From positions 1-56,119 of the IMG/VR virus record IMGVR_UViG_3300036820_000642: DNA of 56,119 nt. One strand, written 5' to 3'. Source of the DNA: a virus. A program made the translations under genes and the position numbers. The stretch's first letter is position 1; every line of letters starts with the position of its first letter. Below, one piece after another: positions 1-56,119 of this stretch. The notes beneath the pieces were generated by a model. It was not told the DNA's origin, did no database searches, and was given only the letters and a program-made list of their open reading frames with translations.

Positions 1-32
1 ACGCTGATTTTCGTTATTGTTCGGGAGGACAT
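1..32. repeat. Terminal direct repeat closing the genome
   Basis: Bases 1-32 are identical to bases 56088-56119. The most direct reading is an assembly overlap of a circular or circularly permuted molecule, so the real genome is about 56,087 bp and the window is complete. A true 32-bp physical terminal repeat is less likely because the repeat lies inside the 5' end of the integrase gene. Confidence 0.9.
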
Positions 33-110
33 GACACTCTTCGCTTTCCCCGTGAAAGCGTTCCAATTATGGGCTTTGCCCTCAAGGAAATACTATCACG
101 GATCTACCAG

Positions 111-139
111 GGTGTCGTTTACCAGGATAAACGGACACC
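111..139. repeat. Imperfect inverted repeat near integrase
   Basis: The left arm GGTGTCGTTTA (111-121) faces TAAACGGACACC (128-139) across the 6-base centre CCAGGA, with one extra G in the right arm. It may be the crossover core of attP, an excisionase or regulator site, or an integrase operator. The sequence alone does not decide between these. Confidence 0.45.
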
Positions 140-261
140 TATCGTGACCTGCGGTTATACCGAGGTTACCCGAGGGTTCGCGGGCGGTCAAGCAGAGTGC
201 CAGACCCCAGGGGCCTAACCCGTCGATGATCGTAGTCCAGGCTGGTCACGGTGCGGGCGGG

Positions 262-267
262 TATAAT
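262..267 (+). promoter_or_regulatory. Possible -10 box of early promoter
   Basis: A perfect TATAAT lies 26 bases upstream of the first early start codon (294). No good -35 hexamer is visible 16-18 bases upstream, so this is a weak call based on the -10 match and on its place before the first gene of the early operon. Confidence 0.3.
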
Positions 268-293
268 GACAGGTTGTCTCCTCTACCCCGGAC

Positions 294-821
294 ATGTGGG
301 AGTTGATCGTGGGGCGTCCCCCGTCTTTCGACCGTGACAGGCTGGTCGATCTGCTGCGCAGCGGCGACTACACCAGCCACACGGGCCTTGCCGAGGCGCT
401 GAGCACACCGGAGCGCACGGTTGCCGCTAACGCTGTCGCTGTCGCCGTGTGGCGGCTCCGGAAGCTCCCCGAGTTCGCCGACTTGCCGGCGTTCGGGGTT
501 GAGCATGGCACGGGCCTGGTTGCCCAGTTGGAACGCAACACGGGGCGGAAGGTGCATCCGGATTGCCGGATGCACAATCTGATTGAGCGGTTGAGGCAGG
601 TGGATCGCCTGCGGCGCGGGTTGCCTGTGTCTCCTAAAGCGGATGAAGATTTGGCAATTCGGTTTGAAGAGGATTTGCGCGGTAAGCGCTATGTCATAGA
701 CCTGGACAATGAGGGCAGACCATACATGCGGCCTGCGGATGTTGCCGATGAGGTTGACAACACCGGTAACATCAGGGAGATTATTGCGCAGCATCCGTTA
801 CCGCCTGTGGGGGGCCAGTGA
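294..821 (+). CDS. Putative helix-turn-helix early protein
   Basis: The gene encodes 175 residues. Residues about 15-57 (DRLVDLLRSGDY, LAEALSTPERTV, AVWRLRKL) look like a winged or simple helix-turn-helix, so the product may bind DNA. The C-terminal half is acidic and unlike anything I recognise. No clear Shine-Dalgarno precedes ATG 294, so the message may be leaderless or nearly so. It is the first gene of a tightly packed plus-strand operon and overlaps the next gene (GTG 818, TGA 819-821). Its 3' end contains a copy of the recurrent operator-like element (741-770). The DNA-binding role is inferred. Confidence 0.6.
   Translation: MWELIVGRPPSFDRDRLVDLLRSGDYTSHTGLAEALSTPERTVAANAVAVAVWRLRKLPEFADLPAFGVEHGTGLVAQLERNTGRKVHPDCRMHNLIERLRQVDRLRRGLPVSPKADEDLAIRFEEDLRGKRYVIDLDNEGRPYMRPADVADEVDNTGNIREIIAQHPLPPVGGQ
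741..770. promoter_or_regulatory. Operator-like element GTTGCCG-N16-CGGTAAC
   Basis: GTTGCCG (741-747) and CGGTAAC (764-770) face each other across 16 bases. The same arrangement occurs at 3162-3192, 15081-15110 and 22028-22057. This copy lies inside the 3' end of a gene and is especially similar to the one at 15081, sharing flanking GAT and AACACCGGTAACA. It could be a regulator binding site. Because it is coding here, chance or protein-level similarity is possible. Confidence 0.4.
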
Positions 822-1378
822 AGACGAGCACCACCAATCCGATTGTCGAAGATCAGATAACTCGTCTTCACCAGGCGCAAAGGGATGCGCGGCGCGCTGA
901 GAAGGACCTCAATGAGACTATTGCCGCGTTGAAGGTTCTAGACGCATCGGTTGATGCGACTGTCAAGCACGCTGAAAATCTCTTTGATGGTGTCATTGGC
1001 CTGTCCAGGGATACGATGCGCGAGGCCGCGCAGACAGTACTTAACCAAGAGACCACAGAGTTCAGCAACTATGTCGCCGGGAGTATGACGGAGATGCGGG
1101 ATTTTGTTGCGCGCTTGTCAACGGCCACAACGGATTCGTTCGCGAAGCTCATCAACTGCGAGACGTTCGATGACCTCGTGAACAAGATGGGTGCTCTGGT
1201 CACCTACCACATTCTTAAGCGGATCGGGATGCAGGATGTGGCCACGGCTTATCTCGGGGAGACATCGGGTAGCGGGGAGTTCGCTGATCTTCTGAAAGCC
1301 CTTCATAAGATGAAGGGCAAAACTGAGATCGTGGTTGAACATCGGCGCCGCGGGCATCGTAAGGGGCGCCGGTCATGA
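818..1378 (+). CDS. Coiled-coil protein, family A copy 1
   Basis: The product has 186 residues, starts at GTG 818 and is mostly alpha-helical. An N-terminal heptad-rich stretch (about residues 10-50, with ITRLHQAQRDARRAEKDL) predicts a coiled coil. A middle helical segment ends near FDDLVNKMGALVTYHILKRIG, and the tail is very basic (RRRGHRKGRR). The same organisation appears in the genes at 23247 and 24156: an N-terminal helix with LTR-LHEA-QDA, then a segment with SPEE-F or ETFDDL, then an amphipathic helix. The three form a phage-internal paralogous family of unknown role. It overlaps both neighbours by 4 bases, so translation is coupled. Confidence 0.7.
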   Translation: MKTSTTNPIVEDQITRLHQAQRDARRAEKDLNETIAALKVLDASVDATVKHAENLFDGVIGLSRDTMREAAQTVLNQETTEFSNYVAGSMTEMRDFVARLSTATTDSFAKLINCETFDDLVNKMGALVTYHILKRIGMQDVATAYLGETSGSGEFADLLKALHKMKGKTEIVVEHRRRGHRKGRRS

Positions 1379-1788
1379 TGAAATGGTATGACCGCGAGGG
1401 CAAAGAGATCCCCATGGGCGTCTGGGAACTGTTCATCGCGGACCCCAATTATTCGTTTGTGGCGTGCACGGTGGTCGGCTCCAACCTGGTCTATACGGAC
1501 TGGACAGGTATGGAGCCTGCAATGTTCACGATCTTCTATCCGGAGTCGCACCCGTTCCACCTGGTTTACGAGACACGGGTGGTGGATCGTCACATGAAAC
1601 CGGTGTATGTCGGTGACAGTCCCGATGGGCGGGAACTGTATGCGACGGCGGGAGGCGCCGTCATGGGGCACAACAAGATTGTTGCTGTGCTCGCCTCAAT
1701 GATGCAGCCGGGCGATGAGGCCCGGTTCGCCAAAGACTTCGCCGACGCCGTGAGGCTGGCCCGTGAGTGGGGCGAAGCCAGTGCATGA
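1375..1788 (+). CDS. Hypothetical early protein
   Basis: This 137-residue protein starts in an ATGA overlap with the upstream gene. It is mixed alpha/beta with many aromatic residues (PNYSFVACTVVG, YTDWTG, FTIFYPESHPF) and a helical C-terminus. No motif is recognisable and no membrane segment or signal peptide is seen. Its place in the early operon suggests a host-takeover or regulatory function, but that is only inference. Confidence 0.6.
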   Translation: MMKWYDREGKEIPMGVWELFIADPNYSFVACTVVGSNLVYTDWTGMEPAMFTIFYPESHPFHLVYETRVVDRHMKPVYVGDSPDGRELYATAGGAVMGHNKIVAVLASMMQPGDEARFAKDFADAVRLAREWGEASA

Positions 1789-2152
1789 CATTGACGGTGA
1801 GGTAGCAAGGGCGCTGGCGCTCATATACGGAGAGGACGGCATGGGCGACGAACCGAAGGAACCCCCTAAAAAGGTGGTGTTCCTACGGGGCTCTGATGGC
1901 CTCGCTGAGGCGACACAGGACTACGTGGTGCGGGAAGCTCTCGCGTCTGGCCGCGTGGTCCTGGTGGAGGACTGTGAGCGGGCGTTGGCGGCACTGCGGC
2001 CGGTAGCCCCGCTCCGCTGGGTGGTGTTCCCTGCGGGGGCCATCATGACTGCCGTAGCTATCGCTGTGCCTTCCATGCCGGCGGCGAAAGTCGTCGGCCT
2101 GCTGGGCCTGGTGTTCATGGCTGTGGACTTCGTGGTGTTGAGCCGGTGGTGA
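1763..2152 (+). CDS. Small membrane protein
   Basis: Up to 129 residues. The C-terminal third has two hydrophobic helices (LRWVVFPAGAIMTAVAIAV and VVGLLGLVFMAVDFVVL), so it is probably a two-pass inner-membrane protein with a cytosolic N-terminus. GTG 1763 has GAGG seven bases upstream and overlaps the previous gene by 26 bases. ATG 1841 has a better ribosome site (GGAGAGG, 5-base spacing) and would give a 103-residue product, so the start is unresolved. Confidence 0.55.
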   Translation: MSGAKPVHDIDGEVARALALIYGEDGMGDEPKEPPKKVVFLRGSDGLAEATQDYVVREALASGRVVLVEDCERALAALRPVAPLRWVVFPAGAIMTAVAIAVPSMPAAKVVGLLGLVFMAVDFVVLSRW

Positions 2153-2553
2153 CGCCACCTATGGACGGGCCGGAGCCGGGTGGAGGGACCGCGGCGACTG
2201 GGGCCGTGCCGTCGGCTCCGGCCCCCAGACTTACCCCTGCGGAGATTGATGCTGGCGCGGCCAGGCAGGAACGCACTGTCAACTTGATGGTGCTCGGCAG
2301 CCTGGTCGCCCTCGTGATCGCCGTGGCATTCAGCACGGTCCCCGCGTTCGGGTGGAGCATTGAGGTTGGTCTCCTGACATTGCTGTACTTCGCGCAACAG
2401 CGCATTACGCGCTTGTTTCGGGGTGCGTGGCGCAGGACTGCGGAAGCCAATGCAGAGCTGTGCGGGGAACTGAGTGATTTCGTGGCGTTCAACGCGACGA
2501 TGCAGGAACGGTTTGCCTCCCGGTGGGAGACAGACGCTAGAGGCAGGGGGTAA
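2146..2553 (+). CDS. Two-helix membrane protein
   Basis: A 135-residue protein with a Pro/Gly/Ala-rich N-terminus, then two hydrophobic segments (LMVLGSLVALVIAVAFSTV and FGWSIEVGLLTLLYFA) and a charged amphipathic C-terminus. It starts at tandem GTG codons overlapping the stop of the previous membrane gene, so the two are probably made together. Function unknown. The early position argues against a lysis protein; a host-membrane or exclusion role is possible. Confidence 0.6.
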   Translation: MVTPPMDGPEPGGGTAATGAVPSAPAPRLTPAEIDAGAARQERTVNLMVLGSLVALVIAVAFSTVPAFGWSIEVGLLTLLYFAQQRITRLFRGAWRRTAEANAELCGELSDFVAFNATMQERFASRWETDARGRG

Positions 2554-2556
2554 CTG

Positions 2557-2748
2557 ATGGTCCAGGCGAAAACGACAATCTGGATAGATGAGGCCGATAA
2601 CCCGATCTTCACTCAGGAGGATAACAGTCTCTTGATTGTGGTGCCTGGCATGGAACATGGCTACGACGTTTACATTGGCCCGGAGCTGCTGCCGCATCTG
2701 CGGCAGGCGCTGAACAGGGTTGAGGCGCACAACGCCACGAATGATTGA
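2557..2748 (+). CDS. Small protein, TTIWID family copy 1
   Basis: A 63-residue acidic protein with a beta-rich start (KTTIWIDEADNPIFT) and a C-terminal helix (LLPHLRQALNRVEAH). It has a good ribosome site (GGGGGTAACTG then ATG). The minus-strand gene at 49193-49444 encodes a clear paralogue with the same TTIWID-DNP-T-S-I pattern and C-terminal helix. The family function is unknown. This is the last gene of the first early cluster; a hairpin follows 4 bases after its stop. Confidence 0.65.
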   Translation: MVQAKTTIWIDEADNPIFTQEDNSLLIVVPGMEHGYDVYIGPELLPHLRQALNRVEAHNATND

Positions 2749-2752
2749 GACT

Positions 2753-2778
2753 TGCCCCCAAGGGGATTTTTGGGGGCA
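2753..2778 (+). terminator. Hairpin after first early cluster
   Basis: Arms TGCCCCCA (2753-2760) and TGGGGGCA (2771-2778) enclose a 10-base loop, just after the stop at 2748. There is no T-tract, so it may stabilise the transcript end or terminate weakly. Confidence 0.45.
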
Positions 2779-2942
2779 GGCGGCACACCGCCCCCCGTGT
2801 GTGCCGGACACCACGAGGGATGATTAGGCGCTCCCCTCTCGTGGGTGTCGAATGGGAGAGGCGCCCTGGATACCATGGCCGGTCCGGGGCGCCTCTTCTG
2901 CGTGTCGTTGCGGCGTGGCGCCGAAACACGCATGCTACCCTT

Positions 2943-2970
2943 AAGAACAGGTTCTTGGTTCTGGAGAACC
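2943..2970. promoter_or_regulatory. Tandem palindromes, GAAC half-sites
   Basis: Two adjacent perfect palindromes: AAGAAC-AG-GTTCTT (2943-2956) and GGTTCT-GG-AGAACC (2957-2970). Back-to-back palindromes upstream of genes are typical of operator pairs. A related set of alternating CTGTTC and GAACAG half-sites lies at 24811-24841, upstream of the late genes. The 2-base spacing differs from the 4-base spacing of the actinobacterial LexA box, so SOS control is unlikely. Confidence 0.5.
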
Positions 2971-2993
2971 AGGGTTGTTGTGGTTCGACAGTC

Positions 2994-3028
2994 AAGGCCC
3001 ACGCGTCAGCGGGGGCCTTTTGTTCTTG
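2994..3028 (+). terminator. Probable intrinsic terminator
   Basis: Arms AAGGCCC (2994-3000) and GGGCCTT (3013-3019) are followed by TTGTTCTT. This is a short GC stem with a T-rich tail, which suits rho-independent termination on the plus strand. Confidence 0.55.
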
Positions 3029-3161
3029 ATTCACAATTAACTATTGTCTGCGGCTTCGCCGCGAATGTCCCCCTTCACCTTCTTTGCCGATGGCTAAACC
3101 CTTAGACAACAGTGTTCGCTCAACGCGAACTAACTTGTTTTGCTGTCGATGATCATCACAC

Positions 3162-3192
3162 GTTACCGTTGTTAAGTATGGGGATCGGTAAC
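3162..3192. promoter_or_regulatory. Operator-like element GTTACCG-N17-CGGTAAC
   Basis: GTTACCG (3162-3168) and CGGTAAC (3186-3192) are perfect inverted half-sites across 17 bases, overlapping the start codon at 3178. A bound regulator would block transcription or initiation of this gene. See also 15081-15110 and 22028-22057. Confidence 0.5.
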
Positions 3193-3420
3193 ACGAGAGA
3201 TGGCATCATTCTCTCAACTCGGACAATCACTGTCGCGCTCGCAGACGACGGCGCCACATTGCTGATGTTCGCGCAGACGAATCCCCGCGAACAGGACTGG
3301 CGCAAGGCTATGCGCCTCCTGGAAAAACACCATGTGTCCGATATCGGGGAACCGTCATGGTTCGCCGATATTGACCTGTGGGAAATTCCCCTACCGTGTC
3401 GCGACACGCCCACGGATTGA
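3178..3420 (+). CDS. Hypothetical protein upstream of split nuclease
   Basis: About 80 residues from ATG 3178; an upstream in-frame GTG at 3112 would add 22 residues but has no ribosome site. The sequence looks like a compact alpha/beta protein (IILSTRTITVALADDGATLLMF, then DWRKAMRLLEKH). No family is recognised. The operator-like repeat overlaps its start, and a long hairpin follows one base after its stop. Confidence 0.5.
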   Translation: MGIGNTRDGIILSTRTITVALADDGATLLMFAQTNPREQDWRKAMRLLEKHHVSDIGEPSWFADIDLWEIPLPCRDTPTD

Positions 3421-3421
3421 G

Positions 3422-3456
3422 TTTGTAAAAGTATCCATGCAGGATACTCTTACAAA
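3422..3456. promoter_or_regulatory. 15-bp inverted repeat before nuclease gene
   Basis: Arms TTTGTAAAAGTATCC (3422-3436) and GGATACTCTTACAAA (3442-3456) pair with one mismatch around the 5-base loop ATGCA. The repeat ends one base before ATG 3458, and an alternative in-frame ATG (3437) sits exactly in the loop. It is much richer in AT than its surroundings. It could be an operator, or an RNA hairpin that hides the start. The 11-mer TACTCTTACAA within it recurs at 21193-21203. Confidence 0.6.
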
Positions 3457-3457
3457 T

Positions 3458-3646
3458 ATGGAAGAGAGCACGGAGGCGAGGTCGCACAGCCAGCTTCACA
3501 GCTGGCTGCAATGCGGCAAAGCCTACGAACTGGAACGCATCAGACGCGTTCCCCGCAAACCCGGCTTGTGGCTCCCGGCCGGTACCGCCTGCCATCTGTC
3601 AATTGAGTGGTGGCTTCGTCAGCGTCTCGCGAAAGGACTCCGGTAA
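3458..3646 (+). CDS. Cas4/RecB-like nuclease, N-terminal half (split gene)
   Basis: A 62-residue product (69 if ATG 3437 is used) matching only the N-terminus of PD-(D/E)XK exonucleases of the Cas4/RecB type: HSQLHSWLQCGKAYELERI, then VPRKPGLWLPAGTACH. It has the first cysteine of the C...CxxCx5C cluster (Cys19) and the conserved His (about residue 46), but no catalytic Asp or Lys. The rest of the enzyme is encoded separately at 5269-6066, after six intervening genes. The frame ends in TAA right where homologues continue. The halves probably associate; alternatively the gene is broken and inactive. Confidence 0.75.
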   Translation: MEESTEARSHSQLHSWLQCGKAYELERIRRVPRKPGLWLPAGTACHLSIEWWLRQRLAKGLR

Positions 3647-4045
3647 ATGACCGAATTTGTGGAGAACACCACAAGGCGTGTGCCGAACAAGGAACACCTG
3701 ATCCTGTGGTATCAGGCGCTGATGTCCGGCGACTATGTGCAGGGCGACGGCCGGCTCTGCGCGGTCGGGCACGACGGTGAGCCTGACAAATGGTGCTGCC
3801 TTGGCGTTGCTTGCGATGTCGCCGTCAAGAACGGCGTTGAAATGCTCCTCGATGCCGATGGGATACGCAAGTATTTCGACGGGATGATTGCCTATCTCCC
3901 CAAGAAGGTAGAGGAATGGCTCGGGGTTCCCGATCATGACCCTGATCTTGCCGGGGAACGCGCATCCAATTGGAACGACAGCTCTCGCCTGTCGTTCCCG
4001 GAGATCGCCGAACTGATCAAGAACGAATACGAGCTGGCCGTCTGA
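3647..4045 (+). CDS. CCLGV-family protein, copy 1
   Basis: 132 residues, starting directly after the stop of the nuclease N-half. The family pattern is: a helix with L-SGxYxQGxxxL, then WCCLGVACDVA, a variable middle, LPxxVxxWLGV, A-xWND and a C-terminal helix SFxEIAxLIxxEY. Proteins like this are common in phages and, to my knowledge, have no known function. The paired cysteines suggest metal or redox chemistry, or a structural role. It overlaps copy 2 by one base. Copies 1-3 all sit between the two nuclease halves. Confidence 0.75.
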   Translation: MTEFVENTTRRVPNKEHLILWYQALMSGDYVQGDGRLCAVGHDGEPDKWCCLGVACDVAVKNGVEMLLDADGIRKYFDGMIAYLPKKVEEWLGVPDHDPDLAGERASNWNDSSRLSFPEIAELIKNEYELAV

Positions 4046-4437
4046 TGGCAAACGTCGAGAACATGGGGCTGTGGGCCGGGGCCCTGCGGTCGGGTGACTA
4101 TGAGCAGGGCGCCAACGTTCTCCACAATGTGGACAATAATACGTGGTGTTGTCTCGGGGTGGCTTGCGATGTGGCCATAAAGAACGGTGTCCAGCTCGGC
4201 ACCAAGATTGAAGCCGAGAAGGTCCAATACAGCGATGAGGAGAAGCCGACGGGTCGCGTCACGAATTTCGGTGGGGCCGTAGCTTTCCTGCCGTATCAGG
4301 TTATTGACTGGCTGGATGTCGATTCGAATAACCCGAAGCTATGCGACTTGAGGGCGACGTGGCTCAACGACATCGGCAATAGGTCGTTCAATGAGATCGC
4401 TGATCTCATTGACACCGAGTGCGGGCTAGCCGCCTGA
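4045..4437 (+). CDS. CCLGV-family protein, copy 2
   Basis: 130 residues from ATG 4045, overlapping the TGA of copy 1 by one base. It carries ALRSGDYEQG, TWCCLGVACDVA, FLPYQVIDWLDV and a C-terminal SFNEIADLIDTE helix, so it aligns with copy 1 along its length. A start further upstream would run out of frame through copy 1. This is a tandem duplicate, diverged enough to suggest an old event. Confidence 0.75.
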   Translation: MANVENMGLWAGALRSGDYEQGANVLHNVDNNTWCCLGVACDVAIKNGVQLGTKIEAEKVQYSDEEKPTGRVTNFGGAVAFLPYQVIDWLDVDSNNPKLCDLRATWLNDIGNRSFNEIADLIDTECGLAA

Positions 4438-4644
4438 ATGGGTAAGACGGTCACCTATCGGACTGGACAGAAGCTAGCCAAGGTTTACAAGGCGCCGAGC
4501 CGTTACCAACGGTGGATGCTGTATGCGCTGAACATGCGGCTACGGAACATTTACGCGGGGACAGTGCCAGAGGCAGAGGTGCGCCGCCGGAGGGCGGCGA
4601 ACAAGGTGGCACGCAGACAACGGAGGGTAAACCGGGGTGGCTAA
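4438..4644 (+). CDS. Small basic protein
   Basis: 68 residues with many Arg and Lys, especially at the C-terminus (RRRRAANKVARRQRRVNRGG). ATG 4438 follows the stop of copy 2 with no gap, and the 3' end overlaps the GTG of copy 3 by 8 bases. Possibly a nucleic-acid-binding protein. No family is recognised. Confidence 0.6.
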   Translation: MGKTVTYRTGQKLAKVYKAPSRYQRWMLYALNMRLRNIYAGTVPEAEVRRRRAANKVARRQRRVNRGG

Positions 4645-5017
4645 CCAGGAGAACATGCAGTTTTGGCTGACCGCACTGCGGTCAGGGCAATTCCAGCAGG
4701 GACGCGGGGAACTGCACAACGCCGAGACTGACAGTTATTGCTGTCTTGGTGTCGCGTGTGAGGTCGCTTACCAGGCTGGTGTGATCCTTCACCGAGCGGT
4801 GTACGAGGGTTGCACGTCTTATGACGGGGACTCGACAGCGCTGCCGAAGGCGGTCAGGGAATGGCTTGGCATCACTAACGCGTCCGTGCTGCTGAGAGAA
4901 CACACGGCTATCTTCTGGAACGACGTTACGAAAGCCAGCTTCGCTGAGATCGCCGACATGCTGGAAAACGAATACCTGGGGGGCACTAATGAAGTCGTGG
5001 ACATGCCCGCACTGTGA
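4637..5017 (+). CDS. CCLGV-family protein, copy 3
   Basis: 126 residues from GTG 4637, with GGAGGG nine bases upstream. It shows ALRSGQFQQGRGEL, YCCLGVACEVA, LPKAVREWLGI, FWNDV and a SFAEIADMLENEY helix. This is the third tandem member inside the nuclease split. Its 3' end overlaps the small zinc-ribbon gene at 4989. Confidence 0.75.
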   Translation: MANQENMQFWLTALRSGQFQQGRGELHNAETDSYCCLGVACEVAYQAGVILHRAVYEGCTSYDGDSTALPKAVREWLGITNASVLLREHTAIFWNDVTKASFAEIADMLENEYLGGTNEVVDMPAL

Positions 5018-5105
5018 TTACGAGGGACAGCGGGTGTGGGGGGTGGCGCCTAGGCCGTCTAAGCGGCGGGTGCGGCTCTGCCCGTCATGTGGGGGGGCGG
5101 CGTGA
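4989..5105 (+). CDS. Tiny zinc-ribbon protein (38 aa)
   Basis: ATG 4989 to TGA 5105 encodes 38 residues with TCPHCDYEGQRV near the N-terminus and LCPSCGG near the C-terminus, a CxxC...CxxC zinc ribbon with a basic linker (RPSKRRVR). It overlaps copy 3 by 29 bases and the next gene by a GTGA junction. Likely metal-binding, possibly binding nucleic acid. It belongs to the island between the nuclease halves. Confidence 0.65.
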   Translation: MKSWTCPHCDYEGQRVWGVAPRPSKRRVRLCPSCGGAA

Positions 5106-5272
5106 AGCTTGGTCGTAGGTGCACGCTGCCGCGTGCGTCGAGTCCGGCCGGTGTGAAGGCGCGGATGGAACGCAGAATCAAAGGGTTCACACCGGAGATT
5201 CCCAAGGGTGGGCCGGGCACGCAGAAGCATCACAAGCCCGGCAGCAGGAACCCGAGGAAGGTGGGCCGGTGA
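5102..5272 (+). CDS. Small basic protein (56 aa)
   Basis: GTG 5102 to TGA 5272. It is rich in Lys, Arg, Gly and Pro (KARMERRIKGFTPEIPKG, then a C-terminal KHHKPGSRNPRKVGR). A run of seven G residues gives a ribosome site. Its stop overlaps GTG 5269 of the nuclease C-half, so translation of the two is probably coupled. It may be a binding partner or linker of the nuclease. No homologue is recognised. Confidence 0.6.
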   Translation: MKLGRRCTLPRASSPAGVKARMERRIKGFTPEIPKGGPGTQKHHKPGSRNPRKVGR

Positions 5273-6066
5273 GTCTGTTCTCTGCGGCTCAGCCGACGAT
5301 TGAAGACGTCTTCCTGTCGGAGCTGGACACCGCCATTCAGGCGGAAGAGGCAGAGACAGGGTTCGCCGCGTCGGAGTGGATGACCGCGGGGGCCAGGGGC
5401 TGCCAGGACCGTGACTGGTGGGAAGGTCACGGCCCCGAGCTGGTCCGCAACTTCACGTCCTGGTATGAGAGCAACCCGGACGCGTCCGTGTGGCATACAC
5501 CGGACGGGGAACCCGCGATCGAACTGCCGCTAGATGTGACGTTCGGCAGCGTGCGTGTCCGGATGATCGTGGACCTGGTTCTACAGATCGGTACTGCGCT
5601 TGTCGTCACGGACCACAAGTCGGGGGCTCGGAGCCCCGATGGTGTATCGCAGCTCAGCATCTACGCGTCCGGGATTGAACTGCAATACGGGATACGCCCC
5701 AAGTACGGAACATTCTTCATGCTGCGTGGTGTCGGGAAAGAGGAACCTAAAACCCATTTCCTGACACCGACCGTGCTCGACGGTTACGAGCATTCCGTTG
5801 ACTGGTGGACGAAACAGTTCGCCATGTTCGACGCCGCCGTGAAGGCGGGAACATTCATCGCCCATCCGGGTGAGCAGTGCAAGAGATGTGGCGTGGCGTA
5901 TGCCTGCCCGGCTGTCGGGGGCAGGCAGGCCATGACTTTCGATCCATTGTTGAGAGAGGGGGTTGAGGTATGGCAGAAGAGGGTTTCCGCGAGGGTATTA
6001 CAGTCACCTTCAAGGGGGGAACGGATTACGGGGCGCCGTGGATCACGATCCACGCCGCGGATGTGA
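5269..6066 (+). CDS. Cas4/RecB-like nuclease, catalytic C-terminal half (split gene)
   Basis: 265 residues from GTG 5269, with GAGGAAGG upstream. It contains the PD-(D/E)XK core: Glu85, Asp102 (MIVDLV), Asp115-x-Lys117 (VTDHKSG) and the Q128xxxY132 motif. Near the end it has CKRCGVAYACP (Cys204, 207, 213), the C-terminal part of the four-cysteine cluster whose first cysteine is in the other half. Related enzymes are 5'-3' or ssDNA exonucleases in recombination. The N-terminus resumes where the first half stops, with no clear loss. The last 30 or so residues run out over the next gene and look less conserved. Confidence 0.8.
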   Translation: MSLFSAAQPTIEDVFLSELDTAIQAEEAETGFAASEWMTAGARGCQDRDWWEGHGPELVRNFTSWYESNPDASVWHTPDGEPAIELPLDVTFGSVRVRMIVDLVLQIGTALVVTDHKSGARSPDGVSQLSIYASGIELQYGIRPKYGTFFMLRGVGKEEPKTHFLTPTVLDGYEHSVDWWTKQFAMFDAAVKAGTFIAHPGEQCKRCGVAYACPAVGGRQAMTFDPLLREGVEVWQKRVSARVLQSPSRGERITGRRGSRSTPRM

Positions 6067-6377
6067 ACAGTCTGGGCCTGGTCCTTGAAGAGATCAGAGA
6101 CAAGGAAGTGTTCCCGACTGTCACCATGGCGGCTGAGGAGTTCCATTACAAGCCGCCATCGACAAGTCAGGCTGTCCGTGACATTCAGAACGCGATGAAT
6201 GGCGGCCGAGGCTATGACGGCCAGAACTTGCCGGGCCAGTATCAGCCGGGCGGTAATGCGCCGAACTGTGCGCATGGCCCGATGCAGTATGTAGCGCAGG
6301 GGAAGTACGGGCCGTTCTGGGCTTGTCCGCAGCCGCGTGGGGCTTATGACAAATGCAAGGCAGTCAACGCACGGTAG
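5970..6377 (+). CDS. Zinc-ribbon protein, possible ssDNA-binding recombination partner
   Basis: 135 residues from ATG 5970 with a strong GAGGGGG site. The N-terminal half (ITVTFKGGTDYGAPWITIHAAD, then LGLVLEEIRD) is alpha/beta. The C-terminus has a zinc-ribbon-like CAHG...WACPQPRGAYDKC pattern after a glycine-rich linker, similar to topoisomerase-type zinc ribbons. It overlaps the nuclease by 97 bases. Placement next to the exonuclease suggests a role in recombination or single-strand handling, which is inference. Confidence 0.6.
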   Translation: MAEEGFREGITVTFKGGTDYGAPWITIHAADVNSLGLVLEEIRDKEVFPTVTMAAEEFHYKPPSTSQAVRDIQNAMNGGRGYDGQNLPGQYQPGGNAPNCAHGPMQYVAQGKYGPFWACPQPRGAYDKCKAVNAR

Positions 6378-6397
6378 TGATTGAAGGGGGAAACAAG

Positions 6398-6613
6398 GTG
6401 ACTTACTACATTAACGTCAAGGTCGAGAACGGTGAAGCCAGCCTCGTGGATGCTGGCGGTACCCTGCCTGACGGCAAGTTTGCTATCAACGGGCATGACG
6501 CTCCGGATGGCCGGAGCATCACTGTCAATCAGTATGAGCCTGATGGCTGGCAGCTCGTTGGCTATGCGCAGGGGTATCAGCATCACTACTCGGTCGTGGC
6601 CTCGGCTCCGTAA
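6398..6613 (+). CDS. Small beta-rich hypothetical protein
   Basis: 71 residues from GTG 6398, preceded by GAAGGGGG. It is mostly strands (TYYINVKVENGEASLVD, GRSITVNQY, WQLVGYAQGYQHHYSVV). Its stop overlaps the ATG of the ATPase gene by one base. No family is recognised; it may be an accessory factor of the ATPase. Confidence 0.6.
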   Translation: MTYYINVKVENGEASLVDAGGTLPDGKFAINGHDAPDGRSITVNQYEPDGWQLVGYAQGYQHHYSVVASAP

Positions 6614-7452
6614 TGCTTAGCCTCGCTCAGGCGTTGGTGGTTCGGGGGGCGGCCGGTGTGCCGCTCCCCACCGCCTACCCGTCACTAGCACGGGCAGGCT
6701 GCCACATCTGCCGCTCACAGTTGTCCCTCATCGTGGGGAAGCCAGGCGCATGCAAGTCCACGCTTGCTATGTGCATGCTCGCCAGGATGAAGGTGCCAAC
6801 CCTGGCTTTCGTCCTGGACTCCAATGAGCTGACTGTGTCGGCACGGTTCGCCGCTATCGCGACGGGTGAACCGTTCGCCGACGTGAAACAGGCAGTGATA
6901 TCAGGCACCGCGGACTATCGGCAAACACTGATATCGGAGATGAACAATATCCAGGTGTGTTTCAGTGCGCCTGGCCCCGAGGACGTTGAAAGGGAAATGC
7001 GGGGATTCGAGCAGCGCTTTGGTTTGCCACCCGATTGCGTGCTGGTAGACAATCTCGGGAACCAAACCAGCTCTCTTGAGAATGAGTGGGCCGCGCTCAA
7101 GGCGCTGTCGCTTGAGTATGACAGTTTGGCGAAGGATGCTGAGTGCGCGATCATCGCGACTCATCACACTACTGACATGACTTCGGATGGTCCTGCGGAC
7201 CGGACGAAAATATTGGGGAAGATCACTCAGTATGCACGGGTCATTCTCAGTGTTGGGTATAATGAAAGTGAGGGACGCTTGGGTGTGGCCGTCGTGAAGA
7301 ATACCGAAGGCCCGTCTGATCCCAAGGCTGAACGTCCCATTTCTTTCGCCATTGATCCCGGCCGGATGCAGATTACCGAGGATACCGGGAAATTCTTCCG
7401 TCGAGGGGGCGGTTGGGGTGGCGGGTTCTGGACACCTGAAGATGACGACTAA
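6613..7452 (+). CDS. RecA/DnaB-like ATPase, altered Walker A
   Basis: 279 residues with the layout of the RecA-fold NTPases or DnaB-like helicases common in actinophages. Walker A is at residues 42-50 (GKPGACKST), Walker B at VLVDNLG (about 142-148), then the sensor-like IIATHHTTD and a glycine-rich C-terminus. The glycine normally just before the Walker A lysine is replaced by Cys47, with codon TGC at 6751-6753 instead of an expected GGC. It probably unwinds DNA or remodels recombination or replication complexes. ATP binding may be weakened. Confidence 0.75.
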   Translation: MLSLAQALVVRGAAGVPLPTAYPSLARAGCHICRSQLSLIVGKPGACKSTLAMCMLARMKVPTLAFVLDSNELTVSARFAAIATGEPFADVKQAVISGTADYRQTLISEMNNIQVCFSAPGPEDVEREMRGFEQRFGLPPDCVLVDNLGNQTSSLENEWAALKALSLEYDSLAKDAECAIIATHHTTDMTSDGPADRTKILGKITQYARVILSVGYNESEGRLGVAVVKNTEGPSDPKAERPISFAIDPGRMQITEDTGKFFRRGGGWGGGFWTPEDDD

Positions 7453-7711
7453 TGTGCAGGTTCTTATCAAGCAGTCATGCCCGCAGGGGCTCACTGGTGA
7501 TGACCTTGCGGAACTGTTTGGTGATGGTGAACGGCTCCGGGAGTTCAATCATTGGATGCGTGGGCAGACAATGAGTGTCTGTGATGGACGGGAATACAAC
7601 TATGCGGAGAAACGGTATCAGCCGACTAAATGCGCGGGGCACCCGCATGGCGTAGTGGCGTACCCGTGGGATGTCGAACGTTTCTTGCTGGGACTGCCAG
7701 TAATTGACTAA
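7442..7711 (+). CDS. Hypothetical protein
   Basis: 89 residues from ATG 7442, overlapping the ATPase by 11 bases. The C-terminal half has scattered Cys and His residues (MSVCDGREYNY, TKCAGHPHGVVAYPW) that could bind a metal. Function unknown. Confidence 0.55.
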   Translation: MTTNVQVLIKQSCPQGLTGDDLAELFGDGERLREFNHWMRGQTMSVCDGREYNYAEKRYQPTKCAGHPHGVVAYPWDVERFLLGLPVID

Positions 7712-7721
7712 GGGGGAAGTG

Positions 7722-8075
7722 ATGGATGCTGCGATCAAAGAACAGTGGATCAAAGACCTACGCTCCGGTGAGTTCGAGCAGGGCCGCGGGAAACTGGAAG
7801 AGGACCACCAGTTTTGTTGCCTCGGGGTGCTGTGTTTCCGCGCTGCGGAGGCAGGTATTACTAGCCGGGTCGTGGAGGCTAACGGTGTCGTGACGTATGG
7901 CGGCATGGATGGTGTGCCTCCTAGTGAAGTCCTGAAGTGGGCCGGGTTGAATATTTATGAGGCGCAGGGCCGTTATGCGCCGGCTGATGGTGAAGAACGC
8001 TGGCTCACTATGGACAATGACAGAGATCGTCATGGCTTCGATCAGATCGCGGACACGATCGAGAAGCATTTCTAG
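7722..8075 (+). CDS. CCLGV-family protein, copy 4
   Basis: 117 residues from ATG 7722 with an AGGGGGAAGTG ribosome site. It matches the family (DLRSGEFEQGRGKL, FCCLGVLCFRAAEAG, LKWAGL, FDQIADTIEKHF) but lies outside the nuclease island, so copies are scattered as well as tandem. Possibly cytosolic; no signal or membrane segment is seen. Confidence 0.75.
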   Translation: MDAAIKEQWIKDLRSGEFEQGRGKLEEDHQFCCLGVLCFRAAEAGITSRVVEANGVVTYGGMDGVPPSEVLKWAGLNIYEAQGRYAPADGEERWLTMDNDRDRHGFDQIADTIEKHF

Positions 8076-8086
8076 AAGGGGCGCAC

Positions 8087-8257
8087 GTGCTTACTGCGGT
8101 TGCGGCAGCGGAACGGCCTGTGTACGGGGTGGCTTGGGGTAACCATTCGACGCCTTTGACTGATTACATGGACCTTGGGGAGGCCAGCGAGATTGCGCGT
8201 CTCTTGAAGGGGACTGTGTTGATGCGGTTCGAGCCGGGTTCCTGGGTCGAGTTGTGA
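8087..8257 (+). CDS. Small hypothetical protein (56 aa)
   Basis: GTG 8087 with AAGGGG upstream, ending in a GTGA overlap with the cysteine-rich gene. Residues include PVYGVAWGNHSTPLTDY and EIARLLKGTVLMRFEPGSWVE, a compact alpha/beta pattern. No family is recognised. Confidence 0.55.
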   Translation: MLTAVAAAERPVYGVAWGNHSTPLTDYMDLGEASEIARLLKGTVLMRFEPGSWVEL

Positions 8258-8577
8258 TCTGCCTGCCTTGCCGTAAGGCAGGCGAGGACAACAAGAACGG
8301 GAACGGGTTTGATGCCAGCCTGTTGCATGACTTCTGTGACAATCTCGACTTGCATCCGGGGTCGGCTCCGAATTGGTGTGATTGTCAGCATGTGACGGTT
8401 CCTTTTGAGGAGCCGTACGGGTGCGTCAACTGCGATGGCAGGAAGTGTATGGATTGTGTGTGCCGGATATGGCATGACGAATGCAAGGATGACTGCCCGG
8501 AATGCTGTGATCCTTGCTACTGCATGGAGCCGATGGCGGCTTGGGAGAGATCACTAATGGAGGGGATCAGGGAATGA
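8254..8577 (+). CDS. Cysteine-rich protein (16 Cys in 107 aa)
   Basis: 107 residues from GTG 8254. Pairs CLPC, CDC, CVNC and CMDCVC plus a dense C-terminal cluster (DCPECCDPCYC) suggest several zinc sites or an iron-sulfur cluster. It is acidic, with no signal peptide, so it should be cytosolic. It overlaps its neighbours by 4 bases on both sides. I do not recognise the family. Confidence 0.65.
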   Translation: MICLPCRKAGEDNKNGNGFDASLLHDFCDNLDLHPGSAPNWCDCQHVTVPFEEPYGCVNCDGRKCMDCVCRIWHDECKDDCPECCDPCYCMEPMAAWERSLMEGIRE

Positions 8578-8828
8578 ACGAGAAGACTGTTATCCAGGAG
8601 CTAGCGGAATTCCTGAAGGCCAGGGCGGAAGCCCTGGAGGCCAAGGCCAAGTCAGAAGTGACTCAGCACATGTCGAATTCGGAAGTGCTTGAGGAGATCG
8701 CCAAGGAGTTCCGGTCCATCGGTGCGCGGGTGGTCGCGCAGCTCAAGGCGCGTGGCCTCCACGTGCCAGCTCCGCGCGCCCAGGCGCCTGCCGAGGCGCC
8801 TGCCGCTCCGGCTGATGGCAAGCCCTAG
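8574..8828 (+). CDS. Helical protein with Ala/Pro-rich tail
   Basis: 84 residues from ATG 8574. Residues 5-55 form a long charged helix (ELAEFLKARAEALEAKAKSE), likely a coiled coil, followed by a proline- and alanine-rich tail. It overlaps the resolvase-like gene. It may be an oligomerisation or adaptor protein. Confidence 0.55.
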   Translation: MNEKTVIQELAEFLKARAEALEAKAKSEVTQHMSNSEVLEEIAKEFRSIGARVVAQLKARGLHVPAPRAQAPAEAPAAPADGKP

Positions 8829-9150
8829 GGTCGTCCGGGCTCGTGACACTGAGCGGCTGCTAGCCGCGGATCTCCGGCAGTCGGGGGCGCCCGACGCGAG
8901 GGCTGTGGGCGCCTCCCTGCCAGGCAGGGACATCCTCGGGCTACCTGGTGTCGCTATCGAGGTGAAGGCCAGGGCGAACCTGGACATGCGTGCCGCGCTG
9001 AAGCAGGCGAAGCGGAACGCGGAGAACGATCACCCCCTGGTGGTCGTGCGGTGTAACGGGCAGGGCGAAGCCCACATTGACGAATGGGTGACCCTCATAA
9101 CGTGGGGGGACATGAAGGAATTGTTGACAGAGGCAGGGTATCTGGCGTGA
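8815..9150 (+). CDS. Holliday-junction-resolvase-like nuclease
   Basis: 111 residues from ATG 8815. The core GRDILGLPGVAIEVKARANL matches the D...E-x-K catalytic pattern of small PD-(D/E)XK resolvases of the Hjc/VRR-NUC type. It is followed by a helix with KQAKRNAENDHPLVVVRCNG, where the glutamine-containing helix is also typical. It likely resolves branched replication or recombination intermediates before packaging. Confidence 0.7.
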   Translation: MASPRVVRARDTERLLAADLRQSGAPDARAVGASLPGRDILGLPGVAIEVKARANLDMRAALKQAKRNAENDHPLVVVRCNGQGEAHIDEWVTLITWGDMKELLTEAGYLA

Positions 9151-9353
9151 AAATTTTTCTCAGTTCGTGGGCTGATAAGGAGTTCACGGCTGACCCGGAT
9201 CTAGAGAAGTCGATCCGGACGGCTCTGGAAATGGACGATCCGGCGTTTGAGCTGTGTCATGTCCTGGACTGCTACACGAGTGACCTGGATTACTGCGTTG
9301 ATGTGGTGATCCGTGAGGATGATGACGCTGTCCTGTTTGAGGATGAGCTGTGA
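9147..9353 (+). CDS. Small acidic protein
   Basis: 68 residues from GTG 9147, overlapping the resolvase stop. It is very acidic at the C-terminus (VVIREDDDAVLFEDEL) and otherwise alpha/beta. Acidic small phage proteins are sometimes DNA mimics, but nothing here proves that. Confidence 0.55.
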   Translation: MKIFLSSWADKEFTADPDLEKSIRTALEMDDPAFELCHVLDCYTSDLDYCVDVVIREDDDAVLFEDEL

Positions 9354-9532
9354 TGGATCAGGCACGGTGGGAAGCGAGAGAGAACGTTATCCGTGCGGCT
9401 CTGCACCGGGTGACCGCTGACTACGGTGATGAAACCAGCGCGCATTATGACGCTGACCGCGAGTATGCAGATGACTGGCTGGACAGTGCAGCGGCCGGCC
9501 TCGCCGAGGCAATCAAGGGAGACAAGCCGTGA
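9353..9532 (+). CDS. Small helical protein
   Basis: 59 residues from ATG 9353 (GTG 9350 is an alternative one codon earlier). Mostly helical and acidic (ENVIRAALHRVTADYGDET, then LDSAAAGLAEAIKG). It overlaps both neighbours. No family is recognised. Confidence 0.5.
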   Translation: MDQARWEARENVIRAALHRVTADYGDETSAHYDADREYADDWLDSAAAGLAEAIKGDKP

Positions 9533-9699
9533 AGGGTTACGGGCAGGTCGCCTTTGAGGCATACGCCAACCACGTGGAATGGACTAACCATGCGGGCGTG
9601 GCAATACCACCATGGGATGGACTGTCTCATCTGACTCAGCAGGCGTGGGAAGAGGCCGCATTGGCGGCCATTTACGAGACGGAGACGAAGCGGGTATGA
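9529..9699 (+). CDS. Small phage protein (56 aa)
   Basis: GTG 9529 to TGA 9699. The pattern YGQVAFEAYANHVEW, IPPWDGL and QQAWEEAALAAI is a common small phage protein type of unknown function, with a conserved Pro-Pro-Trp and a C-terminal helix. It is coupled by 4-base overlaps to both neighbours. Confidence 0.6.
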   Translation: MKGYGQVAFEAYANHVEWTNHAGVAIPPWDGLSHLTQQAWEEAALAAIYETETKRV

Positions 9700-9902
9700 C
9701 TCCAGAGGAAAAGATCGGCAAGAAGCTCGGCGCATTCATAGCCGAGGCGGGTGTTGGTGCGCTCGGCGCCTGGTGGCTGACGCTCGCTTGGCCTTCCCTG
9801 TTCGACCGTCACCCCGGCTTCTGGATCATGTGGGCTGTCGTCTCGATCGCCGAATGGATTATTGCTGTGTGCATGAAGGGAGAACTGTTGACCAATGGTT
9901 GA
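9696..9902 (+). CDS. Two-pass membrane protein
   Basis: 68 residues from ATG 9696. Two hydrophobic helices (GVGALGAWWLTLAWPSLF and GFWIMWAVVSIAEWIIAVCM) predict a hairpin in the membrane. Encoded between replication genes, its role is unclear. Confidence 0.6.
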   Translation: MTPEEKIGKKLGAFIAEAGVGALGAWWLTLAWPSLFDRHPGFWIMWAVVSIAEWIIAVCMKGELLTNG

Positions 9903-10578
9903 GTTTGAACCGATACTCGTTCACCGGTCTTTCGGGAAGATCTCTCGACTGTTCCGGGACGGCGTGTACACGGAGAAGATCGACGGTACGCAACTGGGTG
10001 TCGGTGTGATGCTCGTCAAGGATGGGATGCGCGGGCATCCTGACCTTGACTCGCCTGCTGTGAAGCTCGGGAAATACTCGGATGGCACCGAGTACGCGAT
10101 TTATGCGCAGTCCCGTAACCGGCTGATTTCCCCGTTTGACGACAACTACAGTTCTGCGGCGTGGGTGCATGACAACGCGGAGACGCTAGCGGCCGACCTT
10201 GGTCCCGGCCTCCATTTCGGTGAATGGTGGGGGCATGGTATCCAGAGGAACTACGGGCAGCGGCAGAAATTTTTTTCACTTTTCAACGTCCAAAAGTGGG
10301 AGCCGGTAGCGGAGTCTTTCAAGACTCCGAATCTCCGGACTGTGCCTGTGCTGTCCAGGTTCACGTTCAGCACCGCGGAGGCAAGCCGCGTGCTCACCGA
10401 TCTGGCGATGAATGGTTCCCATGCTGCTCCGGGTTACATGAACCCGGAGGGGATCGTTGTGTTTCATCCGGCGTCACAGTCTCTGTTTAAGGCGACGATT
10501 GACAACGACTCGCGACCTAAGTCGTTGTCGCAGCGGCGTCGCCTGGCTGTGGTGGATGGCGAGGATCTTGCCGCGTGA
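9895..10578 (+). CDS. RNA/DNA ligase-type nucleotidyltransferase
   Basis: 227 residues from ATG 9895. Ligase motif I is at residues 27-32 (EKIDGT), with Lys28 the AMP-accepting lysine. Others are HFGEWWGHG (IIIa-like), FSLFNV (III), PEGIVVF (IV) and LFKATID (V). Its size and motif spacing fit a minimal RNA ligase (Rnl2-like fold) without extra domains. It could repair cleaved tRNA or nicked nucleic acid. Whether the substrate is RNA or DNA cannot be told from sequence alone. Confidence 0.75.
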   Translation: MVEFEPILVHRSFGKISRLFRDGVYTEKIDGTQLGVGVMLVKDGMRGHPDLDSPAVKLGKYSDGTEYAIYAQSRNRLISPFDDNYSSAAWVHDNAETLAADLGPGLHFGEWWGHGIQRNYGQRQKFFSLFNVQKWEPVAESFKTPNLRTVPVLSRFTFSTAEASRVLTDLAMNGSHAAPGYMNPEGIVVFHPASQSLFKATIDNDSRPKSLSQRRRLAVVDGEDLAA

Positions 10579-10960
10579 TGGGCGGCCTTCTATCCGGGAT
10601 GTCCTTGACCATTATGGCGCGGAGCAGGCCAGAGGGTCGGGTGGATGGAGAACCATCCGGTGTCCATTCCACGAAGACCGGCGCCCTTCGGCGAGGATCA
10701 ATGAGGACGAGCAGCTTTTTACTTGTTTCCCTTGCCAGGTCTCTGGTGACGCCTATGAGGTCGTGAAATGGAAAGAGGGGGTGGGATTCCTTGAGGCTAA
10801 GCACTTCATACAGGATGTCATTGGAGCAGATGGCGGCGTCGTACGAGACGACGCTGCACGAAGCCGGGTGGGAGGCCGCCGCCTATTTGAAGGCACGGGG
10901 AATAGACAAGGACGCCGCAAAGTCCTACAGGCTCGGCCTCGTAAACAACGCGTGGCCTGA
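10556..10960 (+). CDS. Primase, CHC2 zinc-binding part
   Basis: Up to 134 residues from ATG 10556 (TTG 10568 is also possible). It has the DnaG-type zinc finger CPFHEDRRPSARIN followed by FTCFPCQ, then AYEVVKWKEGVGFLEAKHFI. After about 10815 the reading looks out of frame: the tail is Arg/Gly-rich, and the matching primase sequence continues one base shifted in the gene at 10815. Zinc finger and TOPRIM parts are therefore in two overlapping frames. This could be a two-gene primase, a +1 frameshift or a mutation. Confidence 0.7.
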   Translation: MARILPRDGRPSIRDVLDHYGAEQARGSGGWRTIRCPFHEDRRPSARINEDEQLFTCFPCQVSGDAYEVVKWKEGVGFLEAKHFIQDVIGADGGVVRDDAARSRVGGRRLFEGTGNRQGRRKVLQARPRKQRVA

Positions 10961-11468
10961 CCACGCGCAATACGCGGGAATGCTGTGCATCCCGTACATC
11001 ACCACCTTGGGTGGTGTCGTCTCACTGAAGTTCCGCAGACCGCATACCTGCGGAGAGCAGTGCCAGCATGCGAAGTACATCAGCCCGTATGACACGAGGC
11101 TGTATAACGCGGTCGCCTTGGATAAGGCGGACCAGCTCGGTTACATATGTGTTTGTGAAGGGGAGTTTGATGCCATCATATTGGACCACGCAGGTTTCCC
11201 CGCAGTGGGGATACCCGGAGTGGAATGCTGGTCCGCCCACCCGGAGTGGGCCGGATTGTTCACCGGCCACCAGCGAGTATTCGTCTTCTGCGATCCGGAC
11301 GAACCGGGGGAACGACTGGGTAAGGCCATTGTCAGATCCGTTGGGAGCGCAGTCCGCTGCGTCTCCCTCGGAGCCGATGTCAACGACTATTTCAGCAACG
11401 AGTGCGGAGGAGACAGGAATGAGTTCAGAGAACGTATATGTGAATGGCTCGGTGTTCAAGCCGGGTGA
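10815..11468 (+). CDS. Primase, TOPRIM catalytic part
   Basis: About 217 residues from ATG 10815. It contains AAYLKARGIDKDAAKSYRLGLV (DnaG linker), then the TOPRIM core: CVCEGEFDAI with the catalytic Glu, FVFCDPDEPG with the DxD pair, and GADVNDYF. It makes RNA primers together with the CHC2 part. No good ribosome site precedes ATG 10815, which lies inside the frame of the upstream gene. Reinitiation or frameshifting is needed unless a base is wrong in the sequence. Confidence 0.7.
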   Translation: MSLEQMAASYETTLHEAGWEAAAYLKARGIDKDAAKSYRLGLVNNAWPDHAQYAGMLCIPYITTLGGVVSLKFRRPHTCGEQCQHAKYISPYDTRLYNAVALDKADQLGYICVCEGEFDAIILDHAGFPAVGIPGVECWSAHPEWAGLFTGHQRVFVFCDPDEPGERLGKAIVRSVGSAVRCVSLGADVNDYFSNECGGDRNEFRERICEWLGVQAG

Positions 11469-11775
11469 CCGTGTGCGCGTCGTCATTGAGGGCACCGTTA
11501 AGGACAGGGCTGGGAACATGTGGGCATCCGTGGTTCCCGACTCGCTCCAACTGACTGTTGATGACGGGAAGGGAGACATTCTCCTCCCCACGGAGCGGCT
11601 TACCAGCGCCTCCCACATCGACCCCGAGTTCATCGCGGGCCGCGCCTATGTGGATGGTGACGGTGATTGGCTGCTGCGCACTGATGATGACCGGTGGATC
11701 GACTATGAAGGCGATTACTGGGATCACGATGGTGCTACGCGGCCTGTGCGTGCCGCGGAGGCTGTGACTGTTTAA
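11419..11775 (+). CDS. Beta-rich hypothetical protein
   Basis: 118 residues from ATG 11419, with GGAGACAGGA before it. Residues 9-60 resemble a small beta-barrel (FKPGDRVRVVIEGTVKDRAG). The C-terminus is rich in Asp and Trp (DGDGDWLLRTDDDRWIDYEG). It overlaps the primase by 50 bases and ends before a strong terminator. Confidence 0.6.
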   Translation: MSSENVYVNGSVFKPGDRVRVVIEGTVKDRAGNMWASVVPDSLQLTVDDGKGDILLPTERLTSASHIDPEFIAGRAYVDGDGDWLLRTDDDRWIDYEGDYWDHDGATRPVRAAEAVTV

Positions 11776-11785
11776 CTGACGGGTG

Positions 11786-11822
11786 CCGGAGCCCCGCTGC
11801 GGCGGGGCTCCGGTTCTCTCTT
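11786..11822 (+). terminator. Strong intrinsic terminator
   Basis: A perfect 12-bp stem, CCGGAGCCCCGC (11786-11797) with GCGGGGCTCCGG (11802-11813), with loop TGCG and a TTCTCTCTT tail. It follows the stop at 11775 and closes the replication operon or attenuates it before the phosphoesterase genes. Confidence 0.8.
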
Positions 11823-11837
11823 GGGGAGGGGAAACGA

Positions 11838-11960
11838 ATGAGTGTGTATCCGTGCTGCCACGGGCAGGACATTTGCCCGCAACACTTGCAGCAGCAGCAG
11901 GAAGATAAGAAGTGGCGTGACAACCAGTTGTCTGGCCGTTTCACGGGGACGAGGCTGTGA
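11838..11960 (+). CDS. Tiny Cys/Gln-rich protein (40 aa)
   Basis: ATG 11838 with an excellent GGGGAGGGG site. It reads MSVYPCCHGQDICPQH, then a Gln run and a basic end. Two cysteine groups with histidines (CCH, C-x2-H) may bind zinc. Its stop overlaps GTG 11957 of the phosphoesterase. Confidence 0.6.
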   Translation: MSVYPCCHGQDICPQHLQQQQEDKKWRDNQLSGRFTGTRL

Positions 11961-12766
11961 GTCAGCGGATTGTCGTGGTATCGGATATGCAGATCCCATA
12001 CCACGATGAGAATGCGGTGCTGGGGCTCGTCCGGTTCATTTCTGATTTTCAGCCGGACATGCTCGTCAACGTCGGTGACGATATTGACTCGCCGCAGACC
12101 TCCTATTGGTGTAAGGGGAAGGCTGGCGAGTATCAGGCTACGTTGCAACGCGACATTGACCAGACACGGCATGTGCATGGGTTGTTTCGTGAGGCGCTGG
12201 GCGCGAAACCCTACCATGTGTCGCGGTCGAATCATGGTGACCGGACGGGCCGGTATATCGCCCAGTATGCGCCTGCACTCCAGAAGCTCCGGTGTCTGGA
12301 GTTGCCGCGCCTGCTCGGCTATGACGAGCTGGGTATCCAGTACCACCGTGAGCCGTTCCCGGTGGCTCCCGGCTGGGTGTGCGCTCACGGGGATGAGGGG
12401 ACGCTCTCGCTCATTGCCGGGCGAACCGCTGGGCTCTTGGCTGAGAAGTGGGGCACTAGCGTTGTTTGCGGTCACACACACAGGGCCGGTATCACCAGCC
12501 GTTCATACGGGTACGGCGGGCACGTCAACCGCACAGTGACCGGTATGGAAGTCGGCCACCTCATGTGCATGGGCGAAGCCGGTTACCTGCCTGGCGGTTA
12601 CGGCGACTGGCAAGAAGCCTTCGGCATCCTTTACGTCTCCGGGGAATCAGTGTCACCTGTTCTCGTGCCCGTGCACGAGGGCGGTTATTTCACAGTGGAG
12701 GGGGTGGAATATGGAAGTGTCGCAAGCCGTGATGTTCACGCCTGGGACAATGAGTCGTCTCCATGA
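11957..12766 (+). CDS. Calcineurin-like metallophosphoesterase
   Basis: 269 residues from GTG 11957. The metal-site motifs are in order: SDMQIPYHD (DxQ in place of the usual DxH), VGDDID (GDxxD), SNHGDR (the GNH motif variant), AHGDEG and CGHTHRAG (GHTH). Such enzymes hydrolyse phosphomono- or diesters, including nucleic acids or nucleotides. The substrate is unknown. It overlaps the sigma-like gene by 56 bases. Confidence 0.8.
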   Translation: MSQRIVVVSDMQIPYHDENAVLGLVRFISDFQPDMLVNVGDDIDSPQTSYWCKGKAGEYQATLQRDIDQTRHVHGLFREALGAKPYHVSRSNHGDRTGRYIAQYAPALQKLRCLELPRLLGYDELGIQYHREPFPVAPGWVCAHGDEGTLSLIAGRTAGLLAEKWGTSVVCGHTHRAGITSRSYGYGGHVNRTVTGMEVGHLMCMGEAGYLPGGYGDWQEAFGILYVSGESVSPVLVPVHEGGYFTVEGVEYGSVASRDVHAWDNESSP

Positions 12767-13388
12767 CCTCATCCCCGAAATCGCATCTAAAAGACGCAGA
12801 TTCTACCGGGGGGTATGTCGTGATGATCTTGAAGCGTCCATGTGGCTCGCAGCCTGCGAACAGGCCGCGAAGGTGGAGGCGCTGTCCGCTGAGGGACCTG
12901 TGGCCGCGCTGGAGGTTCTGCTAACACGCGCCGCTACGGCGGCGCAGGCTGCCGAGGAACGCGAGTACAGGGCACGGAAGGCGCTACGAGCCGGTTACGC
13001 GCCGAGGGATGAACAGTTCTACAGTGTCGGCGCGTTGCGCCGTCTCCTGCCCGCCTACCTCGATGGCGGGGTGTCTGCGGCGCCGCCGCAGGGCAGGGAC
13101 GGCAGCGCGGGCGCCAGGCCCACGGGCGCCGAACAGTACGGTGATTGGCTGTGCACCATGACTGACCTGGATACTGCGCTCAGCGCGGTCTCTGGCTATC
13201 ATCGCGGCATCTTGACGCGTTATTTCGAGTTCCCACAAGGTAAGTCGGGGTGGTCCCATCAGGAGATCTCCAGTGCGCTCGGTATCCCACCGGAGACGCT
13301 GCGGAAACGTGTATACCGGGCGCTGAAAGCGGTACAGAGGGAGCTTGGCGGCGATTCGCCGTATCGGGGAGACCGGCCGGGTTCTTGA
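12711..13388 (+). CDS. Sigma-70 region 4-like transcription factor
   Basis: 225 residues from ATG 12711. The C-terminal 65 residues (DLDTALSAVSGYHRGILTRYF, then HQEISSALGIPPETLRKRVYRALKAV) form a sigma region 4 type helix-turn-helix. The N-terminal part is helical with an Ala-rich region and lacks an obvious region 2. It could redirect host RNA polymerase to middle or late promoters. It is the last gene of the plus-strand early block, ending in a terminator shared with the convergent minus genes. Confidence 0.65.
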   Translation: MEVSQAVMFTPGTMSRLHDLIPEIASKRRRFYRGVCRDDLEASMWLAACEQAAKVEALSAEGPVAALEVLLTRAATAAQAAEEREYRARKALRAGYAPRDEQFYSVGALRRLLPAYLDGGVSAAPPQGRDGSAGARPTGAEQYGDWLCTMTDLDTALSAVSGYHRGILTRYFEFPQGKSGWSHQEISSALGIPPETLRKRVYRALKAVQRELGGDSPYRGDRPGS

Positions 13389-13407
13389 ACCGGTCTCCCC
13401 CCCTTTT
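13366..13407. terminator. Terminator between convergent genes
   Basis: An 11-bp stem GGGGAGACCGG (13366-13376) pairs with CCGGTCTCCCC (13390-13400), followed by CCCTTTT on the plus strand. It overlaps the end of the sigma-like gene and lies just past the minus-strand stop at 13407, so it can serve both directions. Confidence 0.7.
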
Positions 13408-13514
13408 CAGTGGATGATGATGATCGTCGCGACGACTGCGGCGAGGAACAGCCAGCAGAAGACATATGCGTACCGGTCCCGGTTGCGGCTGGGACCGGCG
13501 TGCATTCCGCTCAT
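13407..13514 (-). CDS. Tiny membrane protein (35 aa)
   Basis: The minus-strand ATG at 13514 has GGGGAA upstream. Residues 15-35 form one hydrophobic helix (YVFCWLFLAAVVATIIIIH) after a short basic head. Its start overlaps the stop of the gene at 13511 (ATGA), so the two are co-translated. Single-pass phage membrane peptide of unknown role. Confidence 0.6.
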   Translation of the reverse strand: MSGMHAGPSRNRDRYAYVFCWLFLAAVVATIIIIH

Positions 13515-13777
13515 ATCTGTTCCCCGCCGCGTATCGCCAATCCCAGCGGCGCGACGGCAAGAGCCCCTTGTATCTCGGCCATTTCATAGACCGCGGTAAC
13601 GAGGTCTTCTTTGGTCGCGGCAGTGTCGATCGGGCCGCGTATGCTGCCGTCTCGGTTTCTCGCTAGGAATGCATAGTATTCTTTCCAGACTTCCGGGGAA
13701 GCCTGGGTCATGAATATTCCTGTTATGACGAGCGCGGCTAGGTTCTGTGTGTCGGAATTTGCGAGAGTGATTTGCAT
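13511..13777 (-). CDS. Hypothetical protein
   Basis: 88 residues from a minus-strand ATG at 13777, with AGGAG eleven bases upstream. Helical with a mildly hydrophobic start (NLAALVITGIFMTQ) and a C-terminal region with MAEIQGALAVAPLGLAI. No recognised domain. Confidence 0.55.
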   Translation of the reverse strand: MQITLANSDTQNLAALVITGIFMTQASPEVWKEYYAFLARNRDGSIRGPIDTAATKEDLVTAVYEMAEIQGALAVAPLGLAIRGGEQI

Positions 13778-13825
13778 CTTGGGTGAGACTCCTTTGCTAG
13801 GGGGAGGGGACCGCCCATTACGGAG

Positions 13826-14152
13826 TTACCCGCGCTGGAGAAACCAGCGGAGAACTTTGACAGCGCCTTCTGTGGTTTCATCGGTCTCTTCGAGCCGGAT
13901 ACACTGGGCGCCTTCAAACTCGTAGGTCATGCGCTCGACGAGTCTGAGTGACCGGAGTGCGGAGAGCACTTCTTGGTCTGTGTGGCCGATGTGCGTGATG
14001 GTCACGGCGCATTGGCCTGGCTTGTGGCCGGTCTTGTATTTGCGGCCTTTCGCGATTTCTGCGGGGGTGAGCTGTTCACCGCACCGACCTCGGCATTGGG
14101 GTTGTTCCTCGGTGGCGTCAGCCTCCGGGGCTTCTGCTACGGCTGCTGTCAT
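13826..14152 (-). CDS. Possible zinc-finger regulator
   Basis: 108 residues from a minus-strand ATG at 14152, with a GGAGGAAAC site. An acidic leader is followed by QCRGRCGEQLTPAEIAKGRKYKTGHKPGQC, whose Cys/His spacing looks like a small zinc finger. A C-terminal helix-loop (EVLSALRSLRLVERMTYE) resembles part of a winged helix. DNA-binding is possible but not shown. Confidence 0.5.
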   Translation of the reverse strand: MTAAVAEAPEADATEEQPQCRGRCGEQLTPAEIAKGRKYKTGHKPGQCAVTITHIGHTDQEVLSALRSLRLVERMTYEFEGAQCIRLEETDETTEGAVKVLRWFLQRG

Positions 14153-14239
14153 TCCGTTTCCTCCTCCGGGTTTAGGCCCCTGGCTCGGCCGCGCCCCTCA
14201 GCGCGTGTTACCGCTTCGCGTCCCAGTGGAGCTATGTAC

Positions 14240-14265
14240 GGCCACGATACATTTGGGTCGTGGCC
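14240..14265. repeat. Inverted repeat upstream of 14152 gene
   Basis: Arms GGCCACGA (14240-14247) and TCGTGGCC (14258-14265) enclose 10 bases, in the gap between two minus-strand genes. A CGTGTTACCG (a single half-site of the recurrent operator-like element) lies about 30 bases away. It may be a terminator for the upstream gene or an operator for the downstream one. Confidence 0.45.
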
Positions 14266-14288
14266 TATCGTGAGATTTACGAAAGTTT

Positions 14289-15050
14289 CTACCCGCTTGC
14301 CCCAATAACTGTGTTTGGAGATACGGCATCCGGGGACAATCCGAACCTCGGCGGCGGGGTAGGCACAACCTGTTGCGTCGGCGCCAGCGAACCCCTCCGC
14401 TGCGACAAGATGACCTCGGCAAGCCGATCCAACGGCCAGCCAGCCCCGTTAGCGAGCGCTGACAGGTAGATCTCTGGCCATCCCGCCACGTCGTACACCA
14501 GCGGGTCGCGCTCGGTGATGCCGGACCAGGCCATCACGCCGGCCGGCAGGACAAGTGTCTGCGCGTCCAGCGCGACCGGCTGCCACCATGCGATTGGTAT
14601 TGTCCGGTATTCGACTATTCCTTGTGCTCCTAGCCCTCGGGCTAGGTACCCTCGCCTCCAGGCGAGATGACAGAGCACACCCAAGGGAGTGAACCCGCAG
14701 GAATCCTCTAGATGGAATTTGGATTGCGGGTATATCCCCGAGTAGAGCGCTTCTGCCCATTCCTCCCGGATGTGCGGATACATTAATCCCCCCTGGTTGG
14801 TGCGGCGCCTACGTCTGTAGATGTACGGGATGGCGGCGAGTGCCGCTGTCGCGGCGAGCCCTGCCATTACCGGGTAACGGCGCCTGTAGTGGCAGTCAGA
14901 TGCCAGCACGCAGCCGATTACCGTGGCTTCCCACACAGTGAACAAGGCGATGGTGTGCCAGGCGGTGTAGGTGCGGTACTTATCCATGTTGCGGCCTAAC
15001 TTGACCGCTGCCGCGCCTCCCCCCATAGGATTGCGCGTCCCAGCAGTCAC
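14289..15050 (-). CDS. Membrane protein fused to divergent CCLGV-like domain
   Basis: Up to 253 residues on the minus strand. The first 85 include two hydrophobic helices (TIALFTVWEATVIGCVLA and MAGLAATAALAAIPYIY) and a basic cluster. From residue 90 it reads IREEWAEALYSGIYPQSKF, FTPLGVLCHLAW, LPAGVMAWSGI and PLDRLAEVI, the CCLGV-family pattern with the double cysteine lost. An internal ATG near 14789 with GGGGGATTA upstream could also make the domain alone. The start is uncertain: GTG 15050 or a later ATG. Confidence 0.55.
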   Translation of the reverse strand: MTAGTRNPMGGGAAAVKLGRNMDKYRTYTAWHTIALFTVWEATVIGCVLASDCHYRRRYPVMAGLAATAALAAIPYIYRRRRRTNQGGLMYPHIREEWAEALYSGIYPQSKFHLEDSCGFTPLGVLCHLAWRRGYLARGLGAQGIVEYRTIPIAWWQPVALDAQTLVLPAGVMAWSGITERDPLVYDVAGWPEIYLSALANGAGWPLDRLAEVILSQRRGSLAPTQQVVPTPPPRFGLSPDAVSPNTVIGASG

Positions 15051-15080
15051 TGTGCGTACCGCACATGACTACACCCCGAT

Positions 15081-15110
15081 GTTGCCAATGTCAAGCGAAA
15101 CACCGGTAAC
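15081..15110. promoter_or_regulatory. Operator-like element GTTGCCA-N16-CGGTAAC
   Basis: GTTGCCA (15081-15087) and CGGTAAC (15104-15110) lie upstream of the minus-strand gene starting at 15050. Flanking bases (GAT before, AACAC inside, ACG after) resemble the copies at 741-770 and 22028-22057, supporting a common binding protein. Confidence 0.5.
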
Positions 15111-15121
15111 ACGCTGCGTGT

Positions 15122-15556
15122 TCACTCCGTGAGGCGTTCGAGCGCTGCCTGTATCTCCTCGCGCCGGTACCCCTGGACAAGGCGCTGACTGGGGACTTCA
15201 CGCACCTTCGTGGACTCGACTTCTTCGCCGATAGCGGCGGACAGCTTGTGCTGGCCACTCCGCGCGGAATCCCAGTCTTCCGCGTAGGGCCGGTTGTTCA
15301 TGCCGCGCAACAGGTCGCGGATCGTCGCGGAGGGCAGGCCCCCGCGGTCGGGGTAGCGTTCGCTCCACACTCTGATGATGTCTGCATAGAGCTGGAGGCG
15401 TTCTATCTCGGCTAGCTCGGCGCGCAGCGCTTCCAACTCGCCCTCGCGGGCGGTGATCTCCGCGCGCAGCCTCGCTAGCCGTTGGCTGTAATCCCTCAAT
15501 GTCTGTGGCCTCCGCGTGTCGCTCCCAAAACGCGGTGATTCCCCTCCCAGCGCCAA
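15122..15556 (-). CDS. Coiled coil plus DUF3631 C-terminal-like domain
   Basis: 144 residues on the minus strand. Residues about 20-55 form a coiled coil (LARLRAEITAREGELEALRA). The rest (ADIIRVWSERYPDR, RPYAEDW, KLSAAIGEEVESTKVRE, GYRREEI) aligns with the C-terminal domain of the helicase-like protein encoded next (IRKVWTGD, APYATRW, ELATLLRPKGIGPKKMR, GYERTMF). It looks like a detached duplicate of that domain and may regulate or load the larger protein. The start codon choice is not firm. Confidence 0.6.
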   Translation of the reverse strand: MALGGESPRFGSDTRRPQTLRDYSQRLARLRAEITAREGELEALRAELAEIERLQLYADIIRVWSERYPDRGGLPSATIRDLLRGMNNRPYAEDWDSARSGQHKLSAAIGEEVESTKVREVPSQRLVQGYRREEIQAALERLTE

Positions 15557-15625
15557 GCGGGCAGCGCTGGGAGGGAAGGTGATGCACCTACTTTAGTGGA
15601 GACCGGAACACCGTAACACCGCCTC

Positions 15626-16777
15626 CTAGCTGGCGTGTTCCGGTTGTTCCGCATGTTCCGGTTGATTTGCCACGCTGGCATCCTGTTCGGCCCAAAGCGG
15701 ATCAAACATGGTCCGTTCGTAGCCTGCGGCGGGGTCGCCGCCCTCAATCCGCATCTTCTTCGGCCCGATACCCTTGGGCCGAAGCAGTGTCGCCAGCTCC
15801 TGCTTGGCGACGAGCGGGTTGTCCTTCGGCCACCTGGTGGCGTACGGAGCGCCCGGCAGCACCATGAGGCGCTGAATGAGGGTAGTGCTGTACATGCGGT
15901 CCCCAGTCCATACCTTGCGGATGTCAAGGAGGAGCTGTGCCAGCGGAGACAACACGGGTTCTGCGGCTATGCCGCCCGTGATCTCTTCATAGGCGGCGTG
16001 GATGCGTTCTAGCCACCCGTGGCCGGCGACCTGGGCGATGGCGAATAGCGGTTGCCATTTCTCTGCCTTCCGGTCTTCGCAACCGTCTGGCAGGTCTGGC
16101 ATTGCGTCGGACAGTTCGAGCGCGTTCATCTTTGCCCACTGTCCCATTGACTGCCCGATTCCCACTCCCCACGAACTGTGGATTCTGGGATCAAACTTGC
16201 TGATTTCCTGTTCCGGTTTGCGCTTCTCCATGTAAACCAGGATGCTGCGCGTCATGCATGCACGCGGCAGGAAACGGAGACCGGCGAATACGATCGGGCA
16301 GTAGATCGGCTGTTCAATGATCTCATCCGAGCCTGAGCATTTGTCGTTGGTTCCATCCCATGCGAAACTGGAATTGAATGGTCCCTGGAATTGGGGAGCG
16401 GAGTTTTCCGTGCGGAAAATCCGGTCCGTCTCATCCATGGCGACTATCCCACCAGTCTTGGATTTCTTAACCATCCACCGAACGAACGTCGGTGCACTGT
16501 AGTTGCCTTCCAAGACTTTCGGCCTGTCCGAGAGCAGGGTGGTTAGCCTGCGGACTCTGCTCTTACCCGATTCGGGTAGGTCGGACAGTATCCCGAGGTG
16601 CGGCGTGAAGTTCCACGCCTTGAACACATAGGTGTGCATCGCCCATGCGGCTAGCATGTCCGCGTAGGTAGAGCCTGGCAGTACCGCGAATTCACGATAG
16701 AAGTTCGCGGCCTGGTCCAGGAGTTCCGCCCCTGTTTCGAGGGGCATCTGCTCTCTTTCGGGCATGAGTGTGTTCAA
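15626..16777 (-). CDS. DUF3631-type helicase-like ATPase
   Basis: 383 residues from a minus-strand TTG at 16777, chosen because AGGGAGAATCAG lies right before it. Motifs are a Walker A variant DLPESGKSRV, Walker B GIVAMDETD, and an arginine-rich sensor region (RACMTRSILVYMEKR). The C-terminus (LLLDIRKVW to MFDPLWA) is the DUF3631-like end. These actinobacterial proteins resemble helicases of mobile elements and phages, so a replication role is likely. The next minus-strand gene upstream ends at 16868. Confidence 0.75.
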   Translation of the reverse strand: MNTLMPEREQMPLETGAELLDQAANFYREFAVLPGSTYADMLAAWAMHTYVFKAWNFTPHLGILSDLPESGKSRVRRLTTLLSDRPKVLEGNYSAPTFVRWMVKKSKTGGIVAMDETDRIFRTENSAPQFQGPFNSSFAWDGTNDKCSGSDEIIEQPIYCPIVFAGLRFLPRACMTRSILVYMEKRKPEQEISKFDPRIHSSWGVGIGQSMGQWAKMNALELSDAMPDLPDGCEDRKAEKWQPLFAIAQVAGHGWLERIHAAYEEITGGIAAEPVLSPLAQLLLDIRKVWTGDRMYSTTLIQRLMVLPGAPYATRWPKDNPLVAKQELATLLRPKGIGPKKMRIEGGDPAAGYERTMFDPLWAEQDASVANQPEHAEQPEHAS

Positions 16778-16867
16778 CTGATTCTCCCTATTGTTGATTC
16801 TCAATGTTGTCCAGTACACTAAAGGCCACACATCGAGGTCGGTGTGTAGCCTATGGCCTACTGGAAT

Positions 16868-17032
16868 TCAGCGCACGTCCGTGCGCCACTCTTCAATGAA
16901 CCGTTTCGTCTCCTGGTCATAGCGGATGATGTGGCTTCCGCCGAAGGTGACCATGGGGAACTGGCCGGAGATGAGGTTTTCTTGATCACTCTTGGTCAAG
17001 AGATTGTCTATCTCGTCTGTCACATCTTTCAT
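16868..17032 (-). CDS. Small hypothetical protein (54 aa)
   Basis: Minus-strand ATG at 17032 to TGA at 16868. It reads MKDVTDEIDNLLTKSDQE, then SGQFPMVTFGGSHIIRYD and a charged end. Its start overlaps the stop of the next gene upstream (ATGA), so unlike the rest of the array it has no leader of its own. Confidence 0.55.
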   Translation of the reverse strand: MKDVTDEIDNLLTKSDQENLISGQFPMVTFGGSHIIRYDQETKRFIEEWRTDVR

Positions 17033-17262
17033 GGAATGGGTACCTGTTCCCCGTTCTCAAACATCGCTACCGGCGTCGGCAACACATCGGACTCAAAGTG
17101 GTTGTCGTTGTACACGCATGCCGTGACCGGACACTCTGTGCCCTGGACTACTTCTATCCGGCCGCGCGTGTGGTCGGCCGCTGCCTGGTAGGCCTCATCC
17201 TTCGACACAGCCACCTTAACGTAGTGGCCTCCAGACAACACCGTGTATGTGGTGTCTAGCAT
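17029..17262 (-). CDS. Small hypothetical protein
   Basis: 77 residues from a minus-strand ATG at 17262. N-terminal beta and helix (TTYTVLSGGHYVKVAVSKDE), then a segment with two cysteines (GTECPVTACVYND). It overlaps the membrane gene at 17256 by 7 bases. Unknown function. Confidence 0.55.
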   Translation of the reverse strand: MLDTTYTVLSGGHYVKVAVSKDEAYQAAADHTRGRIEVVQGTECPVTACVYNDNHFESDVLPTPVAMFENGEQVPIP

Positions 17263-17501
17263 CCTGCCACGTCTCCACCTTGGGACTGGCAGTACGGGGA
17301 CACCACAGTGTTGTTGTGGTGCCCCAGCTCTATACCGGCCGCCACACCCGCGATGACCGACACAGCCAGGACGAGCACAGCGATCCACGCCACAAGGAAC
17401 ATGGCGTTCCGTGTCTGCCGTGTGTTCTGCTCAATCATGGCGAGATGCTGCCTGATCTCGCGTTCTGACGTGTTGTCCGCGGCAGGCGTGTTGTTTTCCA
17501 T
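17256..17501 (-). CDS. Single-pass membrane protein
   Basis: 81 residues from a minus-strand ATG at 17501. A charged helical N-terminus (REIRQHLAMIEQNTRQTRN) precedes one transmembrane helix (FLVAWIAVLVLAVSVIAGVA) and a short outer tail with two cysteines. Leader: GGAGAATCAAT. Confidence 0.6.
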   Translation of the reverse strand: MENNTPAADNTSEREIRQHLAMIEQNTRQTRNAMFLVAWIAVLVLAVSVIAGVAAGIELGHHNNTVVSPYCQSQGGDVAGC

Positions 17502-17580
17502 ATTGATTCTCCAATTCCTCTGGTTAGTTCTGCCCTAGCGGGCACCAAACCAGCCGAGGAATCGGCTGGAATGGAACACG

Positions 17581-17823
17581 CTAGCGACTCTTAAGACCAA
17601 TGAGAATATGCCACTCACGCAATGCGGAGGGGTGGCTTTCACAGTGCGCTACGAAAGTTTGTGTCGCACAGTCATAAACCGACCATTTACCCGCACCCAT
17701 GGGCACCGTGGCATACCGCGCAATAAGCTTCTCGTTAATTCCTGACGATATACTCATTACAGACCAACTTCCGCTTTCAACGCTGCCAACTCCGTTGGCG
17801 TTATAGATGCCATGCTTATCCAT
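17581..17823 (-). CDS. Array protein, unknown
   Basis: 80 residues from a minus-strand ATG at 17823, with the leader AAGGGGAGAGAATCA directly before it. Beta-rich centre (ESGSWSVMSISS, ARYATVPMGAGKWSVYDC). No recognised family; hairpins flank it on both sides. Confidence 0.55.
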   Translation of the reverse strand: MDKHGIYNANGVGSVESGSWSVMSISSGINEKLIARYATVPMGAGKWSVYDCATQTFVAHCESHPSALREWHILIGLKSR

Positions 17824-17938
17824 TGATTCTCTCCCCTTTATTGTGCGTTTCTAGCCGTACTCCAAAATGGTCACTGTGACAATAACCTCACACTCTAGGA
17901 TGTGAGAATATGCTCACTTTGACCATTAAGGAGAAAGG

Positions 17939-18247
17939 CTAGACCCCAACAGGATTAACAACGAAACGTTGAATGCTGTAATCCCGCATCAAACCTGCGA
18001 CATGCCAGTAAGCGGAATTACCGCGGTCGTCGACAACCTTCAAGAACAGATCACGGATATCATCGCTGCGAATCGAGACTGTCTCGACTCCATCCCGATA
18101 GCGGACAATCGCGCGAGCATGCCGCACAACCGCCGGCCAATCCACACGACCCCAAATAACCGTGGCGTTGGTTTCCGCGGCGCGCATGACTTCATATAGT
18201 CCGGCCGCTTCCGCGAGCGTGAGATTGCCCCAATTGGTGGTTCCCAT
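17939..18247 (-). CDS. Array protein, unknown
   Basis: 102 residues from a minus-strand ATG at 18247, with the leader AGAGGGGAGAGAATCAA. Helical start (LTLAEAAGLYEVMRAAE), then alternating strands (VWGRVDWPAVVRHARAIVRY). A minus-strand terminator (18295-18330) lies immediately upstream, ending the previous gene. No family is recognised. Confidence 0.55.
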   Translation of the reverse strand: MGTTNWGNLTLAEAAGLYEVMRAAETNATVIWGRVDWPAVVRHARAIVRYRDGVETVSIRSDDIRDLFLKVVDDRGNSAYWHVAGLMRDYSIQRFVVNPVGV

Positions 18248-18294
18248 TTGATTCTCTCCCCTCTGTTAGATACCTCCGTTTAGGCACCTACAGC

Positions 18295-18330
18295 AAAAAA
18301 GGATCAACACCACAATGGGTGTTGATCCTT
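18295..18330 (-). terminator. Intrinsic terminator in gene array
   Basis: A 13-bp stem, AAGGATCAACACC (18299-18311) with GGTGTTGATCCTT (18318-18330). On the minus strand the stem is followed by six T, a textbook rho-independent terminator for the gene ending at 18346. Confidence 0.85.
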
Positions 18331-18345
18331 CTCTACTGTCAGCGT

Positions 18346-18564
18346 CTAGGAAATGATGCTCACACACTCCCAACACGTAACCTCACTACGATGCGTCGCC
18401 AGATGCCCAGCCTCATCGCCTGGGCGCGTCTCCGCGGACCCGCACACGGGTTCTGCGCGCCACAGAGGCCCATCGTCCAGCCAATCGGACAGGTCCACAG
18501 CATGAACCGTCCCATCGTCATACTCCACACCCTCATAACCCGCAGGTGTATGAATGCTAACCAT
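18346..18564 (-). CDS. Array protein, unknown
   Basis: 72 residues from a minus-strand ATG at 18564, chosen because the leader GAGGGGAGACAAGAGTCAAC precedes it. Acidic middle (YEGVEYDDGTVHAVDLSDW) and C-terminal Cys/His residues (EVTCWECVSI) with a CxxC. Could bind metal. Confidence 0.55.
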   Translation of the reverse strand: MVSIHTPAGYEGVEYDDGTVHAVDLSDWLDDGPLWRAEPVCGSAETRPGDEAGHLATHRSEVTCWECVSIIS

Positions 18565-18662
18565 GTTGACTCTTGTCTCCCCTCTTACGTGTGCTCTCAT
18601 CTAGGCACACTCCACAATGCCCGCACTACCGAGGTAGCGCATTGGGCACAGTGGGGCAGTGT

Positions 18663-18983
18663 CTAGCTGTCCGAGTCGTCCGCGAACATGGCCAGTACCT
18701 CTGACCAACGTCCCAACTGTTCGCCCATCATTTCCGCGTAGATGCGAGCGGCTTCCGCATGCGTCTTAGGCGTACCCGTAGTCAGGGCATCCTGTCCGCG
18801 GGTGACGTACTCGTACTTGTGGACCACATGCCCATCAACCACGAGCGCCGTATCCCATCCGCCGGCGTAGGCCTGGCCTACCGTGCCTCCACCAGCCTTA
18901 GACACATGAATCGTCATGATGTTAGGCGCAGCATCCACGGAGTATTCTGGCGAACCCGAGTAATCAAACTCGAAAGCATCCAT
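18663..18983 (-). CDS. Array protein, unknown
   Basis: 106 residues from a minus-strand ATG at 18983 with the leader AGAGGAGAGAATCAC. A beta-rich N-terminal half (EYSVDAAPNIMTIHVSKAGG, WDTALVVDGHVVHKYEYVT) is followed by two helices. Acidic overall. Unknown function. Confidence 0.55.
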   Translation of the reverse strand: MDAFEFDYSGSPEYSVDAAPNIMTIHVSKAGGGTVGQAYAGGWDTALVVDGHVVHKYEYVTRGQDALTTGTPKTHAEAARIYAEMMGEQLGRWSEVLAMFADDSDS

Positions 18984-19062
18984 GTGATTCTCTCCTCTTT
19001 GCGTAGAGTCCTGATTGACTCAACACCCCACCCTACAGGGTGGGGGATTCAACCAACCAACC

Positions 19063-19488
19063 TCAATCCTTCGGCACATACGCAACCCACTTACCGCGCG
19101 ACACACGCGCATGATCATGATTCGCAGTAGCCGCATACGCGCCATTCACAAGCACATCGGCGCCCAACACTGCGCAGCTTGACCACCCAAGCAAGCGATT
19201 GAATTCATAGTCGGGAATGTCGTCACAGTGACTCTGCACAGTCCACATGCCCATGTGCTTAAAGTCGGTAGACCGATATAGATACCCGACTACCTCACCC
19301 GAGGTAAGGTCGATAACCGCCAATTCATGTCCTGTATCGTCATACGCGTAGCGGACACGCGCAATCGGCTTATCCCAACGCTGGCCGCTAGGCCCAGATA
19401 CGCACATGCGATACAGGACACAGGAACCCTCCCAATCCACTAGTAGTTTGTGGATATTGGCAGCATTCCGTAGCGCTTTAGCACCCAT
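19063..19488 (-). CDS. Array protein, unknown
   Basis: 141 residues from a minus-strand ATG at 19488 with the leader AGGAGACGAGAATCA. Contains CVLYRMCVSGPSGQRWDKPI, IARVRYAYDDTGHELAVID and a C-terminal ATANHDHARVSRGKW. Mixed alpha/beta, no motif recognised. One of the largest members of the array. Confidence 0.55.
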   Translation of the reverse strand: MGAKALRNAANIHKLLVDWEGSCVLYRMCVSGPSGQRWDKPIARVRYAYDDTGHELAVIDLTSGEVVGYLYRSTDFKHMGMWTVQSHCDDIPDYEFNRLLGWSSCAVLGADVLVNGAYAATANHDHARVSRGKWVAYVPKD

Positions 19489-19575
19489 TGATTCTCGTCT
19501 CCTCTCAACTGTTGTCACTCAACAGTCAACAGCGCTCCACTCACGGTGGAGCCCTGCAAACCATTGACCAACCAC

Positions 19576-19818
19576 TCACGCCGCAATGTCTTCCAACGGC
19601 ATCACCCGCGCCCAACGACGCGCCGCGCCGATATCCGCTGGCGTGTCCAACTCGTCAACCACTGCCATGGGATGGAGGCGTATGAGTCCGTCAACCGCAC
19701 TCGATACACATCCGAACGGAGTAGGCCCAACAACATGCCTGCCATCCGCCAGGAACATTTCCGCCCACACTGGGCAGTCATCACCCGGTAGGGTGAACAC
19801 GTAATACTGCTCATTCAT
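19576..19818 (-). CDS. Array protein, unknown
   Basis: 80 residues from a minus-strand ATG at 19818 with the leader GAGGAGACAAGGGAGTCAAC. Beta-rich start (QYYVFTLPGDDCPVWAEMFL), then a helix with Arg/Ala. Unknown function. Confidence 0.55.
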   Translation of the reverse strand: MNEQYYVFTLPGDDCPVWAEMFLADGRHVVGPTPFGCVSSAVDGLIRLHPMAVVDELDTPADIGAARRWARVMPLEDIAA

Positions 19819-19902
19819 GTTGACTCCCTTGTCTCCTCTTTGGTTAGGCACTAGGTACCTACAGCAACGCGCCTCCACACAGAGGCGCACCACTGTCAAC
19901 AC

Positions 19903-20394
19903 CTAGTCCGGAATCTCCGACCGACGATTGGTCCCCAAGAACCAATCCAAAACCCGTATCGCATGACACATAGACAGCCGCTCTATCGCGTGCTCGGGCA
20001 TGTCCCGCACAGCAGCGAGCAACGCAGCTTGCTTAGCTGCACACAGCTCCGTCACTGTCCTGTCTTTGATGTCATCCCAAGTGGTACCTGTGTGCAGGTC
20101 ACGTGTGACCGCATCGGTAATCACAGGAATGGACACGTTGTCCAACGGTCGCCGGGCACGTAGGCGCATGTCCACGATGTCAGACACCGCATTCATACGC
20201 TCTTGCCATGCTTCCCAATCACCAGGATCGGGCACGCCCTGCAACAGGTACTCGTTCGCGTCCACATAGTCATGCAACGCAGAGAACGAATTGACATCCG
20301 CCGGCACATCCATCTCCGGGTTCACGATGTCAGAATCGATAAGAGCCATCACCCTATCGGCCCATACCTGTAGAGCACGTTCTTGTATTCCCAT
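19903..20394 (-). CDS. Array protein, helical
   Basis: 163 residues from a minus-strand ATG at 20394 with the leader GAGGAGAGAATCAGC. Almost all alpha-helix (ERALQVWADRVMALIDSDI, WQERMNAVSDIVDMRLRA, CAAKQAALLAAVRDM). The largest array gene. No family is recognised. Confidence 0.55.
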   Translation of the reverse strand: MGIQERALQVWADRVMALIDSDIVNPEMDVPADVNSFSALHDYVDANEYLLQGVPDPGDWEAWQERMNAVSDIVDMRLRARRPLDNVSIPVITDAVTRDLHTGTTWDDIKDRTVTELCAAKQAALLAAVRDMPEHAIERLSMCHAIRVLDWFLGTNRRSEIPD

Positions 20395-20468
20395 GCTGAT
20401 TCTCTCCTCTCGATTGGCCCTAACAGCCATGGCAGCGACCCCACACCGTGGGGTCACCACCAAACCAG

Positions 20469-20708
20469 CTAGGACAAATCAGCCCGACCATTCCTAACCG
20501 CATGGTCGGCACTACCCAACCCATGAACGAGCAAGGCAGCATCGCGCAGACTGCGCAGTGTCAGCACCTCACCTCCGGCCAGCGTGACAATCCTCGCGTC
20601 ATAGACGCGATACCAGCCACGGATGAGATGCGTTTCCTTGTGATGATCCAATGCACGGTTCACTGTCTCGTCAGTGCACTTGTGATCACCGATCTTGACC
20701 GATGCCAT
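20469..20708 (-). CDS. Array protein, unknown
   Basis: 79 residues from a minus-strand ATG at 20708, only two bases after the stop of the tiny membrane gene. It lacks its own leader, so it depends on coupling. Contains CTDETVNRALDHHKETHLI and YRVYDARIVTLAGGEVLTL. Confidence 0.55.
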   Translation of the reverse strand: MASVKIGDHKCTDETVNRALDHHKETHLIRGWYRVYDARIVTLAGGEVLTLRSLRDAALLVHGLGSADHAVRNGRADLS

Positions 20709-20710
20709 GA

Positions 20711-20794
20711 TCAGTACCCGTAGCCGTTCGCGAGAATGGCCACAGCGATGATCAGAACCCACGCAGACACGACAACGATCATCTTGGTAGACAT
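20711..20794 (-). CDS. Tiny transmembrane peptide (27 aa)
   Basis: A minus-strand ATG at 20794 with the leader CGAGAGGAGAGGCG. After the head MSTK, residues 5-22 are one membrane helix (MIVVVSAWVLIIAVAILA), with a short NGYGY tail. First gene of the array in transcription order. Confidence 0.6.
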   Translation of the reverse strand: MSTKMIVVVSAWVLIIAVAILANGYGY

Positions 20795-21675
20795 CGCCTC
20801 TCCTCTCGTTTGGGACGCCACAGAGGCGCCCTCAGAACGCGCCTCCACAGAGGCGCATCCTCAAGGCTCATGGCATAGCTTCGCCATGAACCCCAATCAG
20901 AGGAGAATCAACCCACTATTCACGAATACTCCCCCCACACCGGCTTTCCGTAGTATCCAAGGTCCACGTCAGCAAACACGCTCCAAACCCCTACAGGGGT
21001 AAGTCTCACGCTGGTCTGGCACTCGCAGGCTTACGGCACCGCCGTAGTTCCATGCTTGGGCTATAGGTCGCCAGCCCACACCTACAGGGCTGGCGTTTGA
21101 CTACCGGTATGGAGTTATCAAGCACCAAACCGGCGCCTCCGAGAGGCGCCCATCCGGCCGAACCAACCAGCCGAACAATCCACAGTCTGACTTACTCTTA
21201 CAATCCTGTCAACGTGACCTACATCACACCAGGAGTAGAGCTCGCAAGATGGTATGAGGGCATGTGTGTAGCACATGATGTAGCACACTTAGATGTCTAA
21301 GTATCATGCCTGGTCGTGCATGCTCGACTATATGTCGAATGTGAGGCGCCTACCTATACAGACATATGCGACAAAGCTGGGCACCAATATTGCTGCTTAA
21401 CGAGTCGTCATAATGTAATGATCGTTAACATTGCAGCAAGAGGGCAGTTGTCGAATGTTTTAGCGGGGTGTGGGGATGGGCGCGCAGCGGTTGCCCGCAA
21501 TATTTTTTGGGTTGGTATTGAATGGTTTGCCGCCCTTGTTGTGGGCGGTTATTGTGCCATTGTGGTATGGTTTTTATTGGTGGCCTGTGGGCCGTTGTTT
21601 GTGTTTTTGTGTGTGTGTTTTTGGTGGTGTTTTGGAGTGGATTGTAAAACTTTTGGGTTTGATAGGGCGAGATTG
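20795..21675. other. Divergent control region with hairpins and GT-rich tract
   Basis: This 880-bp stretch separates the minus-strand array from plus-strand genes. It contains hairpins (GGCGCC-type arms near 21135, CAGCCC/GGGCTG near 21075, CCCCT/AGGGG near 20990), the 11-mer TACTCTTACAA (21193-21203) shared with 3445-3455, and an inverted TTAACGA/TCGTTAA (about 21398-21429). It ends in a T- and G-rich tract (about 21490-21665). Frames through the tract give Trp/Phe/Cys-rich helices but no ribosome site. I regard it as promoter, operator or possibly replication-origin sequence. Confidence 0.45.
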
Positions 21676-22020
21676 GTGCCGCAGTTGGCGGCACGGAATG
21701 CGAGGGTTTGCTGCCGTTGCGATAGGTGGTTTGCGGCTCGCTCGCGGGAGCGGGTGTGCGATGGGTGTTCACCTGCGAAAACGCGCACTTTGAGGGCGCT
21801 TAAAGGCAATGACACCGGACCGGCCCTATGGATGCGCAAAACCCCAGGTCAGAAGGGGGTCGAAGCTGCCTTTGTGGGCGTGTATTCCGATGACCTGGGT
21901 TTGACGTTCCGCTGCAAGGTGTCTGACCCTCGCGCCGGGGGCCTGCTATGCCGCGTCTTGGCCTATGAAGAGGCCGCGAGGGACCAGCGGAAACACCGCG
22001 CCCGGTTTGACGCTGCGTAG
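21676..22020 (+). CDS. Zinc-ribbon protein
   Basis: 114 residues from GTG 21676, chosen for the AGGGCGAGA site. An in-frame extension to 21316 passes through the GT-rich tract and is unlikely. Residues 11-30 hold RVCCRCDRWFAARSRERVCDGC, a CxxC...CxxC zinc ribbon. The C-terminus has a helix with GLLCRVLAYEEAARD. Possibly a nucleic-acid-binding regulator. Confidence 0.55.
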   Translation: MPQLAARNARVCCRCDRWFAARSRERVCDGCSPAKTRTLRALKGNDTGPALWMRKTPGQKGVEAAFVGVYSDDLGLTFRCKVSDPRAGGLLCRVLAYEEAARDQRKHRARFDAA

Positions 22021-22282
22021 CTGCCGTGTTACCGTTCCATCGCTGGTCATCGGTAACACGGTGGCCAGGTTGAGGCTCCCTGGCGGGGCCTCGGAGGGCG
22101 GGTCACTTGAGGGGATGCCCCCGAAGGTGGCCGTGAGAGAGGTTGACCCCCGTCCCCCCGGCCGGGGGTTCGGGTGTGCGCGGTACAGGTGGCTCCTACC
22201 TCCCCGCGCCTCACGGCGCTTAGTGAAGCCCTTGACGGTGACTCGTCCTCCACCTTTGTTCGGCAACAGTGTGGGGGGGAAT
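22021..22282. other. Intergenic region with operator-like repeat
   Basis: No supported gene. It begins with an 11-bp inverted repeat containing the recurrent operator-like element, followed by GC-rich sequence. Reading frames are open but have no ribosome site. It probably controls the small-gene cluster starting at 22283. Confidence 0.45.
22024..22061. promoter_or_regulatory. Operator-like inverted repeat CCGTGTTACCG-N16-CGGTAACACGG
   Basis: The best copy of the recurrent element: perfect 11-bp arms CCGTGTTACCG (22024-22034) and CGGTAACACGG (22051-22061), 16 bases apart. It fits a dimeric regulator spanning two helical turns and sits upstream of a multi-gene cluster. Confidence 0.6.
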
Positions 22283-22546
22283 GTGTCTTTGAAGTGGCGC
22301 CGCCTGGCGGCGCGGTCCCTGATCGTGTTCATCCCGTCTGCCATCGTCGGTATTGACATGGCAGCCGGTGTGTCGCTGTGGCTCCTTCCGCGGCTAGCCA
22401 CGCAAGCGCTGCTTGCGGTCGTCTTCATGACGAATCTGCCCGCAGGCGCGTTCCTCGCGTTGTACTTCCACGCGGTTACGGGCTGCCCGGCAACGCGGGT
22501 ACTGGCAGCGCAGTACCACCAGGCGAAGGCGGCGAAAACCGGATGA
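22283..22546 (+). CDS. Small membrane protein
   Basis: 87 residues from GTG 22283, with a run of seven G just before. Two or three hydrophobic segments (SLIVFIPSAIVGIDMAAGV, LLPRLATQALLAVVFM, LPAGAFLALYFHAV). First of three consecutive membrane genes linked by 4-base overlaps. Unknown function. Confidence 0.55.
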   Translation: MSLKWRRLAARSLIVFIPSAIVGIDMAAGVSLWLLPRLATQALLAVVFMTNLPAGAFLALYFHAVTGCPATRVLAAQYHQAKAAKTG

Positions 22547-22734
22547 GGAGATTCCGGTGGAGACGGGCCGCCTGCATGGTTGTGGCCGCCGCCGGTGGCG
22601 GGGTGCTGATCGCGCAGATACCCGCCGGCACGCCTCGGGCACGCGTCGCCCTGGCCATCGGGTGGGGTGCATTCTGCCTCATCCTGTCCCTCGTGGTCGG
22701 CCTATCCGGCTGGTTCGGGAGGCGGGGCCTGTGA
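22543..22734 (+). CDS. Two-helix membrane protein
   Basis: 63 residues from ATG 22543 (ATGA overlap). Hydrophobic helices ACMVVAAAGGGVLIA and VALAIGWGAFCLILSLVVGL, with a basic head (MRRFRWRR). Possibly part of one membrane complex with its neighbours. Confidence 0.55.
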   Translation: MRRFRWRRAACMVVAAAGGGVLIAQIPAGTPRARVALAIGWGAFCLILSLVVGLSGWFGRRGL

Positions 22735-22943
22735 ACAAGGACGGGTTCCGCTGGTGGGTGGTCCTCGCGATCGTCGCCGCCTACTTCGGCGGCTCCCAGC
22801 TCGCCACCGGGCTACTCCAACCCGGCTGGGGTCTGGTCGCAGTTCAGGCGGTCTGGTTCCTCGGGATGATGGGGTTCTCATGGCAGGCCGCTGAACGCCG
22901 CTGGTTCATGGGCGGTGACGACAATGACGATTCAGAGCATTGA
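22731..22943 (+). CDS. Two-helix membrane protein
   Basis: 70 residues from GTG 22731 (GTGA overlap). Helices WWVVLAIVAAYFGGSQLA and LVAVQAVWFLGMMGF, then an acidic tail (MGGDDNDDSEH). Third of the membrane trio. Confidence 0.55.
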   Translation: MNKDGFRWWVVLAIVAAYFGGSQLATGLLQPGWGLVAVQAVWFLGMMGFSWQAAERRWFMGGDDNDDSEH

Positions 22944-23250
22944 CGACCGCCAGCGCGTTCTTGAGAAGATGCGCCCCTACTTCGAGAACATCAGCGGTGT
23001 TGCACTGACCACGATCCATGGCGGATACCAGGTCAGGGAAACTGACACTCATCTGATCCAGGTTCACGCGATGCTTTTCAACTGGCGGATAGTCACTATC
23101 CCCAAAGATGCCCCGTGGTCGATTGACCGCGGATGGTGTTATCAGGGGCTTGATAGTGGCGCGTTCACGCGCGCCGTCCTGGCGGCTATGGCGTGGGACG
23201 GCTCCGACGACACGGAGCCGCCTGGCTATTTCAAGAGGGCGGGGGCATGA
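22924..23250 (+). CDS. Hypothetical protein
   Basis: 108 residues from ATG 22924 (GTG 22915 is also possible). Alpha/beta with GVALTTIHGGYQVRETDTH and FNWRIVTIPKDAPWS. Overlaps both neighbours. Function unknown. Confidence 0.55.
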   Translation: MTIQSIDDRQRVLEKMRPYFENISGVALTTIHGGYQVRETDTHLIQVHAMLFNWRIVTIPKDAPWSIDRGWCYQGLDSGAFTRAVLAAMAWDGSDDTEPPGYFKRAGA

Positions 23251-23765
23251 CGGAGGAGGAGAAGGAAGAGGTTCGTGCGCTTACGCGCGGACTGCATGAG
23301 GCGATACAGGACGCTAACGCGGCTGCCGCCAAGCTGAGAGCTGAGCGGAGGCAGATCGAAAGCACGGTCGCTGAGAGCGTCGCGAATCTGCTTGACAACG
23401 GTCGAAGACTCGCAGTGGAAGAAATCCAGGACGTTCTAGATAAGACCATGGACAATATTCGCATGACGGTGGCGACTGCTGCCGGCGCTAAGAGTCCGGA
23501 AGAATTCTTCCAGGTCGTCGCGGAACAAGTCATCTTCGGAATCCGGCCGCTGGTCGATTCGGCCGTTGAGAGAGTGCTAGCGCGACAGCATCAAACCGCA
23601 GTTCAAGAACGCAAGCAGAACAGAAAGAAAAAGGGGCGGGATAGTAAATGGGGTTCCTCGGATGCCAGTCGTATTGTATTCACGGCGGGTGCTGCCTCGG
23701 TCCACTCAACCACGGCGGATTCCATAAACACCAGTACTGCACATGGAGTGATGCGCAAAGCCTGA
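23247..23765 (+). CDS. Coiled-coil protein, family A copy 2
   Basis: 172 residues from ATG 23247. Residues 1-45 (TEEEKEEVRALTRGLHEAIQ) form a coiled coil, then AAGAKSPEEFFQVVAEQVIFGI and a basic stretch near residue 125 (RKQNRKKKGRDSK). After that the sequence turns Ser/Thr-rich while overlapping the gene at 23648. It parallels the proteins at 818 and 24156, including the AKSPEEF / YKSPEEL motif. Unknown function. Confidence 0.65.
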   Translation: MTEEEKEEVRALTRGLHEAIQDANAAAAKLRAERRQIESTVAESVANLLDNGRRLAVEEIQDVLDKTMDNIRMTVATAAGAKSPEEFFQVVAEQVIFGIRPLVDSAVERVLARQHQTAVQERKQNRKKKGRDSKWGSSDASRIVFTAGAASVHSTTADSINTSTAHGVMRKA

Positions 23766-23887
23766 CACGGGCACAAGCGGATGCGCTGATCCTCACCCAT
23801 CCGGACGGCTGGATGATGCTCGCCGAGCAGGAGGCGGCCGAGATCGCAGCAGTAACCGCGATGCTGATGTTCGACGGCAGGCTCTGA
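23648..23887 (+). CDS. Small Cys/His-rich protein
   Basis: 79 residues from ATG 23648, overlapping the previous gene by 118 bases. The N-terminus is rich in Cys and His (CQSYCIHGGCCLG, HKHQYC), possibly a zinc-binding knot, and then a helix (AEQEAAEIAAVTAMLMF). Both overlapping frames look used, but this one could instead start later. Confidence 0.5.
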   Translation: MGFLGCQSYCIHGGCCLGPLNHGGFHKHQYCTWSDAQSLTRAQADALILTHPDGWMMLAEQEAAEIAAVTAMLMFDGRL

Positions 23888-24166
23888 ATGATTTTCGTGC
23901 CGCAGTCCGCACCCAAACTCCTGCGCCCGAAAATGGGCGGCACTGACATGCTGTCGTTCGAGTACGCGGGGAACTGGCGCGTACTCGGCGCCCTGGTGGT
24001 CGGCGGGGAGGAACGGAAATGGTTCCAGGCACGCCCCTCGCAGGGGTTCCCCCTGACAGTGGTCCCGGTGTTCTCGTGCCCGCTGTGCGGACACCAGTCC
24101 ACGAACCTTTATGACGTTCTTGAAGGGGCTTGCCGCCCTTGCCGGGGTTTCAGCCATGAATCGTAA
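23888..24166 (+). CDS. Zinc-ribbon protein
   Basis: 92 residues, ATG 23888 directly after the previous stop. A beta-rich core (WRVLGALVVGGEERKWFQA) is followed by CPLCGHQSTNLYDVLEGACRPC, a CxxC...CxxC zinc ribbon. Could act in transcription or replication control; no family is known to me. Confidence 0.6.
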   Translation: MIFVPQSAPKLLRPKMGGTDMLSFEYAGNWRVLGALVVGGEERKWFQARPSQGFPLTVVPVFSCPLCGHQSTNLYDVLEGACRPCRGFSHES

Positions 24167-24584
24167 ATCACCCGTTCCCACGTCGGCAGACGAGATCCGG
24201 GAACTAACCCGCGCCCTTAACGAGGCCACGAAAGACGCCAGGCAGGAACGCCAGGCCACCGAAAGACTCCTGGCCCGCATGAAGGCTGATTTTGAAACCG
24301 ACCTCGTGAAGCTCATCGAAAGCGAAGGGCGAGAGGTAAGGGAACTGATCGACAAGGAAGTAGCCCACATACAGGGCATGTTCGAGGAAACTAACAGAAG
24401 GGTGCGGGGGCACCAGGCGGAACTACTCGGGTATAAAAGCCCCGAAGAACTCATGCAAGGCTTGCTCGACGGCATAGCCGACATACTCGCCAAGAAGATC
24501 GATAAGTCGAACGCAGAGATGTATGGGAAACTTGATGCCAATCTAGCGAAGCTCAGGCGACAAAGGCCGGTCGCCCCCAAATAG
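24156..24584 (+). CDS. Coiled-coil protein, family A copy 3
   Basis: 142 residues from ATG 24156. Long charged helices (DEIRELTRALNEATKDARQ, ESEGREVRELIDKEVAHIQ), YKSPEELMQGLLDGIADIL and a basic end. Aligns in layout with the products at 818 and 23247. Last gene before the late control region; a GCCCCC/GGGGGC hairpin overlaps its stop. Confidence 0.65.
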   Translation: MNRKSPVPTSADEIRELTRALNEATKDARQERQATERLLARMKADFETDLVKLIESEGREVRELIDKEVAHIQGMFEETNRRVRGHQAELLGYKSPEELMQGLLDGIADILAKKIDKSNAEMYGKLDANLAKLRRQRPVAPK

Positions 24585-24625
24585 GGGGCCTTGCAGCTAT
24601 TGCCCTTTACCTGTCTCCACTATGC

Positions 24626-24654
24626 CTGACCAGCGCAAACGTAATCGTTATAAA
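24626..24654 (+). promoter_or_regulatory. Candidate late promoter
   Basis: CTGACC (24626-24631) and TATAAA (24649-24654) are spaced by 17 bases in an unusually AT-rich patch, facing the tRNA and structural genes. The -35 matches consensus at 4 of 6 positions and the -10 at 5 of 6. If the phage sigma-like factor drives late genes, the consensus may differ. Confidence 0.45.
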
Positions 24655-24810
24655 ATAGTTATCAGATTGTGTGTCCCGCTGAGGCGGTCCCGAGAGGGTG
24701 TTAATAGTAGAGGGAGAAAACGGGCCTCCCCCTCCCCTCACACTCCCCTCCCTCTCCTCCCTCTCCTACTGGCCCGCTGTAGCGGGCCATTGCAGTAACA
24801 GTAGTAGTAA

Positions 24811-24841
24811 CTGTTCGTAAGAACAGCTCCGCTGTTCTTAC
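24811..24841. promoter_or_regulatory. Triple CTGTTC/GAACAG palindrome
   Basis: CTGTTC (24811-24816), GAACAG (24821-24826) and CTGTTC (24832-24837) alternate in orientation. The last two are part of an 11-bp perfect hairpin, GTAAGAACAGC and GCTGTTCTTAC around TCC. On RNA this may be a terminator or antiterminator switch, and on DNA a multi-site operator. The GAAC half-site also occurs at 2943-2970. Confidence 0.5.
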
Positions 24842-24932
24842 TCACGCAGTACAGGGTTTCTTGAACCCCACTCTTTCGCCGCTGGCTAGAGACATCAAAG
24901 ATGTCCGGTTATTTCACGACAGCGCTGACGGC

Positions 24933-25139
24933 CTAAAGGCCGAGGTGCAGTTCATCGGAGCCGGACTCCATCGCGTACCGCGTGTGATTGATAATCATCG
25001 CTCTCGCGGCGCCCTCGGGCACAGGCTTGCCGGCCTGACGGTAATAGGAATCGATCCATTCCAGGTAGGCCCCCTCATCCTCTAGGGCGTACCTTGCCGC
25101 GTTCACCAATGAGGCAAGCAACTCCGGGTTTCTGCACAT
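24933..25139 (-). CDS. Possible small minus-strand protein
   Basis: 68 residues from a minus-strand ATG at 25139. The sequence looks protein-like (ELLASLVNAARYALEDEGAY, YYRQAGKPVPEGAARAMII). It lacks a good ribosome site and lies alone on this strand just before the tRNA, so confidence is limited. The plus-strand frame over the same bases looks less natural. Confidence 0.4.
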   Translation of the reverse strand: MCRNPELLASLVNAARYALEDEGAYLEWIDSYYRQAGKPVPEGAARAMIINHTRYAMESGSDELHLGL

Positions 25140-25150
25140 GCAGTAATCAT

Positions 25151-25223
25151 AGCGGGGTGTTAGCAGTGGTAGCTTGCCGGACTCATAATCCGGAGGTCGC
25201 GGGTTCGATCCCCGCCCCCGCCA
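25151..25223 (+). tRNA. tRNA-Met (CAT), initiator-like
   Basis: A cloverleaf with acceptor arms AGCGGGG and CCCCGCC, anticodon stem CCGGA/TCCGG with loop CTCATAA (anticodon CAT), T-arm GCGGG-TTCGATC-CCCGC and discriminator A. The variable loop AGGTC and the unpaired 1-72 position are initiator-like, but the three G-C pairs typical of initiator anticodon stems are not complete (A-T at the loop end). It may supply initiator, elongator or modified Ile tRNA. No CCA is encoded. Confidence 0.8.
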
Positions 25224-25537
25224 CTTGTCAATGTGGCCGCCTGGTCGATCCCAGGCGGCAAGATCCAAGCTGCTGTGATCCCTGCCAATGGCAATGGATC
25301 ACAACCAGTCACACCGCAAGGTGTGACAAGGGCGTGCCAGGCATCGTGGCACGGGCAGACCCTCAAAATCTGCACCGACCTAGACACGGGTTCAACTCCC
25401 GTCACGTCCACCAAAGGGTATGCGGAAATTGGCGGCTGGCCTCGGCTGGCGTGGGTTTCGGCACCCTCCATACCCTTCTAAGTTCGGCTCCGGGCTGGGA
25501 AACCATCCGCGCAAGTACCCCCGGAGCCACACCCCAT
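25224..25537 (+). ncRNA. Hairpin-dense transcribed region around tRNA-like gene
   Basis: Consecutive perfect hairpins: GCCGCCTGG/CCAGGCGGC (25236-25259), TGATCC/GGATCA (25276-25301) with an inner TGCC/GGCA, GTCACACC-GCAA-GGTGTGAC (25308-25327) with a GNRA tetraloop, then the tRNA-like body, AGGGTATG/CATACCCT (about 25416-25476) and GGCTCCGGG/CCCGGAGCC (about 25486-25527). No protein frame is convincing. It could be spacer for tRNA processing, a structured regulatory RNA or degenerate tRNAs. Confidence 0.5.
25330..25413 (+). tRNA. tRNA-like gene with 9-base anticodon loop (Leu-CAA-like)
   Basis: Acceptor arms GGGCGTG (25330-25336) and CACGTCC (25403-25409) pair with one G-T. The T-arm is ACGGG-TTCAACT-CCCGT, discriminator A, and CCA is encoded. 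The anticodon stem GCAGA/TCTGC encloses 9 bases, CCCTCAAAA, not the usual 7. Reading T then CAA gives a leucine-type anticodon. The D-arm is irregular and a 12-base variable region is present. It may be a class II tRNA, an expanded-loop tRNA or a decayed copy. Confidence 0.45.
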
Positions 25538-25611
25538 GGGGGCCGTAGCTCAGCAAATAGAGCGCACGGCAAAGGCCGTGAGATCACAGGTGTAAATCCT
25601 GTCGGCCCCCA
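25538..25611 (+). tRNA. Atypical tRNA-like gene with 6-base anticodon loop
   Basis: An 8-bp acceptor, GGGGGCCG (25538-25545) with CGGCCCCC (25603-25610), looks like tRNA-His with its extra G-1 pair. The D-arm has GCTC/GAGC. The anticodon stem CACGG/CCGTG leaves only CAAAGG (25570-25575) as loop. The T-arm ACAGG/CCTGT has the loop TGTAAAT instead of a TTC-type loop. Identity cannot be assigned. It may be decayed or a non-standard tRNA-like RNA. Confidence 0.45.
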
Positions 25612-25634
25612 CAATAATCACCACTAGGGATCAA

Positions 25635-26264
25635 TTGCCAGAAGTAGACCTAGACCCCGATCTAGTCATGCCTAAAAGGCAGTGCCGCTCCAAATCGCGG
25701 CAGACAGGCAAGCAGTGCAAACGGTATTGCTCTACCGGCCATATTGTCTGCTGGTGGCATGGGGCCGGCACACCGAATGTGCAGCGTGCCGCGGTGCGCC
25801 GGGCTAACAACTGGTACGCGAAGAAAATGGCGCTCAGGATGCTCGAAACAGCCGGTTACGAACGAATAGACGATCCGGTTGAGGCGCTAGCCCACCTGGC
25901 TGGCGAAGTCTGGGCAGCCAAAGAGTTTTTCCGCTCCAAAATCGATGAACTGCGGTACCAGTCCGCGACTGGTGAACAGCTCCGCTCCGAGGTCGCGCTC
26001 TATGAGCGGGCCTTGGATCGCTGCATGAAAGTCCTCGACGTGATGGCCCGCCTCAACATCAGCGACCGCCGCACGGAGATCGCCGAACAGCAGGCCGTCA
26101 TGATCGCCTCCGCTGTACAGCGCATGTTTGACCGCCTCGGCCTGACCTACCGGCAACAGCAGCTCGCCATGACGATCGTCCCCGAAGAACTGCGCGCCAT
26201 CACTGCCGCTCCGGCTCACGAGCCGTGGCAAGACCACAATGTTGGCCTCGATCCCGAGGACTGA
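25635..26264 (+). CDS. Terminase small subunit-like protein
   Basis: 209 residues from TTG 25635, with AGGGATCAA upstream; ATG 25668 is an alternative. The N-terminus has a Cys/His motif (CRSKSRQTGKQCKRY, VCWWHGAGTP) typical of phage proteins encoded just before large terminases, and long helices follow. It likely recognises the packaging site. It overlaps the large terminase by 26 bases. Confidence 0.6.
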   Translation: MPEVDLDPDLVMPKRQCRSKSRQTGKQCKRYCSTGHIVCWWHGAGTPNVQRAAVRRANNWYAKKMALRMLETAGYERIDDPVEALAHLAGEVWAAKEFFRSKIDELRYQSATGEQLRSEVALYERALDRCMKVLDVMARLNISDRRTEIAEQQAVMIASAVQRMFDRLGLTYRQQQLAMTIVPEELRAITAAPAHEPWQDHNVGLDPED

Positions 26265-27711
26265 CCCCTCCCCGTGGGATGCCGCCGCCGCGATCTTCGA
26301 GCGGCGGTCCATGGAGAACGACCCGGTGAAATGGGCCAAGGACAGGGCCAAAGTTCACCTCTGGTCGTTGCAGCAGAAGATAGCGCGTTCTGTCGCCGTC
26401 AATAAGCGTACTGCTGTCCAGTCCTCCCACGGTGTCGGCAAGAGTTTCCTAGCCGCCACCCTGGCGGCCTGGTGGGTAGACACCCACCCCCCGGATCAGA
26501 CCATGGTCGTCACCACAGCGCCGAGCCTTGACCAGGTGCACGCGATTCTGTGGGAAGAGATCCGCGGTCTCCACGACAGAGCCCACCTGCCTGGCGTTGT
26601 CCAGCGCACCGACCGTTGGCTAGTCGGTGACCGCCTTGTAGGAATGGGGCGTAAACCCCCGGACTATTCAGAGTCAGCGTTCCAGGGAATTCACAGGAAA
26701 TATGTCTTGGTCATTCTCGATGAGGCATGCGGGATCGATCAATGGTTGTGGACTGCGGTCGAAACAATCACGACCGCAGACACATGCCGGATTCTGGCAA
26801 TCGGTAACCCCGACGATCCCAACTCGCATTTCAGGGATCTGTGTTCCGGTGTTCCTGGCTGGAAATCCTTCAAGATCAGCGCGTTCGACTCACCGAACTT
26901 CACAGGCGAACGTATCCCCCAGGAGCTACAGCAGCTTCTTACGTCTAAACAGTGGGTTGCCGACCGCGAAGCGGAATGGGGTATCGACAATCCCCTGTAC
27001 GTGGCCAAGGTGCTCGGGGAATTCCCGACAGACCATCCTTGGTCCGTCATCAGGATGACAGACATTTACGCGTGCAGCATCCCAGGCACGCCAAGGTCAA
27101 AGAAAGAGCTGCTACCCGTGCAGCTCGGGGTGGATGTCGGCGGCGGCGGTGACGAGACAGTCATTCGTGAGCGCCGCGGCCTGGTCGCAGGCCGCGAATG
27201 GCGGGAACGTTCTGACAAGCCGGAGAACATCGCACGGCTGGTAGTCCATGCGATAAAGGCCACCGGTGCCGATTCGGTAAAGGTGGACAGCATCGGCATA
27301 GGTCACGGCCTGGTCGGAGAGCTGCGGAACCTACGGGAACTGGGCGCGCATAGCGCGCATGTCCATGGAGTGAATGTCAGTGAGCGAGCCAGAGACCCCG
27401 AGAAGTACTACAACCTCCGCAGCCAATTGTGGTGGGAATGCGGGCGGATCGCCGCCGAGCAACGGTTGTTCGACTTGTCCGGTATGGAAAATGCTGACCG
27501 GACTGTTGCGCAGATGCTGGAGCCGCATTACACGTTTGACCTCAAAGGCAGAATCAAGATAGAGGCGAAGGACGAAATTATCAAGCGGATGGGGCGAAGC
27601 CCCGACAACGCTGACGCTCTCTTGCTCGCTTTCTATGAGCCGGAACGGCGTAACGGCTCTGAATGGTTCGATGCGATTCTAAGCGGTCAATGGGTCGGCC
27701 AAGACTTCTAG
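26239..27711 (+). CDS. terL: Terminase large subunit
   Basis: 490 residues from ATG 26239. ATPase domain: Walker A SSHGVGKS (62-69) and Walker B VLVILDE (156-162). Nuclease domain: GVDVGGGGDET, VDSIGIGHG and a C-terminal SPDNADALLLAF with acidic residues for metal binding. The enzyme drives DNA into proheads and cuts it. The length is normal. Its 3' end overlaps the methyltransferase by 22 bases. Confidence 0.9.
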   Translation: MLASIPRTDPSPWDAAAAIFERRSMENDPVKWAKDRAKVHLWSLQQKIARSVAVNKRTAVQSSHGVGKSFLAATLAAWWVDTHPPDQTMVVTTAPSLDQVHAILWEEIRGLHDRAHLPGVVQRTDRWLVGDRLVGMGRKPPDYSESAFQGIHRKYVLVILDEACGIDQWLWTAVETITTADTCRILAIGNPDDPNSHFRDLCSGVPGWKSFKISAFDSPNFTGERIPQELQQLLTSKQWVADREAEWGIDNPLYVAKVLGEFPTDHPWSVIRMTDIYACSIPGTPRSKKELLPVQLGVDVGGGGDETVIRERRGLVAGREWRERSDKPENIARLVVHAIKATGADSVKVDSIGIGHGLVGELRNLRELGAHSAHVHGVNVSERARDPEKYYNLRSQLWWECGRIAAEQRLFDLSGMENADRTVAQMLEPHYTFDLKGRIKIEAKDEIIKRMGRSPDNADALLLAFYEPERRNGSEWFDAILSGQWVGQDF

Positions 27712-28352
27712 ACCTGTGTTGTTCCGCAGGAGGCGCAGCCAAAGGCTATGCCGATGCTGGGTTTGAAGTCATAGGCGTGGATATCCGGCCGCAGCCGCGC
27801 TATCCGTATGAGTTTCACCAGGCGGACGCGCTGACATTCCCCCTTGACGGTTTCGACGTTTTCCACGCTAGCCCGCCCTGCCAGGGTTACAGTGTCACGA
27901 AATCAATTAACCCGCACGCCGAGTCTTACCCCAGGCTTGTTGAACCGATCCGCGATCGGCTGAAGGCTACCGGAAAGCCTTACGTCATTGAGAATGTGCC
28001 CGGTTCGCCTCTCATCGATCCTCTAATCCTTTGCGGCAGCCAATTCGGGCTAGTCACATGGTGGCCTGGAAATGGGCGTGTCGGCCTCCGGCGACACAGG
28101 CTGTTTGAGTCAAACATTCTCATCCCGGACCCCGGCCCACATGACCACTCGCTACTGTCCGTGCCCGTGTACGGGCATGGCCCAAGCGGCAAGAAAACGC
28201 CTCTCAAAGGCATCGGGCACGCGCAAGCTGAGCGGGATGTCATGGGCATTGACTGGATGACGCGTGAGGAGATTAACGAATCTATTCCTCCGGCATACAC
28301 GTACTATATTGGAGCCTTCTTGAAGGAAAGCGTTGGCGTTCTGGCAGCGTAA
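27690..28352 (+). CDS. DNA (cytosine-5) methyltransferase
   Basis: 220 residues from ATG 27690. Motif I is LLDLCCSAGGAAKGYADAG (the usual DLFxGxGG is DLCCSAGG). Motif IV PPCQGYS has catalytic Cys64, and motif VI is ENVPG. It is short compared with typical m5C enzymes, and the target-recognition region is small. Placed between terminase and portal, it is probably late-expressed and may protect the genome from host restriction. No cognate restriction enzyme is seen. Confidence 0.8.
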   Translation: MGRPRLLDLCCSAGGAAKGYADAGFEVIGVDIRPQPRYPYEFHQADALTFPLDGFDVFHASPPCQGYSVTKSINPHAESYPRLVEPIRDRLKATGKPYVIENVPGSPLIDPLILCGSQFGLVTWWPGNGRVGLRRHRLFESNILIPDPGPHDHSLLSVPVYGHGPSGKKTPLKGIGHAQAERDVMGIDWMTREEINESIPPAYTYYIGAFLKESVGVLAA

Positions 28353-30351
28353 CCGCGCCGAGAAAGCCAGCGGCAGCACTGCGCTAGCCACTCGTTCCGG
28401 CCCCCAGCAGTTCCCGCCTGGCGCGAAGACAAGCGACGTTTCAGACCTCGCAAGAGCTCTCACGCAGTACATGGGCCATTACGATATGGATGGCCAGGGC
28501 AAGATTCTCCCTCGCCCGGACGAGTGGCTTTCCGCGCAGTTCGGCCCGCAATGGCCGCTGCCGATCGAACCGCTTGATGCGCCTCGCCCCGACACGGGGA
28601 TGCCGGAGCCACGGCAATGGCAATACCCGTTCAGTTGGAACCTCCAGCTATTCGACCAGAAATCTGTTAGCTGGGACACGCTCAAAGAGGCGTCGGAGAC
28701 ACCACTATTCCGGGCTTGCATTGAAGTCAGGAAAACTGAGCTGGCGTCCCTTGACTGGGGTATCCGTGTCTCATCGCGGGCAGCGGAAGCGATTGCCCGC
28801 AAATCCCGGCGCAGCAAAGAAGATGTTCAGAACGAGCTACGCCAGAAGTATGAGAAGCAGATCGAGAAGGCTTCTGACTTCTGGGAAGTCCCGGATCGGA
28901 AAAACGGTCTCGAATTCAGCGACTGGATTAGCGCCGCTCTTGAGGAACAGCTCACCTGGGATGCGATCGCCGTCTATCCTCGCCGCACCTACGGCGGGGA
29001 TCTGCACGACCTGATGATTGTGGACGCCTCCACGATTAAACCGCTGCTGGACGAGCAGGGCGGCAGGCCGCTGCCGCCATACCCTGCTTTCCAGCAGATT
29101 CTCTACGGGTTTCCCCGCGGGGAATTCGTCGCTGACACCGTGGATATTGACGGTGAAACAGTCGTCCCCGGCGGCATGTCCGCCAGCCAGTTGATTTACA
29201 AACGCCGTGTCGTCCGCACACGGACCCCCTACGGGTTCTCCGCGACAGAACAAGCATTGCTCGACGGCCTTTTGTACAATCAGCGTTTCGGGTGGATGCT
29301 CGCCGAATACACCGAAGGCACGCAGCCCGCCCAGTTTTTCCGTAACACCGGCGATGTCGATTGGTCTGCCAGGCAACTACTGCAATATGAGAAGGCTTTT
29401 AATGATCGTTACGCTGGCCGCACTGCTGAACGTTACCGTTTTCCTATTCTCCCACCTGGCATTGAGCCTGTAACACCCCAGCAAATCCAGGAGCGATACA
29501 AGGCAGATTATGATCTGCATCTTATCGCCAGAGTCGGGATGCATTACGGGGTAATGCTCCCCGAGCTTGGTTTCACTGAGCGCGGCGGACTCGGCTCTGC
29601 TGGGTATCACGAAGGTCAGGAAGCAGTCGGCTACCGGCGTTTCCGGCTCCCGGACATCCGTTGGTTCGCCCGTTTCCTGACCGCAATCAGCCGCGCACAA
29701 CTCGACTTTCCCCCCGAGCTGGAATTCGCGTTCCTCGGGCTCGAAGAGGAAGACGAGGCCGCAGTTGACGAAGTTGTGCAGAACAAAACGCAGTCCGCGC
29801 GGATGACGTTGAATGAGGCACGTGCGCGCGATGGCCTGCCGCCTTTTGACTTTCCAGAGGCGGATATGCCGATGGTGCAGACAGCCCGCGGTGTCGTGTT
29901 CATTCAGGGTGCATCTGAGAGTGCGCCACCAGGCGTGCTGATTGAACCAGTGTCGGAGAACCCGACGATTCCGGCTGGTCCTGGCGCGTCGGGTGCTCCC
30001 GGCCAGTCGGCACAGCCGCAGCAGGGGCAAGCGCAGTCCCCGACGCAGCGCCGGCCGATCGGTCCGGCCGGTAGAGGCAAGACCGCCGCCGCTGCGGCGA
30101 AAGAGCTGGACACCTTCAAGGCATGGGTGCTGAAGCACCCAGACCCATCAAGGCCTTTCGAGTTCGAGTCAGCCGCCGAAGAGCTGTTTGAGCTGGATAC
30201 GAACCTACTCGGGGAGCACTGGGGCAAGTACGTGTTCAAGGCGGGTGGTGCTGCCCCAAAAGCCAGCAGCCACCCCCACAGCAGTGGCCAGCCTGGGAAC
30301 AAGACCTCGCCCTGGTCGCCGTATACGCCGGAGCACTGGCTAGCGCCCTAA
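28333..30351 (+). CDS. Portal protein
   Basis: 672 residues from TTG 28333 (AAGGAAAGCG before it). HK97-type portal features: ETPLFRACIEVRKTELASLDW near residue 115, long central strands and helices (DWISAALEEQLTWDAIAVYP) and a clip-like C-terminal half. After residue 540 there is a Pro/Gln/Gly-rich linker. At codons 642-643 (CCA AAA) a canonical -1 slippery heptamer allows fusion to the MuF protein; without slippage a 29-residue low-complexity tail is added. Confidence 0.85.
   Translation: MAFWQRNRAEKASGSTALATRSGPQQFPPGAKTSDVSDLARALTQYMGHYDMDGQGKILPRPDEWLSAQFGPQWPLPIEPLDAPRPDTGMPEPRQWQYPFSWNLQLFDQKSVSWDTLKEASETPLFRACIEVRKTELASLDWGIRVSSRAAEAIARKSRRSKEDVQNELRQKYEKQIEKASDFWEVPDRKNGLEFSDWISAALEEQLTWDAIAVYPRRTYGGDLHDLMIVDASTIKPLLDEQGGRPLPPYPAFQQILYGFPRGEFVADTVDIDGETVVPGGMSASQLIYKRRVVRTRTPYGFSATEQALLDGLLYNQRFGWMLAEYTEGTQPAQFFRNTGDVDWSARQLLQYEKAFNDRYAGRTAERYRFPILPPGIEPVTPQQIQERYKADYDLHLIARVGMHYGVMLPELGFTERGGLGSAGYHEGQEAVGYRRFRLPDIRWFARFLTAISRAQLDFPPELEFAFLGLEEEDEAAVDEVVQNKTQSARMTLNEARARDGLPPFDFPEADMPMVQTARGVVFIQGASESAPPGVLIEPVSENPTIPAGPGASGAPGQSAQPQQGQAQSPTQRRPIGPAGRGKTAAAAAKELDTFKAWVLKHPDPSRPFEFESAAEELFELDTNLLGEHWGKYVFKAGGAAPKASSHPHSSGQPGNKTSPWSPYTPEHWLAP
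30255..30261 (+). promoter_or_regulatory. Programmed -1 frameshift site (C CCA AAA)
   Basis: The heptamer CCCAAAA, in portal frame C-CCA-AAA, fits X-XXY-YYZ exactly. Seven bases downstream a small hairpin can form, GCCAC (30269-30273) with GTGGC (30284-30288). Shifting -1 continues directly into the MuF frame, which has no usable start codon for its conserved N-terminus. Confidence 0.75.
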
Positions 30352-30953
30352 GCGCGGTATCTCTTGTCACGGCCATTGTCCTGGATTGGATGCAGGCCAG
30401 ACCGCGGCCGAAGGTGGCCGCCGCCGAGACCTGGCTCTTTGAACACGGCATAGACGCCGCGCTCCGCGAGGCGCTACGTCCGGTCCTCACTGAACTGTGG
30501 TCGGCCGCCTGGACGATCGGCGAACAGTCAGCCGCCGAGCACGGCGGCCACGGGCGCGGCTTCAACAGCCGCGACTTCATGGAACAGCACGGACACGGGT
30601 GGCTCACCCAGATCGTTCACACCAGGATTCAGGCCCTCGCCAAGATCCTCGCCGAAGGCCCCGATGATCTGGCGGGGATGACTGCCGCGGTCAGCGCGTA
30701 CCTGTCCGACACGAACGCCGCCGAGCTGGTTGCCACGACGGAAGCCACCAGGGCTATCAACGCTGCCGCTGCCGACGCCTACCGGGCGGCCAGTCTCTGG
30801 GAAGTCCGCTGGCAGACCGAGGACTCTACGGCCTGCCCGGCTTGCATAAGGAATCAGGAAGCTGGGCGTAGGCCGCTCGGTGTGCCGTTCCCTTCTGGCG
30901 CTGTGGCGCCGCCTCAACATCCGCGCTGTAGGTGCGCGCTATTGCCTGCTTAA
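30261..30953 (+). CDS. MuF-like head morphogenesis domain, expressed by frameshift
   Basis: 230 residues from the frameshift point. The N-terminal PPPQQWPAWEQDLALVAVYAG is typical of MuF or SPP1 gp7-type proteins but lies upstream of the first ATG (30390), where no ribosome site exists. The C-terminus carries TEATRAINAAAADAYR and the metal-binding end ACPACIRNQEAG...PPQHPRCRC. It is a minor head protein, likely made as a portal-MuF fusion of about 873 residues. If initiated at ATG 30390 it would lose about 40 conserved residues. Confidence 0.75.
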   Translation, partial: SQQPPPQQWPAWEQDLALVAVYAGALASALSAVSLVTAIVLDWMQARPRPKVAAAETWLFEHGIDAALREALRPVLTELWSAAWTIGEQSAAEHGGHGRGFNSRDFMEQHGHGWLTQIVHTRIQALAKILAEGPDDLAGMTAAVSAYLSDTNAAELVATTEATRAINAAAADAYRAASLWEVRWQTEDSTACPACIRNQEAGRRPLGVPFPSGAVAPPQHPRCRCALLPA

Positions 30954-30962
30954 AGGAATTTG

Positions 30963-31112
30963 ATGGACACCTGTGCTTCTAGTATTACCAATTGTTATCC
31001 CTACGGTGGCGGCTATTACAACTACTGGCCGACCCACACGAAGTGCCGCATTGCGGCTACTGCTCGTGTTGCGGCCGGGCTGATGAGACCATGCCGCAGA
31101 CAGTCACGGTGA
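30963..31112 (+). CDS. Small protein (49 aa)
   Basis: ATG 30963 with AAAGGAATTTG before it, TGA 31112. Composition: MDTCASSITNCYPYGGGYYN, then a basic end (RPCRRQSR). Four cysteines and a tyrosine/glycine patch. Found between MuF and protease; may be a small virion or scaffold protein. Unknown. Confidence 0.5.
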   Translation: MDTCASSITNCYPYGGGYYNYWPTHTKCRIAATARVAAGLMRPCRRQSR

Positions 31113-31119
31113 CCTGCTA

Positions 31120-31617
31120 ATGGCAGCTGCAAATCTCTCTCTGCGCATCAAGGTCAGCGTAGAACCAGAAGAGACCTGGGATGGTCAGGGTGTCGCCGGG
31201 CGAGTCGTCAAGGCCGTAGCTGAACAGCGGTACACGCTCGCAGTCGCCTACCCAGCAAACAAGCCCGATGTGGGAACGGCACGTGACGGCTACCGCGACT
31301 TCGCGGGCGCCGAGGCCGTAGAAGAGTGCGCATGGAATTACATGCTCAAGTCCCGCAAGGTCGGCCGCTGGCACGAAGACGGAACCGATGGTGCCGGAGA
31401 AGTAGTCGAGTCCTACATTTACCGCGGTCCTGACTGGGTGATCAAATCCGGCGATGCCGAGCACACCGTTACGGCTGGCGACTGGCTATTGGGTGTCCGG
31501 TGGGACCAGCCCACATGGGACCTCATCAAGTCTGGCGAGATCGCCGGCATTTCCCCGCAAGGCATGGCCGAACGTACCGAGGCCAAGCCTGAAAAGGTTG
31601 CAGGGCTTAGGAACTAA
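31120..31617 (+). CDS. XkdF-like prohead protease
   Basis: 165 residues from ATG 31120. YTLAVAYPANKPDVGTARDG, then FAGAEAVEECAWNYM, GAGEVVESYIYR and DWLLGVRWDQPTWDLIKSGE, GISPQG: the pattern of XkdF/ClpP-like or U9/U35-type phage proteases, with a His-Asp-Ser-like centre in the middle. It probably matures the capsid and scaffold, as it sits directly upstream of both. Confidence 0.7.
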   Translation: MAAANLSLRIKVSVEPEETWDGQGVAGRVVKAVAEQRYTLAVAYPANKPDVGTARDGYRDFAGAEAVEECAWNYMLKSRKVGRWHEDGTDGAGEVVESYIYRGPDWVIKSGDAEHTVTAGDWLLGVRWDQPTWDLIKSGEIAGISPQGMAERTEAKPEKVAGLRN

Positions 31618-32106
31618 ATGACTGACGTAACCGAAATCATCCGGCTGGATGTTGACCGTACAGACGGTGTCAAGAACCCAGCCAACGGGTTCCCATTCCT
31701 CCTGTTGAAGGCCATTGAGGAACCAGCGGAAAAGGCTTCTCAAGAGGAACATATGGAAAACACGAACACTGATAAGACTTCCGCCCCTGCGGGCGGTGAA
31801 AACCAGGAGAGCACCAAGTCTCCTGATGTTGATGCACTGGTGAAGGCTGCTGTAGCAGAGGCAACGAAGGGTTCAGAGGAGCGTATTAAGACGCTCGAAA
31901 CCGAACTTGCGAAGGTAAAGGCACTTCCCATTCCCGGTGGTCCGGTCATGACCGCCCCAGCAACAATGCGTAATGAAGCCTCCAAAGCCGCGAAGCTCGT
32001 TGAGGCCGCGCATTTCACGAAGCTTGCTGAGCAGGTGACTGACCAGGACCTTAAGAAGTATTACAAGGAACGCGCGAAGGTCTGCAAGGAAGCAGCCAGC
32101 GCGTAA
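31618..32106 (+). CDS. Scaffold-like capsid assembly protein
   Basis: 162 residues. DRTDGVKNPANGFPFLLLKAIEE at the start is a conserved phage pattern that follows XkdF-like proteases. The rest is a charged coiled coil (EERIKTLETELAKVKAL) and a helix with CKEAASA at the end. Its place between protease and capsid fits a scaffold. Confidence 0.7.
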   Translation: MTDVTEIIRLDVDRTDGVKNPANGFPFLLLKAIEEPAEKASQEEHMENTNTDKTSAPAGGENQESTKSPDVDALVKAAVAEATKGSEERIKTLETELAKVKALPIPGGPVMTAPATMRNEASKAAKLVEAAHFTKLAEQVTDQDLKKYYKERAKVCKEAASA

Positions 32107-32119
32107 AGGAAGATAGAAG

Positions 32120-33892
32120 TTGCCTACTAAGGAAGATCTATTCGGCCCCGGCCTCCCCTCCACTGAATATGGTGATCGGCTTGAGGAACTGAAGGCCGCG
32201 CTTCAGAAGAGTATCGACCGTCACGATAAGAAGATTGACGGGTTTATTCCAGCGTTCGCGGCCTCGAAGCTTGGCCTGAACGCAGGAATTCAGAAGGGTG
32301 CGGGTTCCGGCAATGTCATGCAGGCACACCGCCTTGAGGCACTCGCGGTCCGGCTCAACGAAATCCTCGAAGGCCAAAGCCAAGGCCAAGCCGAAAAAGG
32401 CCAAGAAGGCTCCGGCCAAGTCGGCAAAGGTCTCAGCGCGGAAAAGCAAAACGAAATCCGCCAAGACCTCGAAGCGCTACAATCGCTGCGGGACTCATTC
32501 GCGAAAGACATCAGCACGACGGTCCCGGGCGACCTCCACCCGTACGACCTCGAAGCCCCTGCTAAAGTCCTAGTCCCGCGTTTCTCGCCTTTGCGGAACC
32601 GGATGACCCGTACCCGCGGTCAGGGTACCGCGAGGGAATACCGGCGAATCCTCGGGTTCACGAACACCGGTATGGGTGGTGTTAGTGACCTCTCGCCGTT
32701 CTTCAATTCGGAGACCGCGCTAAACGGTGGCTCGACTGCTGGCCTGCCGACCTTCGGCGCTCTGTCGCTAATCCGAGGTCAGAAGATCAGTTATGCCATG
32801 GACGTGCACACTCTGGCGTACATGGAAATGTCGCTCAGTGATGTGGTCGGCTGGAAGGCGCAGTTTGCCAACCTCGGGTTTGAAAACTCGCGGCAGCTTT
32901 CCACAATGGGCCTTCTGTGGGCTCACCTCCTGGGTGAAGAGAAGGCCATCCTGTATTCGCGTGGCGCTTCTGCCAGCGGTTACGAGGGTGCTGTTTCTGC
33001 CCCGTCCGCTGTGACTCTGGCGACTGCGACGACTGGCGGTTCGCTGGCCGCAGCCACTTACTACGTGAAGGTGACTGCTCGTGCTGGTGGCGGCGAGTCC
33101 GTTGTTTCCGGTGAAGTCAGCCAGGCCACTACTGGTAGTACTTCCACGCTGACTATCACGGTGGGCACGGAACCGGTTGGCGGGTTGGGTTACAACCTTT
33201 ACGTTGGTACCGCCACGGGCGGTGAGACGTTCCAGACTGCGTTTGTCGGGAACACTTTCACCCTCACGAGTTACGTGACTGGTGGCGCTACGCCTCCTTC
33301 CGCGGATTCTACGGCTAACACCAACGGGTATGACGGTTACCTGTCGGTCCTGACGGACCCGGCGCAGTCCGGTTACGTTAACCGGCTGAATGCCCCGTTG
33401 TGGAACGGTACGACCGGTAACGGTGACAAGGCATTCCAGGACGCGTTTGCGTCGCTGTACGCCTCCGTGTATGCGGACCCTGAAGAAGTCTGGCTTGCCT
33501 CGCCGCAGCGGCGTGAACTGTCCGACTGGATTAAAACCCAGAACGGCGGTGCCGCGGGTTACCGGATTGTCGTGCAGTCCTCGGATTACCAGTCGGGTAC
33601 CAATCTCAGTGGTCTTGTCACTGGCATTGTGAATGAGTCCTCGCCCAGCGGGCGGATTGTGGATCTTGAGGTTCACCCGTATATGCCTGCCGGGTGCTCG
33701 TTCATCAACAGTCGTGTACTGCCAATCCCTGACTCTCACATCGGTGAGACCACGGAAATGATTGAGGTCCAGCCTTACATGAGTGTGGACTGGCCCACGA
33801 TTCAATTCACGTGGGACAGCTCGACCTACTGGTATGGCAGCCTTTGCCATTACGCGCCGAAGTGGTCTGGCGCGATCGTCGGCATCCAGTAA
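32120..33892 (+). CDS. Major capsid protein with Ig-like insertion
   Basis: 590 residues from TTG 32120 (GGAAGATAGAAG before it). Residues 1-150 are helical and lysine-rich like a delta or scaffolding domain. The HK97-type core contains FSPLRNRMTRTRG, SLIRGQKISYAMDVHTLAYM and the C-terminal VHPYMPAGCSFINSRVLPIP. Residues about 290-415 are an inserted beta-rich domain (APSAVTLATATTGGSLAAAT, STSTLTITVG, GGLGYNLYVG) resembling bacterial Ig/fibronectin repeats, likely displayed on the capsid surface. The capsid is unusually long because of it. Confidence 0.85.
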   Translation: MPTKEDLFGPGLPSTEYGDRLEELKAALQKSIDRHDKKIDGFIPAFAASKLGLNAGIQKGAGSGNVMQAHRLEALAVRLNEILEGQSQGQAEKGQEGSGQVGKGLSAEKQNEIRQDLEALQSLRDSFAKDISTTVPGDLHPYDLEAPAKVLVPRFSPLRNRMTRTRGQGTAREYRRILGFTNTGMGGVSDLSPFFNSETALNGGSTAGLPTFGALSLIRGQKISYAMDVHTLAYMEMSLSDVVGWKAQFANLGFENSRQLSTMGLLWAHLLGEEKAILYSRGASASGYEGAVSAPSAVTLATATTGGSLAAATYYVKVTARAGGGESVVSGEVSQATTGSTSTLTITVGTEPVGGLGYNLYVGTATGGETFQTAFVGNTFTLTSYVTGGATPPSADSTANTNGYDGYLSVLTDPAQSGYVNRLNAPLWNGTTGNGDKAFQDAFASLYASVYADPEEVWLASPQRRELSDWIKTQNGGAAGYRIVVQSSDYQSGTNLSGLVTGIVNESSPSGRIVDLEVHPYMPAGCSFINSRVLPIPDSHIGETTEMIEVQPYMSVDWPTIQFTWDSSTYWYGSLCHYAPKWSGAIVGIQ

Positions 33893-33973
33893 GCCGACCC
33901 AATCCTTCCCCTCCCCGATATAAGACCCAACTAATGGCATTCGGGGAGGGGAACCCAACCCCTAAAGGAAACT

Positions 33974-34147
33974 ATGGCTGGAAACAAAGACGTAGAAGTC
34001 TGCGGTAGTCAGTCCGCCGCAAAGGCCGCGTTCCTTCAGAACGCGATCGACTCGGCGAGGCAGGGCGACATTGCTGGCTCCCAGTACTGGCAGAAGCTCG
34101 CCGCCCAGGCGGCGCAGTCCGGTAACCACCTGTATCCGCTGACCTAA
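33974..34147 (+). CDS. Small head protein (57 aa)
   Basis: ATG 33974 after AAAGGAAACT, TAA 34147. Helical, Ala/Gln-rich (AAKAAFLQNAIDSARQGDI, YWQKLAAQAAQSGNHLYPL). Overlaps the next gene by one base. May be a capsid accessory or head-tail protein. Confidence 0.55.
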   Translation: MAGNKDVEVCGSQSAAKAAFLQNAIDSARQGDIAGSQYWQKLAAQAAQSGNHLYPLT

Positions 34148-34392
34148 TGCGCGTCGTACTAGACAGGGGATGCCGGGAGATTGAAGGGCTGTCCGGCCGC
34201 ACCTATGCGAGCCGAAACGCTGTGTTCGACGTTGACCCGCATGACGTCAAAGGCATTGTCGCTATCGGAGGCGCTGCGTGTTCTCTCGCAGGCACTACAA
34301 GACGCAGCCACGGCTACCGATGCACTGAATGCGGCTTCGGGAGCTTCTTCAAGACGTGTGGCCGCTGTGGCGGCGAAGGGATCAAGGAATAG
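34147..34392 (+). CDS. Zinc-finger protein
   Basis: 81 residues from ATG 34147 (TAATG overlap). N-terminal strands (RVVLDRGCREIEGLSGRTY), then YRCTECGFGSFFKTCGRCGG, a CxxC...CxxC zinc finger. It sits among structural genes and may be a small head-tail factor or regulator. Confidence 0.55.
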   Translation: MRVVLDRGCREIEGLSGRTYASRNAVFDVDPHDVKGIVAIGGAACSLAGTTRRSHGYRCTECGFGSFFKTCGRCGGEGIKE

Positions 34393-34523
34393 TGAATCTC
34401 AACTTCACCGATGAACACGGCTACGAAGTCTCCATTGAGATCAGTAAACCGGATGAGGGTGAGAAGCAGGAAGTGAAGCGGCCTTTCAAAATGGGGTTCG
34501 CGCTTCCCGAGAGGGACGCCTAA
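34392..34523 (+). CDS. Small protein (43 aa)
   Basis: GTG 34392 with AAGGAATA before it. Acidic and charged (FTDEHGYEVSIEISKPDEGE). Overlaps neighbours by a single base at both ends. Unknown. Confidence 0.5.
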   Translation: MNLNFTDEHGYEVSIEISKPDEGEKQEVKRPFKMGFALPERDA

Positions 34524-34711
34524 TGCCGCCTCGTAAGGCGCCCCTGACGGCTACTACTAGGAAGCCTCCGGTAGAGGCTCCCAGGGTGACCCCATACGGC
34601 GGGGACGACACGTTGTGTCTTCAGTGCTTCCCTGCTGGGTGGCCGCGCCTGGTTGTCGCCGCATCCTGCGAGCACGGCCACTATGAGCGTCCACATTCGG
34701 ATGCGGAGTAA
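34523..34711 (+). CDS. Small Cys/His protein
   Basis: 62 residues from ATG 34523. Basic, proline-rich start (PPRKAPLTATTRKPPVEAP), then LCLQCFPAGWPRLVVAASCEHGHYE, with a CxxC and Cys/His group. Likely metal-binding. The stop abuts the TTG of the connector gene. Confidence 0.5.
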   Translation: MPPRKAPLTATTRKPPVEAPRVTPYGGDDTLCLQCFPAGWPRLVVAASCEHGHYERPHSDAE

Positions 34712-35629
34712 TTGAGTACACCGTTTGTTGAGGGGCTTCTCACACAGCCCTATGTCAGTGTCGCCGAATTCAGGGCAAGCCCGACGTGGCTGGACACTGA
34801 CGACTTGATCCCTGGCGGGGATCAGGAACAGCAAGACGCAGAAATGTTCAACGTCCTCCTACGTGCTTCCGCGTGGGCTGACAACTTCGTTGAACTGCGT
34901 CTCGGCGCCCACACGTGCACTGAGCAGACCAGGGCCAGGCCCGATCGTGACGGCCTGCTGTATCTCACCCCGAGCAATATTCCCGTGCGGTCCATCAACG
35001 CCCTGGCGTGGGGTTGCGATTTCCAAAACCTCCAGCTCCTACCGAGCCTTGAGCAGACGTGGGTGGAGGATCAGCGCGGCATTGTCGTGTCGCTCATGCC
35101 AGGTACCGGGTACCTGGCCAATCTCCAGTTCGGTCCTCGCCCTCGTTCCGACGCAGAGATGTACGTGCAATACCAGTACGTCGCCGGTTACGGCAACACT
35201 GTGCTCGCCGAGGCCGCCGAGGCGGGCAGCTCGTCTATCACGGTCCTTGACGGTACAGGGTTCACAGCGCCGGGCACGTCGCTTGTCGGCACAATGCCCG
35301 GCAGCATCGCCCGCATCTGGGACGCGGGCCTAGAAGAGGCTGTTGCAGTCAGCCCCACCTATATGGGCGGCAACACGATCCCCCTACAGTCCCCGCTCGT
35401 CAACCCGCATGCCCCCGGTGTCGTTGTCAGCGAGTTCCCCGCCGAGGTCAGGCAGGCAGTGATCTGCCACGCAGTCGCGCTCTTGATGAGGGAAGACGTA
35501 GGCGAAGAGGCCCCGTTCCCCGGCACGCCATTCGGGCCGTCCGCTCGCCGCAGCTCCGAGGGCGGCAAGGCCGGCGGCCTGGTGGATCACGCCATGCTCT
35601 TGCTCGAACCGTTCAGGCGAGTCCGCTAA
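34712..35629 (+). CDS. Head-tail connector (adaptor) protein
   Basis: 305 residues from TTG 34712. A helical N-terminal region (YVSVAEFRASPTWLDTDDL, LLRASAWADNFVELRLGAHT) resembles gp6/gp15-type adaptors. The C-terminal domain is beta-rich with ITVLDGTGFTAPGTSLVG and GNTIPLQSPLVN, an extra Ig-like part. It should sit between portal and tail terminator. Confidence 0.65.
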   Translation: MSTPFVEGLLTQPYVSVAEFRASPTWLDTDDLIPGGDQEQQDAEMFNVLLRASAWADNFVELRLGAHTCTEQTRARPDRDGLLYLTPSNIPVRSINALAWGCDFQNLQLLPSLEQTWVEDQRGIVVSLMPGTGYLANLQFGPRPRSDAEMYVQYQYVAGYGNTVLAEAAEAGSSSITVLDGTGFTAPGTSLVGTMPGSIARIWDAGLEEAVAVSPTYMGGNTIPLQSPLVNPHAPGVVVSEFPAEVRQAVICHAVALLMREDVGEEAPFPGTPFGPSARRSSEGGKAGGLVDHAMLLLEPFRRVR

Positions 35630-36172
35630 TTGGCTGAGACGAGCCGGTACATAGTCCGTGACGGCGTAGCCCAGTTCTTGGGTGGCGCGACCTGGGATCA
35701 GGAAGCCCGCGCTTACCGCGGTTCCGGCCCACTCGTCTCTTACGGGCTCTCCACTGTACGCAGGCATACCCCTAAACGCGTGTCGGATGAGGATTACGTC
35801 ATCGAGCAGGCCGCGGGTCGCGGCATGGGTGCCGCGATGATCGTGGAAATCCCGCATGACAAAGAAGTCAGAGACAGCATTGCCGGCAAAGTAGCCGGCA
35901 TCAAATGCATCGACTACGACATCGTGTTGGCCTGCTTCCACCTGGCGCACGAGGATCACGCGGAAGACGCAGGTGATGATGTTGACCTGCTCATTGAAGC
36001 CATTAAAGACCGTCTCCGCTCTGACCGCACTATAGGCGGCATCTTCAACACGAGCGGCCAAGACTCCACGGGAATAGAAGTAATCGTTGAACCCGCCGAG
36101 GAATGGCATGAACGCATCATGACCGTTTTCACGATCCAGTTCATCGGCAAAGTATTCATCGCCCCAGCTTAA
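35630..36172 (+). CDS. Head-tail joining / tail terminator-like protein
   Basis: 180 residues from TTG 35630. YIVRDGVAQFLGGATWD at the start, then DYVIEQAAGRGMGAAMIVEIP and C-terminal VEPAEEWHERIMTVFTIQFIGKVF. The strand-helix layout and location before the major tail protein fit a tail terminator. Assignment rests mainly on gene order. Confidence 0.55.
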   Translation: MAETSRYIVRDGVAQFLGGATWDQEARAYRGSGPLVSYGLSTVRRHTPKRVSDEDYVIEQAAGRGMGAAMIVEIPHDKEVRDSIAGKVAGIKCIDYDIVLACFHLAHEDHAEDAGDDVDLLIEAIKDRLRSDRTIGGIFNTSGQDSTGIEVIVEPAEEWHERIMTVFTIQFIGKVFIAPA

Positions 36173-36183
36173 GAGGAACAAGT

Positions 36184-36372
36184 TTGTCCAAGTATCAGTA
36201 TCTAGGGAACGTCGAACGGGTTTATCCCGATGTTGTGATCCCTGGAGAGGGAAGCCTCGTAGCGAAGCCGGGGCTGATCCAAGAATTCGATAAGCCGCCC
36301 ACTGACGGCCTATGGGTCAAGATCACCGAACCGAAGGTGAAGGCGGTTAAGGAAGCCGAGGAAAGCAAGTAA
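36184..36372 (+). CDS. Small protein before major tail gene
   Basis: 62 residues from TTG 36184. YLGNVERVYPDVVIPGEGS then KPGLIQEFDKPPTDGLWV, typical of small proteins next to tail tube genes that keep a short beta-barrel. Overlaps the major tail gene start by one base. Confidence 0.6.
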   Translation: MSKYQYLGNVERVYPDVVIPGEGSLVAKPGLIQEFDKPPTDGLWVKITEPKVKAVKEAEESK

Positions 36373-37601
36373 TGGCTACCACCACAATAGTTTATCCCCA
36401 GGATCAGGAATGGGTGGGTGCTGCCAGAGAAGCTGTTCCCGGCACTGCGGTCGCCCCGACTTCCACTATTCCGGTTGACAAGCCAGACCCCGATAACAAG
36501 CCCACAATGCTTGAAGACAAGTCCCTGATTGGGTCTATGGCTGAAGACGGCACGGTTGTCGAGGGCACCCAGATAGCGGACTATTCCTTGTCCGGGAATG
36601 TGTTCCTGGACGCTATCGGGTTTTTCATTCACAACTGCATGGGTGACTATGTAGCGACTGGTTCTACGCCTGCTAACAGCACGACTCTTACCGCTCAGGT
36701 TACCGCAGGAGCGACCACGGCCACTGTCGCGGCCGGTACTGGCTACTCCATAGGGCAGACTGTGCAGCTCGGTATCACGGCTGACGGTAACCCGGAGAAC
36801 GTGGTCCTGACTAATGTCACGGGGACGACCCTGACATTTGCCAACACCCCAGCGAGGTTCACTCACGCACCGGGTAAGGCTGTGGCCACGGTCGTGGCCC
36901 CATTTACGCATTTGTTCTCCGTGTTCAATGGTGCAGGCGGTCAGCCTGTGACTCACACGCTGACTCATTACACCGGTATCGGCGGCACCTACGGTGCCCG
37001 CCAGTATGCCTCTTGGTGCGCTGACTCCGTCGATTTCACTATTGATGCCGAGAAGCTGTTCACGCACAGCACTAAGGGCATGAGCTATCTCGGTACCCTG
37101 GCGCAGGCGGCGATTACCAACAACCCGACGACAACGCCACCCGAACCTAACTGGGAATTCCTGGTCGGTATCGGCGGACCCGCCGCCGGTGGGACGCTGG
37201 TGAATAACGTGACCGCTGGCGGTATCACGCTGGGGCGGAAGACTAAGGCATGGTTCGGCGCCAATGGTGCGCAGAACCCTTACATTATCGCCCGTGCCGG
37301 GTTCTCCATGACCGGTAAGTTCACCCAGTTGGCTCAGGATGAGACCCCGCTAACCAACTTGATTAGCAATACTCAGCCTCAGTTGCAGCTCAAGATGACC
37401 AACGGACTATCAGGCTCTGCCCTCATGTCGATCCAGTTCGATATTCAGACTGGCGCTTATCTGACGGACAAAATGTCTGACACTGACGCGATCACGTACG
37501 AGACGAGCTTTAAGGGTGTCAGGAACACTACTAATGCTGGCCAGTCTGGCGGGCTTTCGCCCGGCAAGGTCACATTGGTAAACGCAGTCTCCACCTACTA
37601 A
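36372..37601 (+). CDS. Major tail protein with Ig-like insertion
   Basis: 409 residues from ATG 36372. Tail-tube-like strands at both ends (DYSLSGNVFLDAIGFFIHNC, EFLVGIGGPAAGG, SALMSIQFDIQTGAYLTD). Residues about 100-175 (STTLTAQVTAGATTATVAAG, TLTFANTPARFTHAPG) form an inserted beta domain, probably facing outward on the tail tube. Located directly before the assembly chaperones. Confidence 0.75.
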   Translation: MATTTIVYPQDQEWVGAAREAVPGTAVAPTSTIPVDKPDPDNKPTMLEDKSLIGSMAEDGTVVEGTQIADYSLSGNVFLDAIGFFIHNCMGDYVATGSTPANSTTLTAQVTAGATTATVAAGTGYSIGQTVQLGITADGNPENVVLTNVTGTTLTFANTPARFTHAPGKAVATVVAPFTHLFSVFNGAGGQPVTHTLTHYTGIGGTYGARQYASWCADSVDFTIDAEKLFTHSTKGMSYLGTLAQAAITNNPTTTPPEPNWEFLVGIGGPAAGGTLVNNVTAGGITLGRKTKAWFGANGAQNPYIIARAGFSMTGKFTQLAQDETPLTNLISNTQPQLQLKMTNGLSGSALMSIQFDIQTGAYLTDKMSDTDAITYETSFKGVRNTTNAGQSGGLSPGKVTLVNAVSTY

Positions 37602-37664
37602 GCCGCATTCTTGCGACCGTAAACCGGTTACGGTCGCACAGTATCAACTTCAAGGGATCACATA

Positions 37665-38030
37665 TTGCGCATTGACCTGCCTGATTCTAATTGGGCTGAA
37701 GTCCGTGACCCGGACGACCTGTTTGAGGATGACCGCCGTGCGGTAGCACGGCGGGCCATCGTGGAGTTTAACCCGGCCACTAAGACCCGTATCATGCGCG
37801 GGGACATTGACGGGGAAATGGGTGACGCTCTCCTAGAGCGCATCATCACCGCCTGGTCTTACCCGTTCAAGGTCCCTGCCAAGGACCCGACTGCGCTCGG
37901 GAAGCTGCGGATCAGTCATGCTCGCGCGCTGCGCGATGCTATCTCTCCTCATTTCAAGGTCATCAACGGCACCGAAGATGATGAGTCTGATGATGCCGAG
38001 GACCCTACCGAGCCGGAATCCGGCAGCTAA
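37665..38030 (+). CDS. Tail assembly chaperone (upstream frame)
   Basis: 121 residues from TTG 37665. Acidic and helical (NWAEVRDPDDLFEDDRRAVA, LGKLRISHARALRDAI) with an acidic linker (EDDESDDAEDP). It is the equivalent of lambda gpG. The downstream frame at 38006-38245 has no start and lies in the -1 frame, so frameshifting is expected to produce the longer form. Confidence 0.75.
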   Translation: MRIDLPDSNWAEVRDPDDLFEDDRRAVARRAIVEFNPATKTRIMRGDIDGEMGDALLERIITAWSYPFKVPAKDPTALGKLRISHARALRDAISPHFKVINGTEDDESDDAEDPTEPESGS

Positions 38031-38245
38031 AGCAGTACCTGGCTAACCGTGCCCACGACCCTGCACAGATCCCCTGGGAGGCATACAGGTACACCCTGTA
38101 TGCCCGCAAATTCGGGTGGACTCCGCGGCAGGTCGATACCGAGGTCCCGTTGCATTTGGATGCCTGGTTCTTCCGGATTGACGCAGCCATTGACGCCGAG
38201 ACAGCGCGCCGTACCGCAGCCGCGCAAGCCAAGAACAAACGGTGA
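38006..38245 (+). CDS. Tail assembly chaperone, frameshift extension
   Basis: About 79 residues in the -1 frame relative to the preceding gene, open from 37994 but lacking an ATG, GTG or TTG before the conserved part (LKQYLANRAHDPAQIPWEAY, FGWTPRQVDTEVPLHLDAWF). It is the equivalent of lambda gpT. No standard heptamer is present; CCT before ACC (GAC CCT ACC) could slip to CCC. The exact slip point is uncertain. Confidence 0.65.
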   Translation, partial: YRAGIRQLKQYLANRAHDPAQIPWEAYRYTLYARKFGWTPRQVDTEVPLHLDAWFFRIDAAIDAETARRTAAAQAKNKR

Positions 38246-38686
38246 ATGTCTAGCGTAGATGATGGCGCGTGGAAAGACGCGCTCCATCTGTGGGCGGTTC
38301 TAGCTCGCCGTGAAGGCAAGGCCGCGTCTATGGACACTGCCTCTGATGTCAAGTCCCGTGCCCGCATCCTGCTCAGTATTTACGAGCATCCCCCCCGCAC
38401 GAAAACGCCTTCTCCCGCGGGTATCGGTCCTGTCGGCAAGATAGAGGGCCTTCTCCGCGACAACATTTACAGCACGCCGGGATATGAGGGATTCGATGTC
38501 GGTGTCGGCCCCACTATCCGTTATTCCCGTATTCAGGAGCTCGGCGGCTGGTGCGGGAAAGGTCATCGTACCTATTTGCCCCCTCGCCCCTACTGGATTA
38601 CCGCTCACGAAATGGTGGTCAAGGGGTCGAGGGGGCGCATTTATTACAATCATTGGCTGGCTGCCCAGCGGGCAGTTACAGGATAG
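38246..38686 (+). CDS. HK97 gp10-like tail completion protein
   Basis: 146 residues, ATG 38246 directly after the chaperone stop. VDDGAWKDALHLWAVLARRE at the start, then GVGPTIRYSRIQELGGWC and LPPRPYWITAHEMVV, the strand and PPRP-type pattern of HK97 gp10 family proteins. That gene normally lies before the major tail gene; here it follows the chaperones, an unusual order. Confidence 0.6.
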   Translation: MSSVDDGAWKDALHLWAVLARREGKAASMDTASDVKSRARILLSIYEHPPRTKTPSPAGIGPVGKIEGLLRDNIYSTPGYEGFDVGVGPTIRYSRIQELGGWCGKGHRTYLPPRPYWITAHEMVVKGSRGRIYYNHWLAAQRAVTG

Positions 38687-38696
38687 GAACCAGAAT

Positions 38697-41600
38697 ATAG
38701 CGGATTACCTGCCACCAGTAGTAACGAAACTCACTGGTGACATTGATGATTTCCTGGCAGACCTCGCCCGCGCTGAAGCAGCTATGGATGCATTCGCGGA
38801 CGGCCTCAAAGATATCCCGATCAAATTCGAGGTCGATGAGGCAAGCATCGCGAAGGTTGAGGCTGTCGCTAATGCGCTAGCCGATAGTCTCCGGCCGGAA
38901 ATTCATTTCCAGGCGGATCTTGATGCCCTGAATGCCGGGAAGCTGGTGGGGGAAACGGCTGCTGCGCAGACGGCAGCGGATGGACTCTCGAATTCGATCC
39001 GCCGTCTCGGTGAAGCCGACAACCTGACCGCTAAAGACGCCTACATGCTCGCCATGGCGCAGACGATGCAGGCTAAGGCGGCCAATGCTGGCGCTGACGC
39101 AGACGACAGGGCAGCCAAGAACACGTACCTGCTGGCTATGGCTCAGCGGATGTCGGATAACAGCGCGAAGCAGCAGGCCGCCAGCATGCGCCAGGTCGCC
39201 GACGACGTGAACGCCTACAGCAACCGGGTACACGGCTGGTTCAGTCTGCTTACCCACGACTTCACCCTATTCGGGGGTCTCCTCGGAGATACCCACATGA
39301 TCGGGTCTATTCAGGGCTGGCATATCGCCCTAGACGGGCTGCTAGAGGCGACGATCGCGCTTGGCGGGGCGCTGCTGGCGCTCAGCATCGGTGCTGCCGC
39401 GGTCGCTCCGGCCGCGGAAGACATTTACACGCACCTGAAGTCCGTCAACGATGTGTCAACGGCGCTCGGGGTCACTATCCCCCCATTGACTGGTAATTTC
39501 CAGGCACTATCACAGTCGGTTGCGCCGCAGGCTCTTGAAGCGTTCGGCGGCGCACTTAATCTCCTCAACAACGGATCGGGTGCTTTCGCCAAGACAGCCC
39601 ACGAGGTCGTTACCGGTCTCGATGACTGGATAGCGAAGCTAGACATTTTCATGAACGCCCAAGGGCACATGGGCGGTCTCATGCTGGATGGCGTGGGGTT
39701 CCTCCACCAGTTCGAGGTAGCGGCCGACAATGTCGGCAAGGCGATTGTGAACCTTGCGAAGGCGGACCCTGGTACCGCGCATTTCCTGATGGACATTGCC
39801 GAGGGCGCGTCTAAAGCGCTCGACGTGTTCACGGAACTTCCGACACCAATCCTCCTGACCATCATGGCTATCCATTCGTTCCTTTTGTGGGGTGGCCTGC
39901 TCACTACGTGGGCATTGAAAATCGCTTCTCCTTTCATGACCTTCGGCACGACTATGATAACGGCTGCCGCGAAAATGGGGCTGTTGGGTGACGCGGCGCA
40001 AGCCGCAACCATTCCCCTCACAGACCTCCGTACTGCGGAGAGCATGGCGGCTGCCGAGTCCACTAGTTTCGGGGAAAGCCTCGCCGCATTCGCAACCAAT
40101 CCTTTCACGTGGGTTGTTATCGCTGCGGCGGGCCTGGCCTACCTGGGGTATCAGGAGACGCAGGCATCTGCCGGGGCGAAGAACCTCATCAACTCGCTCA
40201 ACACCCAGGTCAATAGTGATACGGCCAGCCAGGCGGTTACCGATATCTCTTCCGCGGTAGGGCAGCTCAACCAGGCACTCAATCAGACGCAACAGAATCT
40301 TCTGGTTCTCAGGGTGCCTATCGATATCGGCGGTATCGAGACAACTGATCTGAAGATCAGTTCAATGGAAGCGTCTATGCGCGCCTTCGGCGAAGCCGGC
40401 GACGACATGAAGAAGCACATGACAGGGTTCTTGTCATTCTTCAGTAACGTCGGAGGGGCGATAGAGAATACCGCTAAAGGTATCGGGGATGCCACGGCCT
40501 CCGCGTTCGGAGGCCCGAGGACGCAAAACGATATCAACGCGTATAAGGGCGCGATCGTCTCCCTGACCGGTGAGCAGAAGAACCTCTTTAACGAGACTGG
40601 CGCGTTGATGCGGCAGGGTTTCACGTTCTCTCAGTCTCTCGGGTTGCTTGATCTCGCCGGAGTCCAGGCCAGCGATTCATTCGACGTGATGAAACAGAAG
40701 GTCAGCAATCTTCTGGCTGGCTATCAGGCGATGGGTATTCAGGCTGGCCTGCTCGGCAACTCGATCAACGCTGTCACGTTCGCAAGTGAGCAGCAGGATT
40801 CAAAGGTGGCAGCCCTTACACAGGGGTGGAGCGCGTTTATCGGCATGCTGACTGGCGGCGAATCAGCGTTCACCACCTATGAAACCCAGTTGCAGGGATT
40901 GGGTACGGCTGCCAGCGGGACAGCCGGGGCTATCAAGATCGTCAACGGCGTAGTCTCCGACACGACGAAGGCCACCGGCAACACGACTACCGCCGTGACT
41001 GCGGCGGCGAAGGCCATGAACGGGCTGAGCGCGAATAGCCTCCAGCTCCGCGGCTCCTTCACGACCGCCATCACGGACGCGTCCGACTTGCAGAACAACC
41101 TGATTACCATGGCGTCCGCGGCTGGCCTGGGCGCCAAGGGCGTGACCATGCTGAGCCAGGCGGGCAAGGACGCGGTAGCCCAGTTGCTTCCGCTGGGGAA
41201 GGGCAGCGCCTACGCGACTTCCATGCTGTACGGCCTGGCGCAGCAGGCCGGATACCAGGGTGTCGATTCGTTTAAGGCATTGTCGGAATGGGTCGGGAAG
41301 ACTAAGAACCCTATGGATTCTCTTGATTCGATTGTCAACACGCTAACGACTGACAGTGCGAATCTTACGCAGGATGTGAATAATCTCGCTAACGCGCTGA
41401 ACAGCAACCTTAATCAGGCGATGGCAGCCGCGATTGTGCAGGCGTCTGGCGGGCAGGTGGCGTTTGACCAGTTCGCTACGGCGACAATGAATGGCCAGCA
41501 TAATGCGTCGCTCATGAAGTCGTCGGCTACGCAGCTCGCGACGGAACTTATCGACGTTACCGGGAACGCGAATTCGGCTCACGGCGAGTTTGATACTTTC

Positions 41601-42104
41601 GCTACCGCCATGGGCTGGTCGAAACAGCAGGCGGATTCACTGTGGAAGTCTGTTGAGAATGTGGCGCAGGCAATGGCCAGCATCCATAGCGTCACGGCTT
41701 CTATAAACATCAGCGAGAACATTATTCACCCGTCCGCCCCAGCCGGAACCTATCCGACCCCAACCGGGATAGCGCCCGGTTTCAGCGGGCTCGCCTCCGG
41801 GGGCCGCATCCCCGGTTACGGAGGCGGCGACACTTACGGCCCGATCATGGTCGAACCCGGCGAAGCCGTCGTACCGAAACATCTCGTTTCCGGGGTCGCA
41901 CCCTATCTCGGTTCTCATGGCGTGCCTGGTTTCGCCGAAGGCGGATACGTGGGCGGCGGCTCACCGCCTGGTGGCGGGCAGGGTGTCGTGGAAGTCAACG
42001 TGTATTTGGATGGCAAGCAAATTCAGAAGTCCACGCAGAAGCAGACTTACAAGGTGAACCGGCGTAACGGCACTGCCGTTACAGGGAAGATGAGCCCACG
42101 GTAA
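38697..42104 (+). CDS. Tape measure protein (apparent ATA start)
   Basis: 1,135 residues if begun at ATA 38697, giving IADYLPPVVTKLTGDIDDFL, a normal tape-measure beginning. No ATG, GTG or TTG lies nearby; the nearest in-frame starts are inside the previous gene and give unlikely sequence. AGGATAGGAA precedes by about 6 bases. Hydrophobic helices occur in the middle (WHIALDGLLEATIALGGALL, LLTIMAIHSFLLWGGLLTTW, NPFTWVVIAAAGLAYLGY), and Gly-rich FASGGxIPGYGGGD-like repeats near the C-terminus. It sets tail length, roughly 170 nm by the usual 0.15 nm per residue. Confidence 0.85.
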   Translation: MADYLPPVVTKLTGDIDDFLADLARAEAAMDAFADGLKDIPIKFEVDEASIAKVEAVANALADSLRPEIHFQADLDALNAGKLVGETAAAQTAADGLSNSIRRLGEADNLTAKDAYMLAMAQTMQAKAANAGADADDRAAKNTYLLAMAQRMSDNSAKQQAASMRQVADDVNAYSNRVHGWFSLLTHDFTLFGGLLGDTHMIGSIQGWHIALDGLLEATIALGGALLALSIGAAAVAPAAEDIYTHLKSVNDVSTALGVTIPPLTGNFQALSQSVAPQALEAFGGALNLLNNGSGAFAKTAHEVVTGLDDWIAKLDIFMNAQGHMGGLMLDGVGFLHQFEVAADNVGKAIVNLAKADPGTAHFLMDIAEGASKALDVFTELPTPILLTIMAIHSFLLWGGLLTTWALKIASPFMTFGTTMITAAAKMGLLGDAAQAATIPLTDLRTAESMAAAESTSFGESLAAFATNPFTWVVIAAAGLAYLGYQETQASAGAKNLINSLNTQVNSDTASQAVTDISSAVGQLNQALNQTQQNLLVLRVPIDIGGIETTDLKISSMEASMRAFGEAGDDMKKHMTGFLSFFSNVGGAIENTAKGIGDATASAFGGPRTQNDINAYKGAIVSLTGEQKNLFNETGALMRQGFTFSQSLGLLDLAGVQASDSFDVMKQKVSNLLAGYQAMGIQAGLLGNSINAVTFASEQQDSKVAALTQGWSAFIGMLTGGESAFTTYETQLQGLGTAASGTAGAIKIVNGVVSDTTKATGNTTTAVTAAAKAMNGLSANSLQLRGSFTTAITDASDLQNNLITMASAAGLGAKGVTMLSQAGKDAVAQLLPLGKGSAYATSMLYGLAQQAGYQGVDSFKALSEWVGKTKNPMDSLDSIVNTLTTDSANLTQDVNNLANALNSNLNQAMAAAIVQASGGQVAFDQFATATMNGQHNASLMKSSATQLATELIDVTGNANSAHGEFDTFATAMGWSKQQADSLWKSVENVAQAMASIHSVTASINISENIIHPSAPAGTYPTPTGIAPGFSGLASGGRIPGYGGGDTYGPIMVEPGEAVVPKHLVSGVAPYLGSHGVPGFAEGGYVGGGSPPGGGQGVVEVNVYLDGKQIQKSTQKQTYKVNRRNGTAVTGKMSPR

Positions 42105-42105
42105 A

Positions 42106-45100
42106 TTGACTGCCAGTGTTATCAATCAGTGGCCTATCGCGAACATCAATTGTTACGCACCCCAGACAACCGAGGTTGCCAATACTACGGGCAACACCCT
42201 GATTGCCGTCATCGGTTGGACTGCGAACAACTATGCGGGGCAGGTCACCCCGGTTTCTTATGTCGCGGATGACGCCCATAACTGGTGGATACAGCTCGCT
42301 ACGAGCCCTTACAGTACGGCGCAGCAGCAGCCTAGCCGCTGCTCGATCTGGATGGCGCCGAACGCTACTGCCGCAACAGTCTTGTCTGTCGCTTGCGCGA
42401 CCTACGTCCTCGGGCTGACAGCCACGATCCTGGAGGTGCCGGGGCTCCCGGCGCTCGCCTACACGGACGTGACGGCGATGGCCTACAACACGTCGGGTTC
42501 TACCCTGTCCTTCGGGTCGGGAAGCTACAACGCGGGCGACACCCTGTTCGGTGTCGCCCATATCCCCAACACCAACGTGACTGTCACGACCCCTGCGGGG
42601 TGGACCGCGCTCACCCCAGTCAACGCCTTTGATACGGGATTCGGTCACGGCGGTCCTGATGACAGCCAGATCTGGCCGTACTGGCGGACAGCTACCGCAG
42701 GCGGGACGCTCAGCGCGGCCTTCGCGCTGTCGGCCAGCTCTCCCGCTTCGGGTGTGCTCGTGTCCATCCCCTCAACCGGGCAGAGTGCCACGCTCGTGCG
42801 GCCGTCCAGGCCGAATGTCAAGGTGGAGGCCGCATTTGGTGTCTCGCCCGGCGAGTTTCAGCAGCCGTGGGCGTGGACTGACATAACCCAGTACGCCATC
42901 GGTGAGCAGGGCGAGACGATCATTGACGCTCAGCGTGGCCGGACGTATGAGCTGGACTCGGTAGAGGCCGGGGACATGACGGTTTCCCTGGACAACCATA
43001 CGGGCGTGTTCACGCCCGGTTTCACCGGTTCGCCTTTTTACCCTTCGGTATTGCTTAACACTCCAGTGCGAGTCAGCGCCATCTGGAATAGCAAACAGTA
43101 CCCGGTTTGCGCTGGTTATGTGGAACGGTGGCCGCAGACCTTCGCCGATCCGCAGTTCGGGATTGTCCCGATGGAAGCAACAGACGCGATCGGGCCACTG
43201 TCCAATATCCAGCTCCCATCCGCCTATCAGGGTGAAGTGCTCCTAGACAACCCGTATGTGTTCTGCCCATGCTCGGAAAACTACACCGAGGCAAATGGCC
43301 TGCCGTGCAGCAATATCGCGCGGGGTAATCAGAAGGACGCGACCTATATGGACGCGATCATCTCCTACAGCCCCAGCTCGACCAGGCCGCTAGAGACTGG
43401 CCTGCTGCTGGGGCTCCTCGGCGACATGGGCACCGGGGTGGGGTGGGATGACTCCGTTACTGGCACTGACTCTTCCCCGGTTCCGGCGACGTTCTATGTT
43501 GATCCTGGTATGCCGCAGTTGACGGGTACGTATGGTGTCACTGCGGAATGGTGGATGATTATTCCGACTGGCCGCACGGCCGCGTCCAGCATGGAAGTTT
43601 TCAGGCTCCTCGGTAACGTGCCTAATTACTATATCGGCACAAACTTCATCGGCGGGTTCGGGGTAAGGATGCTGTGTTACCTCAATGGCGATGACCAGAT
43701 TGCTCTAGAACTGGCTGATTCCAGGGGCGACAATGCGACCTATTATTGGACGCAGAACACGTCAGACGGCATGCTCCATCATTACGCGTTCACTGTGCTG
43801 CCTACTGGCAGCGGCGCGTTTACCCTCATCGGTTACCTTGATGGTGTCCAGCAGTACACCCAGGCTGTTACCGGCCTGACAGGGACGATGAATGATGCGT
43901 GGTGGATGTCGTGGGGACCGATGATGTACCACAATGGCGGTACTGCCCAAGGGAACAATTACTCTATCGGGCAGGTCTCTTACTTCGGCGCAGCGCTGCC
44001 GTACTCGCGGATAGCGGAACATCACCTTGTGGGCGCTACCGGCGCCGGAGGCGACTCGGCTAACACCCGGTTCGGCAAACTGCTGGCGTGGGGTAACTAC
44101 GGCGGTCCTCGGGCTAGCGCCTGGTCCTCACCCTCACCCCAGTTCGGCCCGGCCGACCAGATCGCGAACACGTCGATTGCGTCGGCCGCGTCCACTGTCG
44201 CGCAGACCGATGAGGGCATGTTTTTCTGTGACGCCCAGCTCAACACGTGTTATTACAGCCGCCAGTTCTTGTTCAACCGGCCGGTCAAATGGGCGTTCTC
44301 CGATGCTCAGCCTGTCCAGTTGAATGCCAACAGCCAGTTCAACGGGTCTATCTCTCCGTGGACTGGTGTCAATGTGACACCGGTGTATTCGACTGCTGAG
44401 CAGCAGTCGGGTATTGGTTCCATGATGATTACCCCGAACGGGACAAGCTCGACTGTGGGTGCACAGTCGGAGACATTCACTGTGTCTCCCTCCACCATGT
44501 ACCAGGTTAATGCGCAAGGTCTCTCACTGGTCGGGTACGGCTCGTATGAGGTCCTGGTTAACTGGCTGACTTCCGGCGGTACACCCATCTCCACTTCGTC
44601 GCAGACGATCAGTCTCCCGGCTGGCGGCTGGGAGCTGAACAGCGACGTGTTCACCAGCCCGTCAAATGCCGGGCAGGCTAATTTTCAGGTCCTGGAAACT
44701 GGCACACCAGCGAACACGAAAGTGTTCTGGGTTGACTCGGCACAGTTCCTCACTGTGCCGGGCACCATCCCCTATGACCCGTCATCGAGTTTCGATTACG
44801 ACAACTCGTTTGTTTATAATATTCTCCAGTCTCAGAGGACAGTCAACGCCGGTAACCTCGCGGACAGCGGCCAGTACAACCCGATTACCAAGCAGTGGGA
44901 AACGTCGGGTTACGGTGCGACCGTATCCATCTTTAACCCGACGAGCCAGGATGAATATTTCCCGCGTGGCCCGTTGGAGCTGGACGTTGAGACTGTGAGC
45001 GACCAGGATGCTTACGACATTTGCAACTGGAACCTGGTGGCTTATAGTCAGCCGATGTTCAGGGCTGCCGATGTCGTTCTCTACCCGTCCCGTAATCCCA

Positions 45101-45333
45101 CTTTGTGGGCCACTTGTCTCAGTGTCGAACAGGGAGATATTGCCACTGTCACCCGGACGCCTCTAGGTGGAGCTCCTATTACCACGCTGGTTATCGTCCA
45201 GGCGGTCCACCATGAGGTTGACGCGGACGACTGGAAGGTTACTGTGCAGGCGACACCGTATTTTCCCGGTAACGCCGTCCTCCAGTGTGACTCTTCTAAT
45301 AACACTCTCGGGCAGAATACGTTGGCCTGGTAA
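42106..45333 (+). CDS. Minor tail protein with LamG-like domain
   Basis: 1,075 residues from TTG 42106. Beta-rich throughout. The first 240 residues look like an Ig/lectin domain (NTLIAVIGWTANNYAG, SGSYNAGDTLFGVAHI). A tail base region (RGRTYELDSVEAGDMTVSLD, VRVSAIWNSKQYPVCAGYVE) is followed by a concanavalin/LamG-like domain (VTAEWWMIIPTGR, HHYAFTVLPTGSGAFTLIGY) and a C-terminal tail with YPSRNPTLWATCLSVEQGD. Likely a distal tail or baseplate hub component. Confidence 0.75.
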   Translation: MTASVINQWPIANINCYAPQTTEVANTTGNTLIAVIGWTANNYAGQVTPVSYVADDAHNWWIQLATSPYSTAQQQPSRCSIWMAPNATAATVLSVACATYVLGLTATILEVPGLPALAYTDVTAMAYNTSGSTLSFGSGSYNAGDTLFGVAHIPNTNVTVTTPAGWTALTPVNAFDTGFGHGGPDDSQIWPYWRTATAGGTLSAAFALSASSPASGVLVSIPSTGQSATLVRPSRPNVKVEAAFGVSPGEFQQPWAWTDITQYAIGEQGETIIDAQRGRTYELDSVEAGDMTVSLDNHTGVFTPGFTGSPFYPSVLLNTPVRVSAIWNSKQYPVCAGYVERWPQTFADPQFGIVPMEATDAIGPLSNIQLPSAYQGEVLLDNPYVFCPCSENYTEANGLPCSNIARGNQKDATYMDAIISYSPSSTRPLETGLLLGLLGDMGTGVGWDDSVTGTDSSPVPATFYVDPGMPQLTGTYGVTAEWWMIIPTGRTAASSMEVFRLLGNVPNYYIGTNFIGGFGVRMLCYLNGDDQIALELADSRGDNATYYWTQNTSDGMLHHYAFTVLPTGSGAFTLIGYLDGVQQYTQAVTGLTGTMNDAWWMSWGPMMYHNGGTAQGNNYSIGQVSYFGAALPYSRIAEHHLVGATGAGGDSANTRFGKLLAWGNYGGPRASAWSSPSPQFGPADQIANTSIASAASTVAQTDEGMFFCDAQLNTCYYSRQFLFNRPVKWAFSDAQPVQLNANSQFNGSISPWTGVNVTPVYSTAEQQSGIGSMMITPNGTSSTVGAQSETFTVSPSTMYQVNAQGLSLVGYGSYEVLVNWLTSGGTPISTSSQTISLPAGGWELNSDVFTSPSNAGQANFQVLETGTPANTKVFWVDSAQFLTVPGTIPYDPSSSFDYDNSFVYNILQSQRTVNAGNLADSGQYNPITKQWETSGYGATVSIFNPTSQDEYFPRGPLELDVETVSDQDAYDICNWNLVAYSQPMFRAADVVLYPSRNPTLWATCLSVEQGDIATVTRTPLGGAPITTLVIVQAVHHEVDADDWKVTVQATPYFPGNAVLQCDSSNNTLGQNTLAW

Positions 45334-47081
45334 TGCCGCAAGACCCTAGAACATGGAATGCACTTGACTACGTGTCAGCGTCGTATCTTAACTATGACAT
45401 GTATGTTGCTGGCAGCGGTTACCCGAATACGGCTCAGTTCATTCCTAATGGTATACGTTGGCATGCTCAGCGGGCTCTCTATAAGGCTGTCCTGATCGGC
45501 AGCGGGCAGACCTTGGCGTCTGGCGGTACCTGGAAGAATATCTTGAGTGGTGTTTCCGGTGTTGAGGTCATCGTTGACAATTCTGGTCTCTACGGGGCGC
45601 ACATGGACCCTGCCCGTACCGGCACCATCGAGGATGTCATTCTGTCGTCTGGTGGCGGCCTGCCAGGCCAGTACAGTGGCGGGATTTACCTCATGTCGGG
45701 GTTCGTGCCTACCACCAGTACGGGCGGCACGAACAACGTGTCGTGCGGGCTCACGCAGGCCACGGTGATACCCACCTACTGGGGGACGCAGCAGAAGGCT
45801 ATCTCTACATCCGGGGCCTGCACACCGTTCATCATTGACCTGATCACTGCGCAGGCCAGCACGTACACTCTGGCCGCGTCGAGCGCTGGGACTTCCGCCA
45901 GCAGTATTTACGTCACCGCGGACGGCTCCGGCTCGTGCAGCTCGTTCTCTGCATTGTGGGTGGCGGGGAACTTCGGGTACACGACCGCGTTGCCTTCACC
46001 GCTGGGTACCTACAATTCCGCGACAGCGCTCACGGCAGCGGTGATGAACGGCGCTACAGGACTGCAAGTCCCGCTGCGGAACCTGAACTACCCGCCGTTG
46101 ATGCGGGCCGTGGATCATACCGGCGTTTCAGTTCCATCAGCAACAACGACCACTATCCCGTTGTCCTCCACAACCTTTGACAGTTACTCGGGGTACAGCA
46201 AGCCGACGTACACGGTTCCGCAGGCGGGCCTTTACCTGGTGCATTTTGAGGTCATGTTCCCGAACTTCAGCGGGCAGTGTCAGGCTGGCGTGACTATCAA
46301 CGGCACGACGTACTGGGGTCCGGCTATGCCGACCCCATCTAATGACAACGTGAGTGCGACCAAGACGCAGATTTTCAGCTTGAATGCCGGAGATACGATT
46401 ACTCCGGTGGGCTGGCAGAATGGTGGCTCGACACTGACCACTCCGAGTGGTCAGCCATCGAGAATGATCATCTTGAAGGTTTCCAATTCTGGTGTGCCTT
46501 CACCGCTGCCGGTTGTGCCGGATGTGACATACCGGTATACGGCTGGTACCCAGCCGGATCTGTCGCCGGTCTTCAACTCCCATTTCGCTAATGACTTGTC
46601 GTTCCTCACGTTCAAGCCTTACCTGATGAGCTACCAGACTTCGGCGACTACCGGCATTGCTATGTCTACGTCTACTAAGACGATCATGCAGGCGGACACT
46701 GGGATTGTGCACGGGGACACTGGCGACAACTATTCGGGTTACAACACGAGCACTGGCGTGTATACGTGTCAGCGGACAGGCTGGTATCTGGTGTGCGGTG
46801 AGATCTTCATGGCGTATCCGTCTTTGACAACGTCACCGTTTTATTGTTTCCAGGTGTTCCCTTCCCCGTCCGGGGTCAACGCCTCGGACGGATACCAGTC
46901 CGCTGCGGCCACTAACTCCACTAACCCCGGTGGCGCTACTTGTCTGGGCTATTACCATCTGCGTGCCGGAGACACCATCTATCCGGGTATTTACACGGTC
47001 AACTCGTCGTCTGGCACGACGAGCACGGCAGTCAACTCCGGCCGTAACTCCCATTTTGAGGCGGTGTGGGTCAGTGAATAG
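45333..47081 (+). CDS. Tail fibre protein with C1q-like heads
   Basis: 582 residues from ATG 45333 (overlap TAATG). N-terminal TWNALDYVSASYLNYDMY is a typical phage fibre anchor. Two C1q/TNF-like jelly-roll domains follow: one with YTVPQAGLYLVHFEVMF and GVTINGTTYWG, another with TCQRTGWYLVCGEIFMAYP and LGYYHLRAGDTIYPGIY. Ser/Thr/Gly-rich. It probably binds host surface polysaccharide. Confidence 0.7.
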   Translation: MPQDPRTWNALDYVSASYLNYDMYVAGSGYPNTAQFIPNGIRWHAQRALYKAVLIGSGQTLASGGTWKNILSGVSGVEVIVDNSGLYGAHMDPARTGTIEDVILSSGGGLPGQYSGGIYLMSGFVPTTSTGGTNNVSCGLTQATVIPTYWGTQQKAISTSGACTPFIIDLITAQASTYTLAASSAGTSASSIYVTADGSGSCSSFSALWVAGNFGYTTALPSPLGTYNSATALTAAVMNGATGLQVPLRNLNYPPLMRAVDHTGVSVPSATTTTIPLSSTTFDSYSGYSKPTYTVPQAGLYLVHFEVMFPNFSGQCQAGVTINGTTYWGPAMPTPSNDNVSATKTQIFSLNAGDTITPVGWQNGGSTLTTPSGQPSRMIILKVSNSGVPSPLPVVPDVTYRYTAGTQPDLSPVFNSHFANDLSFLTFKPYLMSYQTSATTGIAMSTSTKTIMQADTGIVHGDTGDNYSGYNTSTGVYTCQRTGWYLVCGEIFMAYPSLTTSPFYCFQVFPSPSGVNASDGYQSAAATNSTNPGGATCLGYYHLRAGDTIYPGIYTVNSSSGTTSTAVNSGRNSHFEAVWVSE

Positions 47082-47490
47082 GTGGGGCGCCACCCGGAAC
47101 AACATGTCTGTGATGGGTGTCGCCTATGCCATCATGGGATTGTCTCTCTTGTTCCAGGCACACAGGTGGTCGGCGACACCTGCTTACCATAATCTGCTTG
47201 CTATCATGCCCGCTCACGCGTGGGGCGGCGTATTCTCCGGAGTAGCGAGTCTTCTCGGGGCCGGTGTCCTGCACCGTAAACGCCGCTGGCTTGTCATCAC
47301 GGCTCTCACCGCGGGCGTGGCGGTCACTACCGGGTGGGGTCTCGCGTTCATTGTCAGGTGGATGACGAATCCTTCCACGACCCCGGAGACGTGGGTGTCG
47401 TGGGCGATCTTTGATTGGATGCTGTGGCGCGCTTTCGCGCGCCTGGACCTTGAGGAGATTACGCTTCCACGGGAGCGTAACAGTGGCTAA
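47074..47490 (+). CDS. Multi-pass membrane protein
   Basis: 138 residues from GTG 47074 (GAGGCGG before it). Four hydrophobic segments (VMGVAYAIMGLSLLFQA, AWGGVFSGVASLLGAGVL, LVITALTAGVAVTTGWGLAFIV, VSWAIFDWMLWRAF). Located between fibre and lysis genes. Possibly a holin-related or tail-associated membrane protein. Confidence 0.55.
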   Translation: MNRWGATRNNMSVMGVAYAIMGLSLLFQAHRWSATPAYHNLLAIMPAHAWGGVFSGVASLLGAGVLHRKRRWLVITALTAGVAVTTGWGLAFIVRWMTNPSTTPETWVSWAIFDWMLWRAFARLDLEEITLPRERNSG

Positions 47491-47779
47491 CGCTGTCGAG
47501 CTGACAGAATGGGTGGCCGCCATCGGGGCGGCCATCTCCGCTGTTACCCCCATCATTTACCGCCGTCTCCAAGGCAAGAAGGAAGCCGATGCTACTGTTC
47601 TGGCTTCCTTCACGGCTTTGAATACTGCGCTCGGGCATGAGATTGAACGGCTCCGCGGTGATATGCAGCGGATGCAGGCTGACTATGAGCAGCGGCTCAA
47701 TTCGTATCAGCAGCGGATCAGTGAGCTTGAGGCGGAGATAGCGACTTTGAACCGGCTCCTGGCACGGCGGGATACGTAA
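47483..47779 (+). CDS. Membrane-anchored coiled-coil protein
   Basis: 98 residues from GTG 47483 (GGGAGCGTAACA). An N-terminal hydrophobic helix (WVAAIGAAISAVTPIIY) then a long coiled coil (EIERLRGDMQRMQADYEQRL, QQRISELEAEIATLNRLL). Could be a spanin-like or tail-chaperone membrane protein. Confidence 0.55.
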   Translation: MANAVELTEWVAAIGAAISAVTPIIYRRLQGKKEADATVLASFTALNTALGHEIERLRGDMQRMQADYEQRLNSYQQRISELEAEIATLNRLLARRDT

Positions 47780-47844
47780 ATCAGGGTGCCTGTGACCTGC
47801 GGTTTTACGCACGCAAACATGCTTCCTGGTGTGGTTGCCTAGGC

Positions 47845-48168
47845 ATGCTGATTCTGATGCTGCTGGTGTCCTGGACAAGCCTCATCCTCCAGTCGGCGGC
47901 ACTCATCCACCTGCTACGGCAGCAGGCCGCCACAGCGGCCGTCCAGCTCGCCGGACACGGCTACACCCGCACCGCGGCCTGTCGTGTCCTCGCGGCAGGT
48001 ATCTACTCGGCAGTCGCGCTCCTGGCTGTCCTCAACGTGCGCATCCCCGGCGCCGGGCAGCTCTCACCGGAGGCCCTGGTGGTGTTCACGGGCGTGCAAA
48101 TCATCTGGCTCAGCAACAGTGCGCTCGACATTGCGACGCGTAAGAAATTGAGGGATCAAGATACGTGA
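47845..48168 (+). CDS. Holin candidate
   Basis: 107 residues from ATG 47845. Hydrophobic helices LMLLVSWTSLILQSAALI, LAAGIYSAVALLAVL and ALVVFTGVQIIWLSNSAL, ends RKKLRDQDT. Three-helix layout close to lysin gene favours a class I holin. Overlaps the next gene by 4 bases. Confidence 0.55.
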   Translation: MLILMLLVSWTSLILQSAALIHLLRQQAATAAVQLAGHGYTRTAACRVLAAGIYSAVALLAVLNVRIPGAGQLSPEALVVFTGVQIIWLSNSALDIATRKKLRDQDT

Positions 48169-48392
48169 ACACGTGGGGCCTGTTCTTCTCATGGCCTGCC
48201 GGCGGAACATGGTCAAACATGATCGCCTCCCTTGAATGGGTAGTTGTCGCCGGCATCACTGTGTGGTGTTTCCGAGACAGGCTAGGCAGGCGCCTGGCGG
48301 CATGGTGGCATAAACACCACAAGGAACATTTGCGAGCCGAACTAGACCAGTTGAAAACCGAACTACTAGAACACCTCAAAAGGGACCAATAA
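48165..48392 (+). CDS. Second small lysis-membrane protein
   Basis: 75 residues from GTG 48165. One hydrophobic helix (MIASLEWVVVAGITVWCF) and a charged C-terminal helix (HLRAELDQLKTELLEHLKRD). Directly upstream of the lysin; may be a second holin or antiholin. Confidence 0.55.
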   Translation: MNTWGLFFSWPAGGTWSNMIASLEWVVVAGITVWCFRDRLGRRLAAWWHKHHKEHLRAELDQLKTELLEHLKRDQ

Positions 48393-48394
48393 CA

Positions 48395-49225
48395 GTGTTG
48401 CATGGGCATGACGTATCCACCTACCAGGGCGCATACAACTGGGCGCTCGTCAAGAACAGTGACACCTTCGGAGTCTGCAAAGCCACCGAAGGAACCACGA
48501 TCACAGACACCCAGCTCTCCCACAACTGGGCTGGGATGAAGTCGAACGGTCTCTTGCGCGCCGCATACCATTTCGGCCACCCCAACATTAACCCTGTCAC
48601 TCAGGCACAGTTTTTCGTCAAGACTGTCAAGGCTCTCGGACTAGAGACTAATGATGCTCTGGTCCTGGACCTGGAAGTCACGGACGGCCTCGGGCCGTCC
48701 GCTGTCGCAGCGTGGGCGCAACGGTTTACCGCCGAAGTCCAGAAGCAGTCAGGTAAAAACTGCTGGGTCTACACCGACCATTCATTCATTGCTAATGGCT
48801 GCTGCTCCGGCCTCTACTCTCAGCCGTTGTGGATTGCTGCGCCCGGCAACGCCGGCGCAATCGGTGATGTCCGCCCCTGGAAAGTATGGTCACTCCAGCA
48901 GTACGGCACCATCAACAATGTTGACGTTGATGTTCTCAATGGCGACAAGACTGTGTGGGGAGCACTCGTGAACGTCCCGAAGCCTGCCCCGCTAGCGACA
49001 CTAGCCAAGTATGTGACTGACGGCTCTGAGACCTTTGCCACATGGTCGCACGGGGCAGGTCAGCTCCCCTCAACAACCCTCCGGATGACGTGCGAGCACA
49101 GTCCAGGTGACTTGTTCACTACTGATCTAGCGGCGTGGATCAATGACGTGATGGAGGGAAAGGTCAGCCCGTCTGATCCGATGCCGAAGGGGCTAATCCT
49201 CTACTACATGAAGGCTGCTAACTGA
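48395..49225 (+). CDS. Endolysin, GH25 lysozyme
   Basis: 276 residues from GTG 48395. GH25 muramidase features: GHDVSTYQGAYNW with Asp6, KATEGTT, AAYHFGH, LVLDLEV (catalytic Asp/Glu pair near residue 90) and WVYTDH. After about residue 205 a smaller C-terminal part (PLATLAKYVTDGSETFATWS) may bind the wall. No signal peptide, so it needs a holin. Confidence 0.85.
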   Translation: MLHGHDVSTYQGAYNWALVKNSDTFGVCKATEGTTITDTQLSHNWAGMKSNGLLRAAYHFGHPNINPVTQAQFFVKTVKALGLETNDALVLDLEVTDGLGPSAVAAWAQRFTAEVQKQSGKNCWVYTDHSFIANGCCSGLYSQPLWIAAPGNAGAIGDVRPWKVWSLQQYGTINNVDVDVLNGDKTVWGALVNVPKPAPLATLAKYVTDGSETFATWSHGAGQLPSTTLRMTCEHSPGDLFTTDLAAWINDVMEGKVSPSDPMPKGLILYYMKAAN

Positions 49226-49444
49226 GGGCTCATCCGGGCCGCCCTCTTCGAGCATGCGTTCCACCTCATCCATAGTTTTCCTGATCTGCGGGAACAGGCT
49301 GTGATCGAGACGGATCTCCCACGCACGACTGTCATCGTGCACTTTTACGTTGCTGGCATTGATCGAAACAGAAAAATCTTCAGCGGGAGTGATCAGGGGA
49401 TTGTCTTGCGTATCGATCCAAATCGTTGTCTTCACCGTAGCCAC
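49193..49444 (-). CDS. Small protein, TTIWID family copy 2
   Basis: 83 residues from a minus-strand GTG at 49444 with GAGAGGAG upstream, on the opposite strand to all neighbours. It reads VATVKTTIWIDTQDNPLIT, then ISINASNV-like strands and PQIRKTMDEVERMLEEGG, clearly related to the protein at 2557-2748. Its 3' end overlaps the end of the lysin gene. It may be independently controlled. Confidence 0.65.
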   Translation of the reverse strand: MATVKTTIWIDTQDNPLITPAEDFSVSINASNVKVHDDSRAWEIRLDHSLFPQIRKTMDEVERMLEEGGPDEPSVSSLHVVED

Positions 49445-49495
49445 TAGTTTTCTCCTCTCGCAGAGACAAATCAGCATACCATTGGGAACCCCTTA

Positions 49496-50701
49496 TTGAC
49501 TCTTAACACCGTAACCCTCACATGGGACATCACCGACCTCGGGCAAGACACCCTCGCAGGCCGAATCAGCCTGACACCCACAGCCGTCCTGACAGACCCG
49601 ACAGACAAAATCGTTGTTCCGTCTGTCATTCCTAAGAGTCAGGCATTCGTGTCCGGAACCGGCAGCATGCCGGGCATCATCGCCACCGACAATGAACAGG
49701 TCACCCCCTCGGGGTGGGCCTACGTCATACAGATCGTCTCCCAGTCCGGACAGACGATCGTCGGGCCATTCACCGCGTTCATCCCGTACAGCAACGGGGC
49801 GACACAGGATCTCTCCCAGCTCGTACCCGTCCAGACCGCGGCCACCTACCAGGCGTACCTGCCGGTACCGACCGGTACCCCGGCAGAGGGTGATGTGCCG
49901 GTCGCGACCGGCACAGGCAACGCAACTGAATGGGGGACAGCCGGAGGCGGCGGCGGTATAAGCCCGCCTGCGGGTGACCTCGGCGGCACGGCCCTCGCGC
50001 CCACCGTTGTATCCACGCACCTCTCAGAACCGCTCCCAGTCGCGCAGGGAGGCACTGGCAGCAGCACGCAGGTATGGGATAACGAGGGTGCCGCCACTGC
50101 GGCGCAGACAGCCGCGGAATCGTTCGCTACCGCGGCCGTAGCCACTGAGACCAGCCGCGCAGAAACGGCTGAAACGCTCGCGGCGCTGAAGGCGAACAAC
50201 CTGTCAGACCTCGCCTCGGTGAGCCAGGCCAGGACCAACCTGGGGCTCGGTTCGGCCGCCACGATGGCCGCGTCCGCGTTCGACGCGGCCGGAGCGGCCT
50301 CCACGGCACAAGCCAACGCGGAAGCGTACGCGCTGCCACACGCAGGCGGCGACATGACAGGGTGGCTCGCGCCATCCGTCATACCCCTATCCCAGTCAGC
50401 CGGGACTGTGGCGGTTAATGCCGCACTCGGGAATGTCTACACGCTCACGCTGACCGCTAGCGGCTGGGCAATCGCGAACCCCACCAGCCCGACAGACGGG
50501 CAGGTCATCCGGTTCCGCCTCACCCAGGATTCCACGGGTGGCCGCACAGTCACCTGGGGGACGGCCTACGACTGGGGATCAGGGAACAGCGCCCCCGCCC
50601 TTTCCACCACTGCAAACAAAACGGATGTGCTCGGATTCGAGTACAACGCCGGCACATCCATGTGGATGTACCTTGCTGCCCCGTTCCCGCAAGGCTTCTA
50701 A
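49496..50701 (+). CDS. Tail fibre / appendage protein
   Basis: 401 residues from TTG 49496. N-terminal Ig-like domain (NTVTLTWDITDLGQDTLAGRI), then fibre shaft marks LPVAQGGTGSST and LSDLASVSQARTNLGLGSAA, and a C-terminal beta head (GQVIRFRLTQDSTGGRTVTWG). The classic GGTGSST collar suggests a trimeric fibre. Confidence 0.7.
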   Translation: MTLNTVTLTWDITDLGQDTLAGRISLTPTAVLTDPTDKIVVPSVIPKSQAFVSGTGSMPGIIATDNEQVTPSGWAYVIQIVSQSGQTIVGPFTAFIPYSNGATQDLSQLVPVQTAATYQAYLPVPTGTPAEGDVPVATGTGNATEWGTAGGGGGISPPAGDLGGTALAPTVVSTHLSEPLPVAQGGTGSSTQVWDNEGAATAAQTAAESFATAAVATETSRAETAETLAALKANNLSDLASVSQARTNLGLGSAATMAASAFDAAGAASTAQANAEAYALPHAGGDMTGWLAPSVIPLSQSAGTVAVNAALGNVYTLTLTASGWAIANPTSPTDGQVIRFRLTQDSTGGRTVTWGTAYDWGSGNSAPALSTTANKTDVLGFEYNAGTSMWMYLAAPFPQGF

Positions 50702-51864
50702 TGACTATCTGGCGACTATTCCCCACCACCAACGGGCCAGCAGCAGCGACCTCACTCTCCGGTCCCTACGGGACAGGAACCAAATTCAAAGTCACCACCG
50801 GAGGCCTGTACCTGTCGGGTTTCTGGTGGTGGGTCTGCGCCTCGGGCGGGCAATCCACCAGTGCACAGAAATTTTGCCTCTGGCAAATCCGCGGAAGTGC
50901 TGCCGGAAAACTAGTACCCGGCACACTCATCACATCCGCCGCCCTCACAGCCGGATGGAATTATGTTCCCTTCCCCTCCGCGGTACCCCTCTCGGCTGGG
51001 ATCACCTACCAGGCAGCCACAGCATTCACAGGCCCTTTCCCATTGTCCAACGGCCAGTACGCCAGTGGAGGCCCGTACTCGGCAGGAATCACCAACGGGC
51101 CATTGGTCGCGTGTAGCGACAACACAGGCACCAACCCAGACCCCTACAGCAATTCCCAGTGCACTTACCAGACATCCAATAGTGACCCGTCCATAGTCTT
51201 CGCATCAAACGCCGACGCCGGGTTCAACGGATGGCTCGACATCCAAATAACCGACGTGCCGCCCACAGGCGGCACCTACCGGCTATGGCCATCAATGGCA
51301 GACACACTAGCCGGAATGTCATCAGACACCACCGGATACCTACTGGCCACAGAATTCCGCCTGTCTCAAGCCTGCACGTTGGATAGGATCTGGCATTACT
51401 CACCCACCGGGACGGCAGCATTGCCGACCCGATGCGCCTTGTGGAATGTCAGCACACAAGCCGAGGTAGCGGGTACGGACAACAGTGCGCCCGCATGGAA
51501 AGACCCCGGTGGTTCCGCGGCTAGCGCGGGCGACGGTTATGTGTACTGCGACTACACCACAGCCGGCATCACGGTGGCAGGCGGCACCAACTACAAGGTG
51601 TCCACCTACCACGTCTCCGGCAGTACATGGATGTCTGTCACTGAGGACTACTGGTCTACCGGAGCTGGCAGCTCCGGTGTCATGAACGGGATCATCACAG
51701 CCCCCAACAATGCTGGGGCAACCCCTGGGCAAGGCTCCTACCAGACAACATGGGCTTACCCGTCACTGAGTATCGCTGGTGGAGAGAATTACTGGATTGA
51801 CGTGGAAGTGACCCCAGTCCCGGCCGTGGCCGGGTCCGGTCTGCTGATGGCAGTCTTCCCCTAA
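50701..51864 (+). CDS. Appendage protein with tandem DUF4082-like domains
   Basis: 387 residues from ATG 50701. Two related beta-sandwich modules: residues 1-190 (YGTGTKFKVTTGGLYLSGFW, SAGITYQAATAF) and 195-387 (LLATEFRLSQACTLDRIWHY, VAGGTNYKVSTYHV, GGENYWIDVEVTPV). They match the DUF4082 pattern, which occurs on adhesin-like proteins. Probably decorates the tail fibre and binds carbohydrate. Confidence 0.65.
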   Translation: MTIWRLFPTTNGPAAATSLSGPYGTGTKFKVTTGGLYLSGFWWWVCASGGQSTSAQKFCLWQIRGSAAGKLVPGTLITSAALTAGWNYVPFPSAVPLSAGITYQAATAFTGPFPLSNGQYASGGPYSAGITNGPLVACSDNTGTNPDPYSNSQCTYQTSNSDPSIVFASNADAGFNGWLDIQITDVPPTGGTYRLWPSMADTLAGMSSDTTGYLLATEFRLSQACTLDRIWHYSPTGTAALPTRCALWNVSTQAEVAGTDNSAPAWKDPGGSAASAGDGYVYCDYTTAGITVAGGTNYKVSTYHVSGSTWMSVTEDYWSTGAGSSGVMNGIITAPNNAGATPGQGSYQTTWAYPSLSIAGGENYWIDVEVTPVPAVAGSGLLMAVFP

Positions 51865-52313
51865 TCATTCCTCTTCACATACGGAGCGGCACCCGGATAT
51901 GCGCTATGCCTGAAATTAAATAGCGCCCCCCTTGCGGTCGCCATACGGCTGTCTCGCCTGGGCTCCTACGGGGGGCGCTACCGATGTTGCTTGCAGGGCT
52001 TGCGCCTTTGCAGCAAGGGCAAGTCTGCCTCATCCGGATAGCCCCCTGCAACCGGTTCGGGCTAAAACGCTCCTCCAACATTCTCCTTATTCCGGGCTGA
52101 TCCCTCCCGGCAACAGAAGGCCCCCCACCAATGGTGGGGGGCCTCTCTTGTTCTCCGAAGGCTGCTATCCACCTTCGGGCACGGCAGGAGTATGGAAAGA
52201 CCGTACCGTGAGCAGGAGGCTATTGTAAGCGCCCCAAAAAGGTGTAAAAAGAGCGCCGCAACCTTCCGGTTAACGGAATCAACCATACCAGATGCGCGCG
52301 CGCTCAGACGGCT
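51865..52313. other. Post-structural region with inverted repeats
   Basis: No gene supported. Contains an 11-bp inverted repeat TAGCGCCCCCC (51921-51931) with GGGGGGCGCTA (51970-51980), and the terminator 52118-52144. It ends the late operon and may hold a small RNA between 51920 and 51981. Confidence 0.5.
52118..52150. terminator. Terminator of the structural operon
   Basis: A 12-bp stem, AGGCCCCCCACC (52118-52129) with GGTGGGGGGCCT (52133-52144), 3-base loop AAT and a CTCTTGTTCT tail. Confidence 0.75.
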
Positions 52314-52493
52314 TTAATCCGGCAGGAAGCTCTCGCCTTTGCTGTTACGAGGTAGCTGGTCCACGATAGCGTTCACCGCGTCCTCGTCACCTTCATTGGC
52401 CACTTTCCCCAGCGCCTTCGCTATCTGGATAACCGGGTCGTTGCCTTTTTTCTTACCGGGGTCGGCTTTCTTTGGGGTCTTGTCTGCCGCCAT
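52314..52493 (-). CDS. Small basic protein (59 aa)
   Basis: A minus-strand ATG at 52493 with AGAGAAGGAGAGGATGAG before it. Lys-rich start (ADKTPKKADPGKKKGNDPV), then a helix (QIAKALGKVANEGDEDAVNA). Possibly DNA- or RNA-binding. Leader resembles that of the minus-strand array. Confidence 0.6.
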   Translation of the reverse strand: MAADKTPKKADPGKKKGNDPVIQIAKALGKVANEGDEDAVNAIVDQLPRNSKGESFLPD

Positions 52494-52542
52494 CTCATCC
52501 TCTCCTTCTCTCTAGACGTGCCGGGGTGATCCCTCCCGGCAT

Positions 52543-52589
52543 AAAGGAGCCCCCTGCCACAGCTTCCGCTCTTGGCAGGGGGCTCCTTT
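52543..52589. terminator. Long-stem terminator
   Basis: A perfect 17-bp stem, AAAGGAGCCCCCTGCCA (52543-52559) and TGGCAGGGGGCTCCTTT (52573-52589). T-runs occur on either strand after the stem. Symmetric, so it can stop transcription from both sides. Confidence 0.75.
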
Positions 52590-52742
52590 ATCCGTGTGCC
52601 AGATTTGTTTCATGAGGGTCAACAAATCCCCGCCCGGAGATCTCCTCCGGTACACATGCTCTGACACAACGGACATTCCCCCCTCTGTGGGTCTCCTGGG
52701 CGAGAATTCCCCTCCCCAGTAAAGAGAAGACCCCAGAGGGCG

Positions 52743-52814
52743 GACCCGAGTCACGGTGTGACCCGAGTCAACGTAGCCGGGAGCGAAGGGGCTACGCGCG
52801 GGTCACACCGTGAC
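52743..52814. repeat. Complex repeat: 15-bp inverted and 11-bp direct
   Basis: GTCACGGTGTGACCC (52750-52764) is perfectly inverted as GGGTCACACCGTGAC (52800-52814), with an inner GTAGCC/GGCTAC hairpin. GACCCGAGTCA repeats directly at 52743 and 52760. The right arm overlaps the 3' end of the gene at 52792. A possible recombination or packaging site, or a terminator. Confidence 0.5.
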
Positions 52815-53022
52815 GATTAATGCGGATCAGGGGTCCGCCGCGCTTACGCGCCCAGTAGTTGCCGACGCCCAAGGCGATGAGTATGGCGCCTGCTGCGTAC
52901 CCGGCCCAGTTGAGGCAGCTAATGAGGAGCGCGCCTCCACCGATGCCCACCACTTCTAGAGCGATATCTTGCACGTGCCTGTAGCCGTTAATGTCCTTGT
53001 CTCCTTTGTCGTGGTCGCTCAT
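52792..53022 (-). CDS. Small membrane protein
   Basis: 76 residues from a minus-strand ATG at 53022. After a charged start (MSDHDKGDKDINGYRHVQD) comes ALEVVGIGGGALLISCLNWAGYAAGAILIALGVG, two membrane helices, then a basic end. Lies two bases after the stop of the gene at 53025, so the pair is probably one operon. Confidence 0.6.
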   Translation of the reverse strand: MSDHDKGDKDINGYRHVQDIALEVVGIGGGALLISCLNWAGYAAGAILIALGVGNYWARKRGGPLIRINRHGVTRA

Positions 53023-53024
53023 GC

Positions 53025-53252
53025 CTACGCCGTAACCGGCGTGCGCTGATCTTCGGCTGGGAGCGTCAGACGCGCCCTCGCCGTGATCTCCTCCCCAGCG
53101 ACCTTGCCCAGCTCGCCCAGTTCGCTGGCGAGAGCGGCGGACATGATCGGGTGAGCGGCATGGATGTCGAGAAGTACCTTGGCGGCACTGTAGGTCTCCA
53201 TCAACCGGGGGTCTTCGAGACTCTTGACACCCCCGGCTATAACCTGTCCCAT
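53025..53252 (-). CDS. Small helical protein
   Basis: 75 residues from a minus-strand ATG at 53252 with GGAAGAAGGATTC upstream. Helical and alanine-rich (ETYSAAKVLLDIHAAHPIMS, ASELGELGKVAGEEI). Unknown; paired with the membrane gene downstream. Confidence 0.55.
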   Translation of the reverse strand: MGQVIAGGVKSLEDPRLMETYSAAKVLLDIHAAHPIMSAALASELGELGKVAGEEITARARLTLPAEDQRTPVTA

Positions 53253-53534
53253 GAATCCTTCTTCCTAACGGGCGGGATTCGGGGAGAGAGGGCGGCTGGT
53301 CGTCCGTTTGGGGGCCGATTCCCGTAGGATCAGCCGTCCCCTCTCCGTCTAGTTCCCGCCCCCTGGTGCGCATAGGGGGCGGGAAGCCTCTGCGGCGGTG
53401 GTACTAACACTTGTCTGCTTGATGGGGAGAAGGCGGGGTTCCCTCCCGCCAAGGCGCCTCGCCGGAGGTGAGAAGAGTGTGGCTGAGAAAAACAGACTCT
53501 TCGACCTTGGGGAACCAAACCCCGCCCCCTCCGT
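53253..53534. other. Structured intergenic region
   Basis: No gene supported. Inverted repeats: CAGCCG-type arms within 53285-53345, TTCCCGCCCCC/GGGGGCGGGAA (about 53350-53383), AAGAGT/ACTCTT (about 53473-53501) inside a longer GGCGGGG/CCCCGCC pairing. It could be terminators in series or a folded RNA. Confidence 0.4.
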
Positions 53535-53711
53535 CTAGCCTTCGCCCCGCCCGGCAGGGCATGGACCCCTGTCGGGGACCATGCGGGGCGAAGGGATCTT
53601 TGGGTGGAAGCGCGTGGCGAACCGCGCAGTGATAAGTCGCGCAGCCAAGGCCGCCGCGATAGACAGCGGCGGCTCATGCTTGAGATCGTTTCGGACATTT
53701 GCGGCCATCAT
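53535..53711 (-). CDS. Small basic protein divergent from regulator
   Basis: 58 residues from a minus-strand ATG at 53711 (or the adjacent ATG 53708), with AGGGAGG before it. Sequence NVRNDLKHEPPLSIAAALA, then a basic, Pro-rich end that overlaps an 11-bp hairpin CTTCGCCCCGC/GCGGGGCGAAG (53540-53593). Divergent to the regulator gene at 53837, with a palindrome between them, so both may share control. Confidence 0.5.
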   Translation of the reverse strand: MMAANVRNDLKHEPPLSIAAALAARLITARFATRFHPKIPSPRMVPDRGPCPAGRGEG

Positions 53712-53738
53712 GGTGGCCTCCCTGGCAAGATCCGGTAG

Positions 53739-53758
53739 CGCAACATGACGATGTTGCG
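53739..53758. promoter_or_regulatory. Palindromic operator in divergent promoter
   Basis: CGCAACAT (53739-53746), 4-base centre GACG, ATGTTGCG (53751-53758): perfect 8-bp arms between two divergent genes. A strong candidate binding site of the adjacent helix-turn-helix regulator. Confidence 0.6.
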
Positions 53759-53836
53759 GCATGCTGTGAACAGCAGTATGCACGCACCACACGTCCGCGT
53801 GCAAGTGGAACTTTTGCAGATTTGCAAGGAGTTGGG

Positions 53837-54694
53837 ATGTCAAGACTAGTCCCCACCGTCCGCAGGAAGCGGCTCGCATACGAACTACGGCGGCTACGGC
53901 ATGAGTCAACCCTGACGATTGACGATGTAGCCGCGCAGAGTGACCTCGATCCCAGCATGATCAGCAGGATTGAGAACGTGCGGCGGGCCATCAGCCCCAT
54001 CGAACTGCGGGCGCTGCTAGAGGTGTACGGAGTAACCGGCACGGACCGTGAAAGCCTGCTGACGCTCTGCCGCAGAGCCAACCAGCAAGGATGGTGGCAA
54101 GACGAAGCCCTGCCCGATTGGGTGGCCACCTTCGTGGCACTCGAATCTGACGCGGCCACCGTCCGCGCCTACGCATCCGAACTAGTACCAGGGCTGTTGC
54201 AGACAGAGCGCTACTACCGCTGGTACATGGGCATAGCGCCCGGCACCGCTGGCGGCGAGGCCGAGATTAACCGCCGCGTCAACGTCCGGCTCACCCGCCA
54301 AGCAAGACTCCGGGACGAGCACCCACTTACCTACTGGGCAATCCTCAATGAAGCCGTTATCACGCGGCTTACGGGTGCTCCGGTGAACGTTGCCCGTGAA
54401 CAGCTAGCCCATCTGCTAGAGGTGGGCCACCTTCTGAACGTCTCGATCCTCGTTCTCCCGTTCACCGCCGGGCTTCACCCTGCGATGGAAGGCGACTTCA
54501 CCCTCATGACCTTTGAAGACCGTCAAGACCCCGATGTTGTCTATCTGGAGTACCAGGTGGGTAGTCTTGTCCTTGAAGATCAGCTACGGGTCCGCCGTTA
54601 CGCTTCGATCTGGGATCACTTGATCGCACAGAGTCGCGATGAAGGACGGTCCCTCGCTGTCATCGAGAGCGTGTTGGACGGGCTCACAACCTAA
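53837..54694 (+). CDS. XRE/DUF5753 transcriptional regulator
   Basis: 285 residues from ATG 53837 (AAGGAGTTGGG). Residues 10-65 are an XRE helix-turn-helix (LAYELRRLRHESTLTIDDVA, SDLDPSMISRIENVRRAISP). Residues 100-280 are DUF5753-like (SELVPGLLQTERYYRWYMGI, VLPFTAGLHPAMEGDFTLM). Known family members in Streptomyces (for example WhiJ-type) act with small DUF397 proteins; one follows here. It may be the phage repressor or a host-development modulator. It is near int, as many immunity regions are. Confidence 0.8.
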   Translation: MSRLVPTVRRKRLAYELRRLRHESTLTIDDVAAQSDLDPSMISRIENVRRAISPIELRALLEVYGVTGTDRESLLTLCRRANQQGWWQDEALPDWVATFVALESDAATVRAYASELVPGLLQTERYYRWYMGIAPGTAGGEAEINRRVNVRLTRQARLRDEHPLTYWAILNEAVITRLTGAPVNVAREQLAHLLEVGHLLNVSILVLPFTAGLHPAMEGDFTLMTFEDRQDPDVVYLEYQVGSLVLEDQLRVRRYASIWDHLIAQSRDEGRSLAVIESVLDGLTT

Positions 54695-54708
54695 AGGGAG
54701 AGTGCGGG

Positions 54709-54933
54709 ATGACCGCAGACGATCTCTTGTCTAGTGCCGTCTGGCGTAAGAGCACGTACAGCGGGGTTGAGGGCAACTGCGTAGAGGTCGGCCGCCTCAC
54801 GGACGGCAGGGTAGCCGTCCGTGACACCAAGGACCGGAGCAAGGCCCCTCACATCTACACAGCCGCCGAATGGGATGCCTTCCTGCTCGGCGCCAAGGCT
54901 GGGGAGTTCGACTTACAGCCACCCAACAGTTAA
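54709..54933 (+). CDS. DUF397 protein, partner of regulator
   Basis: 74 residues from ATG 54709, 14 bases after the regulator stop. SAVWRKSTYSGVEGNCVEVG, GRVAVRDTKDRSKAPHIYT and EWDAFLLGAKAGEFD match DUF397, common in Streptomyces next to XRE/DUF5753 genes. Its role is probably to antagonise or assist the regulator. The operon ends at a terminator. Confidence 0.8.
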   Translation: MTADDLLSSAVWRKSTYSGVEGNCVEVGRLTDGRVAVRDTKDRSKAPHIYTAAEWDAFLLGAKAGEFDLQPPNS

Positions 54934-54965
54934 GGCCCCCGCCATATGGCGGGGGCCTTTTTAAC
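54932..54965. terminator. Bidirectional terminator
   Basis: A perfect 12-bp stem, AAGGCCCCCGCC (54932-54943) and GGCGGGGGCCTT (54948-54959), loop ATAT, T-tail on both strands. Placed between convergent DUF397 and integrase genes. Confidence 0.85.
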
Positions 54966-54985
54966 TGGCTGGGAGCCGGTACCGG

Positions 54986-56119
54986 TCAGCCTACCGCAGA
55001 CAAGACATGCTTGCCATTCGACCGTGATCCGAATGGCAGCACTTGCGCGCCGGAAGGCGGCGCAGCATCCGGCACCGCGAAACCATACATGGTTTCCTCC
55101 ACCAGATACTCATTCAGGAAGTCCCGTTCCTCATCCACCCCGATATACGTGAGTGTCTGCCGGATATCCTTGTGGTTCAGTTTCGCCTTCACCATCATCA
55201 GGGCCTGGTCGTTGCCCTTGGTCCCGGCGAGGTGCTTGAGCATCGCCCTCGCCCCGGAACGGCGCAGCATATGCATGCCCTCACGCATGTGCGTGACACT
55301 GTCCCCGTTGCCGCCAGGGGTTTCTATGCCCATCTCGTCAAGGACGTACTTAACCACATACTCCATGCGCTTATACGGCATGTCGGGGTGGATTTTCTTG
55401 TATGCGTTAGGGCTGGTACCGCCGTGGGCGGTAAGCCGCGGAATGAGGTACCACTCCGGGTGAGCTTTGATCATTTCTTCCGGTGTCGCGAAACCCTGAT
55501 CAGTCGCATACCAGGACAGCCAGTCCATCAATTCCGTGAACCAGTACGGATCGAAACGGTCTAGTGTCCACCGCCGCGTTTTCACCCGGTACAGGAGTAC
55601 CGTGCGCGCCTCAAGGTCCAGTTTCTCTAGCCGGATGAACGAGACCTCGGATTCACGGGCCAGCGTTGATAGCGTCATGGCGACGACTGCGCGGCGCTGC
55701 TGATGACTCTTCCCCGCGACCTCAAGCGCCTCCGGAATGCGATCCTCGGGCATCCGGTACCTGGGGGCGGGCTCGTATTTGACGCGCTTACGGCCGGCTA
55801 GGGCATCGTCTGCGTCGTCGCGGTCAACGAAGCGGCGGCGCACACACCATTTCAACCAGGCCCGGACGGCGACAAGGAGCTGATTGCGGGATGCGTGCTG
55901 ATCAGTGCCGTACGAGTTGAACACGTCGGCTATGTGCCCGGTGTGGATGTCGCACACCATCAGGCCCTTACGGGAGACGCTGCACACCCTGTCCAGGCGG
56001 CGGATGTACCCGATGTAGGCACGGACTGTGCTCGCGGACCCTAGCTCCGATTCGAGCTGGGCTTCCCACTCGGGGATGCTGTCAGCTACGCTGATTTTCG
56101 TTATTGTTCGGGAGGACAT
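54986..56119 (-). CDS. int: Tyrosine integrase
   Basis: 377 residues; the minus-strand ATG is the last three bases of the window and recurs at 30-32, so the gene is whole. Upstream across the join the frame is closed by a stop at 93-95 without another start codon. Catalytic residues: Arg155 (ARESE), His283-x-x-Arg286 (HMLRR), His316 (LNHKD) and Tyr325 (TYIGV), with Lys178 or Lys180 as candidate lysine. The N-terminal 100 residues form the core-binding SAM-like domain (TVRAYIGYIRRLDRVC). It integrates and excises the phage, so the phage is temperate. Confidence 0.9.
   Translation of the reverse strand: MSSRTITKISVADSIPEWEAQLESELGSASTVRAYIGYIRRLDRVCSVSRKGLMVCDIHTGHIADVFNSYGTDQHASRNQLLVAVRAWLKWCVRRRFVDRDDADDALAGRKRVKYEPAPRYRMPEDRIPEALEVAGKSHQQRRAVVAMTLSTLARESEVSFIRLEKLDLEARTVLLYRVKTRRWTLDRFDPYWFTELMDWLSWYATDQGFATPEEMIKAHPEWYLIPRLTAHGGTSPNAYKKIHPDMPYKRMEYVVKYVLDEMGIETPGGNGDSVTHMREGMHMLRRSGARAMLKHLAGTKGNDQALMMVKAKLNHKDIRQTLTYIGVDEERDFLNEYLVEETMYGFAVPDAAPPSGAQVLPFGSRSNGKHVLSAVG

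What the first reader, a model, noticed from the sequence alone, without database searches (positions are those of the whole stretch)
3458..6066. Cas4/RecB-like nuclease split into two genes by a six-gene island
Residues typical of the enzyme N-terminus (HSQLHSWLQCGKAYELERI) end at TAA 3646. The catalytic domain, with Asp102, Asp115-x-Lys117 and Q128xxxY132, starts anew at GTG 5269 with a ribosome site. The four-cysteine cluster is divided: Cys19 in the first half and CxxCx5C in the second. No residues seem lost at the break, and six genes with 1-29 base overlaps fill the gap. The two polypeptides would have to assemble to complete the metal cluster.
Basis: partly seen in the sequence, partly recalled or inferred. 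Interest (0 to 1): 0.8.

Follow-up and report, generated by a model that had tools for sequence, protein, structure and literature searches.

The report
Phage Cas4-like nuclease in two genes
In this phage genome, and in at least five other uncultured phages, a DNA-cutting enzyme that related phages make as one protein is encoded as two separate genes broken at the same loop, both kept under selection, with a different set of small genes between the halves in different lineages.

Summary
The 62-residue product of window 3458-3646 and the product of 5269-6066 match consecutive parts of one exonuclease profile (PHROG 69: positions 83-140 and 155-327), and each occurs once in the genome. This is neither decay nor an artefact. 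Four other metagenomic phage contigs (L009, L089, L090, L081) carry the same two halves at about 50% identity, broken at the same place; with the window they form one supported clade. Two more distant contigs (L097, L018) are also split there. The number of genes between the halves varies from six to none. Synonymous change exceeds amino-acid change in both halves. The N-half carries the first cluster cysteine and the motif I histidine; the C-half carries the remaining motifs and three cysteines. In a confident model of an intact relative, the break falls in a short loop between two helices. No intron, intein or homing endonuclease fills the window's gap. Best explanation: an old gene fission whose halves are made from one coupled operon and assemble into a two-chain Cas4-like nuclease, the junction serving as a landing site for small genes. 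Assembly, cluster and activity are inferred. Split phage enzymes are known; I found no published split Cas4/RecB-type nuclease.

The parts
3458..3646 (+). N-half of the Cas4-like nuclease (62 aa): cluster Cys19, motif I His46 and Glu50; ends after the third helix of the fold
   Evidence: PHROG 69 E 1.6e-12, positions 83-140; 53-57% identical to the N-halves of L009, L089, L090 and L081 by blastp; pN<pS
3647..4045 (+). island gene 1, PHROG 18067 family, unknown function; start abuts the N-half stop
   Evidence: E 3e-13; paralogue of 4045-4437 and 4637-5017
4045..4437 (+). island gene 2, PHROG 18067 paralogue (1-base overlap)
   Evidence: E 5.9e-15
4438..4644 (+). island gene 3, small basic protein; homologue in the L090 island (40% over 50 aa)
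   Evidence: PHROG 1622 E 1.5e-13; E 2.6e-9
4637..5017 (+). island gene 4, PHROG 18067 paralogue
   Evidence: E 8.4e-17
4989..5105 (+). island gene 5, 38-aa zinc-ribbon-like protein; homologues lie between the halves in L090 and L081
   Evidence: 48% and 55% identity, E 8e-11 and 1.6e-10
5087..5272 (+). island gene 6, 61 aa, unknown; stop overlaps the C-half start (GTGA)
   Evidence: no family hit
5269..6066 (+). C-half of the nuclease (265 aa): E85, D102, D115-x-K117, Q128xxxY132, C204/C207/C213; last ~40 aa are window-specific
   Evidence: PHROG 1870 E 1.4e-31, PHROG 69 E 4.8e-18; 47-52% identical to the C-halves of L009, L089, L090, L081
3112..3420 (+). upstream neighbour, kept in synteny before the N-half in L009, L089, L090, L081
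   Evidence: direct match to the L090 upstream ORF, E 8e-8; the L009, L089 and L081 ORFs match L090 and each other
5970..6377 (+). downstream neighbour, L5 gp49-like (PF25690/PHROG 364), in synteny after the C-half
   Evidence: direct matches to L090, L018, L081; L009, L089, L097 linked through L090/L009/L089; PHROG 364 for L009

Best explanation
A single ancestral Cas4-like (PD-(D/E)XK, four-cysteine 'iron staple') phage exonuclease gene was split by fission in the loop between its third and fourth helices. The C-half adopted a start codon at or next to the position where intact relatives have an internal Met-Ser/Thr in the loop. Both halves stayed in one translationally coupled operon and are made as separate polypeptides that associate into one nuclease: the small N-half supplies one cluster cysteine and the motif I histidine, the C-half the remaining catalytic residues and three cysteines. 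The coupled junction between the halves then became a place where small phage genes were gained and exchanged. Shown: two genes, conserved break, single copies, different cargo in different lineages, pN below pS in both halves, break in a loop. Inferred: assembly, shared cluster, nuclease activity in replication or recombination, and insertion after fission.
For: Profile matches to consecutive parts of one family. Same two-ORF arrangement in L009, L081, L089, L090, L097 and L018. Exactly one N-half and one C-half in each record. Window, L009, L089, L090 and L081 form a supported clade (96/97). Conserved upstream and downstream neighbours with different genes between. N-halves 45-71% and C-halves 44-64% identical with pN 0.23-0.41 against pS 0.55-0.85. 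Intact relative modelled at pLDDT 93.5; the break falls in loop 54-59 between helices 36-53 and 60-81, and its nearest solved folds are Cas4-family ACE1 and AdnA. The C-half alone models less well at the cysteine end (ten-residue blocks 191-240 at pLDDT 67-82, against 90 or more in the matching part of the intact model). Junction codons are GTGA, ATGA or abutting in six of seven, with purine-rich Shine-Dalgarno-like sequence in the last N-half codons of most members. In Cas4 Pcal_0546 one N-terminal and three C-terminal cysteines hold the cluster and a conserved His is proposed as a metal ligand (PMC4176176).
Against: No biochemical or expression data. L081 lacks the tyrosine of QxxxY (Gly instead). 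Cysteine mutants of Pcal_0546 keep nuclease activity (PMC4176176), so a shared cluster need not be essential. The lower confidence of the C-half model may partly reflect the window-specific tail. In most members other genes separate the halves, so equal production of the two is not assured. Synonymous sites are near saturation, so dN/dS is only a rough bound.
Confidence: 0.82

Rival explanations
1. Gene decay: an insertion broke the nuclease gene and both remnants are drifting.
For: Most actinophage relatives are single genes.
Against: Same break with open halves in six other contigs, motif residues kept with one exception, pN well below pS, different inserts.
Confidence: 0.03
2. The halves no longer form one enzyme: the C-half works alone or with another subunit, and the N-half has taken on a new role such as regulator or inhibitor.
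For: The C-half holds nearly all catalytic motifs; a zinc-ribbon-like gene sits between the halves in three members of the clade and an unrelated cysteine-rich one in L097.
Against: Cys19 and His46, expected to matter only inside the nuclease fold, are kept in all seven N-halves, and N-halves evolve about as fast as C-halves.
Confidence: 0.12
3. The halves are joined after transcription or during or after translation by an intron, intein, frameshift or bypass.
For: A related gene carries an apparent intein at the DxK motif in Mycobacterium phage Zeeculate (L008).
Against: No Rfam intron in the window region or six loci, no intein domain in halves or island, an N-half stop overlapping or abutting the next start in six of seven members, and coding genes of different families in the gap.
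Confidence: 0.02
4. Assembly artefact.
For: The records are metagenome-derived; L018's direct GTGA overlap could be one wrong base.
Against: The window and five gapped contigs from different metagenomes agree on the break point; L018 is not needed for the argument.
Confidence: 0.01

Closest known systems
Single-gene Cas4-like exonucleases of actinophages (pfam12705 group; mycobacteriophage, Rhodococcus, Gordonia, Cutibacterium phages)
   Same: Motif order, four cysteines, gene neighbourhood near a DnaB-like helicase
   Different: One polypeptide there, two here; about 30% identical
Genes-in-pieces phage enzymes: NrdA of Aeromonas phage Aeh1, DNA polymerase gp43A/gp43B, T4 topoisomerase gene 60/39 (PMC2988022)
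   Same: One enzyme encoded by two genes; split Aeh1 NrdA is active and 43A/43B co-purify
   Different: A homing endonuclease splits nrdA and gene 60; here no endonuclease lies in the window's gap, the break divides the cluster ligands, and the inserted genes vary
Consecutive-ORF split NrdJ of Thermus phage phiYS40 (PMC3653736)
   Same: Split with almost nothing between the parts, like L018
   Different: Different enzyme; no lineage with variable genes in the gap described in the passage read
Argonaute-associated Cas4 family protein ACE1 (9iab, 9iac) and AdnA nuclease domain
   Same: Nearest solved folds of the intact relative
   Different: Single chains; 14-20% identity

Membership tests
Cas4-like PD-(D/E)XK nuclease with four-Cys cluster (pfam12705 group) | Motif I His | tested here: met
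   His46 in the N-half, aligned in all seven N-halves
Cas4-like PD-(D/E)XK nuclease with four-Cys cluster (pfam12705 group) | Motif II Asp, motif III D/E-x-K, QxxxY | tested here: met
   D102, D115-x-K117, Q128xxxY132 in the window; L081 has Gly for Tyr
Cas4-like PD-(D/E)XK nuclease with four-Cys cluster (pfam12705 group) | One N-terminal and three C-terminal cysteines | tested here: met
   Cys19 plus C204, C207, C213, but on two polypeptides
Cas4-like PD-(D/E)XK nuclease with four-Cys cluster (pfam12705 group) | Single polypeptide | tested here: not met
   Two ORFs 1622 bases apart
Cas4-like PD-(D/E)XK nuclease with four-Cys cluster (pfam12705 group) | Nuclease activity and bound cluster | not testable with these tools
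   Needs protein
Genes-in-pieces phage enzyme | Intact single-gene relatives, and both parts retained under constraint | tested here: met
Genes-in-pieces phage enzyme | Parts assemble into an active enzyme | not testable with these tools
   No complex prediction or bench work available
Gene split by homing endonuclease | Endonuclease gene between the parts | tested here: not met
   No endonuclease family hit in the window island or in the two L009 gap genes; L009's HNH gene lies upstream of the N-half
Intron- or split-intein-interrupted gene | Group I/II intron or intein domain at the break | tested here: not met
CRISPR adaptation Cas4 | Encoded beside cas1/cas2 | tested here: inconclusive
   No cas gene among the neighbours scanned, but not every ORF of the window was scanned

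The most novel reading that the evidence does not exclude
A lineage of actinophages uses a two-chain nuclease whose iron-sulphur cluster and active site are both completed across the subunit interface, the fission arose at the same loop more than once, and the zinc-ribbon protein encoded between the halves is a third subunit or assembly factor, so that the split acts as a control on a dangerous nuclease while its junction works as a slot for acquiring genes.
Probability: 0.15. Interest if true: 0.8.

Novelty: new variant of a known kind. Interest (0 to 1): 0.62.

Why it matters
If the halves assemble, it would be a natural split of an iron-staple nuclease, with the cluster ligands and the active site divided between two chains. 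The split is conserved across phages only about half identical in sequence, while the genes in the gap turn over. It makes three questions directly testable: how a fission persists without an intron or endonuclease, whether a cluster can be built across an interface, and why new genes settle inside a split gene. It also offers a natural split site for reconstituting Cas4/RecB-type nucleases, and it warns annotators that the N-half is easily missed as a small hypothetical gene.

Tried and rejected
DNA-level search of the region in the phage collection gave nothing, and single-protein scans of viral contigs with the C-half and the helicase found no kin; alignments and hand-made patterns did (45 and 46 added no new split member). 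Bacterial and archaeal genomes: no relative in two scans (the two pattern hits are a Bacteroidaceae and a Planctomycetes contig and look like chance). My first joined alignment read the wrong record, and the first N profile had L081 one base out of frame; both were redone. Cutibacterium phage YGXY looked split but seems only oddly annotated. A sigma-70 promoter scan near the N-half found none. Holding all seven split members as one clade gave AU p 0.047, and main clade plus L018 p 0.017, so L018 is probably a separate event, or the split is older with re-fusion; L097 with the main clade is not rejected (p 0.37). L018 stays ambiguous because a single base could join its halves.

Full report
What is there. 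The window is a whole IMG/VR virus record of 56,119 bases. The ORF at 3458-3646 gives a 62-residue protein that matches PHROG 69 (exonuclease) at E 1.6e-12 over profile positions 83-140; the ORF at 5269-6066 matches the same profile at E 4.8e-18 over 155-327, PHROG 1870 at E 1.4e-31 and Pfam PDDEXK_1 at 1.1e-7. The two parts are therefore consecutive pieces of one enzyme. Each occurs once in the record. Isolated actinophages encode the enzyme as one gene called Cas4 exonuclease, about 30% identical to the C-half here. Between the halves lie six small ORFs, three of them PHROG 18067 paralogues, with abutting or slightly overlapping ends.

The break is conserved. An alignment-based scan of viral contigs found L009 (IMGVR_UViG_3300027857_000033), 51% identical over the C-half, with its own separate N-half ORF. 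Further scans, with an alignment of these two and with patterns designed from the two halves, found L081, L089, L090 and L097, also split; L018, already present, is split as well. The gaps between N-stop and C-start are 1622 bases in the window, 530 in L009, 506 in L089, 986 in L090, 123 in L081, 203 in L097 and minus 4 in L018, where GTGA is both stop and start. The gap genes differ: a PHROG 889 gene and a 43-residue protein in L009, with homologues of both in L089; about four ORFs in L090; one zinc-ribbon-like ORF in L081; one unrelated cysteine-rich ORF in L097; none in L018. A 38-residue zinc-ribbon-like protein is shared by the window, L090 and L081 gaps, and a small basic protein by the window and L090. 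Outside the gap the order is kept: in the window, L009, L089, L090 and L081 the same kind of upstream gene precedes the N-half, and a gp49-like gene follows the C-half directly or shortly after in these and in L097 and L018.

Not decay. In a maximum-likelihood tree of 32 sequences, with the halves of each split member laid end to end for alignment only, the window, L009, L089, L090 and L081 form a supported clade (96/97), and the path from the window to its nearest relative is about one change per site. N-halves are 45-71% identical and C-halves 44-64%; non-synonymous differences per site (0.23-0.41) are below synonymous ones (0.55-0.85) in every pair, although synonymous sites are near saturation. 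The N-half keeps the cysteine and the motif I histidine in all seven; the C-half keeps E85, D102, D115, K117, Q128 and the three cysteines in all. L081 lacks the tyrosine of QxxxY.

Where the break falls. A model of an intact relative, L093, has mean pLDDT 93.5; its helix 36-53 carries His45, a short loop runs from 54 to 59, and the next helix is 60-81. Split N-halves end just after the first helix and C-halves begin just before the second. Many intact relatives have Met-Ser or Met-Thr in that loop, and the C-halves of L009 and L089 begin Met-Ser-Pro, L097's Met-Thr. So nothing needed is lost, and a start at or near an internal methionine is a plausible route to fission. The model's nearest solved structures are the Cas4-family ACE1 proteins and the AdnA nuclease domain; a sequence-profile search agrees and adds Cas4 itself. 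The C-half modelled alone is confident in the catalytic core but weaker towards the cysteine end (67-82 per ten residues between 191 and 240), as expected if its partner is missing, although the window-specific tail may contribute.

How it probably works. In Cas4 Pcal_0546 one N-terminal and three C-terminal cysteines hold the cluster, and a conserved histidine is proposed to complete metal binding (PMC4176176). Here those contributions lie on different polypeptides. I infer that the halves associate after translation. Their production looks linked: the N-half stop overlaps or abuts the next start in the window, L009, L089, L090, L081 and L018, usually with purine-rich Shine-Dalgarno-like bases in the last N-half codons. 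Because L018 has no insert and the inserts elsewhere differ, fission first and insertion afterwards is the simplest order, though L018 may be a separate event (AU p 0.017 against joining it to the main clade) or contain a base error.

Alternatives. No intron is found, no intein domain, and no homing endonuclease in the window's gap, unlike the mobE insertion in Aeh1 nrdA. The real rival is that the N-half has been repurposed; retention of Cys19 and His46 speaks against it.

Known or new. Two-gene versions of single-chain phage enzymes are established: split NrdA of Aeh1 is fully active and 43A/43B co-purify (PMC2988022), and RNR genes are split in many phages (PMC3653736). A survey of the Cas4 family that covers the mycobacterial phage group does not use the word 'split' and discarded short or disrupted sequences (PMC5704561), and my literature searches found no split Cas4/RecB-type nuclease. 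I rate it a new variant of a known kind. Limits: all split members come from metagenomes, the patterns favoured the window's own clade, no metagenome scan was available, and no host is known.

Noticed in passing
L008 1255-3081: The Cas4 gene of Mycobacterium phage Zeeculate appears to carry an in-frame intein inserted at the catalytic DxK motif.
   Followed up: no
window 3422-3457: A near-perfect 15-base dyad (TTTGTAAAAGTATCC / GGATACTCTTACAAA, 5-base spacer) sits immediately before the N-half ATG; possibly an operator. Seen by eye; the repeat finder with its 9-base seed did not list it.
   Followed up: partly
window 5970-6066: The C-half runs 97 bases into the downstream gp49-like gene; relatives' C-halves stop before it, so the window copy has an extra tail of about 40 residues.
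   Followed up: partly
window 3647-5017 and 7704-8075: Three PHROG 18067 paralogues in the island, and a similar-looking ORF (same CCLGV motif, by eye) outside it at 7704-8075; L009 has a family member outside its gap. The family seems to duplicate and spread within these phages.
   Followed up: partly
window 53840-56119: A helix-turn-helix/DUF5753 gene beside a DUF397 gene, a pair typical of actinobacterial chromosomes, lies next to the integrase; possibly host DNA at the edge of a prophage or an acquired pair.
   Followed up: no
L009 4704-5258: An HNH endonuclease VII-like gene overlaps the start of the N-half; a nuclease beside, not inside, the split.
   Followed up: no
L097, L089, L081 upstream of the N-half: Promoter-like boxes end about 6-7 bases before the N-half ATG (e.g. 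TTGACA...TATGCT in L097), suggesting leaderless transcripts that begin with the N-half (by eye).
   Followed up: no
window 9895-10578: An RNA ligase family protein (Pfam PF09414, E 2.9e-11) is encoded in the left arm.
   Followed up: no
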